DNA from: Candidatus Poseidoniaceae archaeon | GTDB taxonomy: Archaea > Thermoplasmatota > Poseidoniia > Poseidoniales > Poseidoniaceae | DNA: 49,152 nt | Direction of reading: 5' to 3' | Assembly (NCBI GenBank): GCA_949373075.1 | Contig: CASIBX010000014.1 | Span: 1 to 49,152 of the forward strand | Shown here: positions 1-49,152 of the stretch, piece after piece | Layout of the letters: every line of letters starts with the position of its first letter | Position numbering within the stretch: the first letter of the stretch is position 1 | Position numbers and translations under genes: made by a program | Notes under the pieces: generated by a model | Seen by the model: only the letters and a program-made list of their open reading frames with translations | The model's database searches: none | What the model was told of the DNA's origin: nothing

Positions 1-303
1 GAGGAAACAGCAGCACTAGGCTGGATTGAATCAGACTTACTTTCATGGTTCATTTTACTGGCCTTCTTAGCAGGTATAGTCGGACACACAGGACTAAACG
101 CATGTCTACGTTGGCTACCACCACTAACGATATCATTTGCAGTAACCCTAGAGCCAATTATTGGTGCATTCATTGGATGGTTCTTCTTCAGCGAAGGAGT
201 ACCCGGAAAATGGACATGGATTGGTGGCTCAATACTAATTTTGGGAATTCTGTTTGTGATTAAGGGAGGTGCAGAGAATGTCGTGGATACTTCTGACGAA
301 TGA
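1..303 (+). CDS. EamA/DMT-family transporter, C-terminal fragment (gene begins left of window)
   Basis: Frame 1 is open from base 1 to TGA at 301-303: EETAALGWIESDLLSWFILLAFLAGIVGHTGLNACLRWLPPLTISFAVTLEPIIGAFIGWFFFSEGVPGKWTWIGGSILILGILFVIKGG; multi-TM with the typical EamA 'LEPIIGAFIGWFFFSE' C-terminal motif. Not in the ORF track because the start is outside the window. Confidence 0.75.
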   Translation, partial: EETAALGWIESDLLSWFILLAFLAGIVGHTGLNACLRWLPPLTISFAVTLEPIIGAFIGWFFFSEGVPGKWTWIGGSILILGILFVIKGGAENVVDTSDE

Positions 304-1204
304 TGATGGAATCGATGCAACCAGTTTGCAGATACTTGTAGACAGGTTACACGAAAGAGGTCACAAATTGATAGTATTTGCACCAAGTGAAAACAACTCT
401 GCAGTGAGTATGAAAATTTCACTAGGAATTCCTCTTACTGTTGTCAATAGAAATGACTCAAGAAAGGATGTACACCAGTATGCGATTGGAGGAACACCTT
501 GCGATTGTATAATCGCAGCATTAGATGGTGGATTGAAGAAGTTAATGCCGGGGGTAATTCCAAAGTTGGTGGTCAGTGGAATCAACCTTGGACCAAATAT
601 GAGTCAAGATGCATATCATAGTGGAACTATGGCTGCAGCAAGAGAGGCGGGCATGTATGGTGTACCTGCAATAGCATCTTCTTGGTCTTCATTTGACCCT
701 GAGGGCATGGATATCTCTGTTGATGCAACAGTTGGCTTAGTAGAGGCAGCGCTTGCAGTACTACCCGAGACTCCTGCAAACCTCAACCGTCCACATATCG
801 ACATTAATGAGCCCCACCTAACCAGTTGGCCCAAGCCTTCCGCACGCTCATGGAAGGATGAGCCAATCACTGCCTTGCGAAATGCATTTGCAGCAGGTGA
901 GATGTTTCTTAATCTGAATGTCCCACGTGGATGGAGCGGTAGTTACAGTTCAACAAGATTGGGAATGAGATGGTATCGTAATGCGATTACATTCTCAGAT
1001 GATACCTCGACTTTCAAACTAGGTGGATCTAGCATTGATGTTGATGAGGTTGAGAGAGGAGATGTAGATGCGGACATGCTTGGTATGTCTAGTGTGTCTT
1101 GCTTGCCTTCATGGCCTCAAACCCATCCTTTAGAAATGGATGTGGATTTGTTAGCATGGTCATTAGAGAACAGTCCTGAAGGACTTCCTATCTGGTTGCA
1201 GTGA
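278..1204 (+). CDS. surE: 5'/3'-nucleotidase SurE
   Basis: N-terminal ILLTNDDGIDA, SGINLGPNM and YSGT-like (YHSGTMAAAREAGMYGVPAIA) motifs of the SurE family; start at 278 (MSWILLTNDDG) preferred over 269. Confidence 0.9.
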   Translation: MSWILLTNDDGIDATSLQILVDRLHERGHKLIVFAPSENNSAVSMKISLGIPLTVVNRNDSRKDVHQYAIGGTPCDCIIAALDGGLKKLMPGVIPKLVVSGINLGPNMSQDAYHSGTMAAAREAGMYGVPAIASSWSSFDPEGMDISVDATVGLVEAALAVLPETPANLNRPHIDINEPHLTSWPKPSARSWKDEPITALRNAFAAGEMFLNLNVPRGWSGSYSSTRLGMRWYRNAITFSDDTSTFKLGGSSIDVDEVERGDVDADMLGMSSVSCLPSWPQTHPLEMDVDLLAWSLENSPEGLPIWLQ

Positions 1205-1243
1205 TTACCACATAGATTCTCATATACTGAGAATCAAAAGGAA

Positions 1244-2311
1244 ATGCTAATTTACAAACCACTCGCTAAATGTAACATGCAGAAAACAATCAGAGTGACC
1301 TTCACGGCATTTATTATGCTGATGTTGAGTCTACAAGGTTGTTTGTCGCTATCGGATTCTAGCGATGATGATTCAGGAAATCAAGATTATTATGAGTTCG
1401 AAGACCACGACCCAGATACTTACAACTGCTTCATGCATAATGGATGGGAAAGGTGTCACATTACTCACATTCCTGAATCTGTTACAAGCGATTCACCTGC
1501 GCCACTGATACTAGAACTGCATGGATGGGGTGCTTCGGCCTTTGAGACAAAAAACCATACTGAATTAACTGATTTTGCAGATTCAGTTGGAGCAATTGTG
1601 GTTCATCCTGAAGGGATAATTGTTAGCAACAGTACGATAAATATGGGTGGTAATGAAGAATCTTGGAATGCAGGATACTGTTGTGCGGATGCAGTCGAGT
1701 TTGAGATTGATGATGTCGATTACCTTCGTGAAGTAATCAAACAAACAATTGATGATTTTCCAGTAGATGAAAATCGGATTTATTTGACAGGATGGTCAAA
1801 TGGATGTATGATGGCTCAGAGAATGGCTCTCCAAGCAAGCGACATTATTGCTGCAGTAGCTTGTACCTCTGGATACCTTAGCATACTAGATGCTGAAGGT
1901 TACACTCCTGTTCCTGTTATGGAAATACATGGCTTTGTTGATGAAAACCAACATTACTCCAACAATGTAGGATGGGGTATCTTGGATGAGGAAAGGAGAA
2001 ACCTCGAATCAATGCAAAGCGGGGCTGTAGAGAACCTATATGATTGGGCGGAATTCAATGACTGTCAAGGCGCATTACCTGACCGCAATGAGCCTGGAGC
2101 AATCTATTCGATTCAGGGCTTTACTAACTGCGCTGAAGGCACGGAAGTAGCACTGATTACCGTTCATGGAGGTGGACATAACTTGTATGTCAATGATGTT
2201 TGTACTCCAGATTTGATCTGGAATTGCTTCGGTAATCAGGGGCTATATGATACGAATCAATTAGAATGGGATTTCTTAAGCCGTTTTTCAAAAGAGACTC
2301 AATCCAACTGA
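1244..2311 (+). CDS. Secreted/lipoprotein esterase, PHB-depolymerase / feruloyl-esterase-like alpha/beta hydrolase
   Basis: Signal peptide with lipobox-like LSLQGCLS; GWSNGCMMAQRMA nucleophile elbow; MEIHGFVDENQHY and GGGHN (catalytic Asp/His regions). Confidence 0.75.
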   Translation: MLIYKPLAKCNMQKTIRVTFTAFIMLMLSLQGCLSLSDSSDDDSGNQDYYEFEDHDPDTYNCFMHNGWERCHITHIPESVTSDSPAPLILELHGWGASAFETKNHTELTDFADSVGAIVVHPEGIIVSNSTINMGGNEESWNAGYCCADAVEFEIDDVDYLREVIKQTIDDFPVDENRIYLTGWSNGCMMAQRMALQASDIIAAVACTSGYLSILDAEGYTPVPVMEIHGFVDENQHYSNNVGWGILDEERRNLESMQSGAVENLYDWAEFNDCQGALPDRNEPGAIYSIQGFTNCAEGTEVALITVHGGGHNLYVNDVCTPDLIWNCFGNQGLYDTNQLEWDFLSRFSKETQSN

Positions 2312-2327
2312 GACTTCCAGACTTGGA

Positions 2328-2939
2328 TCAGAGTTGGAGTTGAATACCTTCATCCAACAAGAAGTGAACAATTGAGATACATGTGTGGCCTTGTAGCCAT
2401 GAACTTCCTAAGCTTCTAGGGATTCCTCGCTCACACTCAAGCGGCTTGTCATCTCCAAGGATGAATCCGATGTCATTAATTGAAAAATCACTTGGCAGCA
2501 CACCTGAATATAGATTCTTAGAATCCGCATCTAATCTGATGATTGGACAATCCCATTCATCCAATGTCATGTCCAAATCTCCTCCTCCATCATAGATTCC
2601 AGGACTGCGTTCTACCCAGTGTCCACGTGGAGGCATTGGTTCTTTAATGACTGCAGCAATCTTGCCACCTACCGCTCTTTCTTCTGCATGAACCCCTTTC
2701 AATTCATTTGAGACAAACTTAATTCTTCTTGCAGGACCTGGCCCTCCAAGCAATATCATTGTGAATTCTACATCTTCTCTTATTCCATGACTTGTGAGTA
2801 TGGACGACATTAGTGCTCTAACTAGAACATCCATTCGCCCCGCTCCTCCGGCCATGTCACTAAGTGGTAACTTACCCTTGGCCATTGCTCTAGTTCCTAC
2901 AATGGCAAAGCGGCGCACAAGATCACCTATTGTTCTCAA
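2328..2939 (-). CDS. trmY: tRNA (pseudouridine(54)-N1)-methyltransferase TrmY
   Basis: RRFAIVGTRA...LPLSDMAGGAGRMDVLVRALMSSILTSHGIREDV...ILLGGP...SLGSSWLQGHTCISIVHFLLD; SPOUT/TrmY signature. Confidence 0.88.
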   Translation of the reverse strand: MRTIGDLVRRFAIVGTRAMAKGKLPLSDMAGGAGRMDVLVRALMSSILTSHGIREDVEFTMILLGGPGPARRIKFVSNELKGVHAEERAVGGKIAAVIKEPMPPRGHWVERSPGIYDGGGDLDMTLDEWDCPIIRLDADSKNLYSGVLPSDFSINDIGFILGDDKPLECERGIPRSLGSSWLQGHTCISIVHFLLDEGIQLQL

Positions 2940-4122
2940 TGACCGAACGAATTGCGATACACATTTCTTTCTCAGTATCTAGTATGAAGTGAGCACCATG
3001 AGAATCGACGAGCCATCCTCTTGGCTTGTCTTCCTTTCCTAAATCTTCGATTCTGTTTGCAATCGTTGCATTCATTCCTGAAGTTTGAATTTGAGCTACT
3101 GCTCTGTGGACCAAATCTTTCTGTTTGATTCCGCTTTCCAATTTGAAACCAATTCGAGTAGAGCCTTTGCACAAGTCTTTCAATTCCATTATGTGCTTTG
3201 CACCCTCTTGTAACTGAATATCTAATTCACCTTGTAGTGATGCTATTTTGCCTTCAACCGGTTCTGGAATTACATAATCAAGAACTGCAGCTGCATGAAT
3301 CCAGACGTTGATGTCATCCTTTGCTAGTGCTTTCAATTCTGCTAACATGTCGTCAGGGTCTGGGCAATTGATTTCCAAAGGTAACCATGCAGGGCAATCA
3401 ACAGTAGTAACTCCACTAACACAAGTGACATCCATTCCCAAGCGATACAGATAGTCTGCAATCAGGTATCCAGTTTTTCCGCTAGATGTGTTTTGTACAT
3501 AGCGTACATCATCTATTGCGCTTCGTGTAGCGCCAAGTGTTACAACTACTGAAGTAGAGTTTTGATTGACAAAGTGAGACAGCCTAGCAACGATTTCTTC
3601 GTGATTAGGGGTTTTTCTCTTGCCTTCTTCTTCAGCACCCCAGAGTATCTTGACACCAGATTTAGCACACTGCATGACCAAATCTTCGGTTACTGGGTCA
3701 CTGGCAAGGTCATTGTGCATTGAAGGGACCATCATTATTGGAGAGTTACGTCCTCTTGCTGCTGAAAGTGCCATCAATAGCGGGCCATTCATCAGACCGT
3801 GAACAAATGAAGCGATTAGATTACGAGTTGCTGGTGTTACCAGAACTGCATCAAAACCAGATAAGCCAGATAAATCTCCATCCCAGTCAGTGATTACCTC
3901 ACCTTGTGAAGCCCATCTAACCGCTAAAGGAGTAATAATTTCTTGAGCAGAAGGTGTCATGATAACAGTGACCTGCGCCCCGTGTCTGCGCAATTCTCTA
4001 GCAAGGCGAACAGTATCTACTGCCGCAATACCGCCTGTAACTCCGAGGAGAATGTGACGGCCCCTTAGGGAGTCGCCACGAGCCTCAACATCGGTGTCAC
4101 GCATGTTTGTGCCACAAGCCAC
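2923..4122 (-). CDS. coaBC: Bifunctional phosphopantothenoylcysteine decarboxylase/phosphopantothenate-cysteine ligase (CoaBC/Dfp)
   Basis: ILLGVTGGIAAVDTVRLARELRRHGAQVTVIMTPSA; MVPSMHNDL (PxMN-type motif); TLGATRSAIDDVRYVQNTSSGKTGYLIADYLYRLG; IHAAAVLDY. Confidence 0.92.
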   Translation of the reverse strand: MACGTNMRDTDVEARGDSLRGRHILLGVTGGIAAVDTVRLARELRRHGAQVTVIMTPSAQEIITPLAVRWASQGEVITDWDGDLSGLSGFDAVLVTPATRNLIASFVHGLMNGPLLMALSAARGRNSPIMMVPSMHNDLASDPVTEDLVMQCAKSGVKILWGAEEEGKRKTPNHEEIVARLSHFVNQNSTSVVVTLGATRSAIDDVRYVQNTSSGKTGYLIADYLYRLGMDVTCVSGVTTVDCPAWLPLEINCPDPDDMLAELKALAKDDINVWIHAAAVLDYVIPEPVEGKIASLQGELDIQLQEGAKHIMELKDLCKGSTRIGFKLESGIKQKDLVHRAVAQIQTSGMNATIANRIEDLGKEDKPRGWLVDSHGAHFILDTEKEMCIAIRSVIENNR

Positions 4123-4178
4123 TGCTTCAATACGGCTTCGCCGGTTGTTTCAACAACAATTGGCCCTTCGGAGGGGGC

Positions 4179-4754
4179 ATGTCAGACGCTGATGAGATGA
4201 TTCTTGCCGGCTCTAGGCCTGCAAAGTCCAATCCGATGGATGACCTTCATTCCAGAACTAGTACCGTACTTTTGGTTGATTCATTGATATTTGCATATCT
4301 GGCATATGCATTTACTGGGATTGTTGAGTTTGCAATAGTTCCAGGACTCTTCTTCATGGCAGTTTGGTTCGGTTATCGTAAAAAAGCCGCATGGGCATAT
4401 TGGTTCTGCCCAATGGTTATGGGTGGAGTTACACTTATTTTCTCAATAATGCTTTTGTTACAATTAATGGGTCTATTCGGAGGAATCGGAGGATCTATTT
4501 TCCTGATAGTAATTCTAGCATGGGCAATTTATTCATCGGTTAGATTTGTTAGAATACATTTCCATCCGGTTTACAAGATGGGTTACAGTGGATATTCAGT
4601 TTATGATGAGGGAATAAAACTCGAGCCTAACGAAATGTTGGCAGCGTGCCCTACATGTTTGGCAGTACTAGCAGTAAACCCGTTACTACTTTCACATGAG
4701 GACTCATGTCCTCATTGCGATTCGCCACTAGTACTCGGCAGTGAAGAGGAATAA
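4179..4754 (+). CDS. Membrane protein with C-terminal zinc ribbon, function unknown
   Basis: Several hydrophobic TM stretches; C-terminal CPTC...CPHCDSPLVLG zinc-ribbon pairs; ORF track start 4107 overlaps the divergent coaBC, so ATG 4179 is preferred. Confidence 0.65.
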   Translation: MSDADEMILAGSRPAKSNPMDDLHSRTSTVLLVDSLIFAYLAYAFTGIVEFAIVPGLFFMAVWFGYRKKAAWAYWFCPMVMGGVTLIFSIMLLLQLMGLFGGIGGSIFLIVILAWAIYSSVRFVRIHFHPVYKMGYSGYSVYDEGIKLEPNEMLAACPTCLAVLAVNPLLLSHEDSCPHCDSPLVLGSEEE

Positions 4755-4762
4755 TTTCCTAA

Positions 4763-5788
4763 TCAGCGACTTGCTAGAGTCAAGTTCTTCCACATTTCTT
4801 CTGGAACTTCCATGGCTAGTCTTAGACCACCCATTGCTCCTAAGCGGACTGGGTCATCGACCACGTGAACATTGACATCTCCTAGATCGGAAAGACGGCG
4901 CTCGATAAGAGCTCCAAGTCCAGCAATACCTGAGCCTCCACCTGCAAGAACCATGTTCCTGCGGAATTCGTCATGGAATTCTGGGTTAGATTCAGCAACT
5001 AGTGCCTTTACGTTCTCGACGATTGGGTCAACTATTGATTCACAAGCATTCTGGACACAATCTGTGATGTCCAGTGTCATAGCCTTTCCTTCAATGGAGA
5101 AGTCTACCATGATTGGAGCATCTGGTGTGGATGTTGATACGAAGGAATACTTTTCCTTCCAGCGGCGTGCCATGTCTTTGGTGATTTGTGCACCATTGTA
5201 CTTCTTTTGTACTTCAACGATGATTTGGTTGTCGACATAGTCGCCAGCATATCCAGTGTGCATTTGGTCAGCAGGTCCCGGTATTGTACCGTATACACGG
5301 CAAAGGTCAGTAGTTCCTGCACCGATGTCGATAACTAGAGTGTGTTCAATCATGTCTAAGGCATATGCAACAGCGAAAGGCTCTGAGATAATCATAGCAG
5401 CGTTGACTGAACCAGCCGCAGCATCGAAGATGGATGTCTTGTCAACGTGGCTTGCTTCAGCAGGTGCGCCGATTACAGCAACTACTCTATCGTAATCTTC
5501 AGGGTCTGATAATCCGATTAGGTGGGTGATGAAGTGTGCAATAAATTCACGGTCTTCAGGTGTGTCCTTGATTACACCCAATTCAAGAGGCCTGAAAAGA
5601 TTCAGAGCAAGTCTGTTTTTCAGTGCTTCTTCGCCAAATAGGACGTCTCGCTTCAGGAAATTTCGTGCGATTGGATCTTTTGGTGTTCCAATAACAGTCA
5701 GTTCTTCTTGTTCGTGGCTATCGCTGGACACCATCACAGAGCGAAAGGTTCCAAGGTCTATTCCAATGTATAGTACTTCTTCGGCCAT
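4763..5788 (-). CDS. Bacterial-type actin-like ATPase, MamK-like
   Basis: Actin ATPase motifs: YIGIDLGTFRSVM (phosphate 1), LVIDIGAGTTDLCRVYGTIPGP (phosphate 2), NMVLAGGGSGIAGLGALIERRL (adenosine). MamK-typical segments: GTPKDPIARNFL, FGEEALKNRLALNLFRPLELGVIKD, GTIPGPADQMHTGYAGDYVDNQI, RLAMEVPEEMW. Confidence 0.85.
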   Translation of the reverse strand: MAEEVLYIGIDLGTFRSVMVSSDSHEQEELTVIGTPKDPIARNFLKRDVLFGEEALKNRLALNLFRPLELGVIKDTPEDREFIAHFITHLIGLSDPEDYDRVVAVIGAPAEASHVDKTSIFDAAAGSVNAAMIISEPFAVAYALDMIEHTLVIDIGAGTTDLCRVYGTIPGPADQMHTGYAGDYVDNQIIVEVQKKYNGAQITKDMARRWKEKYSFVSTSTPDAPIMVDFSIEGKAMTLDITDCVQNACESIVDPIVENVKALVAESNPEFHDEFRRNMVLAGGGSGIAGLGALIERRLSDLGDVNVHVVDDPVRLGAMGGLRLAMEVPEEMWKNLTLASR

Positions 5789-5857
5789 AATACTCGCCTA
5801 TTTGCTCCATTGGCTGACACCTTATCAATATGCCTCGGTTCACAATTGTGCTTTGGT

Positions 5858-5879
5858 TGAAATATAAATCTATATTTCA
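5858..5879. promoter_or_regulatory. 22-nt inverted repeat TGAAATATA-AATC-TATATTTCA; candidate promoter/operator for the MamK-like gene or terminator of the upstream minus-strand gene
   Basis: Perfect 9-bp arms around a 4-nt spacer; lies about 70-91 nt upstream of the 5788 start on the minus strand and just after the stop of the 5885-6895 gene; AT-rich, TATA-box-like. Confidence 0.35.
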
Positions 5880-5884
5880 GCGAA

Positions 5885-6895
5885 CTAACACCACTTTTCA
5901 CAGGAATGGCAGTACCATGCAGAGTAGTCCGCATATAGTTCAGCCATTTCGCCACAAATAGTACATTCTTTGAGTGCATGATCACCAAATATCTGTTGAA
6001 CAATCTGAACGTGCAATTGGTCATCTATGCCTAATTGTTGGCGCATTGCCCAAAGCATCTGGTCCTCCGATGGCGATATGATTCCATCCGCCAAACAGAT
6101 TTGCACGACCACTCGGTAATCTTCCAACATAGTGATGTCTCTTGGGTCCATTGATACACCGCCCTTTTCTGCAACGATATCTGTACCCCCTGGGTCATCA
6201 ACAAAGATAACTAGGGACTCTTCCTTTAATTCGGTTGAGCGTAATTCGAGAAGAATGGTTGCTCCATCTTGATTTGCATAAACCAACTTGGAAAAACGAT
6301 TGATTACATTGGTGATTGAACGGGCAGTATCTTCTGGCCCTCTTCCACGACGCCATCCAGTTTCACTAGCTTCATCATAAGCATAGAATTCAGTTCCAAG
6401 GCCAGGGTACTCTAGGCGTATCTCTTCTCCACCATCAAATCCGTTAGCGACGATGGTGATGCTTCCAATGGTAGTGTCAACTAAATTATCATCATCATCA
6501 AATGAAATCATCAATGGTTTTCTTTCTTCAGCAGCGGCGTTAAAATGTCCAGTCATACCAGTCATCCATTTGTCTTCCAGTCGGTGCAGAGACGCTTCTT
6601 GTGCACCAGATAGGCCCTTTTCAATACCTAATACATTGGACAAATCTCCACTTTGCATTTCCCGCTTGAACTCATCAATTAATTCCGCGTCTCTCCGATA
6701 TGTTTCAGGTGGCCCTTTTCTCGAAGCCACATGCTCAGGGTCTTTCCATTCATACTGGCACTTCGAACATGAAAGGTAACCTGCTAGAGAAGAGGGTTGT
6801 TTTTCTCCTCCACAACGAGGACAATCTCCTTCGTCAGTAGTGCTTAGATTATCAGCGGCTTCTCGTCTTCCTTTGCGGAAACCCCACTCTGCCAT
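5885..6895 (-). CDS. Protein with N- and C-terminal zinc ribbons and a possible TerB-like helical segment, function unknown
   Basis: N-term CPRCGGEKQPSSLAGYLSCSKCQYEW; C-term CTICGEMAELYADYSAWYCHSCEKWC; LEDYRVVVQICLADGIISPSEDQMLWAMRQQLGI resembles TerB-like domains. Confidence 0.6.
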   Translation of the reverse strand: MAEWGFRKGRREAADNLSTTDEGDCPRCGGEKQPSSLAGYLSCSKCQYEWKDPEHVASRKGPPETYRRDAELIDEFKREMQSGDLSNVLGIEKGLSGAQEASLHRLEDKWMTGMTGHFNAAAEERKPLMISFDDDDNLVDTTIGSITIVANGFDGGEEIRLEYPGLGTEFYAYDEASETGWRRGRGPEDTARSITNVINRFSKLVYANQDGATILLELRSTELKEESLVIFVDDPGGTDIVAEKGGVSMDPRDITMLEDYRVVVQICLADGIISPSEDQMLWAMRQQLGIDDQLHVQIVQQIFGDHALKECTICGEMAELYADYSAWYCHSCEKWC

Positions 6896-6939
6896 AGATA
6901 CGGGACAACGATTGTGACTTTTAAGACTCGCTTGATTTA

Positions 6940-7740
6940 TTATGAAAGTAAAGCCTTCAACCCATAACGAATCAATCCGTCTTGAGCATAGATTTTTCGA
7001 ACTGCAAATGTGACACTGTTGCCTATTACCGGCTCTAAATCCTCATCATCAGCGATCAGGAACACACCACACGGCCCCTCATCTAGTCTGACAAATACTG
7101 TGCAGATACCTCCAAGGATTGGTGCTCTTAAACTGAATTCAGATGGTGCCCCCCCTGCAGATAACTTAGTCCATGACTCAATCTTACCAGATTTCTTCAT
7201 TGGTTCTGCAGCAATTGGCCTTTGGTCTCCAATCATTTCACGCGGCGGCCAAATTCTTATTTCACCAAGTGATTGACTATTGAAATTCATCCTTGACGGT
7301 CCGCCGCTTCGATAAGATTGTTCAGAAATAAACGCTCCTTGGCTGACCGCATTCATTTCTTCTTTCCAAGCATCATTCATCTTTGTAAATAATTCTTCAT
7401 CCATCTCAGTTCCAGAAACATCCCAAGAAACCAGTTCATTTTTGCATATTGAAATACTAGCAGAATCTGAATCACAAATAAGATTCCATGTGGCCTCTTT
7501 ATCTAAGGAGTAACCACATGCTTGCATAACAAAAGAATCTATTTGGCTATCGAAATTAATCTGGTTGATTTCAGTTTCTTCCGATAACAGTTCAAGGCCA
7601 CTAATTGCAAGAGTAGTGTAATCACTGTCTGGACCAAAAACATGCTTACCTTGAACCGTATGTCGACTCTTTAAAACCAGTCCACTCGGCTGTAAGCATG
7701 CTAGGTTACCTTGCCAATCGATGCATTGGTTAGAACTCAT
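6940..7740 (-). CDS. DUF35/OB-fold-type protein (thiolase partner) with extended N-terminal region
   Basis: Stop/start ATGA overlap with the upstream thiolase gene; C-term SGKIESWTKLSAGGAPSEFSLRAPILGGICTVFVRLDEGPCGVFLI...IGNSVTFAVRKIYAQDGLIRYGLKAL resembles DUF35 OB folds; start 7740 (MSSNQ). Confidence 0.6.
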   Translation of the reverse strand: MSSNQCIDWQGNLACLQPSGLVLKSRHTVQGKHVFGPDSDYTTLAISGLELLSEETEINQINFDSQIDSFVMQACGYSLDKEATWNLICDSDSASISICKNELVSWDVSGTEMDEELFTKMNDAWKEEMNAVSQGAFISEQSYRSGGPSRMNFNSQSLGEIRIWPPREMIGDQRPIAAEPMKKSGKIESWTKLSAGGAPSEFSLRAPILGGICTVFVRLDEGPCGVFLIADDEDLEPVIGNSVTFAVRKIYAQDGLIRYGLKALLS

Positions 7741-8909
7741 TTCAAATCCCTCCCAAATACATGGACGGAGCATGTAGCGCCTGAGCCACCAACATTGTGT
7801 GTTAAGGCAGTATTAGCATCCCTAACCTGACGGCTAGCCTCTACTTCTCCACGTAGTTGCTTGAAAACTTCGACAATTTGACCGGTACCTGTAGCTCCTA
7901 ATGGATGACCTTTTGATTTCAGACCTCCACTTGGATTGATAGTGACTTGTCCCTCATTCCTACGTCCTCGTCCCTCTCTTGCAAAAATTCCACCTTCGCC
8001 ACGATTAGCAAAACCAAGGTCTTCTGTAGCCATTAGCTCTGCAATTGTAAAGCAATCATGAACTTCTGCTAAGTCAATGTCATTAGCTGTAATGCCTGCT
8101 TGATCATATGCACTGGTAGCTGCACGTTGTGTCGCAATCAGTTGTGTGATAGAAGGTCTATCGTGAAGTGCCAAGTGGTCACTACCTGCTCCTGAACCGA
8201 GAACCCAGACCGGGTCGTCGGTCAATTTTTTGGCTACATGGTCTGCAGCCAGGATAACAGTAGATGCTCCATCGGATGTTGGACAGCAGTCGTAGAGAGT
8301 TAGTGGGTCTGCCACCATGAATCCACTTTGGGCCTTTTCGAATGATACGTCCTTACGAATATGTGCAAATTCATTATCTAATCCGTGCATATGGTTTTTC
8401 ACAGATATATTCACCAAGTCGTCATGTACACTACCATACTCATGAAAATGTCTTCTTGCCATTAACGCATATGTCCCAGGGAATGTAAGACCAGCCAGCC
8501 TTTCCCATTCTGTATCTCCGCTAACGCCCAACCAGAATCTCTTTCTTTCTGGTGTTAAATCATTCATTTTCTCGATTCCGCCGGCGACTACAATGTCTGC
8601 TTGGCCGCTCTTAATCGCCATCCAAGCATCTCTAAATGCAAATCCAGAGGATGCACATGCGTTTTCCACTCGGCGAACAGGTATGTTGTCCATGCCGGTG
8701 TGTTCGGTTAGCAATGCGGCTGTATTGCCGATTTGGCCACCGCCAAATGCAATAGACCCAATAAAGGCCTCATCTACCATTGATGGGTCGAAATCACCAT
8801 CGATTGAAGCGAAGGCATTCTCTGTGGATTCGGCCCACATACCCTTCAATCCAAGGGCATGATTACCGAACTTTGTCTGACCCGCACCAATGACTGCAAC
8901 ATCGACCAT
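7737..8909 (-). CDS. Thiolase-family acetyl-CoA acetyltransferase (archaeal type)
   Basis: VAVIGAGQTKFG; RRVENACASSGFAFRDA (Cys nucleophile region); AEVHDCFTIAELMATEDLGF; INPSGGLKSKGHPLGATGTGQIVE. Confidence 0.92.
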   Translation of the reverse strand: MVDVAVIGAGQTKFGNHALGLKGMWAESTENAFASIDGDFDPSMVDEAFIGSIAFGGGQIGNTAALLTEHTGMDNIPVRRVENACASSGFAFRDAWMAIKSGQADIVVAGGIEKMNDLTPERKRFWLGVSGDTEWERLAGLTFPGTYALMARRHFHEYGSVHDDLVNISVKNHMHGLDNEFAHIRKDVSFEKAQSGFMVADPLTLYDCCPTSDGASTVILAADHVAKKLTDDPVWVLGSGAGSDHLALHDRPSITQLIATQRAATSAYDQAGITANDIDLAEVHDCFTIAELMATEDLGFANRGEGGIFAREGRGRRNEGQVTINPSGGLKSKGHPLGATGTGQIVEVFKQLRGEVEASRQVRDANTALTHNVGGSGATCSVHVFGRDLK

Positions 8910-8991
8910 GACACCTCCACTACTTCACGGTTCAACTAACTCTCGGTCCACAAGGTTCAACAACGACCCCATTGTCGGCGGAACGATAGTC

Positions 8992-9672
8992 ATGTTACGT
9001 CAATGTAGGACACACGGTCACTTCAGCGGAACTAACTGCCCAACATGCAACGCTGAGGGCAAGTTCATAATGTCGGATAGAGAATCAAACAGCCTAGGTC
9101 GCATGCTTGCGCTAGTGCTAAGACACGCACCAGAGAAATTTGGTGTTGAAATGGATTTGAACGGTTGGGTTAACTCCCGAGAACTCTCAGAATCCATTCA
9201 AGGACAGCGTAAGCATTTCCATTGGCTACGTGGATGGCACTTCGAGGCAATTGCAAATGCAGATGTCAAGGGACGTTACCAAGTCGAAGGTGAAATGATT
9301 AGAGCAACTTACGGACACTCTATCGAATTAGAATTAGATCTTCCTACAGATGACATCCCTGAAGGACTGTATTGGCCTTGTGAACCTGAAGCAGTGGCAA
9401 CACACATGGAACTCGGTATCACCACAGGAGACAGAAAGCACGTTCACCTTTCTCGTACTATCTCTAATGCTATGGAAGCCGGTCACGTTAGAATCAGCCG
9501 CCCGGCAATTCTTGAAGTCGACACTACTAGAGCGATTGCAGATGGTTTCACAATTTGGAGAGCAGGAACTACTGTTTTCCTTTGTGAAGAAATGCCAGCA
9601 GAGTATCTATATCACGTTGAAGCGGAAGACCCTGCAATACAGGATATGATTACAATCTGGGAAGAGGAATGA
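8992..9672 (+). CDS. kptA: RNA 2'-phosphotransferase (Tpt1/KptA) with N-terminal Cys-rich motif
   Basis: SLGRMLALVLRHAPEKFGVEMDLNGWVNSRELSE; IRATYGHSIELEL; VHLSRTISNAMEAG; start 8992 gives MLRQCRTHGHFSGTNCPTCNAEGKF. Confidence 0.9.
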   Translation: MLRQCRTHGHFSGTNCPTCNAEGKFIMSDRESNSLGRMLALVLRHAPEKFGVEMDLNGWVNSRELSESIQGQRKHFHWLRGWHFEAIANADVKGRYQVEGEMIRATYGHSIELELDLPTDDIPEGLYWPCEPEAVATHMELGITTGDRKHVHLSRTISNAMEAGHVRISRPAILEVDTTRAIADGFTIWRAGTTVFLCEEMPAEYLYHVEAEDPAIQDMITIWEEE

Positions 9673-10011
9673 TTACTCAACGTAATTTCCACAACTAGAA
9701 CAAAAGTTCAGGTCGGTATCCATTGGTGTTCCACATGAGGGACACATTCCACTAGCCATTGCCATAACTTGTTTTACGATTTTGGAATCTCCACCGTCTT
9801 GCATTGTGAGCGCTTCAACTATTTTTATTGGGTTTTGTCCCAATTTAGCTAACTCTTTGAATCTGCCAGAGAATTCAATAGCCATCAACAAAGATGATTC
9901 AATTTGCCATTGCCTTTTTTCTCGTTCATCTTTATCCACAATATCTTCGCAAGCATCCAGTTCTGCTTGCATGTGTCGTATGAATTCATCAACACTTGCT
10001 GACTCTGACAT
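9673..10011 (-). CDS. Small zinc-ribbon protein, function unknown
   Basis: C-terminal CPSCGTPMDTDLNFCSSCGNYVE. Confidence 0.6.
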   Translation of the reverse strand: MSESASVDEFIRHMQAELDACEDIVDKDEREKRQWQIESSLLMAIEFSGRFKELAKLGQNPIKIVEALTMQDGGDSKIVKQVMAMASGMCPSCGTPMDTDLNFCSSCGNYVE

Positions 10012-10064
10012 ATTAGGGGCCTGTCAAGACTCCCATGTAAATCCAATGGACACATTAGTACGAA

Positions 10065-10853
10065 TTGCATAGCATATGCATGGGCGGGACGGTCGTCATC
10101 AAGTGGGGAGGTGGTTTAATCACCCACAAGGACCAACTCTGTACCGTCAATCTCGATGTAATCGATTCCTTAGCCAAAGCATGTTCAAAATCCACTAAGA
10201 AATTAGTCATCGTTCATGGTGCTGGTTCCTTCGGCCACATGGTAGCCAAGAAATTCCGTCTTGCCGAGGGGAGAGTTGTTGGATTGGACCAGGATGAGGC
10301 TATTGAACGAGTCCGCAAAGACATGATTGAATTAAACAACCATGTTTTATCTTCGTTGAAAAAATATGGCCTCGATGCAAAAACATACTCACCGCATCTT
10401 TGGGCCACAGGGACTGGTCCGGGTTTCAAAGGCGAATTACCTGTTTTTGATGGAGTGACAGTTGTTTATGGAGATGTAGTAAAAGATTTAGAGAATGATT
10501 TTGGTATTTTGTCGGGTGATGATATAATGTTACGTTATTCTACCGAGTTACCTGATGTTGAGCGAGCAGTATTCGCTATCGGTGGCGTAGATGGAATTTT
10601 ACGAGTCCCACCTTCCAAAGCAGGGCCAGAAGATCTGATTGAAACATGGTCTCCGGATATGGAGTTCGAGGGTGAGCATGCTGCGGAAATCGACGTCACT
10701 GGGGGAATTGGTTTGAAGGCCGCTAGAGGGGCAATGATTTCTCAAAAAGGAGTTGCTGTTCAGATAATTAATGGTGAATACTCTGACCGTGTGTTGGCTG
10801 CTTTAGAAGGCGAATCAGTACTTGGAACCAAGATTGTTTCAGGGAACTGTTGA
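10065..10853 (+). CDS. Isopentenyl phosphate kinase
   Basis: Amino-acid-kinase fold: VVIKWGGGLITHK, LVIVHGAGSFGHMVAKKF, VYGDVV, GILSGDDIMLRYSTEL, DVTGGIGLKAARGA; HGAGSFGH is the IPK signature. Start may be 10080. Confidence 0.92.
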   Translation: MHSICMGGTVVIKWGGGLITHKDQLCTVNLDVIDSLAKACSKSTKKLVIVHGAGSFGHMVAKKFRLAEGRVVGLDQDEAIERVRKDMIELNNHVLSSLKKYGLDAKTYSPHLWATGTGPGFKGELPVFDGVTVVYGDVVKDLENDFGILSGDDIMLRYSTELPDVERAVFAIGGVDGILRVPPSKAGPEDLIETWSPDMEFEGEHAAEIDVTGGIGLKAARGAMISQKGVAVQIINGEYSDRVLAALEGESVLGTKIVSGNC

Positions 10854-10889
10854 TGTAGTGGACGCGAAACCCATTATTTGGCGAGTACT

Positions 10890-12620
10890 ATGTCTGGATA
10901 TGCCATAGAGGATGTTCCTACTGCACAAGTACGTGGTGAGGCATCTGATGTATTGGACGGTAGTGATTCAGTTCAAGAGTCCCTGATGGCTGAAGCAGTC
11001 ATCCAAGTTTCTGAAAGCGATGAAGTGATTGGGCCTATTTCTAAGTTCGACAGTCATTACAAAATTGGTTCATATCACAGGGCTTTTAGCGTATTATTAT
11101 TCGATTCATCTGGAAGACTACTCTTACAGAGAAGAGCCTCTCACAAAATCACTTTTCCAGATGTTTGGGCCAATTCTTGCTGTTCCCATCCACTACATAG
11201 TGACGAGGAGTTAGAGTTGAAAAACAACCTTGGAGTAAAGCGAGCAGCAATCCGAAAGTTAGAGCAAGAGTTAGGGATTACACCTTCTCAAGTACCGTTG
11301 GATAAATTTGATTTCGTTACAAAAATGCGCTATCAAGCACGCCAGGATGACGACTGGATTGAAAGAGAAGTTGACCATTGTTTGGTCATTCATGCAGACG
11401 TGGATGTCCATCCCAATCCTAACGAGGTTAGCGAAATTAAATGGGTTAGTCAGAGTGAACTAGAAGATATGTTAATCGCTGAAGATCCTGACAATGTAAT
11501 CGCCCCTTGGTTCAGGTGTATTGCTGCGAGAATAATGGATGATGACTGGTGGAGACCGGGATGTGCTAAGCCAGATGGTTTGATTCATGATATGGGTGAT
11601 GTGTCACACATGTTACCAAATGCAATAGGTGCAGACTTAAACACTAGCATAGCCGAAGTCAAAGACTTGGTTGAACAAAGAATCGAAAGAGCCCTCACAC
11701 ATACTTCCTTAGATAGACTGTCTGGTGCTATGATGCATTTGGTTGAAGGTGGAGGTAAGAGACTTCGAGCAACTCTTCCTTGGCTGGTAGCCAAGGCGGT
11801 TGGTGATTCGCATTCCGGATTGTTAGATGTCGGAGCTGCTATTGAAATAATTCACAATTTCACTTTAGTTCATGATGACATCATGGATGATGATGACATC
11901 AGGCGTGGCCGTCCAGCAGTACACGTTGCCTATGACTTGCCCACTGCGATTAATGCTGGTGACGCAATGCTCGCAATCGCCTTTGAAGCGATGGCTGTGG
12001 CTGAAGGAATTGAACCTGAATTGTTACCATTCCTCGTTAAGAGAATTGGCCGAATGGTTCGTAAATGCAGTGAAGGTCAACAATTAGATATCGAATTTGA
12101 AGATAGAGGATTTGTCACTGAAGACGAATATATCACCATGATTCATGGGAAGACGGCAGCAATGTTCCTCACTTGTGCTGAGGTAGGCTCTCACCTAGCG
12201 GGCGCAGATACTGAAACCATTGAGTGCATGCACGATTGGGGTCTTGCAGTTGGATTATGTTTCCAGTTGATGGATGACTTAATCGATGTTCTTTCGGATT
12301 CGGATACATTGGGTAAGCCTAGTGGTAGTGACGTTGCTCAAGGAAAGCGTACTCTGATGGTGATTCATGCGTTAGAACAGCCTCCTTCCAAATCTAAGGA
12401 CGACTTAATGGCAGTATTGGGCAAAGGAGATGATGTTAGTGCAGAACAGGTAATGCTTGCTCACAAAGCATTGGAAGATTTAGGTTCAATCGACTACGCT
12501 CGTTCTAAAGCAGAGTCTTACCATCGAAAAGCCCACGATTGCCTGGACAGGTTGCCAAATAGCCCAGCAATGAGGGCTTTGAGGGAATTGACCGACTACC
12601 AACTCAAACGGATATATTGA
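10890..12620 (+). CDS. Fusion: type-1 (Nudix) isopentenyl-diphosphate isomerase + polyprenyl (GGPP/FPP) synthase
   Basis: N-term SYHRAFSVLLFDSSGRLLLQRRASHKITFPDVWANSCCSHPLH (IDI-1) ; C-term LVHDDIMDDDDIRRGRPAVH (first Asp-rich motif) and FQLMDDLIDVLSD (second Asp-rich motif); one uninterrupted reading frame. Confidence 0.92.
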   Translation: MSGYAIEDVPTAQVRGEASDVLDGSDSVQESLMAEAVIQVSESDEVIGPISKFDSHYKIGSYHRAFSVLLFDSSGRLLLQRRASHKITFPDVWANSCCSHPLHSDEELELKNNLGVKRAAIRKLEQELGITPSQVPLDKFDFVTKMRYQARQDDDWIEREVDHCLVIHADVDVHPNPNEVSEIKWVSQSELEDMLIAEDPDNVIAPWFRCIAARIMDDDWWRPGCAKPDGLIHDMGDVSHMLPNAIGADLNTSIAEVKDLVEQRIERALTHTSLDRLSGAMMHLVEGGGKRLRATLPWLVAKAVGDSHSGLLDVGAAIEIIHNFTLVHDDIMDDDDIRRGRPAVHVAYDLPTAINAGDAMLAIAFEAMAVAEGIEPELLPFLVKRIGRMVRKCSEGQQLDIEFEDRGFVTEDEYITMIHGKTAAMFLTCAEVGSHLAGADTETIECMHDWGLAVGLCFQLMDDLIDVLSDSDTLGKPSGSDVAQGKRTLMVIHALEQPPSKSKDDLMAVLGKGDDVSAEQVMLAHKALEDLGSIDYARSKAESYHRKAHDCLDRLPNSPAMRALRELTDYQLKRIY

Positions 12621-13044
12621 CACTTCCAGTCGATACCACTCTACAGTACCACCTGGTTTCCCCAGGGTATTTCTTGTTGGATATTCTGTCAAATTTACCA
12701 TTTGTAAACGAGTCTGAAATTTTGTAGCATGGTTTTGCTGCTGACATTACCTCAAGTTCAACATCGCCAACTTGGAATTTTGAACCCATTTGCAAACTGA
12801 ATCCTTCAACCAATAAATTCTCACCAGTTGTTCCTGGCTTAATTGGATGACCTTCACTTTGTAACTTCATTAGCAACTCATTTTCTAAAACGCAAACAGC
12901 ACGGTGTAGTCCGCCGTGATACTTTTTGTCATTTTGATAATCACCGACCAAACCTTCGTAGTCAATGCTAACACTGTGGATTGACAACTTTGGAACCCCG
13001 CCATTAGAGACGAATATTCCCAGCACTTGGCCCATGTTAATCAC
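12604..13044 (-). CDS. MOSC-domain protein
   Basis: GQVLGIFVSNGGVPKLS...GLVGDYQNDKKYHGGLHRAVCVLENELL...GTTGENLLVEG, typical MOSC; overlaps the convergent gene end by 17 bp. Confidence 0.82.
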   Translation of the reverse strand: MINMGQVLGIFVSNGGVPKLSIHSVSIDYEGLVGDYQNDKKYHGGLHRAVCVLENELLMKLQSEGHPIKPGTTGENLLVEGFSLQMGSKFQVGDVELEVMSAAKPCYKISDSFTNGKFDRISNKKYPGETRWYCRVVSTGSVNISV

Positions 13045-13064
13045 TTATCAGATTAAACTTGAAA

Positions 13065-15272
13065 TCACTCTGCGTAGTAGGACTCAGGGTTTGGATCTGG
13101 CTTCAATCCCTTACGAGTACGGATTTCTCCAACTACCTTATCGAATAATTGCGGAGGTAGAATCTCGAAACCGATGTTTTCAGAGTTCCATACAGCTCGA
13201 CCTTGCGATGCTGCACGGATGTCATTTGAGAATCCAAAAGTCTCGGCTACAGGTAGTGTACCGATAACAGTGGTAACTTCGCCTTCAGATGGCATGTCTT
13301 CGATGATACCACGACGGGTTGTGATTTCACGAGTTACTTGTCCAAGCCAGTCGTTTGGTACGCTGACGTGAGATCTCTGCATAGGTTCCATCAAAACTGT
13401 GCGTGCACGAATCATAGCACCTTTGATTCCATTACGAACCGCAGGAATTGTTTGTGCAGGTCCACGGTGGATTGCATCTTCATGCAGTTTTGCATCGACT
13501 AGACGAACCATCATTCCCATGACTGGTTCATCAGCAACTGGTCCTTTCTTACATACTTCATTGAATGATTCAATAATCAATTCACGAGTCTCGTGAAGTC
13601 CTTGGATACCCTTGGTGTCATTGACTAGTACGTTTGTTCCATAAATTGCGAAAATCTTACGCATCTTGTCCTTGTCCATACCAAGTTCACCAAACTTGTT
13701 TCCAACTTCCTTTGCATCTCCGGTGCGAACTGCCCCGTTTCCAAAGTGTCCATCTCGAAGTGCAGCAACTACTTCTGGAGATAGTGGCTCACATTCCATC
13801 ATGAATCTGTTGTGACGGTTTGGTGACTTACCTTCGAATGAACGTCCTCTGTTATTTCCTTCAACAGATTCTCTGTATACTACGATAGGAGGACTTACCT
13901 TTACCTTGATATTCTGTTCTTCTTGTAGGCGGTAAACTGTAATCTCTAGGTGAAGTTCTCCCATACCAGCTAGTAGTGCTTCTCCAGTTTCCTGGTTTGT
14001 ACTAACTTGAAGTGAAGCATCTGACTTAGCAAGAGAACGGAGAGCATCGACGAACTTTGGTAGGTCCTTCATGCTCTTTGGTTCAACAGCCACTGTAACA
14101 ACAGGGTCGGAGTAGTGCTTAATTGCTTCGAAAGGAGTGAAATCCTTGTCACGTGAAAGTGTTACACCAGCAGCGGCTGAGCGAATACCAGTAATTGCTG
14201 CAATGTTACCTGCTACAACAGCAGGTACAGGGATTCTGTCCCCTCCAACCATCATACTAACTTGCTGAACACGTTCTGCTTTTGCTGCTCCAATTGCGAA
14301 TACAGATTCACCCATGCTGATTGAACCTGAGTATATTCGTCCAACAGCAACTTCCCCTGCGTGAGGGTCCATCCAAATCTTAGTAATCATCATTGCAAGT
14401 TCTGCTTCAGGGTCACAAGACATCATAGCCTTACCAATTGAAGATTCTAGGTCTCCGTTCCAGATGTTAGGAATACGGTATGGCTGAGCTTCAACTGGTC
14501 CAGGTAGCTTTGTAACCGCCATGTCCAATAGAACTTCATGGACTGGAGCTTTCTGAGCCAGAGTCTTCTGGTCTTCATTGTTACAGTACTCGAAGATTTC
14601 AGTCATGGATACACCAGACTTCTTCATGTAAGGAATTGTAATTCCCCAGTTGTGGTATGCTGAACCAAATGCTACAGTTCCATCCATAACGCTGACTTGC
14701 CATTCTTTCTTCTTCTCTTCAGGAGCGAATTGGCGAATTAGTTTGTTGACCTTGACAATAGTTTCTTCAAATCTCTTCAACATATCTTCTGGAGTTACTT
14801 TCAATTCGTTGATTAGGCGATCGACCTTGTTAATGAATAAAACTGGCTTAACCTTCTCCTTCAAAGCCTGCCTAACAACAGTCTCAGTCTGTGGCATTGG
14901 TCCTTCGACTGCACATGCTAGGATGAAACATCCATCAACAGCACGCATAGCACGGGTAACGTCTCCACCGAAGTCTACGTGACCAGGTGTGTCGATTAAG
15001 TTGATTAGATAATCAGTTCCATCTATACCGTGAACCATGGATGCAGACGCTGCGTTGATAGTAATTCCACGTGCGCTTTCTTGGTCATCGAAGTCGAGAA
15101 CACGGCTCTTACCTGCTAGGTCTTCGCTCATCATTCCAGCACCCGCAATTAGGTTATCTGAGAGAGTTGTCTTACCGTGGTCAATGTGAGCCGCGATACA
15201 TAGGTTACGAATCTGAGGTAGGATGTGCATTACTTCAGTTGCTTTCTTGATATTGTCTTCTTTACGGCCCAT
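13065..15272 (-). CDS. fusA: Archaeal translation elongation factor aEF-2
   Basis: NLCIAAHIDHGKTTLSDNLIAGAGM, LIDTPGHVDFGGDVTRAMRAVDG, FINKVDR, long EF-2 domains III-V, C-term RTRKGLKPDPNPESYYAE. Confidence 0.97.
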   Translation of the reverse strand: MGRKEDNIKKATEVMHILPQIRNLCIAAHIDHGKTTLSDNLIAGAGMMSEDLAGKSRVLDFDDQESARGITINAASASMVHGIDGTDYLINLIDTPGHVDFGGDVTRAMRAVDGCFILACAVEGPMPQTETVVRQALKEKVKPVLFINKVDRLINELKVTPEDMLKRFEETIVKVNKLIRQFAPEEKKKEWQVSVMDGTVAFGSAYHNWGITIPYMKKSGVSMTEIFEYCNNEDQKTLAQKAPVHEVLLDMAVTKLPGPVEAQPYRIPNIWNGDLESSIGKAMMSCDPEAELAMMITKIWMDPHAGEVAVGRIYSGSISMGESVFAIGAAKAERVQQVSMMVGGDRIPVPAVVAGNIAAITGIRSAAAGVTLSRDKDFTPFEAIKHYSDPVVTVAVEPKSMKDLPKFVDALRSLAKSDASLQVSTNQETGEALLAGMGELHLEITVYRLQEEQNIKVKVSPPIVVYRESVEGNNRGRSFEGKSPNRHNRFMMECEPLSPEVVAALRDGHFGNGAVRTGDAKEVGNKFGELGMDKDKMRKIFAIYGTNVLVNDTKGIQGLHETRELIIESFNEVCKKGPVADEPVMGMMVRLVDAKLHEDAIHRGPAQTIPAVRNGIKGAMIRARTVLMEPMQRSHVSVPNDWLGQVTREITTRRGIIEDMPSEGEVTTVIGTLPVAETFGFSNDIRAASQGRAVWNSENIGFEILPPQLFDKVVGEIRTRKGLKPDPNPESYYAE

Positions 15273-15376
15273 GGTGAATCACCTGACTCTCGTCATTCCT
15301 CGCCACCTTGAAGGGGTTTATCAAATCGACTACCCAATTAAAGGTCATTCGGTGTGCTGTGGGCTGATTAAACAAC

Positions 15377-16519
15377 TCAAGCAATTGTTTTGTACTGGCG
15401 GTTCATTTCCTTGAACACAGCCTTTAATTCAGCCTTCAAATTAGCATAGTTTTTCTTTAGTTCAGCAATCTTCTCTTTCACTGCTTTCTTAGAAGATGCC
15501 ACACAATTCTTTAGTTCACGCTTTAGTTTGTGAATTTCATACAAACTTGAACGCATTGATGACTTGTGCTCATCGATTCTTGTTTGGAATAATTCAATAT
15601 CGATATTTCGAGATGCTAATTTGTTGAAGGCTTTCTTTGACTTCATGTCTATCCTAGCTGCTTCAATCGAATGTTTAGGTGTTGATTTTAGATTTGATTT
15701 CAAGCCTAAATATCTGAAAACATTTATCCACCATTTACTCGGGTCCACATGGAACCATTTGTGGCCATTTCTGTAGTCGGCTTGGAATGTATGATGGAAA
15801 TTATGGTATCCTTCACCAAAGGTTAGGAACGCTAGCCAAAAAGAGTCTTTACTGGAGTTCGCCTCAGAATAAGGCTGTGTTCCCCAAATGTGTGCTGCAC
15901 TATTGATCAGGAAGGTTCCATGATGGACAAATACTGTTCGAACCAGTCCTGCCCATACCATGCATCCAATTCCTGTAGCAATTCCTCCAATCATAAAACC
16001 AATCACTGCAGGAAGTATTATTCCTGAGAATGCTCCAATCAAGAATATATTCCTGTGTTGCCATCTAATTATTTTGCTAGATTGCAAGTCTTTGACATTG
16101 GAAAAATCATTTTGGAAGTTTTCTTCCTCAATCATTACCCAGCCCATGTGTGAATACCAAAAACCTCTGGTAACAGAATACGGGTCATCATCTGTGTCTG
16201 TTGACTTGTGATGGTTTCTATGGTCTGAACACCACTCTAGTATTGAATTTTGAAATGAGCCTGCACCAAATACAGCGTAAAATAATACCAGGGGCCAAGA
16301 TGCTTCATGTGACCTGTGAGAGAACAGTCTGTGGTATCCTACGGTGATAGATAATCCACATGAGAAATAAAATATTGTAAATAAAATAAATTCAGTCAAT
16401 CCGGGAGCTGCAAAATAGTTCCAATGTAGGATGACGCCTGCAATAGCCAGTAAGGGGGTTGCTAACAAGAATACTGTGTTCAGCCAGTTAATCCTAGTTG
16501 CTGCACTGTACTCCGTCAT
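15377..16519 (-). CDS. Fatty-acid / acyl-CoA desaturase-like membrane protein with C-terminal coiled coil
   Basis: Three His boxes: HRLFSH, DHRNHHKSTD, EGYHNFHH; multiple TMs; Lys/Glu/Leu-rich C-terminal ~85 aa. ORF track start 16666 overlaps rps7, ATG 16519 (MTEYSAATRINWL) preferred. Confidence 0.88.
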   Translation of the reverse strand: MTEYSAATRINWLNTVFLLATPLLAIAGVILHWNYFAAPGLTEFILFTIFYFSCGLSITVGYHRLFSHRSHEASWPLVLFYAVFGAGSFQNSILEWCSDHRNHHKSTDTDDDPYSVTRGFWYSHMGWVMIEEENFQNDFSNVKDLQSSKIIRWQHRNIFLIGAFSGIILPAVIGFMIGGIATGIGCMVWAGLVRTVFVHHGTFLINSAAHIWGTQPYSEANSSKDSFWLAFLTFGEGYHNFHHTFQADYRNGHKWFHVDPSKWWINVFRYLGLKSNLKSTPKHSIEAARIDMKSKKAFNKLASRNIDIELFQTRIDEHKSSMRSSLYEIHKLKRELKNCVASSKKAVKEKIAELKKNYANLKAELKAVFKEMNRQYKTIA

Positions 16520-16595
16520 ATTGCTGGGCCGATGACCACCACTATTCAGTATTGGGGTCGGTTGCTGAGCAACACGAGTATTGTTACAACTATCT

Positions 16596-17234
16596 TCAGC
16601 GTGCGCTTGATGCGATACGCTGAACTTCTTCTTTCTTGGAAACTGCGAAAGAGGTAACATCACCATTGCTGGCTTTAGTTAATTCATTGATGATACACTG
16701 TGTTAGTGAACGCTTGGATTTTGAAGTTCCTTGTTGTGCGCCCTTTGCTAGATTTGCTAATGCGACATCTAAGCGGCGAGATGGTGAACTGTCTACTGCC
16801 TTAGGCTGAGATACTGCACCGAATTTGATACGTGTGATCTCTTCCATTGGAGCTGCATGACAAATAGCATCCACGAATGCTTGTAGTGGATTATTTCCAC
16901 TACGTTCTGCCATGGAATCGAGTGCGGTTTCAAACGCCTTGAGTGCGCCTTGCTTCTTACCAGTGTACTTACCAGTTCGCATCAATTTGTTTACGAATCT
17001 CTCGACAACTGAAAGGCGGGCTTTACCAAACCATGCATTTGCGTGTCTTCCACCGGTATGTGGGACACCGACGGTTGAAAGATTGATGTAAGGTGCTAAT
17101 CCAGGGTCTCTGCAAACAACTTCACTTGCATCATACTTGCTGAATACCAGAGTGCCAATGCCTGCAATAGGCCTGACTTCTTCAGGTGCTGCCTCTTCTT
17201 CGACTACTTCTTGTGTTTCGACTTCTTCACTCAT
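16596..17234 (-). CDS. rps7: 30S ribosomal protein S7 (uS7)
   Basis: FGKARLSVVERFVNKLMRTGKYTGKKQGALKAFETALDSM; C-term KRSLTQCIINELTKASNGDVTSFAVSKKEEVQRIASSAR. Confidence 0.95.
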   Translation of the reverse strand: MSEEVETQEVVEEEAAPEEVRPIAGIGTLVFSKYDASEVVCRDPGLAPYINLSTVGVPHTGGRHANAWFGKARLSVVERFVNKLMRTGKYTGKKQGALKAFETALDSMAERSGNNPLQAFVDAICHAAPMEEITRIKFGAVSQPKAVDSSPSRRLDVALANLAKGAQQGTSKSKRSLTQCIINELTKASNGDVTSFAVSKKEEVQRIASSAR

Positions 17235-17249
17235 CTAAATCACTCCGAA

Positions 17250-17678
17250 TCATCGTACTGGCTTCTCTTTGCGTCCACGAACCATCTCATCAAGTGAGAC
17301 ACCGTTGACTTGAATGACCTTGTAACGGACACCAGGAATATCTCCATATGAACGACCCATGCGTCCACCGATACCTTCGACCATCACTTCATCGTGTTCA
17401 TCGATGAAGTTGATTGCACCATCACCTGGTGCGAAGGCTGTGAGTTTGTTACCGTTCTTGATAAGAGTAATCTTGACTGCTTTACGGATTCCGGAGTTAG
17501 GCTGCTTAGCCTCAATTCCGACTTTTTCGATAACGATACCCTTTGCTTGAGTTGAACCTGCAAGAGGGTCGTGCTTAGCTCTAGATTTGAGCATACGCTT
17601 CTTGTATCTTCGGTCAGACCATCTAAACTTTTGACGGTCCTTTGCCATCTTGGTTCCTGCGAACAATCCACGACCCAT
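17250..17678 (-). CDS. rps12: 30S ribosomal protein S12 (uS12)
   Basis: [77 protein letters not shown]. Confidence 0.95.
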
Positions 17679-17819
17679 GTCAAAACACTCCATTGAAGCA
17701 TTTTGCCGACCTACCTCCCCTATTTCATGGTGCCGATTGAATCGGACTGGTTGAATGCGGTACGCATCGCTTGCTCAACAGTGCCAATGTTCATGGTTAT
17801 TCCCCTACAGCAAGGGTAC

Positions 17820-19085
17820 ATGGCATTCCGAGATTTACTAGGTGCGGCGACTATAGTTACGGAGCCAACCAGTGTGCTGCATGGGGTTTTTGACAAGTCG
17901 AAGTCGACTGGTCATGAACTTCTGGTCTTTGAAAATCTCATCGAGGCCCCAGGGCACAAAATTGCTGTAAATCTCCTAACTCGTCCCAGACTATGTGCGG
18001 CACTCTCCATTGAGCCGGAAGATTTCATCGACCTATTGGGATGGGCCATGACCAATCCTGGAACGCCAAACATTGTTGATTCTGGTCCAATAATGGAATG
18101 TACTCAAGACACCCCCGATTTGACAAAATTACCTATTCCTCACCATTGGCGTGAAGACCGTGGAAGATACATGTCATCAAGTGTAATTATTGCTGAATAT
18201 GGCGGGATTAGAAATATGTCATTTCATAGACAACTATTGAGAGATGAGACTCATTTGGTAGTAAGACTGGTTCCTCGGCACCTTCATTCTATGGCCACTG
18301 AGGCAAGAAGTTTGGGCGAAGATGTAAAAATAGCAGTGATAAATGCCCCTGACCCTGTTGTACTTTTGGCAGCAGCGATGTCATTTGACTCAAATATTGA
18401 TGAATTGACAATTGCATCTGCTCTCCACGAAAAAATACACGGTGTTCCTCTTGATTTGGTTGAGCTACCTAATGGAATTCAAGTTCCAGCCAATGCAGAA
18501 TATGCAATGTGGGGCAGGATTACAACAGATAATGATGACGAAGGACCTTATGTCGACATCACCGGTACTGTCGATGATGTGCGTCAACAACCAGTAATCG
18601 AAATCGAGGGGATTACTCACCGTGAAAATCCAGTATTTCATGCATTGATTCCAGCAGAAGCTGAGCACAAGACCTTGATGGGATTGCCTAGAGCACCTAC
18701 AATCAAATCTGCAGTTAACGAGGTTTGCGAGTGTTTGGATGTTTACATGACTGAGGGTGGCGGAGGATGGCTTGCAGCAGTTGTTAAAATCAAAGTTAAC
18801 AATGAAGGTGATGCTGTGAAAGCGATTCATGCCGCTCTTGCTGGACATCGCTCGATGAAGATGGTAACTATCGTTGATGAAGATATAGATATCACGGACC
18901 CTGTTAGGGTAGAATGGGCCATGATGACTCGATGGCAACCAGATTCAGACTCAATAATTATCTCTGACCAGAAAGGATCTAGTTTGGACCCTTCCAGATT
19001 ATCAGATGGTAAAACTGCTAAAATTGGAATTGATGCAACGATTCCATGGGGTTATGACCGTTCAGGTTTCATGTCAGTTCAGTGA
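17820..19085 (+). CDS. UbiD-family decarboxylase (candidate anhydromevalonate phosphate decarboxylase)
   Basis: MAFRDLLGAA start; ITHRENPVFHALIPA.EHKTLMGLPRAPTI; EDIDITDPVRVEWAMMTRWQPDSDSII; PWGYDR. ORF track start at 17703 is probably too far upstream. Confidence 0.85.
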   Translation: MAFRDLLGAATIVTEPTSVLHGVFDKSKSTGHELLVFENLIEAPGHKIAVNLLTRPRLCAALSIEPEDFIDLLGWAMTNPGTPNIVDSGPIMECTQDTPDLTKLPIPHHWREDRGRYMSSSVIIAEYGGIRNMSFHRQLLRDETHLVVRLVPRHLHSMATEARSLGEDVKIAVINAPDPVVLLAAAMSFDSNIDELTIASALHEKIHGVPLDLVELPNGIQVPANAEYAMWGRITTDNDDEGPYVDITGTVDDVRQQPVIEIEGITHRENPVFHALIPAEAEHKTLMGLPRAPTIKSAVNEVCECLDVYMTEGGGGWLAAVVKIKVNNEGDAVKAIHAALAGHRSMKMVTIVDEDIDITDPVRVEWAMMTRWQPDSDSIIISDQKGSSLDPSRLSDGKTAKIGIDATIPWGYDRSGFMSVQ

Positions 19086-20074
19086 GTTGGTTGCAAATGG
19101 ACAGCGCATCGGTTCTTCAACACCCGAGACGCAATCTAGGTAGCCGTCATCGCTCACAAGCAGACCGGTTTGTTAAATTGGCTAAGCAAGACCCAAGTCG
19201 TGAGTCTGAGAACTTAGCCTGGGCAGAACAAAATGCACAACAGGCAGTTCTGTTTGATTTTACCGATGAAAGGAATTGGAGATGTCTTGCTATAATCAAG
19301 AAAATGCGCAATGATGGTGAAGGTTTAGCATTGGTTTTGGAAGATTTATTCATCGTCCTAGGTAGGGACCATGTTCAACTAAACCAACTGACTGGTGTCA
19401 ATCTCCTCGATGTTGGATTGGAATTACTCGAAGCTGCATTTATCACAGATTCACTAGAGCCCGAAAACTGGTTCGCTGGCCTAGAAGGTAACGATTTGGA
19501 AAGTTTTACCAATCGATGTAGGCGTCTAGATTTCACCGACCAACGTGCCAATATTATCTATGGTAGAAGGTTGGAGAGGATAAGAATCGCTGGGCATGAA
19601 GATTTGTTCATCGATCTAGTCCAACACCTACTAGCACACCGCCCTGCAAACCACGAACTATGGATGGAATTAGGTCGCCTCCATGAAAGAAGAGATGAAA
19701 TCGACCAAGCTTGGCTATGTTATGACCATGTCCAGCAACTAAGGCCTACTGAAAAGGTCAGAGATATATTCCTTGAACGTCTAAAAGATGCAATGGATGG
19801 TAAAGAAAACCAGCCATGGAGTGGGCCTTCACTTCGAACTCGTTCAGATTTCTTAACTCGAATGCAAAGCCTTTCTCAATCTGTTTCTGATGTTGTAGGA
19901 GAAGAAATCGTATCTGAAGAAAGTGAATCTGTCGACCCGGACCTGAAGAGATTGCAGGTCTTGATTGAATCTGGAGAAGCCGCTGAGGCATTCTTCATGG
20001 CTCGCTCATTGTTAACTTCGGGCGAGGAATGGGCTGAAGAGTGGATGATAAAAGCGCAATCAATGCTTGATTAA
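19082..20074 (+). CDS. TPR-repeat protein, function unknown
   Basis: ATGA overlap with the UbiD gene; helical repeats such as HELWMELGRLHERRDEIDQAWLCYDHVQQLRPTEKV. Confidence 0.6.
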   Translation: MSWLQMDSASVLQHPRRNLGSRHRSQADRFVKLAKQDPSRESENLAWAEQNAQQAVLFDFTDERNWRCLAIIKKMRNDGEGLALVLEDLFIVLGRDHVQLNQLTGVNLLDVGLELLEAAFITDSLEPENWFAGLEGNDLESFTNRCRRLDFTDQRANIIYGRRLERIRIAGHEDLFIDLVQHLLAHRPANHELWMELGRLHERRDEIDQAWLCYDHVQQLRPTEKVRDIFLERLKDAMDGKENQPWSGPSLRTRSDFLTRMQSLSQSVSDVVGEEIVSEESESVDPDLKRLQVLIESGEAAEAFFMARSLLTSGEEWAEEWMIKAQSMLD

Positions 20075-21105
20075 TTATCCTTCAGAGTCATAATTTCAGT
20101 AACTCTAGATTTCCATATCGCTGCTTCGCTGCCCTCGCTAATCGAGGCACAGAGTGCTGCTAACATAGCATCTTCAACCTCTTCATGAGATACGAGTAGG
20201 TCTGCAAATAGGTCCTCTCTTCCAAGTCTCTTAGCAAGCGTGATTAAAGCCCTTAAGTCCGGCCTTTCATGTCCTGAAAAACCATCTTCCGTGTGTTCTA
20301 CACACCATTCTAATACTCCGTTGACATCTTCAGGAGATACCTGCAATATCGGTGCAGATTCACCAGCAGATTGTGGTTTAGCATCTACAATTTGGTCGGC
20401 AAATTTCACTGCACCATCGACTATGTATTCTGCTGCAATCTCGACGAATATCGCCCCTGATTCTACAGCCAAACCGTACTGCTTTGATATCATGGCGTGA
20501 GCATGTGCATTGAATGCGCATCTTGCCGCATCAAAAATATGACCGTATGATAGGTGTATTCTGGCTGCCTGAATACGAGATATTGCGATGGTCTCATTAG
20601 CGTGGCCTGCGTTTCTTGAAATCTCACCGTGGACGTGTAATGCCATCATCGATTCATCTATCGATAGATGAAAAGCGGCTTTGTTTAACAATGAGATATC
20701 ATGATCCCTGCTAGCCTTAGCTACAGACTTTAATCGAGTCTCTGCCCAAGTTAAGTCATCACGTGCTCCCTCGATATTACCATTTTCAAAATGAACTAAA
20801 CCTCTTTCCATTCGCAGTCGGCCTTCGATTGCTAAATCTCTAGTCTCGGGGTTTCTTGCCACCTCTAATGCACTTTCTATAGATTCAATGTTGATTTTAC
20901 CTTCAATTCTTAAAATCAGTAATTCTAGCACTTTAGCCTCTGCCGGTGTTAGTTTGTCGGTTAAGAATTCAACAATTCCACTTCCTAATACGATTCCCAA
21001 TTCGGCTACGCCTAGCCAACTAGTCCAACCCATTTTTTCTAGAAGTGGCTCAAGATTTCTCTCACCATTTTCGTATGCTTGGACAATCTCTTCAGGATTC
21101 ATCAC
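20071..21105 (-). CDS. TPR-like helical-repeat protein, function unknown
   Basis: Ala-rich helical repeats (RMERGLVHFENGNIEGARDDLTWAETRL); start overlaps the end of the DHH gene. Confidence 0.5.
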   Translation of the reverse strand: MMNPEEIVQAYENGERNLEPLLEKMGWTSWLGVAELGIVLGSGIVEFLTDKLTPAEAKVLELLILRIEGKINIESIESALEVARNPETRDLAIEGRLRMERGLVHFENGNIEGARDDLTWAETRLKSVAKASRDHDISLLNKAAFHLSIDESMMALHVHGEISRNAGHANETIAISRIQAARIHLSYGHIFDAARCAFNAHAHAMISKQYGLAVESGAIFVEIAAEYIVDGAVKFADQIVDAKPQSAGESAPILQVSPEDVNGVLEWCVEHTEDGFSGHERPDLRALITLAKRLGREDLFADLLVSHEEVEDAMLAALCASISEGSEAAIWKSRVTEIMTLKDN

Positions 21106-22075
21106 TTACCCTCCTGGTGCTCGCAAGAATATTGATGAAAGCGGTTTCGCCAGCGATTCTGTCACAACGACCACTCCAGCCGGCTGCACCATCATGACCT
21201 CCACCTTCTCCACCCATTTTTTCAGCCAATTGTTGCATCATTTTTCCAAGATGTATACCTGAATTAGTGGATGAACGTGGGGCTCGAGCGGTTAGTCTGG
21301 TCTCACCATCACGATTACGAGATACAAGTGCAACTTCGGCACCTGCTTGTACCAACAGTCCAGCGACTCTTCCTTCAAGGATCCCTGCATATGTGTGAAC
21401 TAAATTCCACTTACCTGATTCGATGGATTGGCACCTGGTTAAAGCCTTGACAATGGCTCCTCTATCACTGGCTGTAATATTCTCAGTTTGTATGTCTTCT
21501 ACAAACTTTTGATATTCGAAATCAGCCCCATCTAGAATCTCAGCAGCACATCTTAGTGATGATTCATCTGCGTGGCGGAATCTACCGGTATCTGTAATCA
21601 GTCCCGCAAGCAATAGCTTGCGTACTTCATTACTCAGGGTTTCGGGAGAGTACTCATTTAGATACTGGAATACCATTTGGGTTGTAGAACGTGCATTTCC
21701 TCGCACTTCCAAATCATCATCTCCAAATGTCCACTCGCATGTGTCATGGTGGTCGATTACGCAAATTGGAACTCCCTTTGGTAGTGTCACTCCTGTTTGT
21801 GACTCTGCAGCCGCATCTACGATAATTATCCCACCTAGTTTTGATGGCCAACTTGGTTTATCTGATATTTTACGGAATGGGGCCTCGAGTTCTTCACACA
21901 GTCTGTTCGCTAATCTCCCAACATGTAATCCACATGCTAACAATCCTGGGTTCGAAGAAGCCAGAGCGATCGCAGAACCAATTGTGTCCATATCGCCATT
22001 TCTTCCGGCCAGGACGGGAACAGCACCACGTGTGGTGGCCTCTGCTATCCATTCTGCCAATTTGTCCAAGTTCAT
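21092..22075 (-). CDS. DHH-family phosphoesterase (NrnA/RecJ-like)
   Basis: VLAGRNGDMDTIGSAIAL, VCVIDHHDTCEW (DHH motif), GLITDTGRFRHADESSLRCAAEIL, C-terminal GGEGGGHDGAAGWSG (DHHA1). Confidence 0.85.
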   Translation of the reverse strand: MNLDKLAEWIAEATTRGAVPVLAGRNGDMDTIGSAIALASSNPGLLACGLHVGRLANRLCEELEAPFRKISDKPSWPSKLGGIIIVDAAAESQTGVTLPKGVPICVIDHHDTCEWTFGDDDLEVRGNARSTTQMVFQYLNEYSPETLSNEVRKLLLAGLITDTGRFRHADESSLRCAAEILDGADFEYQKFVEDIQTENITASDRGAIVKALTRCQSIESGKWNLVHTYAGILEGRVAGLLVQAGAEVALVSRNRDGETRLTARAPRSSTNSGIHLGKMMQQLAEKMGGEGGGHDGAAGWSGRCDRIAGETAFINILASTRRVSDES

Positions 22076-22380
22076 CCCTCAAGAGATTGTTTGAGTTGTT
22101 CGTAGGTAGAAATTAATTCCGCCTCTCTAGCGCCCATACTGGCAACAGCTTTCGACATCTGTTCGAGGGTTGATTCTAAATCCTTGAGTAATTGTTCTCT
22201 GTCATCGACTTCGATTAGGATTGTACCCATCTGTCGATGTAATGCTAAATCTTTAGGCTGGCTCTTTACTGCTGCAATAGTTCCTTCTAACTCTCGTAAT
22301 TGAGCATTAAGTGAAGCAACTTGTTGTCGTGCATTTTGCACTTCTGCGACTACCATTTGCAATTGTTGAGCGGCTTCCAT
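22072..22380 (-). CDS. pfdB: Prefoldin beta-like subunit
   Basis: ~100 aa helical coiled coil with central beta-type segment (ILIEVDDREQLLKDLESTLEQ); position in the exosome superoperon. Confidence 0.65.
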   Translation of the reverse strand: MEAAQQLQMVVAEVQNARQQVASLNAQLRELEGTIAAVKSQPKDLALHRQMGTILIEVDDREQLLKDLESTLEQMSKAVASMGAREAELISTYEQLKQSLEG

Positions 22381-22404
22381 GTTATCTCCTCAGTAGTGGG
22401 GGGT

Positions 22405-22611
22405 TCAAGAATCCATCACTTCGATTACTCGATTTGCGATTACTAGAGAGCGCATTCTGGTATTCCACATGGCTCTCGCATCTTTAGCACGGCTTTCTTG
22501 TAAAGTGAATGAAAGGTTTTCACCATTTACACTTACTTCTTCTTCACTTGCTAGGCTAGCAGCTAAAGATTTAGCATAGGGGGAATCCACCGAAAGGCGG
22601 ACAGACCACAA
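22405..22611 (-). CDS. pcc1: KEOPS subunit Pcc1-like protein
   Basis: Small CTAG/Pcc1-type sequence NGENLSFTLQESRAKDARAMWNTRMRSLVIANRVIEVM between rpl37ae and prefoldin. Confidence 0.6.
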   Translation of the reverse strand: MWSVRLSVDSPYAKSLAASLASEEEVSVNGENLSFTLQESRAKDARAMWNTRMRSLVIANRVIEVMDS

Positions 22612-22617
22612 AAAGAA

Positions 22618-22977
22618 TCACTCCTCTTCGTCGATCTCACCGGCATTTAGTGCACGCTCGTATTCAATAGCTGCTTGCTGTGCGATATATGCCATGTCAG
22701 CGGTTGTTGCACCGTCTGTGTTTCGGCGAATGATTCTGTTGTTAGCATCAGATGCTCGGGTGTATGGTTCCCATGCGCCACCAGCAAATGTGTGGCCACA
22801 CTTTCCACATGACCATATTCCTACGGACTGACGGGTGACCTTACGGTACTGGCAAACAGGACATGTATACTTAGCAGACTTCTTCTTCAAAGCCATGCCA
22901 GCATTACGTCGAACACTAACACCATATCTTGCTCCGAATCTGCCAGTTATGCCGGCCTTCTGAGTACGCTTTGCCAT
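22618..22977 (-). CDS. rpl37ae: 50S ribosomal protein L37Ae (eL43)
   Basis: GITGRFGARYGVSVRRNAGMALKKKSAKYTCPVCQYRKVTRQSVGIWSCGKCGHTFAGGAWEP. Confidence 0.95.
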   Translation of the reverse strand: MAKRTQKAGITGRFGARYGVSVRRNAGMALKKKSAKYTCPVCQYRKVTRQSVGIWSCGKCGHTFAGGAWEPYTRASDANNRIIRRNTDGATTADMAYIAQQAAIEYERALNAGEIDEEE

Positions 22978-22979
22978 GT

Positions 22980-23765
22980 TTAAGCCTCCTTTGAGTTGAC
23001 CAGATTAGCAAGTTCGGCGCAGCGTTGCTGTGCGACTCCTAGTATCTCGTCGAATTCCGCCGGCGTGAAAGTTCCCTTTAACCCCTTCTGAAGTGAATGG
23101 AGATGTCCTTCATCTCCAAGAGTGATGTGAATCCTCTCATCTCCACCCAATTCCTCTTCATCATTTGCGTCAAGAACATAACGTCCTCCAACTCTGGTAA
23201 ATGAACACATAGTAGGTGTCATTGATACTGCTAGTGGGTAATCTTCCCCAATATCGAATCTCTCTGCTGGAACGATAGCAGTTCGCAGTGCTGCGATAGC
23301 ACCGAGAGCACATGCGTCGAAGATATTTCCTTTGTCAGACAGTACGTGAATGTCGATCATAACACCCAACACTTTCTCACCAGGAATGATACAAAGAGAG
23401 TCCATGTCAATACATCCTGACTCACGAATTCCACGGTCTACAACTCTACCTAATTCGATAGATTGTGGTGATGGTGGTCCCGGTTCATACTTTCTTCCAG
23501 CGACAGGGCGAAGTTCAGCCCCGCACATAAGAGAGCCTTGCGCAGGTCGGTCTGGCCAAGGTGTTCTAATCTCGAATTTGACACCAGCATAAATTATGGT
23601 ATCTCCCCAAGTAACCTTAGCGCTTCCTTCAGCATTGTATAGGCAATCTGTTTCTAGAGTAATATCACGAGAGTCCCAGCGGCCTCGACCGTCTATCCTC
23701 TGGTCATTTGCAGCAAGAGCTGCAAGTTCTTGACGTAGTAGACTAGGTACTAGTTCTACCATCAA
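22980..23765 (-). CDS. rrp42: Exosome subunit Rrp42
   Basis: RNase PH fold, DGRGRWDSRDITLETDCLYNAEGSAKVTWGDTIIYAGVKFE; adjacent to Rrp41. Confidence 0.92.
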   Translation of the reverse strand: MMVELVPSLLRQELAALAANDQRIDGRGRWDSRDITLETDCLYNAEGSAKVTWGDTIIYAGVKFEIRTPWPDRPAQGSLMCGAELRPVAGRKYEPGPPSPQSIELGRVVDRGIRESGCIDMDSLCIIPGEKVLGVMIDIHVLSDKGNIFDACALGAIAALRTAIVPAERFDIGEDYPLAVSMTPTMCSFTRVGGRYVLDANDEEELGGDERIHITLGDEGHLHSLQKGLKGTFTPAEFDEILGVAQQRCAELANLVNSKEA

Positions 23766-24499
23766 GCCTCACCTCCATTCTTTTCTAAATATCTGCGTTT
23801 GAGAGCATCGATCATTAATACATGAATTTCCCTTGCAGCTTTCAAATTGTATTCCATACAGGTGTTGTATTCCTCAAACGATAGGTCGCCATCCATCTGT
23901 AGGAAGGCAATCTCACCGGTCGTAGGTAGAATACCCATTGGCAAATCTGCTTGTCCATAGTTGTCTTCAGCCTTATCTAGGTCGAGAACTACTGTGTCCT
24001 CAATCTTGCCGCTTGCAACGCCTACAATCAAATCTCTCATCGGAATTCCAGCATCAGCAAGAGCCACTGCTGCAGCAGTTATTCCTACACAGCGAGTTCC
24101 TGCTTCAGCAGCAAGGATTTCAATTTCGACACGAATCTTTGAGCGAGGGAATCTTTCAACGAGAACTACACTTTCAAGTGCTTCTGCTGTGACCTTACTA
24201 ATCTCACGAGAACGTCGATTGTAACCTGGCCTGATTCTGTCGCTGGTAGAGAATGGTGCCATGTTGTATCTTACATCGATAACTGCACGGTCTTGGCGTT
24301 GAATCTTACGAGGGTGAGCCTCCATTGGACCATACACTGCACAAACTGCAACATTGAGTCCATGCTTAACCCAAGCAGAACCATCAGCAGCAGGCAAAAT
24401 ACCTGCTTCGATTTCAACTTCTCTCATCTCATCGACTTTGCGACCATCTAATCGCAAGCCATCTTCACGTAGTAATTTTACATCTCCGTATCCGCCCAT
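23762..24499 (-). CDS. rrp41: Exosome catalytic subunit Rrp41
   Basis: RLDGRKVDEMREVEIEAGILPAADGSAWVKHGLNVAVCAVYGP; NMAPFST; AEAGTRCVGITAAAVALADAGIPMRD. Confidence 0.94.
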   Translation of the reverse strand: MGGYGDVKLLREDGLRLDGRKVDEMREVEIEAGILPAADGSAWVKHGLNVAVCAVYGPMEAHPRKIQRQDRAVIDVRYNMAPFSTSDRIRPGYNRRSREISKVTAEALESVVLVERFPRSKIRVEIEILAAEAGTRCVGITAAAVALADAGIPMRDLIVGVASGKIEDTVVLDLDKAEDNYGQADLPMGILPTTGEIAFLQMDGDLSFEEYNTCMEYNLKAAREIHVLMIDALKRRYLEKNGGEA

Positions 24500-25221
24500 C
24501 AGGCATTCCTCCTATTTTCGATTAATGCTTCTAATGAGGCATTGAATGTGGCCATGTGGCCTTCGTTACGTACCAAATCGAGTACTGTACGCATGAATGC
24601 GATTCCGTCTGCGTCACCATCGACCCAAACTCGTCCATTTTCTGCCACTATAACACGGCAGTCACTAACTTCTTTCAGTTGACGTAGAGTTGAATCTGCG
24701 TCTCCCCTCAAGCGTGAAATATGATTCATTGATATTTCGGACATAACTCCTTCCTTTAGTCGGCGTAGTCCTACTCCCTTCATCGTTAGTACGACGTTGT
24801 GTGCTTCATCAACTTCCTGTACACGAGCCAACATTACGTCGCCAATGTCCATCTGCTCACGAGCAGCACCAAATTCTACCTTCCAAGGTGCTAATGACAT
24901 TGGTAGTAGTCCATTGAATGGTCCGTTAACATCTGCGAACCAGAGATTGTTACGCACACTTTCGACAACTCCGATGATTAGGTCACCAGATCTTGGCATG
25001 TATGCAGCGTGAATCGGGTCTACCGATGTCACACCATTGTTTTCTTTAGCCCACCCAACTCGGGTTGCTATGATTTTGTCACCCATGATTAGGGTTCCAG
25101 TTCCTGCTCGTGCACCTGATGAGGCCCCGATGGCCTCCCCAGGAGTCACGAGGCGCAGCTCGGCGCCTTCTTTCGCTCCTGACATTTCTTTGTCTCCGAG
25201 TCGGGCGACCCGCCATCCCAT
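24499..25221 (-). CDS. rrp4: Exosome RNA-binding subunit Rrp4
   Basis: RLVTPGEAIG...GTLIMGDKIIATRVG; S1-like GDLIIGVVESVRNNLWFADVNGPFNGLLPMS; C-terminal KH-like region. Confidence 0.9.
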   Translation of the reverse strand: MGWRVARLGDKEMSGAKEGAELRLVTPGEAIGASSGARAGTGTLIMGDKIIATRVGWAKENNGVTSVDPIHAAYMPRSGDLIIGVVESVRNNLWFADVNGPFNGLLPMSLAPWKVEFGAAREQMDIGDVMLARVQEVDEAHNVVLTMKGVGLRRLKEGVMSEISMNHISRLRGDADSTLRQLKEVSDCRVIVAENGRVWVDGDADGIAFMRTVLDLVRNEGHMATFNASLEALIENRRNA

Positions 25222-25247
25222 GATAAAGCAGACGCTTGTTATGTTAC

Positions 25248-25946
25248 TTACAACTCCTTAACTTCGGAGTTACTATCGACGCCTTTCACCCTTCCAATCA
25301 AACTACTAGCCATCCCAGGGGGGCATTCGATGATACATGCCCAGTCGCCATTGGAAAGCCATTCATCTTTGTCGAGATATGGTCGCAAAAACTTAGCGGC
25401 TGAACCATAGCCAGAGCCAGGTATTCTAAATGCAATCCTCACCGGTTCAAAAGATAATGGAATCAACGGTTTCAATACGTCAATCGCCTCTTTTACTAGA
25501 ACATCTAGCCGCTTGAAGGGGTCCACTGAGAACCTACTTTCTTCCAGAGCCAATTCAATTCTGGTTCTAGGATGAGGAGTTTTTGCTTTAGGATCTATTG
25601 CTGTAGAATGGATTTCTTGAATAATTAATTGTTTCTTCTGTTCCACCATATTTTTGCGTTGGTTGGTAGTTAGTTGTATACTTCCTTTTTCAAGAATCGT
25701 TTTGGTGATTTCAAAAATGTCCTGAGTTCCAAAAGTTGATTCGATAGCCTCACCGGTCGGCCTATCGCCTCCCCTTGCATCATTCCAGACTTCATCTGTT
25801 GCCAGGAAGTCATCAAGACTAACACTGGAGGGGTCTAATCGAAAAGTTTCAACCAAGTCTGGGTCAACCAATATCTCGTATCGCTTACCGCCAAACTCCC
25901 ATCGTGCCAAGACTGCTGAGTCTAGGCTTACCATGGATATATTCAC
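25248..25946 (-). CDS. Ribosome maturation protein SBDS/SDO1
   Basis: WEFGGKRYEILVDPDLVETFR; DDFLATDEVWNDARGGDRPTGEAIESTFGTQDIFEITKTILEKGSIQLTTNQRKNMVEQKKQLIIQEIHSTAIDPKAKTPHPRTRIELALEESRF. Confidence 0.95.
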   Translation of the reverse strand: MNISMVSLDSAVLARWEFGGKRYEILVDPDLVETFRLDPSSVSLDDFLATDEVWNDARGGDRPTGEAIESTFGTQDIFEITKTILEKGSIQLTTNQRKNMVEQKKQLIIQEIHSTAIDPKAKTPHPRTRIELALEESRFSVDPFKRLDVLVKEAIDVLKPLIPLSFEPVRIAFRIPGSGYGSAAKFLRPYLDKDEWLSNGDWACIIECPPGMASSLIGRVKGVDSNSEVKEL

Positions 25947-26674
25947 TCCTCAAGAGGCTTGAGACGGTCAATTTGTTTGTTGACTTCTTCCCTGTCTAGG
26001 ACACGATAGCCTTCACTGTCGACAACCGAGACTTCCACAGCATCTCTGTTGAGTTCCTGGTCGTTAGCATTTCTAAGCGCCTCGAGTCCAAGTTTCATGG
26101 CTGCATTAAGAGTCAAGTTTTCCTTCCAGTTATTCTCGAAATATTCGATTACTGTATTCCTGCCACTTCCAATAGCACCTGCGTGGTATGATTGGTAAGC
26201 TCCGGATGGGTCCGTTTCGAACAAGTGAATTCCATTGTCATCTACTCCGCCGATTAGTAAAGCTGTTCCAAATGGTCTGGAACCCCCGTACTGTGTGAAA
26301 GATTGCTTGAAGTCGCAAATTTTCTTGGTTAGGATATCGATTGGTACAGATGCCGCATAGGTGATTCGATTGATTTGTGCTTCTACTCTTGCACGTGCCA
26401 CTAATTGTCTTGCATCAGCGACTAAACCACTGGTTGCAACACCTACATGTCCATCTATCTTGAACATCTTTTCAATGGATTCTGGTATGATAAGTCTACT
26501 AGCAATACGCTTGTCGCAAACAAGTACAACACCATCTCTGAACTTTAGTCCAGCAGTTGTTGTACCTCTCTTTACGCTCTCTCTTGCATATTCTACCTGA
26601 AACAATCTTCCATCTGGGCTGAATGTGGTAATTCCGTGGTCATATCCTCTTCCGCTTGGCTGCAAACTGTCCAC
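25943..26674 (-). CDS. psmA: 20S proteasome alpha subunit
   Basis: GYDHGITTFSPDGRLFQVEYARESVKRGTTTAGLKF; GLVADARQLVARARVEAQ; TQYGGSRPFGTALLIGGVD. Confidence 0.96.
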   Translation of the reverse strand: MDSLQPSGRGYDHGITTFSPDGRLFQVEYARESVKRGTTTAGLKFRDGVVLVCDKRIASRLIIPESIEKMFKIDGHVGVATSGLVADARQLVARARVEAQINRITYAASVPIDILTKKICDFKQSFTQYGGSRPFGTALLIGGVDDNGIHLFETDPSGAYQSYHAGAIGSGRNTVIEYFENNWKENLTLNAAMKLGLEALRNANDQELNRDAVEVSVVDSEGYRVLDREEVNKQIDRLKPLEE

Positions 26675-26727
26675 CTTAGATGGCGGTCCGGGCGGGGTCT
26701 TATCAACCTTGGCGGGATGGGGAGGCT

Positions 26728-27375
26728 GTGAAGGTGGCAGTACTCTCTAGTGGTGGCAAAGATAGCAGTGCCGCGATATGGTGGGCTCAGTGTAAGGGCT
26801 GGGACTTAACTCACCTTGTTACTGTGATAGTTGACGGTGACGATTCTTGGATGTTTCAGATACCAGGTGTATCATTGGTCGAGAAGCAAGCCGAGTTATG
26901 TAATTGTCAATGGGTTTCTGTGAATAGCAAAGGCGTTCCTGATGAAGAGATAACAGATTTAGAGAATGGTCTAAAGGAATTGGACATCGATGCGATTGTT
27001 TCTGGAGCAATACGTTCTGATTATCAGAAGACCAGAATCGAGAGAATGGCCGAAAGACTAGGAATCAAATCCTTCACGCCTCTATGGCATCAATCAAGTG
27101 AATCCCACATGTCGGGATTGGTAGAGAATGGTTTCCAAGTTATGATCTCAGGAGTATCTTCTGAGGGGCTTGGTAAAGAATGGCTAGGTCATACATTAAC
27201 AAATGAATCATTAGCAAAATTGTCTTTACTTGCTGCGAAATATAGATTTAATGTTGATGGAGAAGGTGGCGAGTATGAAACTTTAGTAACCGCAGGTCCG
27301 CACATGACAGGCACCTTAGATTTGGATTACAAAATAGAATGGGATGGTGTCCGTGGGCACCTAATATTCGAATAA
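26728..27375 (+). CDS. Diphthine-ammonia ligase-like PP-loop ATPase (Dph6)
   Basis: KVAVLSSGGKDSSAAIWWA PP-loop; VSGAIRSDYQKTRIERMAERLGIKSFTPLWHQ; GEGGEYETLVTAGPH. GTG start at 26728 favoured (ORF track gives 26680). Confidence 0.87.
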   Translation: MKVAVLSSGGKDSSAAIWWAQCKGWDLTHLVTVIVDGDDSWMFQIPGVSLVEKQAELCNCQWVSVNSKGVPDEEITDLENGLKELDIDAIVSGAIRSDYQKTRIERMAERLGIKSFTPLWHQSSESHMSGLVENGFQVMISGVSSEGLGKEWLGHTLTNESLAKLSLLAAKYRFNVDGEGGEYETLVTAGPHMTGTLDLDYKIEWDGVRGHLIFE

Positions 27376-27408
27376 ATTGCTAAAAATCAGCAACTCCAGT
27401 CACTCGGA

Positions 27409-28791
27409 ATGTTCATGTCCTATCCTCAAAGGGGGTACAATATGGCATTCTGCCCACTAGACTATCGATATGGTTGCGAGAACTTCAAAGAAATTTGGTC
27501 TGAACTAGGACGGCATGAGCGCCAACTCGAGGTTGAAAGAGCTCTAGTTTGGGCTCATATGCAGATGGGAAGGGTCTCAGAACAAGACTATTCTAAAATC
27601 GCAGAAATATCTGTTCCTAGTGTTGTTACCAAAGAAAGAGTTTCTGAAATTGAAGCAGAAACTCGCCATGACATAATGGCATTGACAAAAGCGATGGCAG
27701 AAGCAGCAGGTGAAGCAGGCTGGTGTGTTCACCTTGGAGCGACATCGAATGATATTGTGGATACTGCGGTAGGAATACAGTTGAGAGATTCAATAATTCT
27801 TCTACGTGAGCAATTATGCCACCTTATTGATGTCACAGCAAATCTTTCTGAAAGAGAGAGAGACACCGTTATGCTTGGGCGAACCCATGGTCAAGCGGCA
27901 GTTCCTATCACATTTGGGTTGAAGGCTGCTGTCTGGCTAGATGAGATGCGCAGGCAGTTGGTTAGACTCGATGAAGCAACACCGCGAATTGCGGTTGGTA
28001 AATTCCTAGGAGCCGTTGGCACTGGTGCTGCACAGGGCGAAGGTGCTCGTGAATTACAAAGACTAATTCTTACTCACCTCGGACTCCAAGTACCTCTTGC
28101 AACCACTCAGGTTGTGGGACGGGACCGATACGTTGAGTACGTTTCATGGCTTGCCAATGTTGCATGTACGTGTGAGAAGGTTCTACAAGAAATCAGAAAC
28201 CTTCAACGTTCTGAGATCGCAGAAGCGGGTGAAGGTTTTGATGTCAAGAAACAAGTTGGCTCCTCAACAATGGCCCACAAGAAGAATCCTATCAAGTCTG
28301 AGAATGCATCAGGCCTAGCCCGTATTGTACGCTCATTCATCATTCCAACTTATGAAAATGCATTGTTGTGGCACGAAAGAGATTTGGCTAATTCAAGTAG
28401 TGAAAGATTTACACTTTCTCACGGTTCAGCACTTTGCGAAGATGTAATTGCGAAAACCGCAGATGTCCTTACAAATCTCTGGGTTGATGGTGAGAGAATG
28501 CTTGCTAATATTTCTAGCCAGAAAGGTTTGGTAATGGCTGAAAAAGTTATGATTGAACTAGTGGGCCATGGAATTGGTCGTGATGAAGCGCATGAAATTC
28601 TTCGTGCTGCTTCATTCGAAGCGATAGCCAATGGTGAAGAATTAATTGACGTGTGTGCAAGAACACCAGCGGTTGCTGCTGCCTTCAGTATTGAAGAGTT
28701 GGAAGAAATGTTCGACCCAGCTAACCACATCGGAGTTTCTGGAGAGATTGTCGATGAAGCAGTCGCTCTCGCTCGCAGTGCAATTCAATGA
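27409..28791 (+). CDS. purB: Adenylosuccinate lyase
   Basis: TRHDIMALTKAMAE, HLGATSNDIVDTA, GRTHGQAAVPITFGLK, GSSTMAHKKNPIKSENASGLAR; start may be 27442 (MAFCPLDYRYG). Confidence 0.94.
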   Translation: MFMSYPQRGYNMAFCPLDYRYGCENFKEIWSELGRHERQLEVERALVWAHMQMGRVSEQDYSKIAEISVPSVVTKERVSEIEAETRHDIMALTKAMAEAAGEAGWCVHLGATSNDIVDTAVGIQLRDSIILLREQLCHLIDVTANLSERERDTVMLGRTHGQAAVPITFGLKAAVWLDEMRRQLVRLDEATPRIAVGKFLGAVGTGAAQGEGARELQRLILTHLGLQVPLATTQVVGRDRYVEYVSWLANVACTCEKVLQEIRNLQRSEIAEAGEGFDVKKQVGSSTMAHKKNPIKSENASGLARIVRSFIIPTYENALLWHERDLANSSSERFTLSHGSALCEDVIAKTADVLTNLWVDGERMLANISSQKGLVMAEKVMIELVGHGIGRDEAHEILRAASFEAIANGEELIDVCARTPAVAAAFSIEELEEMFDPANHIGVSGEIVDEAVALARSAIQ

Positions 28792-29222
28792 TCTACATTT
28801 TCTGATTTAGATTGCTTCATTGTAACCCGCACCAATATCATCGCGATGATTGCGGAAACAGTGAATGCAATTCCAACCATTTGTGACATACTGTACCATA
28901 ATGCAATCAATCCGCATAGAGAGAAGTATGCAACAACCTGACACAATGCTGATGCTAGATTTAATCTATCCATCATCTCATCGCTGATTTCCCCATCATC
29001 TTCTAGCATAAATGTGTATATCAGGAAGTAAATTCCTTGGAATGGAATTGTTAGTGCAATAACGGTCAAAGCTACCTCTCGAATAAATTTCGGATTTGAC
29101 TCTTGTTCAATTCCCTGGAAAAGCATCACTGCAGTGTTGGTACCTAGCAATGCTGCCATTATGGTCCATCTTTTATCCTGTGAAGAGGTTCGGCTTTCAA
29201 CATTGACCGAAGTATCACTCAT
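28785..29222 (-). CDS. Multi-TM membrane protein, function unknown
   Basis: Four hydrophobic segments; intact ORF. Confidence 0.5.
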   Translation of the reverse strand: MSDTSVNVESRTSSQDKRWTIMAALLGTNTAVMLFQGIEQESNPKFIREVALTVIALTIPFQGIYFLIYTFMLEDDGEISDEMMDRLNLASALCQVVAYFSLCGLIALWYSMSQMVGIAFTVSAIIAMILVRVTMKQSKSENVDH

Positions 29223-29294
29223 GGGCGTCGCTAAGAAGTCAAGGGTTTGTATATTGCCCTGTAAAATTAGTTGAAGTCATCAATAGCGACTAAA

Positions 29295-29510
29295 TCAAAC
29301 GTAGCGAAATAGTAACAGTATACCACCGGTAATAGTTGCAACAATCATCAAAAGAATAATCATTGCATTTGGTCCATATTCATTTTTATCTTCTAGTGCA
29401 GTGCCGATTAAGCCATCTCGGGCTATGGCTTTGGAAAGGCTACCTGCTTCTTCAAAGTCAGGTAGGGGTCTCCTTGGGATTTTTTCATCGCTACTAATCT
29501 TACCGCCCAT
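29295..29510 (-). CDS. Small single-TM protein, function unknown
   Basis: MGGKISSDEKIPRRPLPDFEEAGSLSKAIARDGLIGTALEDKNEYGPNAMIILLMIVATITGGILLLFRYV; the longer ORF-track version (to 29828) overlaps the CBS gene and looks spurious upstream. Confidence 0.5.
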   Translation of the reverse strand: MGGKISSDEKIPRRPLPDFEEAGSLSKAIARDGLIGTALEDKNEYGPNAMIILLMIVATITGGILLLFRYV

Positions 29511-29595
29511 GACTCTGTGAGAAGTAGTTGGGTCATATGGGTTTTCATCAAATAATGACGGAAAGCAATATCCCCTATCACAATTACGCACCAAT

Positions 29596-30135
29596 ATGCA
29601 AGAGCCAACAGTTGCGGACATGTCTATTGCCGATGAGCACTTTGTTGTACAGTCAAAAACAAAAGTTAGTGCAATCTGCAAAGAGTTGTCTAAACATCCG
29701 ACAAACGCTGTGTTAGTAAAGAAGAATGAAGAGATTCTGGGTGTAGTGACTGCTAAGGATATATTTGCATGCATGGCTGATGGCGTAAATGCCGCCAAAA
29801 TCAAAGTTGATAAAATTATGAGGACCAATATTATGACACTTGATGAAAATACACCAATTTCTTCCGCTCTAGAAATTATGAGTAGTCAAAAGCCTGATTC
29901 GATTGTAATTATTGATTCATCTAACCAGTATATTGGATACTTTTCCGCTGGAGATTACAGGGAAGCAACTAGGAAGTTGGAAGCGCATCAATTGATGAGT
30001 GTTAGATTAAAGCGCTCTCGCACAGCAATATCCAAGACTGTTGAGGAAGATGAACCAGTTGACGATTTACTCGATTTATTACTCGGCGATTTTGAAGATG
30101 AAGATGAGGAAGAAAAAGATCTTCCTTCAATCTGA
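29596..30135 (+). CDS. CBS-domain-pair protein with acidic C-terminal tail
   Basis: NAVLVKKNEEILGVVTAKDIFACM...MRTNIMTLDENTPISSALEIMSSQKPDSIVIIDSSNQYIGYFSAGDY; tail DEDEEEKD. Confidence 0.82.
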   Translation: MQEPTVADMSIADEHFVVQSKTKVSAICKELSKHPTNAVLVKKNEEILGVVTAKDIFACMADGVNAAKIKVDKIMRTNIMTLDENTPISSALEIMSSQKPDSIVIIDSSNQYIGYFSAGDYREATRKLEAHQLMSVRLKRSRTAISKTVEEDEPVDDLLDLLLGDFEDEDEEEKDLPSI

Positions 30136-30153
30136 TATTGCAGAGATGGTAGT

Positions 30154-30723
30154 ATGGAACTTTGGAAGGCACCACTTAATGGCTCTGCGATACATCTTGC
30201 AGTAGAGGCATCATGTGGAGGTACTTCACTTGGCATTCAAATGGCTAGGCAGGCAATACTCGATGGCGGACGTGTCCTTTGGGCTGCACCAGAATTACCT
30301 GATGGAACTCGTTTTTCCCAAATTTTCGCAGGAATGGAACTTACTGCATCTTCACGTTTTCATGCCATGAATCTTGTTGGAAATATGGACCAATCGCTTC
30401 AGTCTCTGATGAATGCGGCGGAAATGCTACCTGGTGTAGTTTTGGTTGTGCTAGATGATTATTGTCCAGATAGCGGTCAGTTGCCAAAGGATATTGTAAC
30501 TGCCGTTAACAAATTAATTGCAGGAAGTGATTGGACTACATTACTAATCTCTAAAGGAGGGGTTGCGATGGATTCGACCCCTCTAATCGCTAGGGGTAAA
30601 AGCAAGTTGAAAACAGATACAGTATGGCTTTTAACCCGTCCTGAAGATAATTCCAAAAGAACACTATGGGTCGATGGAGAGGCAATTCATCTTCGATTGA
30701 CTGAAGAAGGCTTTCAGTTCTGA
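30154..30723 (+). CDS. RecA/RadB-like ATPase-fold protein with degenerate Walker A (tentative)
   Basis: LAVEASCGGTSLGIQMARQAILDGGRVLWAAPE (degenerate P-loop position) and VVLVVLDDYCPDS (Walker-B-like). Confidence 0.45.
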   Translation: MELWKAPLNGSAIHLAVEASCGGTSLGIQMARQAILDGGRVLWAAPELPDGTRFSQIFAGMELTASSRFHAMNLVGNMDQSLQSLMNAAEMLPGVVLVVLDDYCPDSGQLPKDIVTAVNKLIAGSDWTTLLISKGGVAMDSTPLIARGKSKLKTDTVWLLTRPEDNSKRTLWVDGEAIHLRLTEEGFQF

Positions 30724-30957
30724 TTACTCTTCTTCACCGAGCAACTTTGCCATTTCATCTAGAGCATCATCGTCAGGCTCATCGAATTGCTCCGGATTTT
30801 TAGCGGCGCCGTCCAACTGGTCTTCGCCGGCAATAGTAGGCGCAGCGTCCTCTTTAGCCTTAGCAAGGTTAGCTCGTCCACGATTGGTGATGTACCAAAT
30901 CATGGCAAGCAGAGATAATCCAAATATCATGTATGTGACTTCAGTTGAACTCAGCAT
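30724..30957 (-). CDS. Small single-TM protein with acidic tail, function unknown
   Basis: N-terminal TM (MIFGLSLLAMIWYI) followed by basic then acidic region; 77 aa. Confidence 0.45.
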   Translation of the reverse strand: MLSSTEVTYMIFGLSLLAMIWYITNRGRANLAKAKEDAAPTIAGEDQLDGAAKNPEQFDEPDDDALDEMAKLLGEEE

Positions 30958-30997
30958 ATTAGGTGCTGGTGAGGTTTGGCTATCAAGATTTATGGTA

Positions 30998-32110
30998 TTA
31001 TGTCAGACTCTTGGCCAAATGTCGCCTTTTATCGGCAGGTGGTTGCACCCAACCTTGGAAGGTTGGTACGCGATTTGATTCTTGCCAAACTATCAAACTG
31101 GTCGATTTACACTTCGGGCACCTTACTCCTTGCCCTTGGCCCATCGATTTCATTCTAGTTCCGCATTCGCAATGCGGCCTTTCCCTCTTAGTAGATATCA
31201 ATACTTTAATCGCTTCAAGGTGTATTTGGTCTTCATAATTCAACCCTAAACATTCGAATTGATCTCCTTCTTCCAGCCATTGTGCTGTTTTATTGACATC
31301 ACCCGATTCTGAAAATGCCAAATATTTTTGATTGATAATCACATGGCCACCTTTCAGTAGTTCTTTTGTTTCAACTACATCTTTGATGCTGGATTCAATA
31401 TGATCGCCACTCGCTTGATTAGTACAAAACACCCTGTTCCCAATAGTTTCAGCGCTACCCGCTAACAAAATCCCAACCGCTTTTTTTGCAGCGTCCCTGT
31501 CTGTGGCTCTAACTCCAAACATTACGGGACAAGGTCCACGTGGAGCAACTAGTCCACGGTTTGTCCGTGGGTCTCTGCAAAGAAATGTCTCAGGCATACT
31601 ATCGACCATAGTAAGTGATTCTTCACTTACTTCACGAGGCCCCTTTCGCCAAGCAATTCCTTCCCAGGTAGTAGTCAATGCTGGCCATGCGCATGATGCG
31701 GCTGCTCCAATTCTACCTTCGCCACCCCACTGGTGTCCAAAATCTAGGACCTCAGATTTACCCCTTACCGCTTGCCAGTAGTATTTTTCATCCGGCTGTT
31801 CTTTGAATAAAGTCATTCCAGGGTCTGAAGGATATTGTTCACGCTCTGAATGTTCAGAGACTGAAATCATTCCTTTCAGTGGTTCAATATTGTCTTTCCA
31901 ATATTGGTCTAGCCATTCAATAATTGAATCATCAGCAAAGATTTCCACCGATAATGCTGCATTACCTCGTGTCCTTCTTGCTGCAAATGGCCAGAGTCTA
32001 GTTAGTCGAGGTTCTCCGTGTTCACACGGCAGAGCATTTAGCAAATCATGGAAAACTAATGTCGTACAACCCCCTTCAAGGGAGTCTGTATCGTCAAGAC
32101 CTAGCCACAT
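30998..32110 (-). CDS. tiaS: tRNA(Ile2) 2-agmatinylcytidine synthetase TiaS
   Basis: MWLGLDDTDSLEGGCTTLVFHDLL; RLTRLWPFAARRTRGNAALSVEI; C-terminal zinc ribbon CECGTRMKSMGQGQGVRCPKC. Confidence 0.93.
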   Translation of the reverse strand: MWLGLDDTDSLEGGCTTLVFHDLLNALPCEHGEPRLTRLWPFAARRTRGNAALSVEIFADDSIIEWLDQYWKDNIEPLKGMISVSEHSEREQYPSDPGMTLFKEQPDEKYYWQAVRGKSEVLDFGHQWGGEGRIGAAASCAWPALTTTWEGIAWRKGPREVSEESLTMVDSMPETFLCRDPRTNRGLVAPRGPCPVMFGVRATDRDAAKKAVGILLAGSAETIGNRVFCTNQASGDHIESSIKDVVETKELLKGGHVIINQKYLAFSESGDVNKTAQWLEEGDQFECLGLNYEDQIHLEAIKVLISTKRERPHCECGTRMKSMGQGQGVRCPKCKSTSLIVWQESNRVPTFQGWVQPPADKRRHLAKSLT

Positions 32111-32112
32111 AT

Positions 32113-32712
32113 CTATTCCACCGGGTTGAAATCATCGCCTGCATCACCTTGGATGATTCTTTCTATCACGCTAGTAATTCCTACGTCCTCTTCAACTTGG
32201 AATAGTCTAGCACCAACAGCCCAACCTGCACCCATGTCAGAGTTTCGATCTCCTACCATGAGGTCCAGTGGGTGAATCGGTTTGGGTTTTTGGCCCCACC
32301 AATTAACTCCTGCATGACATTCTTTTCGAATTATTCGAGATGCATGATTTAACATTCCAGGTTTTGGTTTTCTACAATCACATTGATCTCGATTTCTATG
32401 TGGGCAAGTCATCAAAACGTCAAATCCCCCAATTTCTTTTTGTAATTTAGAATGAATTGATTTAATCGTATCTTCTCCCCATTTGCCACGCATAATTGCC
32501 GACTGGTTGGTTACTATGACAATTCTATAACCTAGGGATCTGAGTGCCATTATCGCTTCCTTACTTCCTCTGATAATACGTAACTCTTCAGGGGAGTTGA
32601 TGTAATTGGGACTTCCGTAATTCAATACGCCATCACGGTCAATAAATGCTATCGCACCGTTCCATTCGACCTCCATGTCTTGGTGGTTGATCTCGGCTAT
32701 TGGCCCTTCCAT
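32113..32712 (-). CDS. HAD-IIIA phosphatase, GmhB/HisB-N-like
   Basis: AFIDRDGVLNYG, ELRIIRGSKEAIMALRSLGYRIVIVTNQSAI, CPHRNRDQCDCRKPKPGML, MVGDRNSDMGAG. Confidence 0.85.
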   Translation of the reverse strand: MEGPIAEINHQDMEVEWNGAIAFIDRDGVLNYGSPNYINSPEELRIIRGSKEAIMALRSLGYRIVIVTNQSAIMRGKWGEDTIKSIHSKLQKEIGGFDVLMTCPHRNRDQCDCRKPKPGMLNHASRIIRKECHAGVNWWGQKPKPIHPLDLMVGDRNSDMGAGWAVGARLFQVEEDVGITSVIERIIQGDAGDDFNPVE

Positions 32713-32788
32713 TGTTCTCCCGTGAACGAATCATACCTATCTGCATTCAGGAGAAGTCCTTAGAGTAAGTGACCTTCTGCCACAGACA

Positions 32789-33715
32789 ATGGCGGGTGAC
32801 TTCTTTGTCGATAAGTCAATTGCTACCATTCTTGGTGCAATTGGAATGTCCATACTTCTAGTCACTTGGAAAATGCGTTCTGGCCGTTTAGAACCAATCG
32901 CTCCAATCGGATGGCTACTTACTGGTTTTTATTTCTTTAATGACACTTTATTTTACTATGGACATGAAGACCTAGTACTTACTGTAATGAGTATACTAAC
33001 CCTCCCTGGTGCCGCTGCAATCGCTCTTTGGGAGCGTAAGGTGACCATTGGGAAAGATGCCAATGCCCTTCGTTGGTTTCGCGGAGCTGTTGGCGCAGCG
33101 GGTCTGCCTTACCTTCTAATCGCTCATGTTCCAATTCTAAACATTCTAGCGATTTGGTTTGTAGCTTGGCAATCGGCTGCCCTCCTGTCCTTTGCAGGCG
33201 GATCTGATGTTACCCTTGGGGAAACATTTGCCAACCAAAGCGATGGTACAAGTGTTCAGTGGGAAAACTGGGATGGAAATCAGTGGTTCTTAACTGAAGA
33301 AATGTCTGAGTATTCATTTCACACAGAATTATTAGTTAATGGTGAACCAATTTACATCAATTTCGTACTTGCCTGTACTGCAATCCAATCGATGATAATT
33401 TTCGTTGGAGCAATTTCAGTGTTGGACATCGACTGGAAAAAGAGATTACGAGCCCTCTTCATCGCATTATCCCTTATCCATATACTGAACTTGTTTAGAA
33501 ATGCTGGATTAATTTGGTTACAGTTAGGATATCCTGACTGGAGATGGTTGAACCTAACCATATTCGAATTTGGGCATTCTTATGCCTCTCGTTTTGTATC
33601 ACTAGGTGCAATGTTCTTGCTAGCGCTAGTTCTATTCGAAATGTTACCACAAATGCATAGACACGTACTTGCTTTACTTCGTCCCCTCGGATTATCTCCG
33701 GGTAAGAAAAAGTAA
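32789..33715 (+). CDS. DUF63-family multi-TM membrane protein
   Basis: Multiple TM helices with conserved-looking DUF63 segments (GFYFFNDTLFYYGHE; ILNLFRNAGLIWLQLGYPDWRW). Confidence 0.5.
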   Translation: MAGDFFVDKSIATILGAIGMSILLVTWKMRSGRLEPIAPIGWLLTGFYFFNDTLFYYGHEDLVLTVMSILTLPGAAAIALWERKVTIGKDANALRWFRGAVGAAGLPYLLIAHVPILNILAIWFVAWQSAALLSFAGGSDVTLGETFANQSDGTSVQWENWDGNQWFLTEEMSEYSFHTELLVNGEPIYINFVLACTAIQSMIIFVGAISVLDIDWKKRLRALFIALSLIHILNLFRNAGLIWLQLGYPDWRWLNLTIFEFGHSYASRFVSLGAMFLLALVLFEMLPQMHRHVLALLRPLGLSPGKKK

Positions 33716-36700
33716 TCAATCGTACAAATCTGATACGGTCATGTCTTCTGGTACTTCCTTAGTAGGAGGTCCCAAATCTAGAGCAGGAGGTACATCCTGC
33801 ACAGGTGGATTCATAGTAATCGGTTGTAATGTATTGTTAGAATCACCGAGCATTGCTTCGGTCATATTGTCCTTCTGATATTCCCATGCATACTCGGGTT
33901 CTCTCTTCGACCTGATAACCATGAAACCAAGTACTGAAACAAGAATGATTCCAAGCATTCCTGCTGAAACCCAAACTAAATCATTATCCACAGATGCTAT
34001 GATATCTGAATTATCACCAACTCCATCACCATCTGAATCTGTATCTTCTTTAGGATCATCAGGGAATGCATCCTTATCGTCAGGTGTACCATCACCGTCT
34101 CTGTCTAAGGGGTCGTAAGTCGTCACACAGTTTTCAGCGTGGTCTTCTATCTCATCAAGTTGAATGAACAAGTCATTATTTCGGTCCATTTCAAAGAAAT
34201 CATACTCATTCTTCCATGCAATGCTGGATAGGAACTCGATGCTACCACCATCTGTAGCAATTTGGTCCATCGTTATCCACAACTCATTTTCACAAGTACA
34301 TGCTTCAGCTTTGAGTTCATCAATTCCAATGACTCCATCCTTGTTTACGTCTACTTGCTCGAAATCGAATTCGTCATCGAAATCCCCAATCTCTGATTGT
34401 GAAATGTCGCCGTCCTCATTTGCATCGACCTGTGTGAACAATTCATCAGCTATTTCGTCACAAGACAATATTTCTTCTTCATTAATTGGGTCGACTGGTT
34501 CTGGATCAGGGTCTGGACCTGGCATACCAAATCCATCCCAAGTAGCTAATATTGAAATATCCTCGATGTCACTGTTTGCAACCATGGTAATGTCAATCCG
34601 TCCAGTTACGAAAAATATGTTTAATTCTTCATCAGCTTGGCCATAATCAGACTCATAATCCATGTTTTCTGACATTTGTCTTCCACCTGGTCCGCCACCT
34701 GGCCCGCCGCCTTCTTCAAAGTCCCCCCAATCGATGCTTTCTGCTTCTGCAAAGAGTCCAAGGTCTCCTTCACCACCCCATGTTTGGATATTCAATTCCA
34801 TGGCATCTTCATCACCTAAGTCGATAAAGAAGTACAATTCTTCACCTTCTGGTGCATTGATTCCAGATACTTCTTCTTCATTGAATAATTGAATTGGTTC
34901 ACCGTCATATGACCAGATGTACCTGTCGGTAAAAGATGCAGTAATGTCGATTCGACTGTAGAACTCTTCACTTCCTAGCAAGATGTACCAGCGCCCCGGA
35001 GTTGGGTCATTGAAACCAATTTTATCTCCAGCGCCTGGTGCATTGGAATGCTTGTCGTATGTGGTCCAAGTTGGATATTCTTCAAGTCGCATCATCAACT
35101 TAGCTTCTCCATCACCATTATCTAAATCAACTTCGAGTCTTTCAGTTCCTACTGGTACATCGATGTAGAAGTATTGGTCAAGCCCATCGAAACCACTCAG
35201 TGGTCCGTATGAGATTCCGGCCGTCAATTCAATTGCAGACTCAGGGTCTGTATTGTCTGGACTGTACGTGAAATCAGCTTGTATAGTTACTTCTCGACAA
35301 CCTGAATACGACGTTAACATAACATAATAAATTCCAGGTTCTGCATCAAAAATCTGTACCGTTTCATCATTACCTGGCCCATAGGAGTGGTCGGATGTTG
35401 TTTGGCCAGACATTTGCCTGCCCTCAGTTGACTCTATGGCAAAGTCGAATTCGAATTCATCATCCCATCCCATATCTGTAGAAGGTAATGCACCTAGGGC
35501 AATGTGTAGTTCACAATCACCCGGTCCACCCCAAGTGTTAACCCTTAATTCAGCCAAACTTTCTTGTAAATCTACGTAGTAGTAAAGCGGGTCGCCAGAA
35601 TTCCTTCGAATGGTTTGTCCTGTGACAGAAATACCGTCATTTAACTCGATCATATCTTCAAGTTCAGGAGGTTCAGGGGCTTCTTCCCAGTATGCATTTA
35701 TTTCCAAATTATTAATGTCTGCATTTGAGGATATAGTCATCCAGTACACACCTTCATCTGGCCATTCAAAGTATTCGTAAACGTACAATCCCCAATCAAA
35801 GGTTTCAACTTGGTAATCATGATTCCAAGCCGAAGGTATTTCATTCATTGAAATGTAAATTTCATACTCAATATCCCCATCATATTCTTCTTCAAAGTCA
35901 AAATCCCATGAGAAAATACTCATTGATAACTCAATTGTATTTTCTGGTATTTCCATGAAGAACAGTAGTGTGTCTCCAGCATTGGCACTAATTCCATCGT
36001 AATATTCGTCATTCTCTAGTTCAAAAGCCTGAGCGATTATTGTCCCATCTGGCATTACCCAGGCAGCACCAATAATTTCACCAATCAGACCTTGGTAATC
36101 TTCAGTTGTATCACCCTCACCTTCAGGGAATAACCATTCAGATGCATTTGCAGCATCTAGAATCCTTAAATCATCCATCATTCCATGGAAGTGGTTACAA
36201 TCACAACCGGCACCCATTCTTCCGATGTATAACTCATCACAATCATCGCCTGATTGGAAACAATCATTGGAGCCAAAATCCCCCGCTGGAATTTGTGAAT
36301 CATTAACGTCTATCAGTCCGGCTGACTCATTATCGATGAAAAACTCTCCACCGCCTTGAGTGTCAACAATAACTTTGATGTGTGTCCAAACATTCTCTTG
36401 AATAGAAACATTTGACGTAGGATTTGCAGACATCGAGTATTGGTTCGAATATGCTAGGTATCCATCGTTAAGGTACATTCCCCATCCATAATCACCCAGC
36501 ATGGTTACGAATTGAATCCCTGATTTGTCAGGGACATTTACCCATGCTTCAATTTCTATATGGTCATCCCAAATCGGGATGTCTGCATCTATGATAATGT
36601 GGTCATCTACTCCATCGAATCTCAATGCATAATCTGCACCTTCTCCAATTTCAACAACACCGTAAACTGGGAAATACTGAGGGTCGTCTTCTAAATCATT

Positions 36701-37201
36701 CCAAGATGCTGGCTCAATTGAACCCATATTCGTCCCTGTAATGTGAATGTAGTCTTCATCATCACCACTTCCTGGTTGGCCATCTCCCCAATTCCTATAC
36801 AAAAATGGAGTTCCATCATGCCATCGGAAGTCCCCTTCATTCTGTTCATCTGAAAGTCCAGTCCAAAGATGCCGAGTAGTATTATCTCCTAAAGCGAAAG
36901 TCTCGTAGATCCACTGGTCTTCTTCAGCATCATCAATTGTAACCAAGAACCCATCGAGGCTTCTAGCTACGGATGCAGCATCACTCCATGAAGAGGCAGA
37001 TAACAGATGGTAGGTATGGTTATTTGCAGGATTAACTACGGTCTCTAAAACCTCAATATCTTCTATATCTGCTGCAGCAGATGTGGTTACAAATGGGCTA
37101 GCGCTTACCAGCAACATTAGAGCAGTTAGGACAAACGCTTTACAATTCACGATTTTGTGTGTGAATCCCTTGTTATTTAATGTAATACCGTTTTTGTACA
37201 T
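33716..37201 (-). CDS. Large surface protein: signal peptide, C-type-lectin-like domain, LamG/concanavalin-like domain, PPC-like repeats, EF-hand/TSP3 Ca-binding motifs, C-terminal TM
   Basis: Signal FVLTALMLLVSASPFVTTSAAA; CTLD HTYHLLSASSWSDAASVARSLDGFLVTIDDAEEDQWI...HLWTGLSDEQNEGDFRWHDGTPFLYRNWGDGQP; LamG-like YALRFDGVDDHIII...IEIEAWVNVPD; EF-hands VDANEDGDISQSEI and VDVNKDGVIGIDEL; DRDGDGTPDDKDAFPDDPKEDTDSDGDGVGDNSD; C-terminal TM VSAGMLGIILVSVLGFMVIRSKR. Confidence 0.85.
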   Translation of the reverse strand: MYKNGITLNNKGFTHKIVNCKAFVLTALMLLVSASPFVTTSAAADIEDIEVLETVVNPANNHTYHLLSASSWSDAASVARSLDGFLVTIDDAEEDQWIYETFALGDNTTRHLWTGLSDEQNEGDFRWHDGTPFLYRNWGDGQPGSGDDEDYIHITGTNMGSIEPASWNDLEDDPQYFPVYGVVEIGEGADYALRFDGVDDHIIIDADIPIWDDHIEIEAWVNVPDKSGIQFVTMLGDYGWGMYLNDGYLAYSNQYSMSANPTSNVSIQENVWTHIKVIVDTQGGGEFFIDNESAGLIDVNDSQIPAGDFGSNDCFQSGDDCDELYIGRMGAGCDCNHFHGMMDDLRILDAANASEWLFPEGEGDTTEDYQGLIGEIIGAAWVMPDGTIIAQAFELENDEYYDGISANAGDTLLFFMEIPENTIELSMSIFSWDFDFEEEYDGDIEYEIYISMNEIPSAWNHDYQVETFDWGLYVYEYFEWPDEGVYWMTISSNADINNLEINAYWEEAPEPPELEDMIELNDGISVTGQTIRRNSGDPLYYYVDLQESLAELRVNTWGGPGDCELHIALGALPSTDMGWDDEFEFDFAIESTEGRQMSGQTTSDHSYGPGNDETVQIFDAEPGIYYVMLTSYSGCREVTIQADFTYSPDNTDPESAIELTAGISYGPLSGFDGLDQYFYIDVPVGTERLEVDLDNGDGEAKLMMRLEEYPTWTTYDKHSNAPGAGDKIGFNDPTPGRWYILLGSEEFYSRIDITASFTDRYIWSYDGEPIQLFNEEEVSGINAPEGEELYFFIDLGDEDAMELNIQTWGGEGDLGLFAEAESIDWGDFEEGGGPGGGPGGRQMSENMDYESDYGQADEELNIFFVTGRIDITMVANSDIEDISILATWDGFGMPGPDPDPEPVDPINEEEILSCDEIADELFTQVDANEDGDISQSEIGDFDDEFDFEQVDVNKDGVIGIDELKAEACTCENELWITMDQIATDGGSIEFLSSIAWKNEYDFFEMDRNNDLFIQLDEIEDHAENCVTTYDPLDRDGDGTPDDKDAFPDDPKEDTDSDGDGVGDNSDIIASVDNDLVWVSAGMLGIILVSVLGFMVIRSKREPEYAWEYQKDNMTEAMLGDSNNTLQPITMNPPVQDVPPALDLGPPTKEVPEDMTVSDLYD

Positions 37202-37452
37202 CCCTATCTTCAGGATTAGTGGATATATCCAGTGGATATGAAAGAGTTGGTAAATTGGTTTTACGAAATATCAACTTCGTATGAATGCTTATGCGAATGG
37301 TAGGCCAGTAAGAGGTACTGAACACTATTGAACTCTCCCATAATGTCTTGGGGGTATGATAGAACCCTTGCGAAAACCTCTGTATTTCTTATGCCAGTAA
37401 ATGAGTTTGCAAGGCTGCTCTTTCAATCTCATGATTTATACCTCTAGACATA

Positions 37453-38967
37453 TTGGTAAGTACATGGCAGCAGACCTTCAATCTCCTTCTTTCAGTACGA
37501 TTGAAGTACACGCTAATGTTGTTCAAACGATTCTACCCCTGGCGGTCGTTTAGCGTGCATCGCAAGAACTTCGGCCGCAATCGTGTACTTCAGCCTTCAG
37601 CGAGCTACACTCCTGCCAACGAGCAGGAAGTCTTGGAGATTCTAAATAGGCATCAAGGTCAGAGTATCCGTGCTGTTGGTAGATTGCATAGTTGGAGTGA
37701 GGCTATAATTGGCGATGGTGTTCAAATGGATTTGCGTCGATTGAACGATGTATTGCTCGAGCCAGATGGTGATGAGTTTGTTGCCACTGTTGGGGCAGGT
37801 TGTCAAGTCAAGCGTCTTCTCAAGGAACTGAATCGCGGCGGTGCCACCCTACATTCGCTTGGTCTAATCGATGTACAAACCATTGCGGGTGCTATCTCCA
37901 CAGGAACTCATGGGTCTGGTCGCCACAGTATGTCGCACTATGTCGAAGAGGTGCGACTGGCACGATATGACGAATCAACCGGAAATGCATTCATCGATGA
38001 AGTGAGTGCAGGAGATAATTTGTTGGCAGCCCGTTGTTCACTGGGTTCGCTTGGAATTATTCTGTCCGTGAAAATTAGATGCCGTGCGCAGTATAACGTG
38101 CAGGAGCACTTCACCGAGTCTCGAAGGCTGGATGATGTTCTGGCTGCTGAAGAATCATACCCTCTCCAGCAGTTTTATTTCATTCCATGGCGATGGTCAT
38201 ACTTCATTCAACACCGCTGTGAAGATACTGCTAAGCGGTCGTTCCTCGCCAGAATGTATCGCCTCTACTGGTTGGGAGTGATGGACTACGGTATGCATCT
38301 GAAGATATTATTCCTAGAGCGTGTGTTGCGAAGCCGGCGCATGATTCGGTTTACTTTCCGCCGTCTAGTATCTTTATTCCTTATTCGTAAGTGGAAGGTC
38401 ACAGATCGCTCCTCGTCCATGTTAGTGATGAAGCACGAGGCTTTTAGACACATTGAGATTGAATTATTCGTACCACGAGACCAGTTGACCAGAGGCCCTC
38501 AAGGTTTACCAAAGAAGTCATCGAGGTTGCAGGGAAGAAAGACGCTACATTGTCAGCGGCTAACCAGCGCCGAATCGATGACCTCGGCATGCAAGAAGAC
38601 CTAGAAGAACTTCAGGACCAGTACTGCCAACACTACCCCATATGCGTGCGACGAGTTCTTCCTGATGACACCTTGATTTCTATGGCTAGTGGTGAAGACC
38701 AAGACTGGTATGCGGTGAGTTTCATCAGTTACGCAAAACCAAAACGTAGAGCGGGGTTCGACCTATTCTCAAAGTTCATGGCTCGGAGTATGTCTCAACT
38801 ATTCCAGGCTCGCCCTCATTGGGGAAAAATTAGTCCCCTCGAGGCCGGTGAACTAACGGCCCTCTACCCTAGATTCGATACATTCCGCACAGTCAGTAAG
38901 AGCGCTTGACCCGCAAGGTGTATTCCAAAATGAATGGACAGCAGCGTTGCTAGATGCAGATGATTAG
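37453..38967 (+). pseudogene. FAD-linked sugar-1,4-lactone oxidase (arabinono/gulono-lactone oxidase family), disrupted by frameshifts
   Basis: FAD-binding_4 portion ASYTPANEQEVLEILNRHQGQSIRAVGRLHSWSEAIIGDGVQMDL...GLIDVQTIAGAISTGTHGSGRH intact; ALO-like C-terminus continues in other frames (FTKEVIEVAGKKDATLSAANQRR..., then ALDPQGVFQNEWTAALLDADD*). Confidence 0.75.
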
Positions 38968-38970
38968 AAA

Positions 38971-40128
38971 TTGCTGTGGATGGAGATAATCGGGGGGCGA
39001 ATCAGGGTGCTGAAATATATCAAATATTATATTCCAGCCATAACTGGAATTTTTGCTATTATGTTTTTTTTAATGGGTCAAAACTACCCCACTTATTTCT
39101 TCATTAGCTGGTCATTATTTCTTATCATCGGAGATTATGTTTTGCCAAGAGATAAGGAGATTCAGCAATTTTCATATCCAAGATTTTTGGATTTTTCAAT
39201 CTACATAAATCTACCAATATTATTCTGTTTAATATTCTTGATAGTATCGATTTTTAGTAATGACACCCCCTCCTGGTATGTCGATGGATTAAATTCACAG
39301 TTCAATATTGATTTTATCCAAATCAAAGAATCTTTTACTCTAATCGATAAAGTCGCATTGATCTCCCAAACCGCATTATTTGTGGGCATACTGGGCACAG
39401 TTCCTGGTCATGAGTTAGTACATAGAAAAAAGAGTAAAATTGACATGTTCATTGGAAACTGGCTACTGGCGTTTTCGTGGGATTGTACTTTTGCTATCGA
39501 GCACGTTCACGGACATCACAGAGACGTGTGCTTAGATGAAGACCCAGCCTCTGCAAAAAGGGGAGAAAATATCTATTTATTTATTCTAAGAGCCACTTTA
39601 CAAGAACAAATAAGCGGCTGGAAGATTGAATCAGAGCGATTGAAAAGAAGAAATCATAATATGTTCAGTATTCGTAATAGAATGATTATAGGCTATCTTA
39701 GAAGCCTAAGTATAACCATTACAGCGTTTTTGTTTGGCGGTTTAACCGGAATGTTGAGTTTTCTTTTGTGTGCATTCTTGGCAAAATTACTTTTAGAATC
39801 AATTAATTATATTGAACATTATGGTTTAGTAAGACAAAGAGGGACACCAGTGAAAATGAGGCACTCTTGGAACTCTAATCATTTGCTAAGTAGCATTTAC
39901 CTATGTAATGTGACGAGACATTCGGACCATCATAGAGCTGCAAATTTGAAATTCTGGGAACTCAATCCATGTCATGAAGATGCACCTCTATTGCCATATG
40001 GATATTTATCGATGTTATATTTGCTATTAGTTACGCCATTCGTATACAGTAAAGTAATGTCGAAACAATTCATTGACTGGGACCAAAACTATGCTAATGA
40101 ATACGAGAGAGATTACATAATGCAATGA
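38971..40128 (+). CDS. AlkB-family alkane-1-monooxygenase-like membrane di-iron hydroxylase
   Basis: GHELVHRKKS, EHVHGHHRDVCLDEDPASAKRGENIY, NYIEHYGLVRQRG, MRHSWNSNHLLSSIYLCNVTRHSDHH; all His boxes and NYIEHYGL typical of AlkB. ORF start is TTG 38971; ATG 38980 also possible. Confidence 0.88.
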   Translation: MLWMEIIGGRIRVLKYIKYYIPAITGIFAIMFFLMGQNYPTYFFISWSLFLIIGDYVLPRDKEIQQFSYPRFLDFSIYINLPILFCLIFLIVSIFSNDTPSWYVDGLNSQFNIDFIQIKESFTLIDKVALISQTALFVGILGTVPGHELVHRKKSKIDMFIGNWLLAFSWDCTFAIEHVHGHHRDVCLDEDPASAKRGENIYLFILRATLQEQISGWKIESERLKRRNHNMFSIRNRMIIGYLRSLSITITAFLFGGLTGMLSFLLCAFLAKLLLESINYIEHYGLVRQRGTPVKMRHSWNSNHLLSSIYLCNVTRHSDHHRAANLKFWELNPCHEDAPLLPYGYLSMLYLLLVTPFVYSKVMSKQFIDWDQNYANEYERDYIMQ

Positions 40129-40264
40129 GCCCCAACAGAGTCCTTTGAGTGGGTACCCAAAACGTGATTTTCTCATGCAAGGGTGTACAAAGGGTTGCAA
40201 AAGTTGGATTTAGGTTCACTGTATCCTGACCAAACTATTTACCCTAACCGTAACATTACGTAAT

Positions 40265-40699
40265 ATGGTCAATATCCTTTGTCCACATTGTAATGAGGAA
40301 ATAGGATTGGATGACGATGCATTTGGTGAATTCAGTTGCCCACTATGTCATGAAGATTTCACCTGGGATGGATTGTCAGATGATGGTGATTCAGCAGGTA
40401 TTTTAGATCAAAACAGTTTCTTGATTGGTTTTTTAATTCCCAATCTTTTTGTCATCATTGCGTTCGTTGTTGGAGCATACGTGGATTCGACTATCGAAAC
40501 AGGCCGAGCTGGTGATGGTGTTGTTGGGTCATTGCTCGTAGTATCTTTTTTATCTTGGATTACTATTTTGATCTACGGAATTAGTGTCAAAAACAAAGCC
40601 ATTTGGGGGGGAGCTCTGGGGGGGCTAATTCTTGCTCCTTTTGTGCTTATCTCGGGATTAATTTGGTACTTGTCTACAACGAATTGGAAAATATTCTAG
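40265..40699 (+). CDS. Zinc-ribbon plus multi-TM membrane protein, function unknown
   Basis: CPHCNEEIGLDDDAFGEFSCPLCHEDFTW followed by three hydrophobic segments. Confidence 0.6.
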   Translation: MVNILCPHCNEEIGLDDDAFGEFSCPLCHEDFTWDGLSDDGDSAGILDQNSFLIGFLIPNLFVIIAFVVGAYVDSTIETGRAGDGVVGSLLVVSFLSWITILIYGISVKNKAIWGGALGGLILAPFVLISGLIWYLSTTNWKIF

Positions 40700-40855
40700 A
40701 ACATTGTAATACAATTACCAGTGTGCAAAATGTTGAAAACTTCTGATTTGAATAATATTAGCCGGATTAGTAGGTATTTGGGATAACTAATCCAAAATGA
40801 ACATTGAGCCAATTTAATTGCAAAGGTCAATACATTATTACAGATAGGGCGATTT

Positions 40856-41695
40856 ATGAGAGGCTTTGTTTCCAACTGGGAAGAATTACCTCCGGGTGAG
40901 TGGCTACCAAATGATGAATATGGCGTTCATTGGTACAAAACCAATGATGGAACGCATTGGTATTCGACCGAAGATGGTTATCGAATCTGGGAAGATGCTC
41001 GTGTTGAGAGAATAGCCCCTTCCGTGCAAAACAATTCAAGAAGTATGAATCAAGACTTCGGCAAGGACTATTTCTCGGAATATGATTTTGATGATGATGA
41101 CGATGACGACTATGTATCTGGTTCATTTCGAAGAAAGAAATTTCCAGTTGCAACTGTCTTAATTGCATTGATACTCATAGTAGGTGGAGGCGCAGCAGGC
41201 TACTTCATCTACGGTTATTTCAGCAAAGGTCCAATGGATGAATTCTACGGAACAACCTATTGGGGATATTCAAATGAGGAAGTTTACGGTTATCTATTCG
41301 AAGACAAATTTAGTTTCGAAACGATCTCTGAACCGGAATATCAAGAAGACGGGTGCGACTCAGATTCAGAACAATATAGAAATTCGCAGTATTTGTGCAT
41401 CTATGATTATGCTACATTTTTAGAAAATTACGACCTCTCTTATTCTTTAGTTGAAAATAGTGATTATTTTGAATTGTGTGTTGGTGATGGTTGTGCCGAC
41501 TTCTACCCTCTTGAAAGAGGACTAGTAATCGACGATGGAGATAAATGTACGGTTCTGGTTAGCGACATAGGTAATCCCACCTTTACGTACTATGACGATG
41601 GAGATATCGAAAGCTATGTTTTATCAGAATCTTGGATAAACAAATATCAGGAAATAGTGAAAGATATAGAGACTGACCTTCCATCAAGTTGCTAG
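40856..41695 (+). CDS. Single-TM protein with N-terminal Trp/Gly motif and Cys-containing extracellular domain, function unknown
   Basis: N-term WEELPPGEWLPNDEYGVHWYKTNDGTHWYSTEDGYRIWED; TM VATVLIALILIVGGGAAGYFIYGYF; intact ORF. Confidence 0.6.
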   Translation: MRGFVSNWEELPPGEWLPNDEYGVHWYKTNDGTHWYSTEDGYRIWEDARVERIAPSVQNNSRSMNQDFGKDYFSEYDFDDDDDDDYVSGSFRRKKFPVATVLIALILIVGGGAAGYFIYGYFSKGPMDEFYGTTYWGYSNEEVYGYLFEDKFSFETISEPEYQEDGCDSDSEQYRNSQYLCIYDYATFLENYDLSYSLVENSDYFELCVGDGCADFYPLERGLVIDDGDKCTVLVSDIGNPTFTYYDDGDIESYVLSESWINKYQEIVKDIETDLPSSC

Positions 41696-41894
41696 GCCTC
41701 ATCCTTCACCTACTCGACTTCATTGACGTGGAGTTTGGGCGATGATGGATATGAGTTGATTGAGCACCCAGAAGGTAGTGAAATCAGGTATTGGTTCGAC
41801 CAAGAAACTGGCCAGTTGGTTCGCCACTGAGAAATTGTATTTGGCCCACCACTGCCGGAATAAAGTTCATCATAGGTAATCATTACTTCAAGAC

Positions 41895-42335
41895 ATGGGG
41901 GCTAGGAAATGTGCAATGACAAATTGCAATCGATTAGAGTTCCGAGCTTCTGGTTTTTGTCTTAAACACAAAGATGGCTTTACAATTTCAATAGAAGTTA
42001 ATACCTCCGAACTACCACATTTGGAATCAGAAAAAACAGACGGAAAACTATCGCATATTTGCACATTTGAGGGTTGTAATAAAGGCAAAAAAGGCGGAAC
42101 TATTTTTTGCAGAAAGCATTTACTTGATGTTAATGAACTTAAATTAGTGGATGAAAATAAAGTGAAATACGATGCAATATTTTCCGCAACATCAGCATTT
42201 ATTTTCCTCGCACTCTATTTATTCATCAAGGACGTGCAAGTAGTTGGTGAGTTTTGTGGAGGGATGTCGATTCTTATGGGGACGATAAGTACATTGTTAT
42301 TTATCGGTGAGATTATGAAAATCGAACTCAGATAA
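41895..42335 (+). CDS. Protein with two C-x4-C-x(9-10)-C-x2-H motifs and TM helices, function unknown
   Basis: CAMTNCNRLEFRASGFCLKH and CTFEGCNKGKKGGTIFCRKH; C-terminal hydrophobic helices. Confidence 0.55.
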   Translation: MGARKCAMTNCNRLEFRASGFCLKHKDGFTISIEVNTSELPHLESEKTDGKLSHICTFEGCNKGKKGGTIFCRKHLLDVNELKLVDENKVKYDAIFSATSAFIFLALYLFIKDVQVVGEFCGGMSILMGTISTLLFIGEIMKIELR

Positions 42336-42376
42336 TATTGCTCGATGAAATTGTAAAATTACAACCAAAGTCTCAC

Positions 42377-43009
42377 TCAGATTAGTTGCGAACCAACTTC
42401 ACGACCATTTGACAAAGTCAAAACTTGATGAGTCGATTGACCACTTGGAATGTGAATGTAAAGATTAGCACTAATCCCATGCGTGTCGAGGTGTGGGGGG
42501 CCGCATTCACCAGCAGCTCCACCTGGACTGTCTTGAGTTCCCCCATCAAGGGTGAAGAAGTATCGTGCACCCGGCCTAAAGTTAGCCACATCGGCAAAAC
42601 CGGGAGTCTCTGGGCCATCTGTGCCTATTTCCCACACATGTATATCTGAACCACCGTTGGAATCACCCAGTGCTGCAGAACGGTAATGAAAGGTTCCATC
42701 TGGCTCAGTACAAGTCAATACGTACTGTACATCATCTCTAGCCAAGGGGTCACCAGCACCACCAAACTCCATCATGAATAACATATCATCTTGGTTATCA
42801 TAAACCCAAGCACCAGTAATGACCACAGTATTTACACTGTTCCTGCGAACATCTTCCGATGCTTTCTGAGTATGCTGAGAGATCTTTTCAGTTATGTTAA
42901 TCAGAGTAAATGTGATGATTGTCGCTAGCATAACCATTGCGATAAACACGATTAACGCCCCAGTCCCCATTGAACATTCATCGTCCGAGATAATTTTATT
43001 TCGACGCAT
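42377..43009 (-). CDS. Archaellin / type IV pilin-like protein
   Basis: Short acidic N-terminus then MGTGALIVFIAMVMLATIITFTLINITEKISQHTQKASEDV, closely archaellin-like. Confidence 0.65.
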   Translation of the reverse strand: MRRNKIISDDECSMGTGALIVFIAMVMLATIITFTLINITEKISQHTQKASEDVRRNSVNTVVITGAWVYDNQDDMLFMMEFGGAGDPLARDDVQYVLTCTEPDGTFHYRSAALGDSNGGSDIHVWEIGTDGPETPGFADVANFRPGARYFFTLDGGTQDSPGGAAGECGPPHLDTHGISANLYIHIPSGQSTHQVLTLSNGREVGSQLI

Positions 43010-43018
43010 GAATAGACC

Positions 43019-43588
43019 TCAATTCAAATCCTGCCCTTCATAGGGCGAACTACCAATGTTCATCTGCAACTCTTGAGTACGGCCTCTGTCGACCATTATC
43101 ACCAAAGTAGCCGTTTCAACATCAGTCAAATCACAATCATCTAACACCATAATCATCCGATAATAGGCTCCTGGTTCAAATTCAACTAATGGTAAGGCAG
43201 TCTCACCATCTCCATCTAAAGTAGTAGCGAGTTCAAAGTTGCCTGAATCGATACGGATAGTATCTCGGACTCCCTGATTTGAAGGAACGCACAATATATT
43301 CCAACTTAGGTCTTCATCAAACAAAGGCTGTTCAATATATGGCAATTCAAAGACAATATGAACTTCATCGGGAGGACCTAAACTGAAAACTTCCAATACG
43401 ACTACATTTGTGATTCCTTTAGCACTAGGAATATTTTGCTCAGCGTCATTTTGGGATAATGTGAACACATTTTGACCGACACCGACGATGATTGCAGAAA
43501 TGATTGAACTAACCAATATCAAGGCTATGAAAATAATCATCGCACTTGTGCCGACTTCGGCAGATTCATCTTCATAACTGCGTCGCAT
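43019..43588 (-). CDS. Archaellin / type IV pilin-like protein (tandem partner)
   Basis: EVGTSAMIIFIALILVSSIISAIIVGVGQNVFTLSQNDAEQNI; same architecture as the adjacent gene. Confidence 0.62.
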   Translation of the reverse strand: MRRSYEDESAEVGTSAMIIFIALILVSSIISAIIVGVGQNVFTLSQNDAEQNIPSAKGITNVVVLEVFSLGPPDEVHIVFELPYIEQPLFDEDLSWNILCVPSNQGVRDTIRIDSGNFELATTLDGDGETALPLVEFEPGAYYRMIMVLDDCDLTDVETATLVIMVDRGRTQELQMNIGSSPYEGQDLN

Positions 43589-43722
43589 ACTTATCTCAAA
43601 CTACATTAGCAAGTCCGATACAGTTTAAGTTATCGTGATATGTAAGTTATTGCTTCAACATATTCATGAAAAATACTCCGTAACATTAGTCCAATTTTAT
43701 CCCGGTAAAAGTCTAAAGCCAA

Positions 43723-44643
43723 TTGATAAATGTACAATATGTGCCTAGTGAATTAATACCAGAATACGTAATTATGAAATCTAGAGACGGTCGTAGATTG
43801 GATGTGATGTTAGGTGGAAACCCGACATCAGATGTGGCTTTAGTTTGTCATCATGGAACCCCTAGTGATGCATCACTATGGAGAGGATGGAATGAGGATG
43901 CTGTAGAAAATGACCTGAAGTTAGTTGCAATCTCAAGACCAGGGTATGCCTTTTCGGATAGGAAGGCGCAACGAAGTGTGGCTTGTGTTGCTGGAGATGT
44001 GGAGGATGTTCTAGATTTATTAGGAATTTCTAATTTCTTTACTATAGGATGGTCAGGCGGTGGACCTCATGCCTTAGCTTGTGCTTCGCTACTTTCTTCA
44101 AGATGCCTAGGGGCCTCGATTTTGGCAGGAGTTGCACCGCATGGGGAACCAGATTTAGATGCAACTTCTGAGATGGGTCCAGAAAATATTGAACATAAAA
44201 GGGTCACTTTACTAGGAGAAGAAGAATTACGAAAGTGGGCAGAGGTAAACACTACATCATGGTTTACAATTGCTGATGAAAAGTTAGCGGAGACCCTAGG
44301 AGGGCTTGTTCCTGAAATTGATATCGATTATCTCAACAACCATGGCCAAGCCACTATTTGGGCTAGCAGTATACGTCGGTGTCTTCAAAATGGAATTGAC
44401 GGATATATTGATGACAGTTTAGTTTATTGTAAGGATTGGGGGTTTAATCTTAGAGACATCGAAGTACCTGTAACAATTTGGCAAGGTGATTTGGACCTGA
44501 TGGTGCCATTTGAACATGGTCAATGGCTGATAAAACATATTCCAAATGCTAGTTCACAATTGAAAATTGGAGAAGGACACATTTCTTTGGTAGCGAAATA
44601 CAAGCCAGAAATGATTGAGGATTTAATTAAAAACAGAAACTAG
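43723..44643 (+). CDS. Alpha/beta hydrolase
   Basis: VCHHGTPSDASLW oxyanion region; FTIGWSGGGPHALACASLL nucleophile elbow; WQGDLDLMVPFEHGQWL; GEGHISLV. Confidence 0.85.
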   Translation: MINVQYVPSELIPEYVIMKSRDGRRLDVMLGGNPTSDVALVCHHGTPSDASLWRGWNEDAVENDLKLVAISRPGYAFSDRKAQRSVACVAGDVEDVLDLLGISNFFTIGWSGGGPHALACASLLSSRCLGASILAGVAPHGEPDLDATSEMGPENIEHKRVTLLGEEELRKWAEVNTTSWFTIADEKLAETLGGLVPEIDIDYLNNHGQATIWASSIRRCLQNGIDGYIDDSLVYCKDWGFNLRDIEVPVTIWQGDLDLMVPFEHGQWLIKHIPNASSQLKIGEGHISLVAKYKPEMIEDLIKNRN

Positions 44644-44716
44644 ATCATCACTTAGGTCTGAAAATATTGAATAAATAGATGGTTGTTAGTCAATAAATAA
44701 CGTGATTTCCTTCACA

Positions 44717-46084
44717 TCATCTGCGATTATTTTGGCGGTTTGAACGATTTCCACCTTGTGAAGTGCGATTATTTCCACCTCGTGGTCTACGGTCATCGCC
44801 ATCTCTGGAATTATTATTTGAACGACGTTTGTATTGATTCGGTTTGTTATCCGATCTACTACGAGGGTTTTTGTTCTCGGAACTCTTCTTCTTCTGAGAC
44901 TTATTCTCCTTAATCTTACCAGGTTTTTGACCCGGCTTAGGAATAGCCCCTTCGAAGTGGAATTCATGAGTATCATCAACTGGAATTTCAGCACCAATCA
45001 GTTGTTGAATTCCAACTAGATAACCAGATTCAGAATTGTCACAAAAACCGTAAGCAATACCTGAACGGCCAGCTCTTGCAGTTCTACCGATACGATGGAC
45101 ATAACTTTCAGGCTCATTAGGTAAATCATAATTGAAAACGTGGGTGATTCCTTCAACATCGATTCCTCTACTTGCGATATCGGTGGCGACTAGTATTGGG
45201 ATACGCCCTGCCTTGAAACCTGCCAGTGCCTTTGTTCTAGCACCTTGACTCTTGTTACCATGGATTGCTGCTGCACTGATGCCACTTTGGTCCAGTTGTT
45301 TCACCAGCCTATTTGCTCCATGCTTGGTTCTAGTAAACACAATTCCACATTTTACTTTCTGTGACTTTATGATTTGAACCAATAATCGTCGTTTGTCGGC
45401 TTTACGAATAAACATAATTTTCTGTTCGATGCGGTCTACTGTTACTTCTTTTGGACTTACATCAATCATAACTGCGTCATTAAGAAATGAACCTGCTAAA
45501 TCAGCAATGGAACCAGGCATAGTGGCACTGAACAAGAGGTTTTGGCGTTTTTTAGGAAGTAATTTCAGTACTTTGTTTATGTCTCTAATGAATCCCATAT
45601 CTAACATTCTATCTGCCTCATCGAGAACGAAAAACTCAACACGTGAAAGGTCGATATGTCTCTGTCCAATGAGATCTAGTAATCGCCCAGGTGTCGCAAC
45701 TAGAATGTCAAGACCCTTCTGTAAAGCTCTTACCTGTGGATTCTGATTTACCCCTCCAAAGATTACTTTGTGATTCAGGTTGAGGTTTTCACTATATGCA
45801 GCGAACCTCTCACCAATTTGTGCGGCTAATTCTCTAGTAGGAGAGAGTATCAGTGCTCTAATGTATCTTTTTCCCTGTGGTACTGACCTACTCATTACTT
45901 GGAGGACAGGTAATGCAAAAGCCGCTGTTTTACCAGTTCCTGTTTGCGCCACTCCCAGAACATCTCTACCGGCCAGCAATGGCGGGATTGCTTGCTCCTG
46001 AACTGGAGTTGGAGTCGTATATCCTTCCGACTCCACCGCTTGGAGAAGTTTCTTGGAAAGTCCAAGTGATTCAAAATTATTCAT
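44717..46084 (-). CDS. DEAD-box RNA helicase, RhlE-like, with disordered basic Asn/Arg/Gly tail
   Basis: FESLGLSKKLLQAVESEGYTTPTPVQEQAIPPLLAGRDVLGVAQTGTGKTAAFALP, VLDEADRMLDMGF, LFSATMP, VHRIGRTARAG; tail RPRGGNNRTSQGGNRSNRQNNRR. Confidence 0.93.
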   Translation of the reverse strand: MNNFESLGLSKKLLQAVESEGYTTPTPVQEQAIPPLLAGRDVLGVAQTGTGKTAAFALPVLQVMSRSVPQGKRYIRALILSPTRELAAQIGERFAAYSENLNLNHKVIFGGVNQNPQVRALQKGLDILVATPGRLLDLIGQRHIDLSRVEFFVLDEADRMLDMGFIRDINKVLKLLPKKRQNLLFSATMPGSIADLAGSFLNDAVMIDVSPKEVTVDRIEQKIMFIRKADKRRLLVQIIKSQKVKCGIVFTRTKHGANRLVKQLDQSGISAAAIHGNKSQGARTKALAGFKAGRIPILVATDIASRGIDVEGITHVFNYDLPNEPESYVHRIGRTARAGRSGIAYGFCDNSESGYLVGIQQLIGAEIPVDDTHEFHFEGAIPKPGQKPGKIKENKSQKKKSSENKNPRSRSDNKPNQYKRRSNNNSRDGDDRRPRGGNNRTSQGGNRSNRQNNRR

Positions 46085-46238
46085 TATTATATCTCCAGTT
46101 ATTGTTGACCCCAATTCAGAGTATTGCCAGTCACAACATTACATGTTTTTCCTTCTGGACTTAAACAGCATGGGTCACATTGAATGAAACCAATCACATT
46201 AGAGTTAGTTAATACTGAAGCGGAATGAGTATAATGCC

Positions 46239-47486
46239 TCAATCGTTGATTACTTCTGGTGATTTAGAAAGGTCTCGAGTTATGTTCTTCTGGTGGGATT
46301 CGATAGTTCCTCCACCTATTTCAAGAAGTTTAGAATCTCTCCAAAGTCTCTCGACAACATACTCTGCAACATAGCCGTATCCACCCATTACCTGTATGGC
46401 TGCATCTGCGATTTCTTTGGCAGCAGTTGTTGCAAATAATTTAACACCGTCTGAATCTAATCTTTGACCTGCATTACCAAGTCCCATATTGTTAGCAGTA
46501 TCATAAATGTAAGCACGCATAGCACGATACTTAGCCCAAGATTCTCCAATGTATCGCTGCATTTGTCCAAAGTCACGGATTTGACTACCAAAAGCGACTC
46601 TGTCTGTAGCATATCTATTCATTTCATCTAGTGAACGCCTAGCAATTCCAAGAGACATGGCTGCTAGAGTAAGACGTTCAATCTCAAGATTACGCATCAT
46701 GTGAATCATAGAGTCACCGACTTGGCCAACTAAATTTTCAGCAGGCACAATGCAATCTTCGAAAACTAACTCTGCTGTATTGGATGCACGCATGCCGGTC
46801 TTATCGATAATCTTCTGACCGACACTGTAACCCGGCATTCCATTCTCAACTAAGAAAGTAGATAATTGTGCTTTACCCTTTTCATTGACACCTGTTCTTG
46901 CGTAAACCCATACCACGTCAGCAGGAGTTCCTTCATTATCCAGACAACCATTGGTAATCCACATCTTTCGACCATTGATGACCCATGAACCATCTTCCCT
47001 CTGCTCTGCAGTAGTTGAAAGACCCATAACGTCAGTACCTGCGTCAGGCTCACTCATCGCCATTGCTCCAATCCATTCACCAGAACAAACTTTTGGAAGA
47101 ATTCTGGAACGCTGAGAATCATTACCGTTGAATTCAAGATTATTTACGAATAACATTGCATGCGCCAAGTATGCTAAAGCAAAACCAGGGTCACTAGCGG
47201 ATAGCTCTTCGTGAACGATTACAGTTGCTACTGCGTCTAAGCCAGCTCCACCAAATTCTTCACTAGCAGTGATGCCCAATAATCCAAGTTCACCAAGTGA
47301 TCTTAACAGTTCTAAATTGAACTTCTCTTCACGGTCAAACTCAAGGGCCTGAGGCTCAACATGTTCCTTTACGAAATCACGTACCATGTCCCTTAGCATT
47401 TGGTGCTCTTCGCTAGGATTTGCGATGTCCATGACTGTCCCCATTTTGATGTCGGGGGAGATTGTGCTTTTTTGTGTTCGTATCAA
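46239..47486 (-). CDS. Acyl-CoA dehydrogenase
   Basis: AMSEPDAGTDV, WITNG, TGMRASNTAELVFEDCIVPAENLVG, QVMGGYGYVAEYVVERLWRDSKLLEIGGGTIESHQKNI. Confidence 0.94.
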   Translation of the reverse strand: MIRTQKSTISPDIKMGTVMDIANPSEEHQMLRDMVRDFVKEHVEPQALEFDREEKFNLELLRSLGELGLLGITASEEFGGAGLDAVATVIVHEELSASDPGFALAYLAHAMLFVNNLEFNGNDSQRSRILPKVCSGEWIGAMAMSEPDAGTDVMGLSTTAEQREDGSWVINGRKMWITNGCLDNEGTPADVVWVYARTGVNEKGKAQLSTFLVENGMPGYSVGQKIIDKTGMRASNTAELVFEDCIVPAENLVGQVGDSMIHMMRNLEIERLTLAAMSLGIARRSLDEMNRYATDRVAFGSQIRDFGQMQRYIGESWAKYRAMRAYIYDTANNMGLGNAGQRLDSDGVKLFATTAAKEIADAAIQVMGGYGYVAEYVVERLWRDSKLLEIGGGTIESHQKNITRDLSKSPEVIND

Positions 47487-47896
47487 AGGATGATTTTCCT
47501 AGCACGCTTTCTAGGATGATTTTCATGTCCCATAGCAGGTCGTGACTTTGCTCGACGTACAGCCCTTCGAGTCTTTACTTTCCTCTCACTTCTTGCGATT
47601 TTCTTGGCTCTTTTGCCAACATGTTTGAGATGTCCGGATTTGATTTCTGGTTCGGCAGGAAGGTGGTTGTCAATTCCTGCACGTGAAAGTACATCTTTTG
47701 CTAGGCCACGGTGAGACACAACTGTTGCTTCTTCAACAATTCTGGACGCCATATGCCTTAGTGTGTCACCGTTGTGAACAATCGGCTGAGTTGTTATTTC
47801 AACATTCACATGTTGTTGTATTTCCAGCTGTTCTTCCAACAGTGAAACTAGAAAATTCTTAGTTAAATCAACTTGCTCACGCTCTATCATATGCAT
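47483..47896 (-). CDS. Small protein with strongly basic C-terminus, function unknown
   Basis: Intact ORF with ATGA-type overlap to the acyl-CoA dehydrogenase; C-term KKIARSERKVKTRRAVRRAKSRPAMGHENHPRKRARKIIL. Confidence 0.5.
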   Translation of the reverse strand: MHMIEREQVDLTKNFLVSLLEEQLEIQQHVNVEITTQPIVHNGDTLRHMASRIVEEATVVSHRGLAKDVLSRAGIDNHLPAEPEIKSGHLKHVGKRAKKIARSERKVKTRRAVRRAKSRPAMGHENHPRKRARKIIL

Positions 47897-48001
47897 CCCA
47901 TCCAGTTATCAGGGACTCTGGCGCAGTTATGAACTTTCGGCGTCTAATACACACTTAGGAGCCTGTTTCCAATGCGGAAAAAACACTCCAATTTATCGAA
48001 A

Positions 48002-48077
48002 TGGGGCCGTGACCGGGACTTGAACCCGGGCTGGCAGGACCACAACCTACCGTGCTAACCGCTACACCATCACAGCC
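48002..48077 (-). tRNA. tRNA-His (GTG)
   Basis: Reverse complement GGCTGTGATGGTGTAGCGGTTAGCACGGTAGGTTGTGGTCCTGCCAGCCCGGGTTCAAGTCCCGGTCACGGCCCCA: cloverleaf with 7-bp acceptor, GTG anticodon in loop TTGTGGT, TTCAAGT T-loop, G-1 and 3' CCA encoded. Confidence 0.95.
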
Positions 48078-48181
48078 ATCGGTTGTTTTGGTCCACCGTC
48101 AAGCCGTATTTATCTCATTCCGTTAGAAATCATGACTTCAAACACCGCTCCATTGAAGTTAGATTGCAACTAGGGGCTGGT

Positions 48182-49152
48182 ATGCGCCGATTTACCGTGC
48201 TTGTGATTTTTTTACTAGTCATGCCACTAACATTGGCTGAAGCACGTAGTGTACACTCGACGCAAACTGTTGATATGTTCCCTCAAGGTGACATGGAAAA
48301 TGATTCAGAATGGGATTTCAAACGTCATCTCGCATTCACAGCAGAAGATAGAATGGAAGATGGACAGTATGTTCACGGAATGGTAGCAGACAATCGTATG
48401 ACAATGGGGATAACTCTGCCTGAGCATCTTGATCAACAGAGGATTTGGGCTAGCACCACATCGACTAATTCGAATGCTTCAATCGGAAATCCAGATGGAG
48501 CATACAGTTGGTCAACCGGGCCCGACATCACATGTGGGCGGGTTCGATGTATCAGCCCTGACTGGAAACTCGATATCGAAAGCGTATGCATTAGTCGTCC
48601 ATTTCGACGTATACCAAACTCCTTGCAGCAAGACAAGGCGAGGTTTTCGGTCGTCAACAACGGAATCCATGACTTGGTAAAGACCTGGAGTAATACCCAG
48701 AGCGGCATCTGTACTACATGACCAGTGGATGGTCGACACCAGATCAGCGACACTCCGATAACTGGACTTGGCAATGACCTTTCAAACTATCGAAATCAAT
48801 CTCGATTATGTATCGAATGGAGGCACTGATGATTCGGAACTTCAAGTCGATGCTGTAGCCCTAGAAAGTCACCATGACGTACCCCTTGGTACGGCGCAGA
48901 AAGGGTAACTGCCACATCTATAAACCAATTTACAGAGTGGCCAATCTAATGGATTTAGACCTAACCACCGGCATCATTATCACTCTGTGTCCACGGCGCC
49001 TTGCGGACTCGACTCGGAATCAAGGCACTTGGACTACCGAGGTCTTTGGAAAAACCAGCAGGTCAGTCATGGGGTCAGAATACATGCTGAACACAATGAC
49101 GCAAATGGAAGCGTAGCAATCGAGTATCTCGATAATCAAGGAGCATGGGTTT
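48182..49152 (+). pseudogene. Secreted/surface protein gene with multiple frameshifts, truncated by window end
   Basis: Signal peptide MRRFTVLVIFLLVMPLTLAEA then VDMFPQGDMENDSEWDFKRHLAFT...; the plausible protein hops frames: SHVGGFDVSALTGNSISKAYALVVHFDVYQT, DKARFSVVNNGIHDLVKTWSNTQSG, LYYMTSGWSTPDQRHSDNWTW, QTIEINLDYVSNGGTDDSELQVDAVALE, PWYGAERVTATSINQFTEWP. Confidence 0.6.

Follow-up and report, generated by a model that had tools for sequence, protein, structure and literature searches.

AlkB is a bacterial terminal hydroxylase of alkanes and fatty acids that requires rubredoxin, and rubredoxin is usually assumed in marine alkB surveys. XylM is supplied with electrons through the ferredoxin-type XylA. 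The AlkB/XylM fold family also includes desaturases and other hydroxylases. In the AlkB of Fontimonas thermophila (FtAlkB), Arg284 and Arg287 are said to contact rubredoxin (PMC10113152). A class of AlkB fused to a ferredoxin-reductase is known and stated to be active (review, PMC8918992), and Dokdonia is reported to use n-hexadecane without AlkG and AlkT (PMC10654063). Among archaea, an alkane 1-monooxygenase is listed for Marine Group II, all genera of which encode fatty-acid degradation (PMC6461757), and alkB was reported in Poseidonia MAGs (PMC8166890). AlkB in an archaeon is by itself already known from Marine Group II. Our literature search found no paper on two AlkB types in Poseidoniales, on the lack of rubredoxin in this order or on an AlkB clade shared with marine bacteria.

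The window, a stretch of 49,152 nucleotides, is an entire contig of a 1.62-Mb Poseidoniaceae MAG with 60% completeness. By its sequence, one gene product is an AlkB/XylM-family membrane diiron hydroxylase of the AlkB type. The original prediction of an open reading frame with the AlkB signature at 38971–40128 on the forward strand was confirmed: every quoted motif was found, in agreement with the domain and PDB matches. The intact frame of 385 aa is open from TTG 38971. FA_desaturase is the sole curated domain match (Pfam, E 3.7e-28), and sequence matches in the PDB are limited to two alkane 1-monooxygenases (E 2.4e-39 and 1.5e-36). Conservation with the relatives sets in at GTG 39007 with their N-terminus MLKYxKYYIP, and most relatives without the upstream FAD gene have DNA homology to the window from 39008 on; the protein therefore probably starts at this GTG and has 373 aa. 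Elsewhere in the window, a probably secreted protein of 1161 aa (33716–37201, reverse strand) has C-type lectin, laminin-G-like, PPC and EF-hand matches, and a single frame (10878–12620, forward strand) matches models of isopentenyl-diphosphate isomerase and a GGPP-type prenyl synthase, an apparent fusion.

Table 1. Features of the AlkB locus; positions refer to the window, residue numbers are counted from 38980.
Feature	Position	Strand	Remarks
DNA homology common to five FAD oxidase–AlkB loci	37415..40139 (about)	.	flanks unrelated, different in each locus
FAD-linked oxidase (FAD_binding_4 + ALO), alditol/sugar-lactone oxidase family	37555..38967	+	domains PF01565 + PF04030; directly upstream of AlkB
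AlkB-type non-haem diiron membrane hydroxylase, about 373 aa	39007..40128	+	open reading frame, domain match, starts of relatives, model
His box HELVH	39409..39423	+	ligands H144, H148 (FtAlkB His137/His141)
His box EHVHGHH	39499..39519	+	ligands H175, H179, H180 (FtAlkB His167/171/172)
NYIEHYG	39805..39825	+	ligands E279, H280, mapped to FtAlkB
11-residue loop VRQRGTPVKMR	39829..39861	+	replaces the loop of 16 residues that docks rubredoxin (FtAlkB Arg284/Arg287)
His box RHSDHH	39916..39933	+	ligands H314, H317, H318

A structure-guided mapping onto FtAlkB, with the ligand residues of that enzyme taken from PMC10113152, recovered all nine His ligands and the Glu ligand. The alignment shows the same ten residues in its further members, 14 from Poseidoniales and 16 from marine bacteria, except that two of the His positions hold an ambiguous X in the draft bacterial sequences. 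E279 corresponds to Glu271 of FtAlkB and lies beside the sixth His. A Glu at this position separates the AlkB type from XylM-like references, which have Gln, and from the native Poseidoniales protein described below, which has Gln or Arg. Membership in XylM was ruled out by this Glu and by the placement of XylM in a separate clade. The AlphaFold model (pLDDT 90) is closest in fold to the PDB entries 8f6t (TMq 0.75) and 8sbb (TMq 0.73); the predicted fold matches solved AlkB.

The original prediction had pointed out that no rubredoxin is encoded nearby. This was borne out by the window, and a search of the whole MAG, which is 60% complete, found none either. Across the order, rubredoxin above the Pfam cut-off was absent from all 311 Poseidoniales genomes searched, including 35 near-complete ones, in a search that was positive in 7 of 14 controls, two of them archaea. 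Rubredoxin was present in a single one of the 18 scanned genomes with the enzyme type of the window.

The phylogenetic analysis used plasmid homologues as labelled references: AlkBs adjoining rubredoxin, and AlkB or XylM adjoining or fused with a 2Fe-2S reductase. The clade of the window protein grouped with AlkBs of Hydrocarboniclastica (adjacent 2Fe-2S reductase) and Polaromonas (fused ferredoxin-reductase) with a support of 98/94, and XylM joined this group (100/98). In agreement with the predicted family, the window protein thus falls within the AlkB/XylM proteins, on the side of ferredoxin-linked AlkB and XylM. The grouping was stable after removal of the loop columns (99/95). A constraint placing the clade with rubredoxin-linked AlkBs was rejected (p-AU 0.0013; the test was chosen after the tree had been seen).

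The spacing between the HYGL and HSWN motifs is 16 residues in all six rubredoxin-linked references. It is 11 residues in all seven ferredoxin-linked references and in all proteins of the window clade. The segment missing from the window loop holds Arg284 of FtAlkB, and Arg287 is replaced by Pro. Four of the six docking Arg positions carry neither Arg nor Lys, with basic residues lost at 148, 169, 284 and 287. Loop length switches once on the tree; its link to the electron donor is therefore a phylogenetic correlation.

The genome of the window encodes a stand-alone [2Fe-2S] ferredoxin of 98 aa. Matches to a XylA query were present in 201 of 311 Poseidoniales genomes and were confined to the ferredoxin domain; a XylA-like ferredoxin reductase was absent from Poseidoniales among the matches listed. 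The archaeal and marine bacterial neighbourhoods examined had no ferredoxin or reductase gene fused to or beside AlkB, so that for the window enzyme we infer the donor. A plant-type [2Fe-2S] ferredoxin probably reduces the enzyme rather than rubredoxin, because a recognisable rubredoxin is lacking, the tree position is ferredoxin-linked and the docking loop is missing.

AlkB-like proteins are present in 236 of 319 Poseidoniales genomes. The type of the window is found in just 19, with 67–89% identity. The closest relatives beyond Poseidoniales come from marine Flavobacteriales, Lentimicrobiaceae, Neomarinimicrobiota and one proteobacterial MAG (49–64% identity). The Poseidoniales copies form one clade (100/100) nested among marine bacterial relatives; domain, PDB and ligand evidence as well as this tree uphold the earlier view of a bacterial-type AlkB/XylM-family hydroxylase gene in a planktonic archaeon. 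Two Poseidoniales families are intermixed within the clade, with four changes of the family label on the tree. This pattern fits a single entry and later spread inside the order: the gene probably entered Poseidoniales once and then moved between the two families at unrelated sites, a direction of transfer that rests on an unrooted tree. As judged from the sequences, the clade is common to Poseidoniales, marine Flavobacteriales and Neomarinimicrobiota, and this sharing is new here. A copy with 83% identity on a 3.8-kb contig labelled 'Gammaproteobacteria bin9s' (JAAZZI010000094.1) was left out of the bacterial count as apparently misbinned. This contig also bears the tail of the FAD gene and is probably a misbinned Poseidoniales contig.

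The original prediction placed AlkB 3 nt downstream of a broken FAD oxidase gene. The FAD gene is indeed directly upstream and frame-broken, at two places near 38.5 kb and 38.9 kb in this assembly, with the last frame ending at 38967; the gap is about 39 nt when counted from GTG 39007. These breaks may reflect gene decay or an assembly error. The FAD oxidase is intact in four relatives. It lies directly upstream of AlkB in five loci (the window, G027, G092, G265 and G031), which form one group on the tree (96/95), equal to a single change. By this gene order, the FAD oxidase travels with AlkB in one sub-lineage. A search for an empty site showed that the genes flanking the window site are conserved in the nearest relative, G031, which has the pair on another contig.

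The native AlkB-like protein of the order forms a separate clade with mostly 30–39% identity to the window type in the catalytic half. It retains the nine His ligands, with Gln or Arg in the Glu position. It is possibly the annotated alkane 1-monooxygenase of Marine Group II. Its loci (L051, L053–L072) are syntenic within genera, for example after IMP dehydrogenase-like and methionine sulfoxide reductase-like genes. According to the native-protein profile, it is present in one of the 19 carriers of the window type (G257) and in about 217 of the 300 other genomes (Fisher P 5e-9). Stratified by genus, one co-occurrence was observed and 9.5 were expected (P 3e-6); genus counts were tallied by hand and the statistics ignore kinship within genera. 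The near-exclusive occurrence suggests that the window type replaces the native protein in most carriers, and we infer that the replacement would be functional.

The gene neighbourhoods bear on the substrate. In six bacterial loci, an aldehyde dehydrogenase gene is located next to or near AlkB, in some together with a TetR regulator gene, which points to aliphatic oxidation to the acid. None of the archaeal copies has an aldehyde dehydrogenase beside it; the genome of the window encodes four. The substrate is most likely an aliphatic chain. The enzyme would hydroxylate its terminal methyl group and would draw electrons, like XylM/XylA and the ferredoxin-fused AlkBs, from a plant-type [2Fe-2S] ferredoxin. 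The product could feed the fatty-acid degradation of Poseidoniales. In the sub-lineage with the alditol oxidase-like FAD enzyme, the latter perhaps oxidises the alcohol product. The bacterial-type gene would have been acquired laterally, spread between the Poseidoniales families and taken the place of the native AlkB-like protein in most carriers. We give a probability of about 0.62 to this reading as a whole, a laterally acquired AlkB/XylM-family monooxygenase for ferredoxin-driven terminal hydroxylation of aliphatic chains that replaces the native protein.

A canonical alkane hydroxylase that depends on rubredoxin, with the rubredoxin gene located elsewhere or missed because the genome is incomplete, is improbable. 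It would agree with the family, with the identical set of nine His and Glu ligands and with a MAG that is just 60% complete. The rubredoxin dependence expected from the textbook enzyme is at odds with the absence of rubredoxin from all 311 genomes of the order, near-complete ones included, in a search positive in half of the controls, and from 17 of the 18 scanned carriers. The window protein is also excluded from the rubredoxin-linked tree group, and both the docking loop and the basic docking residues are gone. Even less credible is an origin of the AlkB segment as bacterial DNA that entered an archaeal MAG by binning or assembly contamination, a concern raised with the original prediction. 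The GC content of the gene region (0.37, about 0.44 around it) and the marine bacterial origin of the closest non-archaeal relatives could be read that way. Contamination is unlikely because the same contig encodes an archaeal EF-2, the region 42377–48721 is syntenic with Poseidoniales genomes of the same genus, and the gene is also located on contigs of two Poseidoniales genomes of that genus, AH-273-F07 and AG-461-G23, which have single-cell style names and no MAG label. The copies in 19 Poseidoniales genomes, one clade where aligned, likewise speak for an archaeal host.

The closest competitor of ferredoxin-driven hydroxylation in alkane or fatty-acid use concerns the role of the enzyme in the cell. 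It may act on isoprenoid or fatty acyl chains of own or dietary lipids, as an omega-hydroxylase or modifier that replaces a native enzyme of the same job, and not on environmental hydrocarbons. The near-exclusive occurrence with a native protein found in the majority of genomes, as a general function would be, is in line with this role, as are archaeal loci without an alkane operon. We regard it as rather unlikely: the same chemistry is not given, since the Glu ligand is missing from the native protein, and bacterial relatives of different lipid chemistry bear an aldehyde dehydrogenase close to AlkB.

On the preferred reading of a ferredoxin-driven aliphatic hydroxylase, some of the marine alkB genes, among them those of archaea abundant in the surface ocean, would rely on a different electron donor and may be misinterpreted. 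A broader scenario is tentative and seems somewhat less probable than its opposite: a rubredoxin-free AlkB lineage may circulate among free-living marine bacteria and archaea, may have displaced the native Poseidoniales enzyme repeatedly and could give surface-ocean archaea a ferredoxin-driven route to biogenic alkanes. The near-exclusive AlkB pair in Poseidoniales offers a concrete test of hydrocarbon against lipid-chain oxidation.

Among known systems, FtAlkBG of F. thermophila (PDB 8F6T) has a fused rubredoxin. The window AlkB shares its predicted fold, the nine His and Glu ligands and the histidine boxes at about 28% identity, but is without a rubredoxin domain; the loop carrying Arg284 is missing from it, as are several further basic docking residues. 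The native Poseidoniales protein has the nine His in common with the window type, whereas the Glu is present only in the latter. The upstream FAD enzyme resembles the alditol (xylitol) oxidase and sugar-1,4-lactone oxidase family in its domain architecture; the match to the nearest solved structure, a xylitol oxidase (PDB 2VFR), is distant and the window copy is broken. XylM of TOL-type plasmids is on the same side of the tree as the window clade, with the short loop and a ferredoxin-linked supply, but is only 28–29% identical and has Gln at the Glu position. The sister group is formed by ferr_ferrR_AlkB of Polaromonas (pPNAP01) and by a related, unfused AlkB on the Hydrocarboniclastica plasmid psoil36-7. 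Their [2Fe-2S] reductase is fused or adjacent, respectively, in contrast to the window AlkB, which has neither. With about 36–37% identity to the window AlkB, both share its Glu ligand and its short loop.
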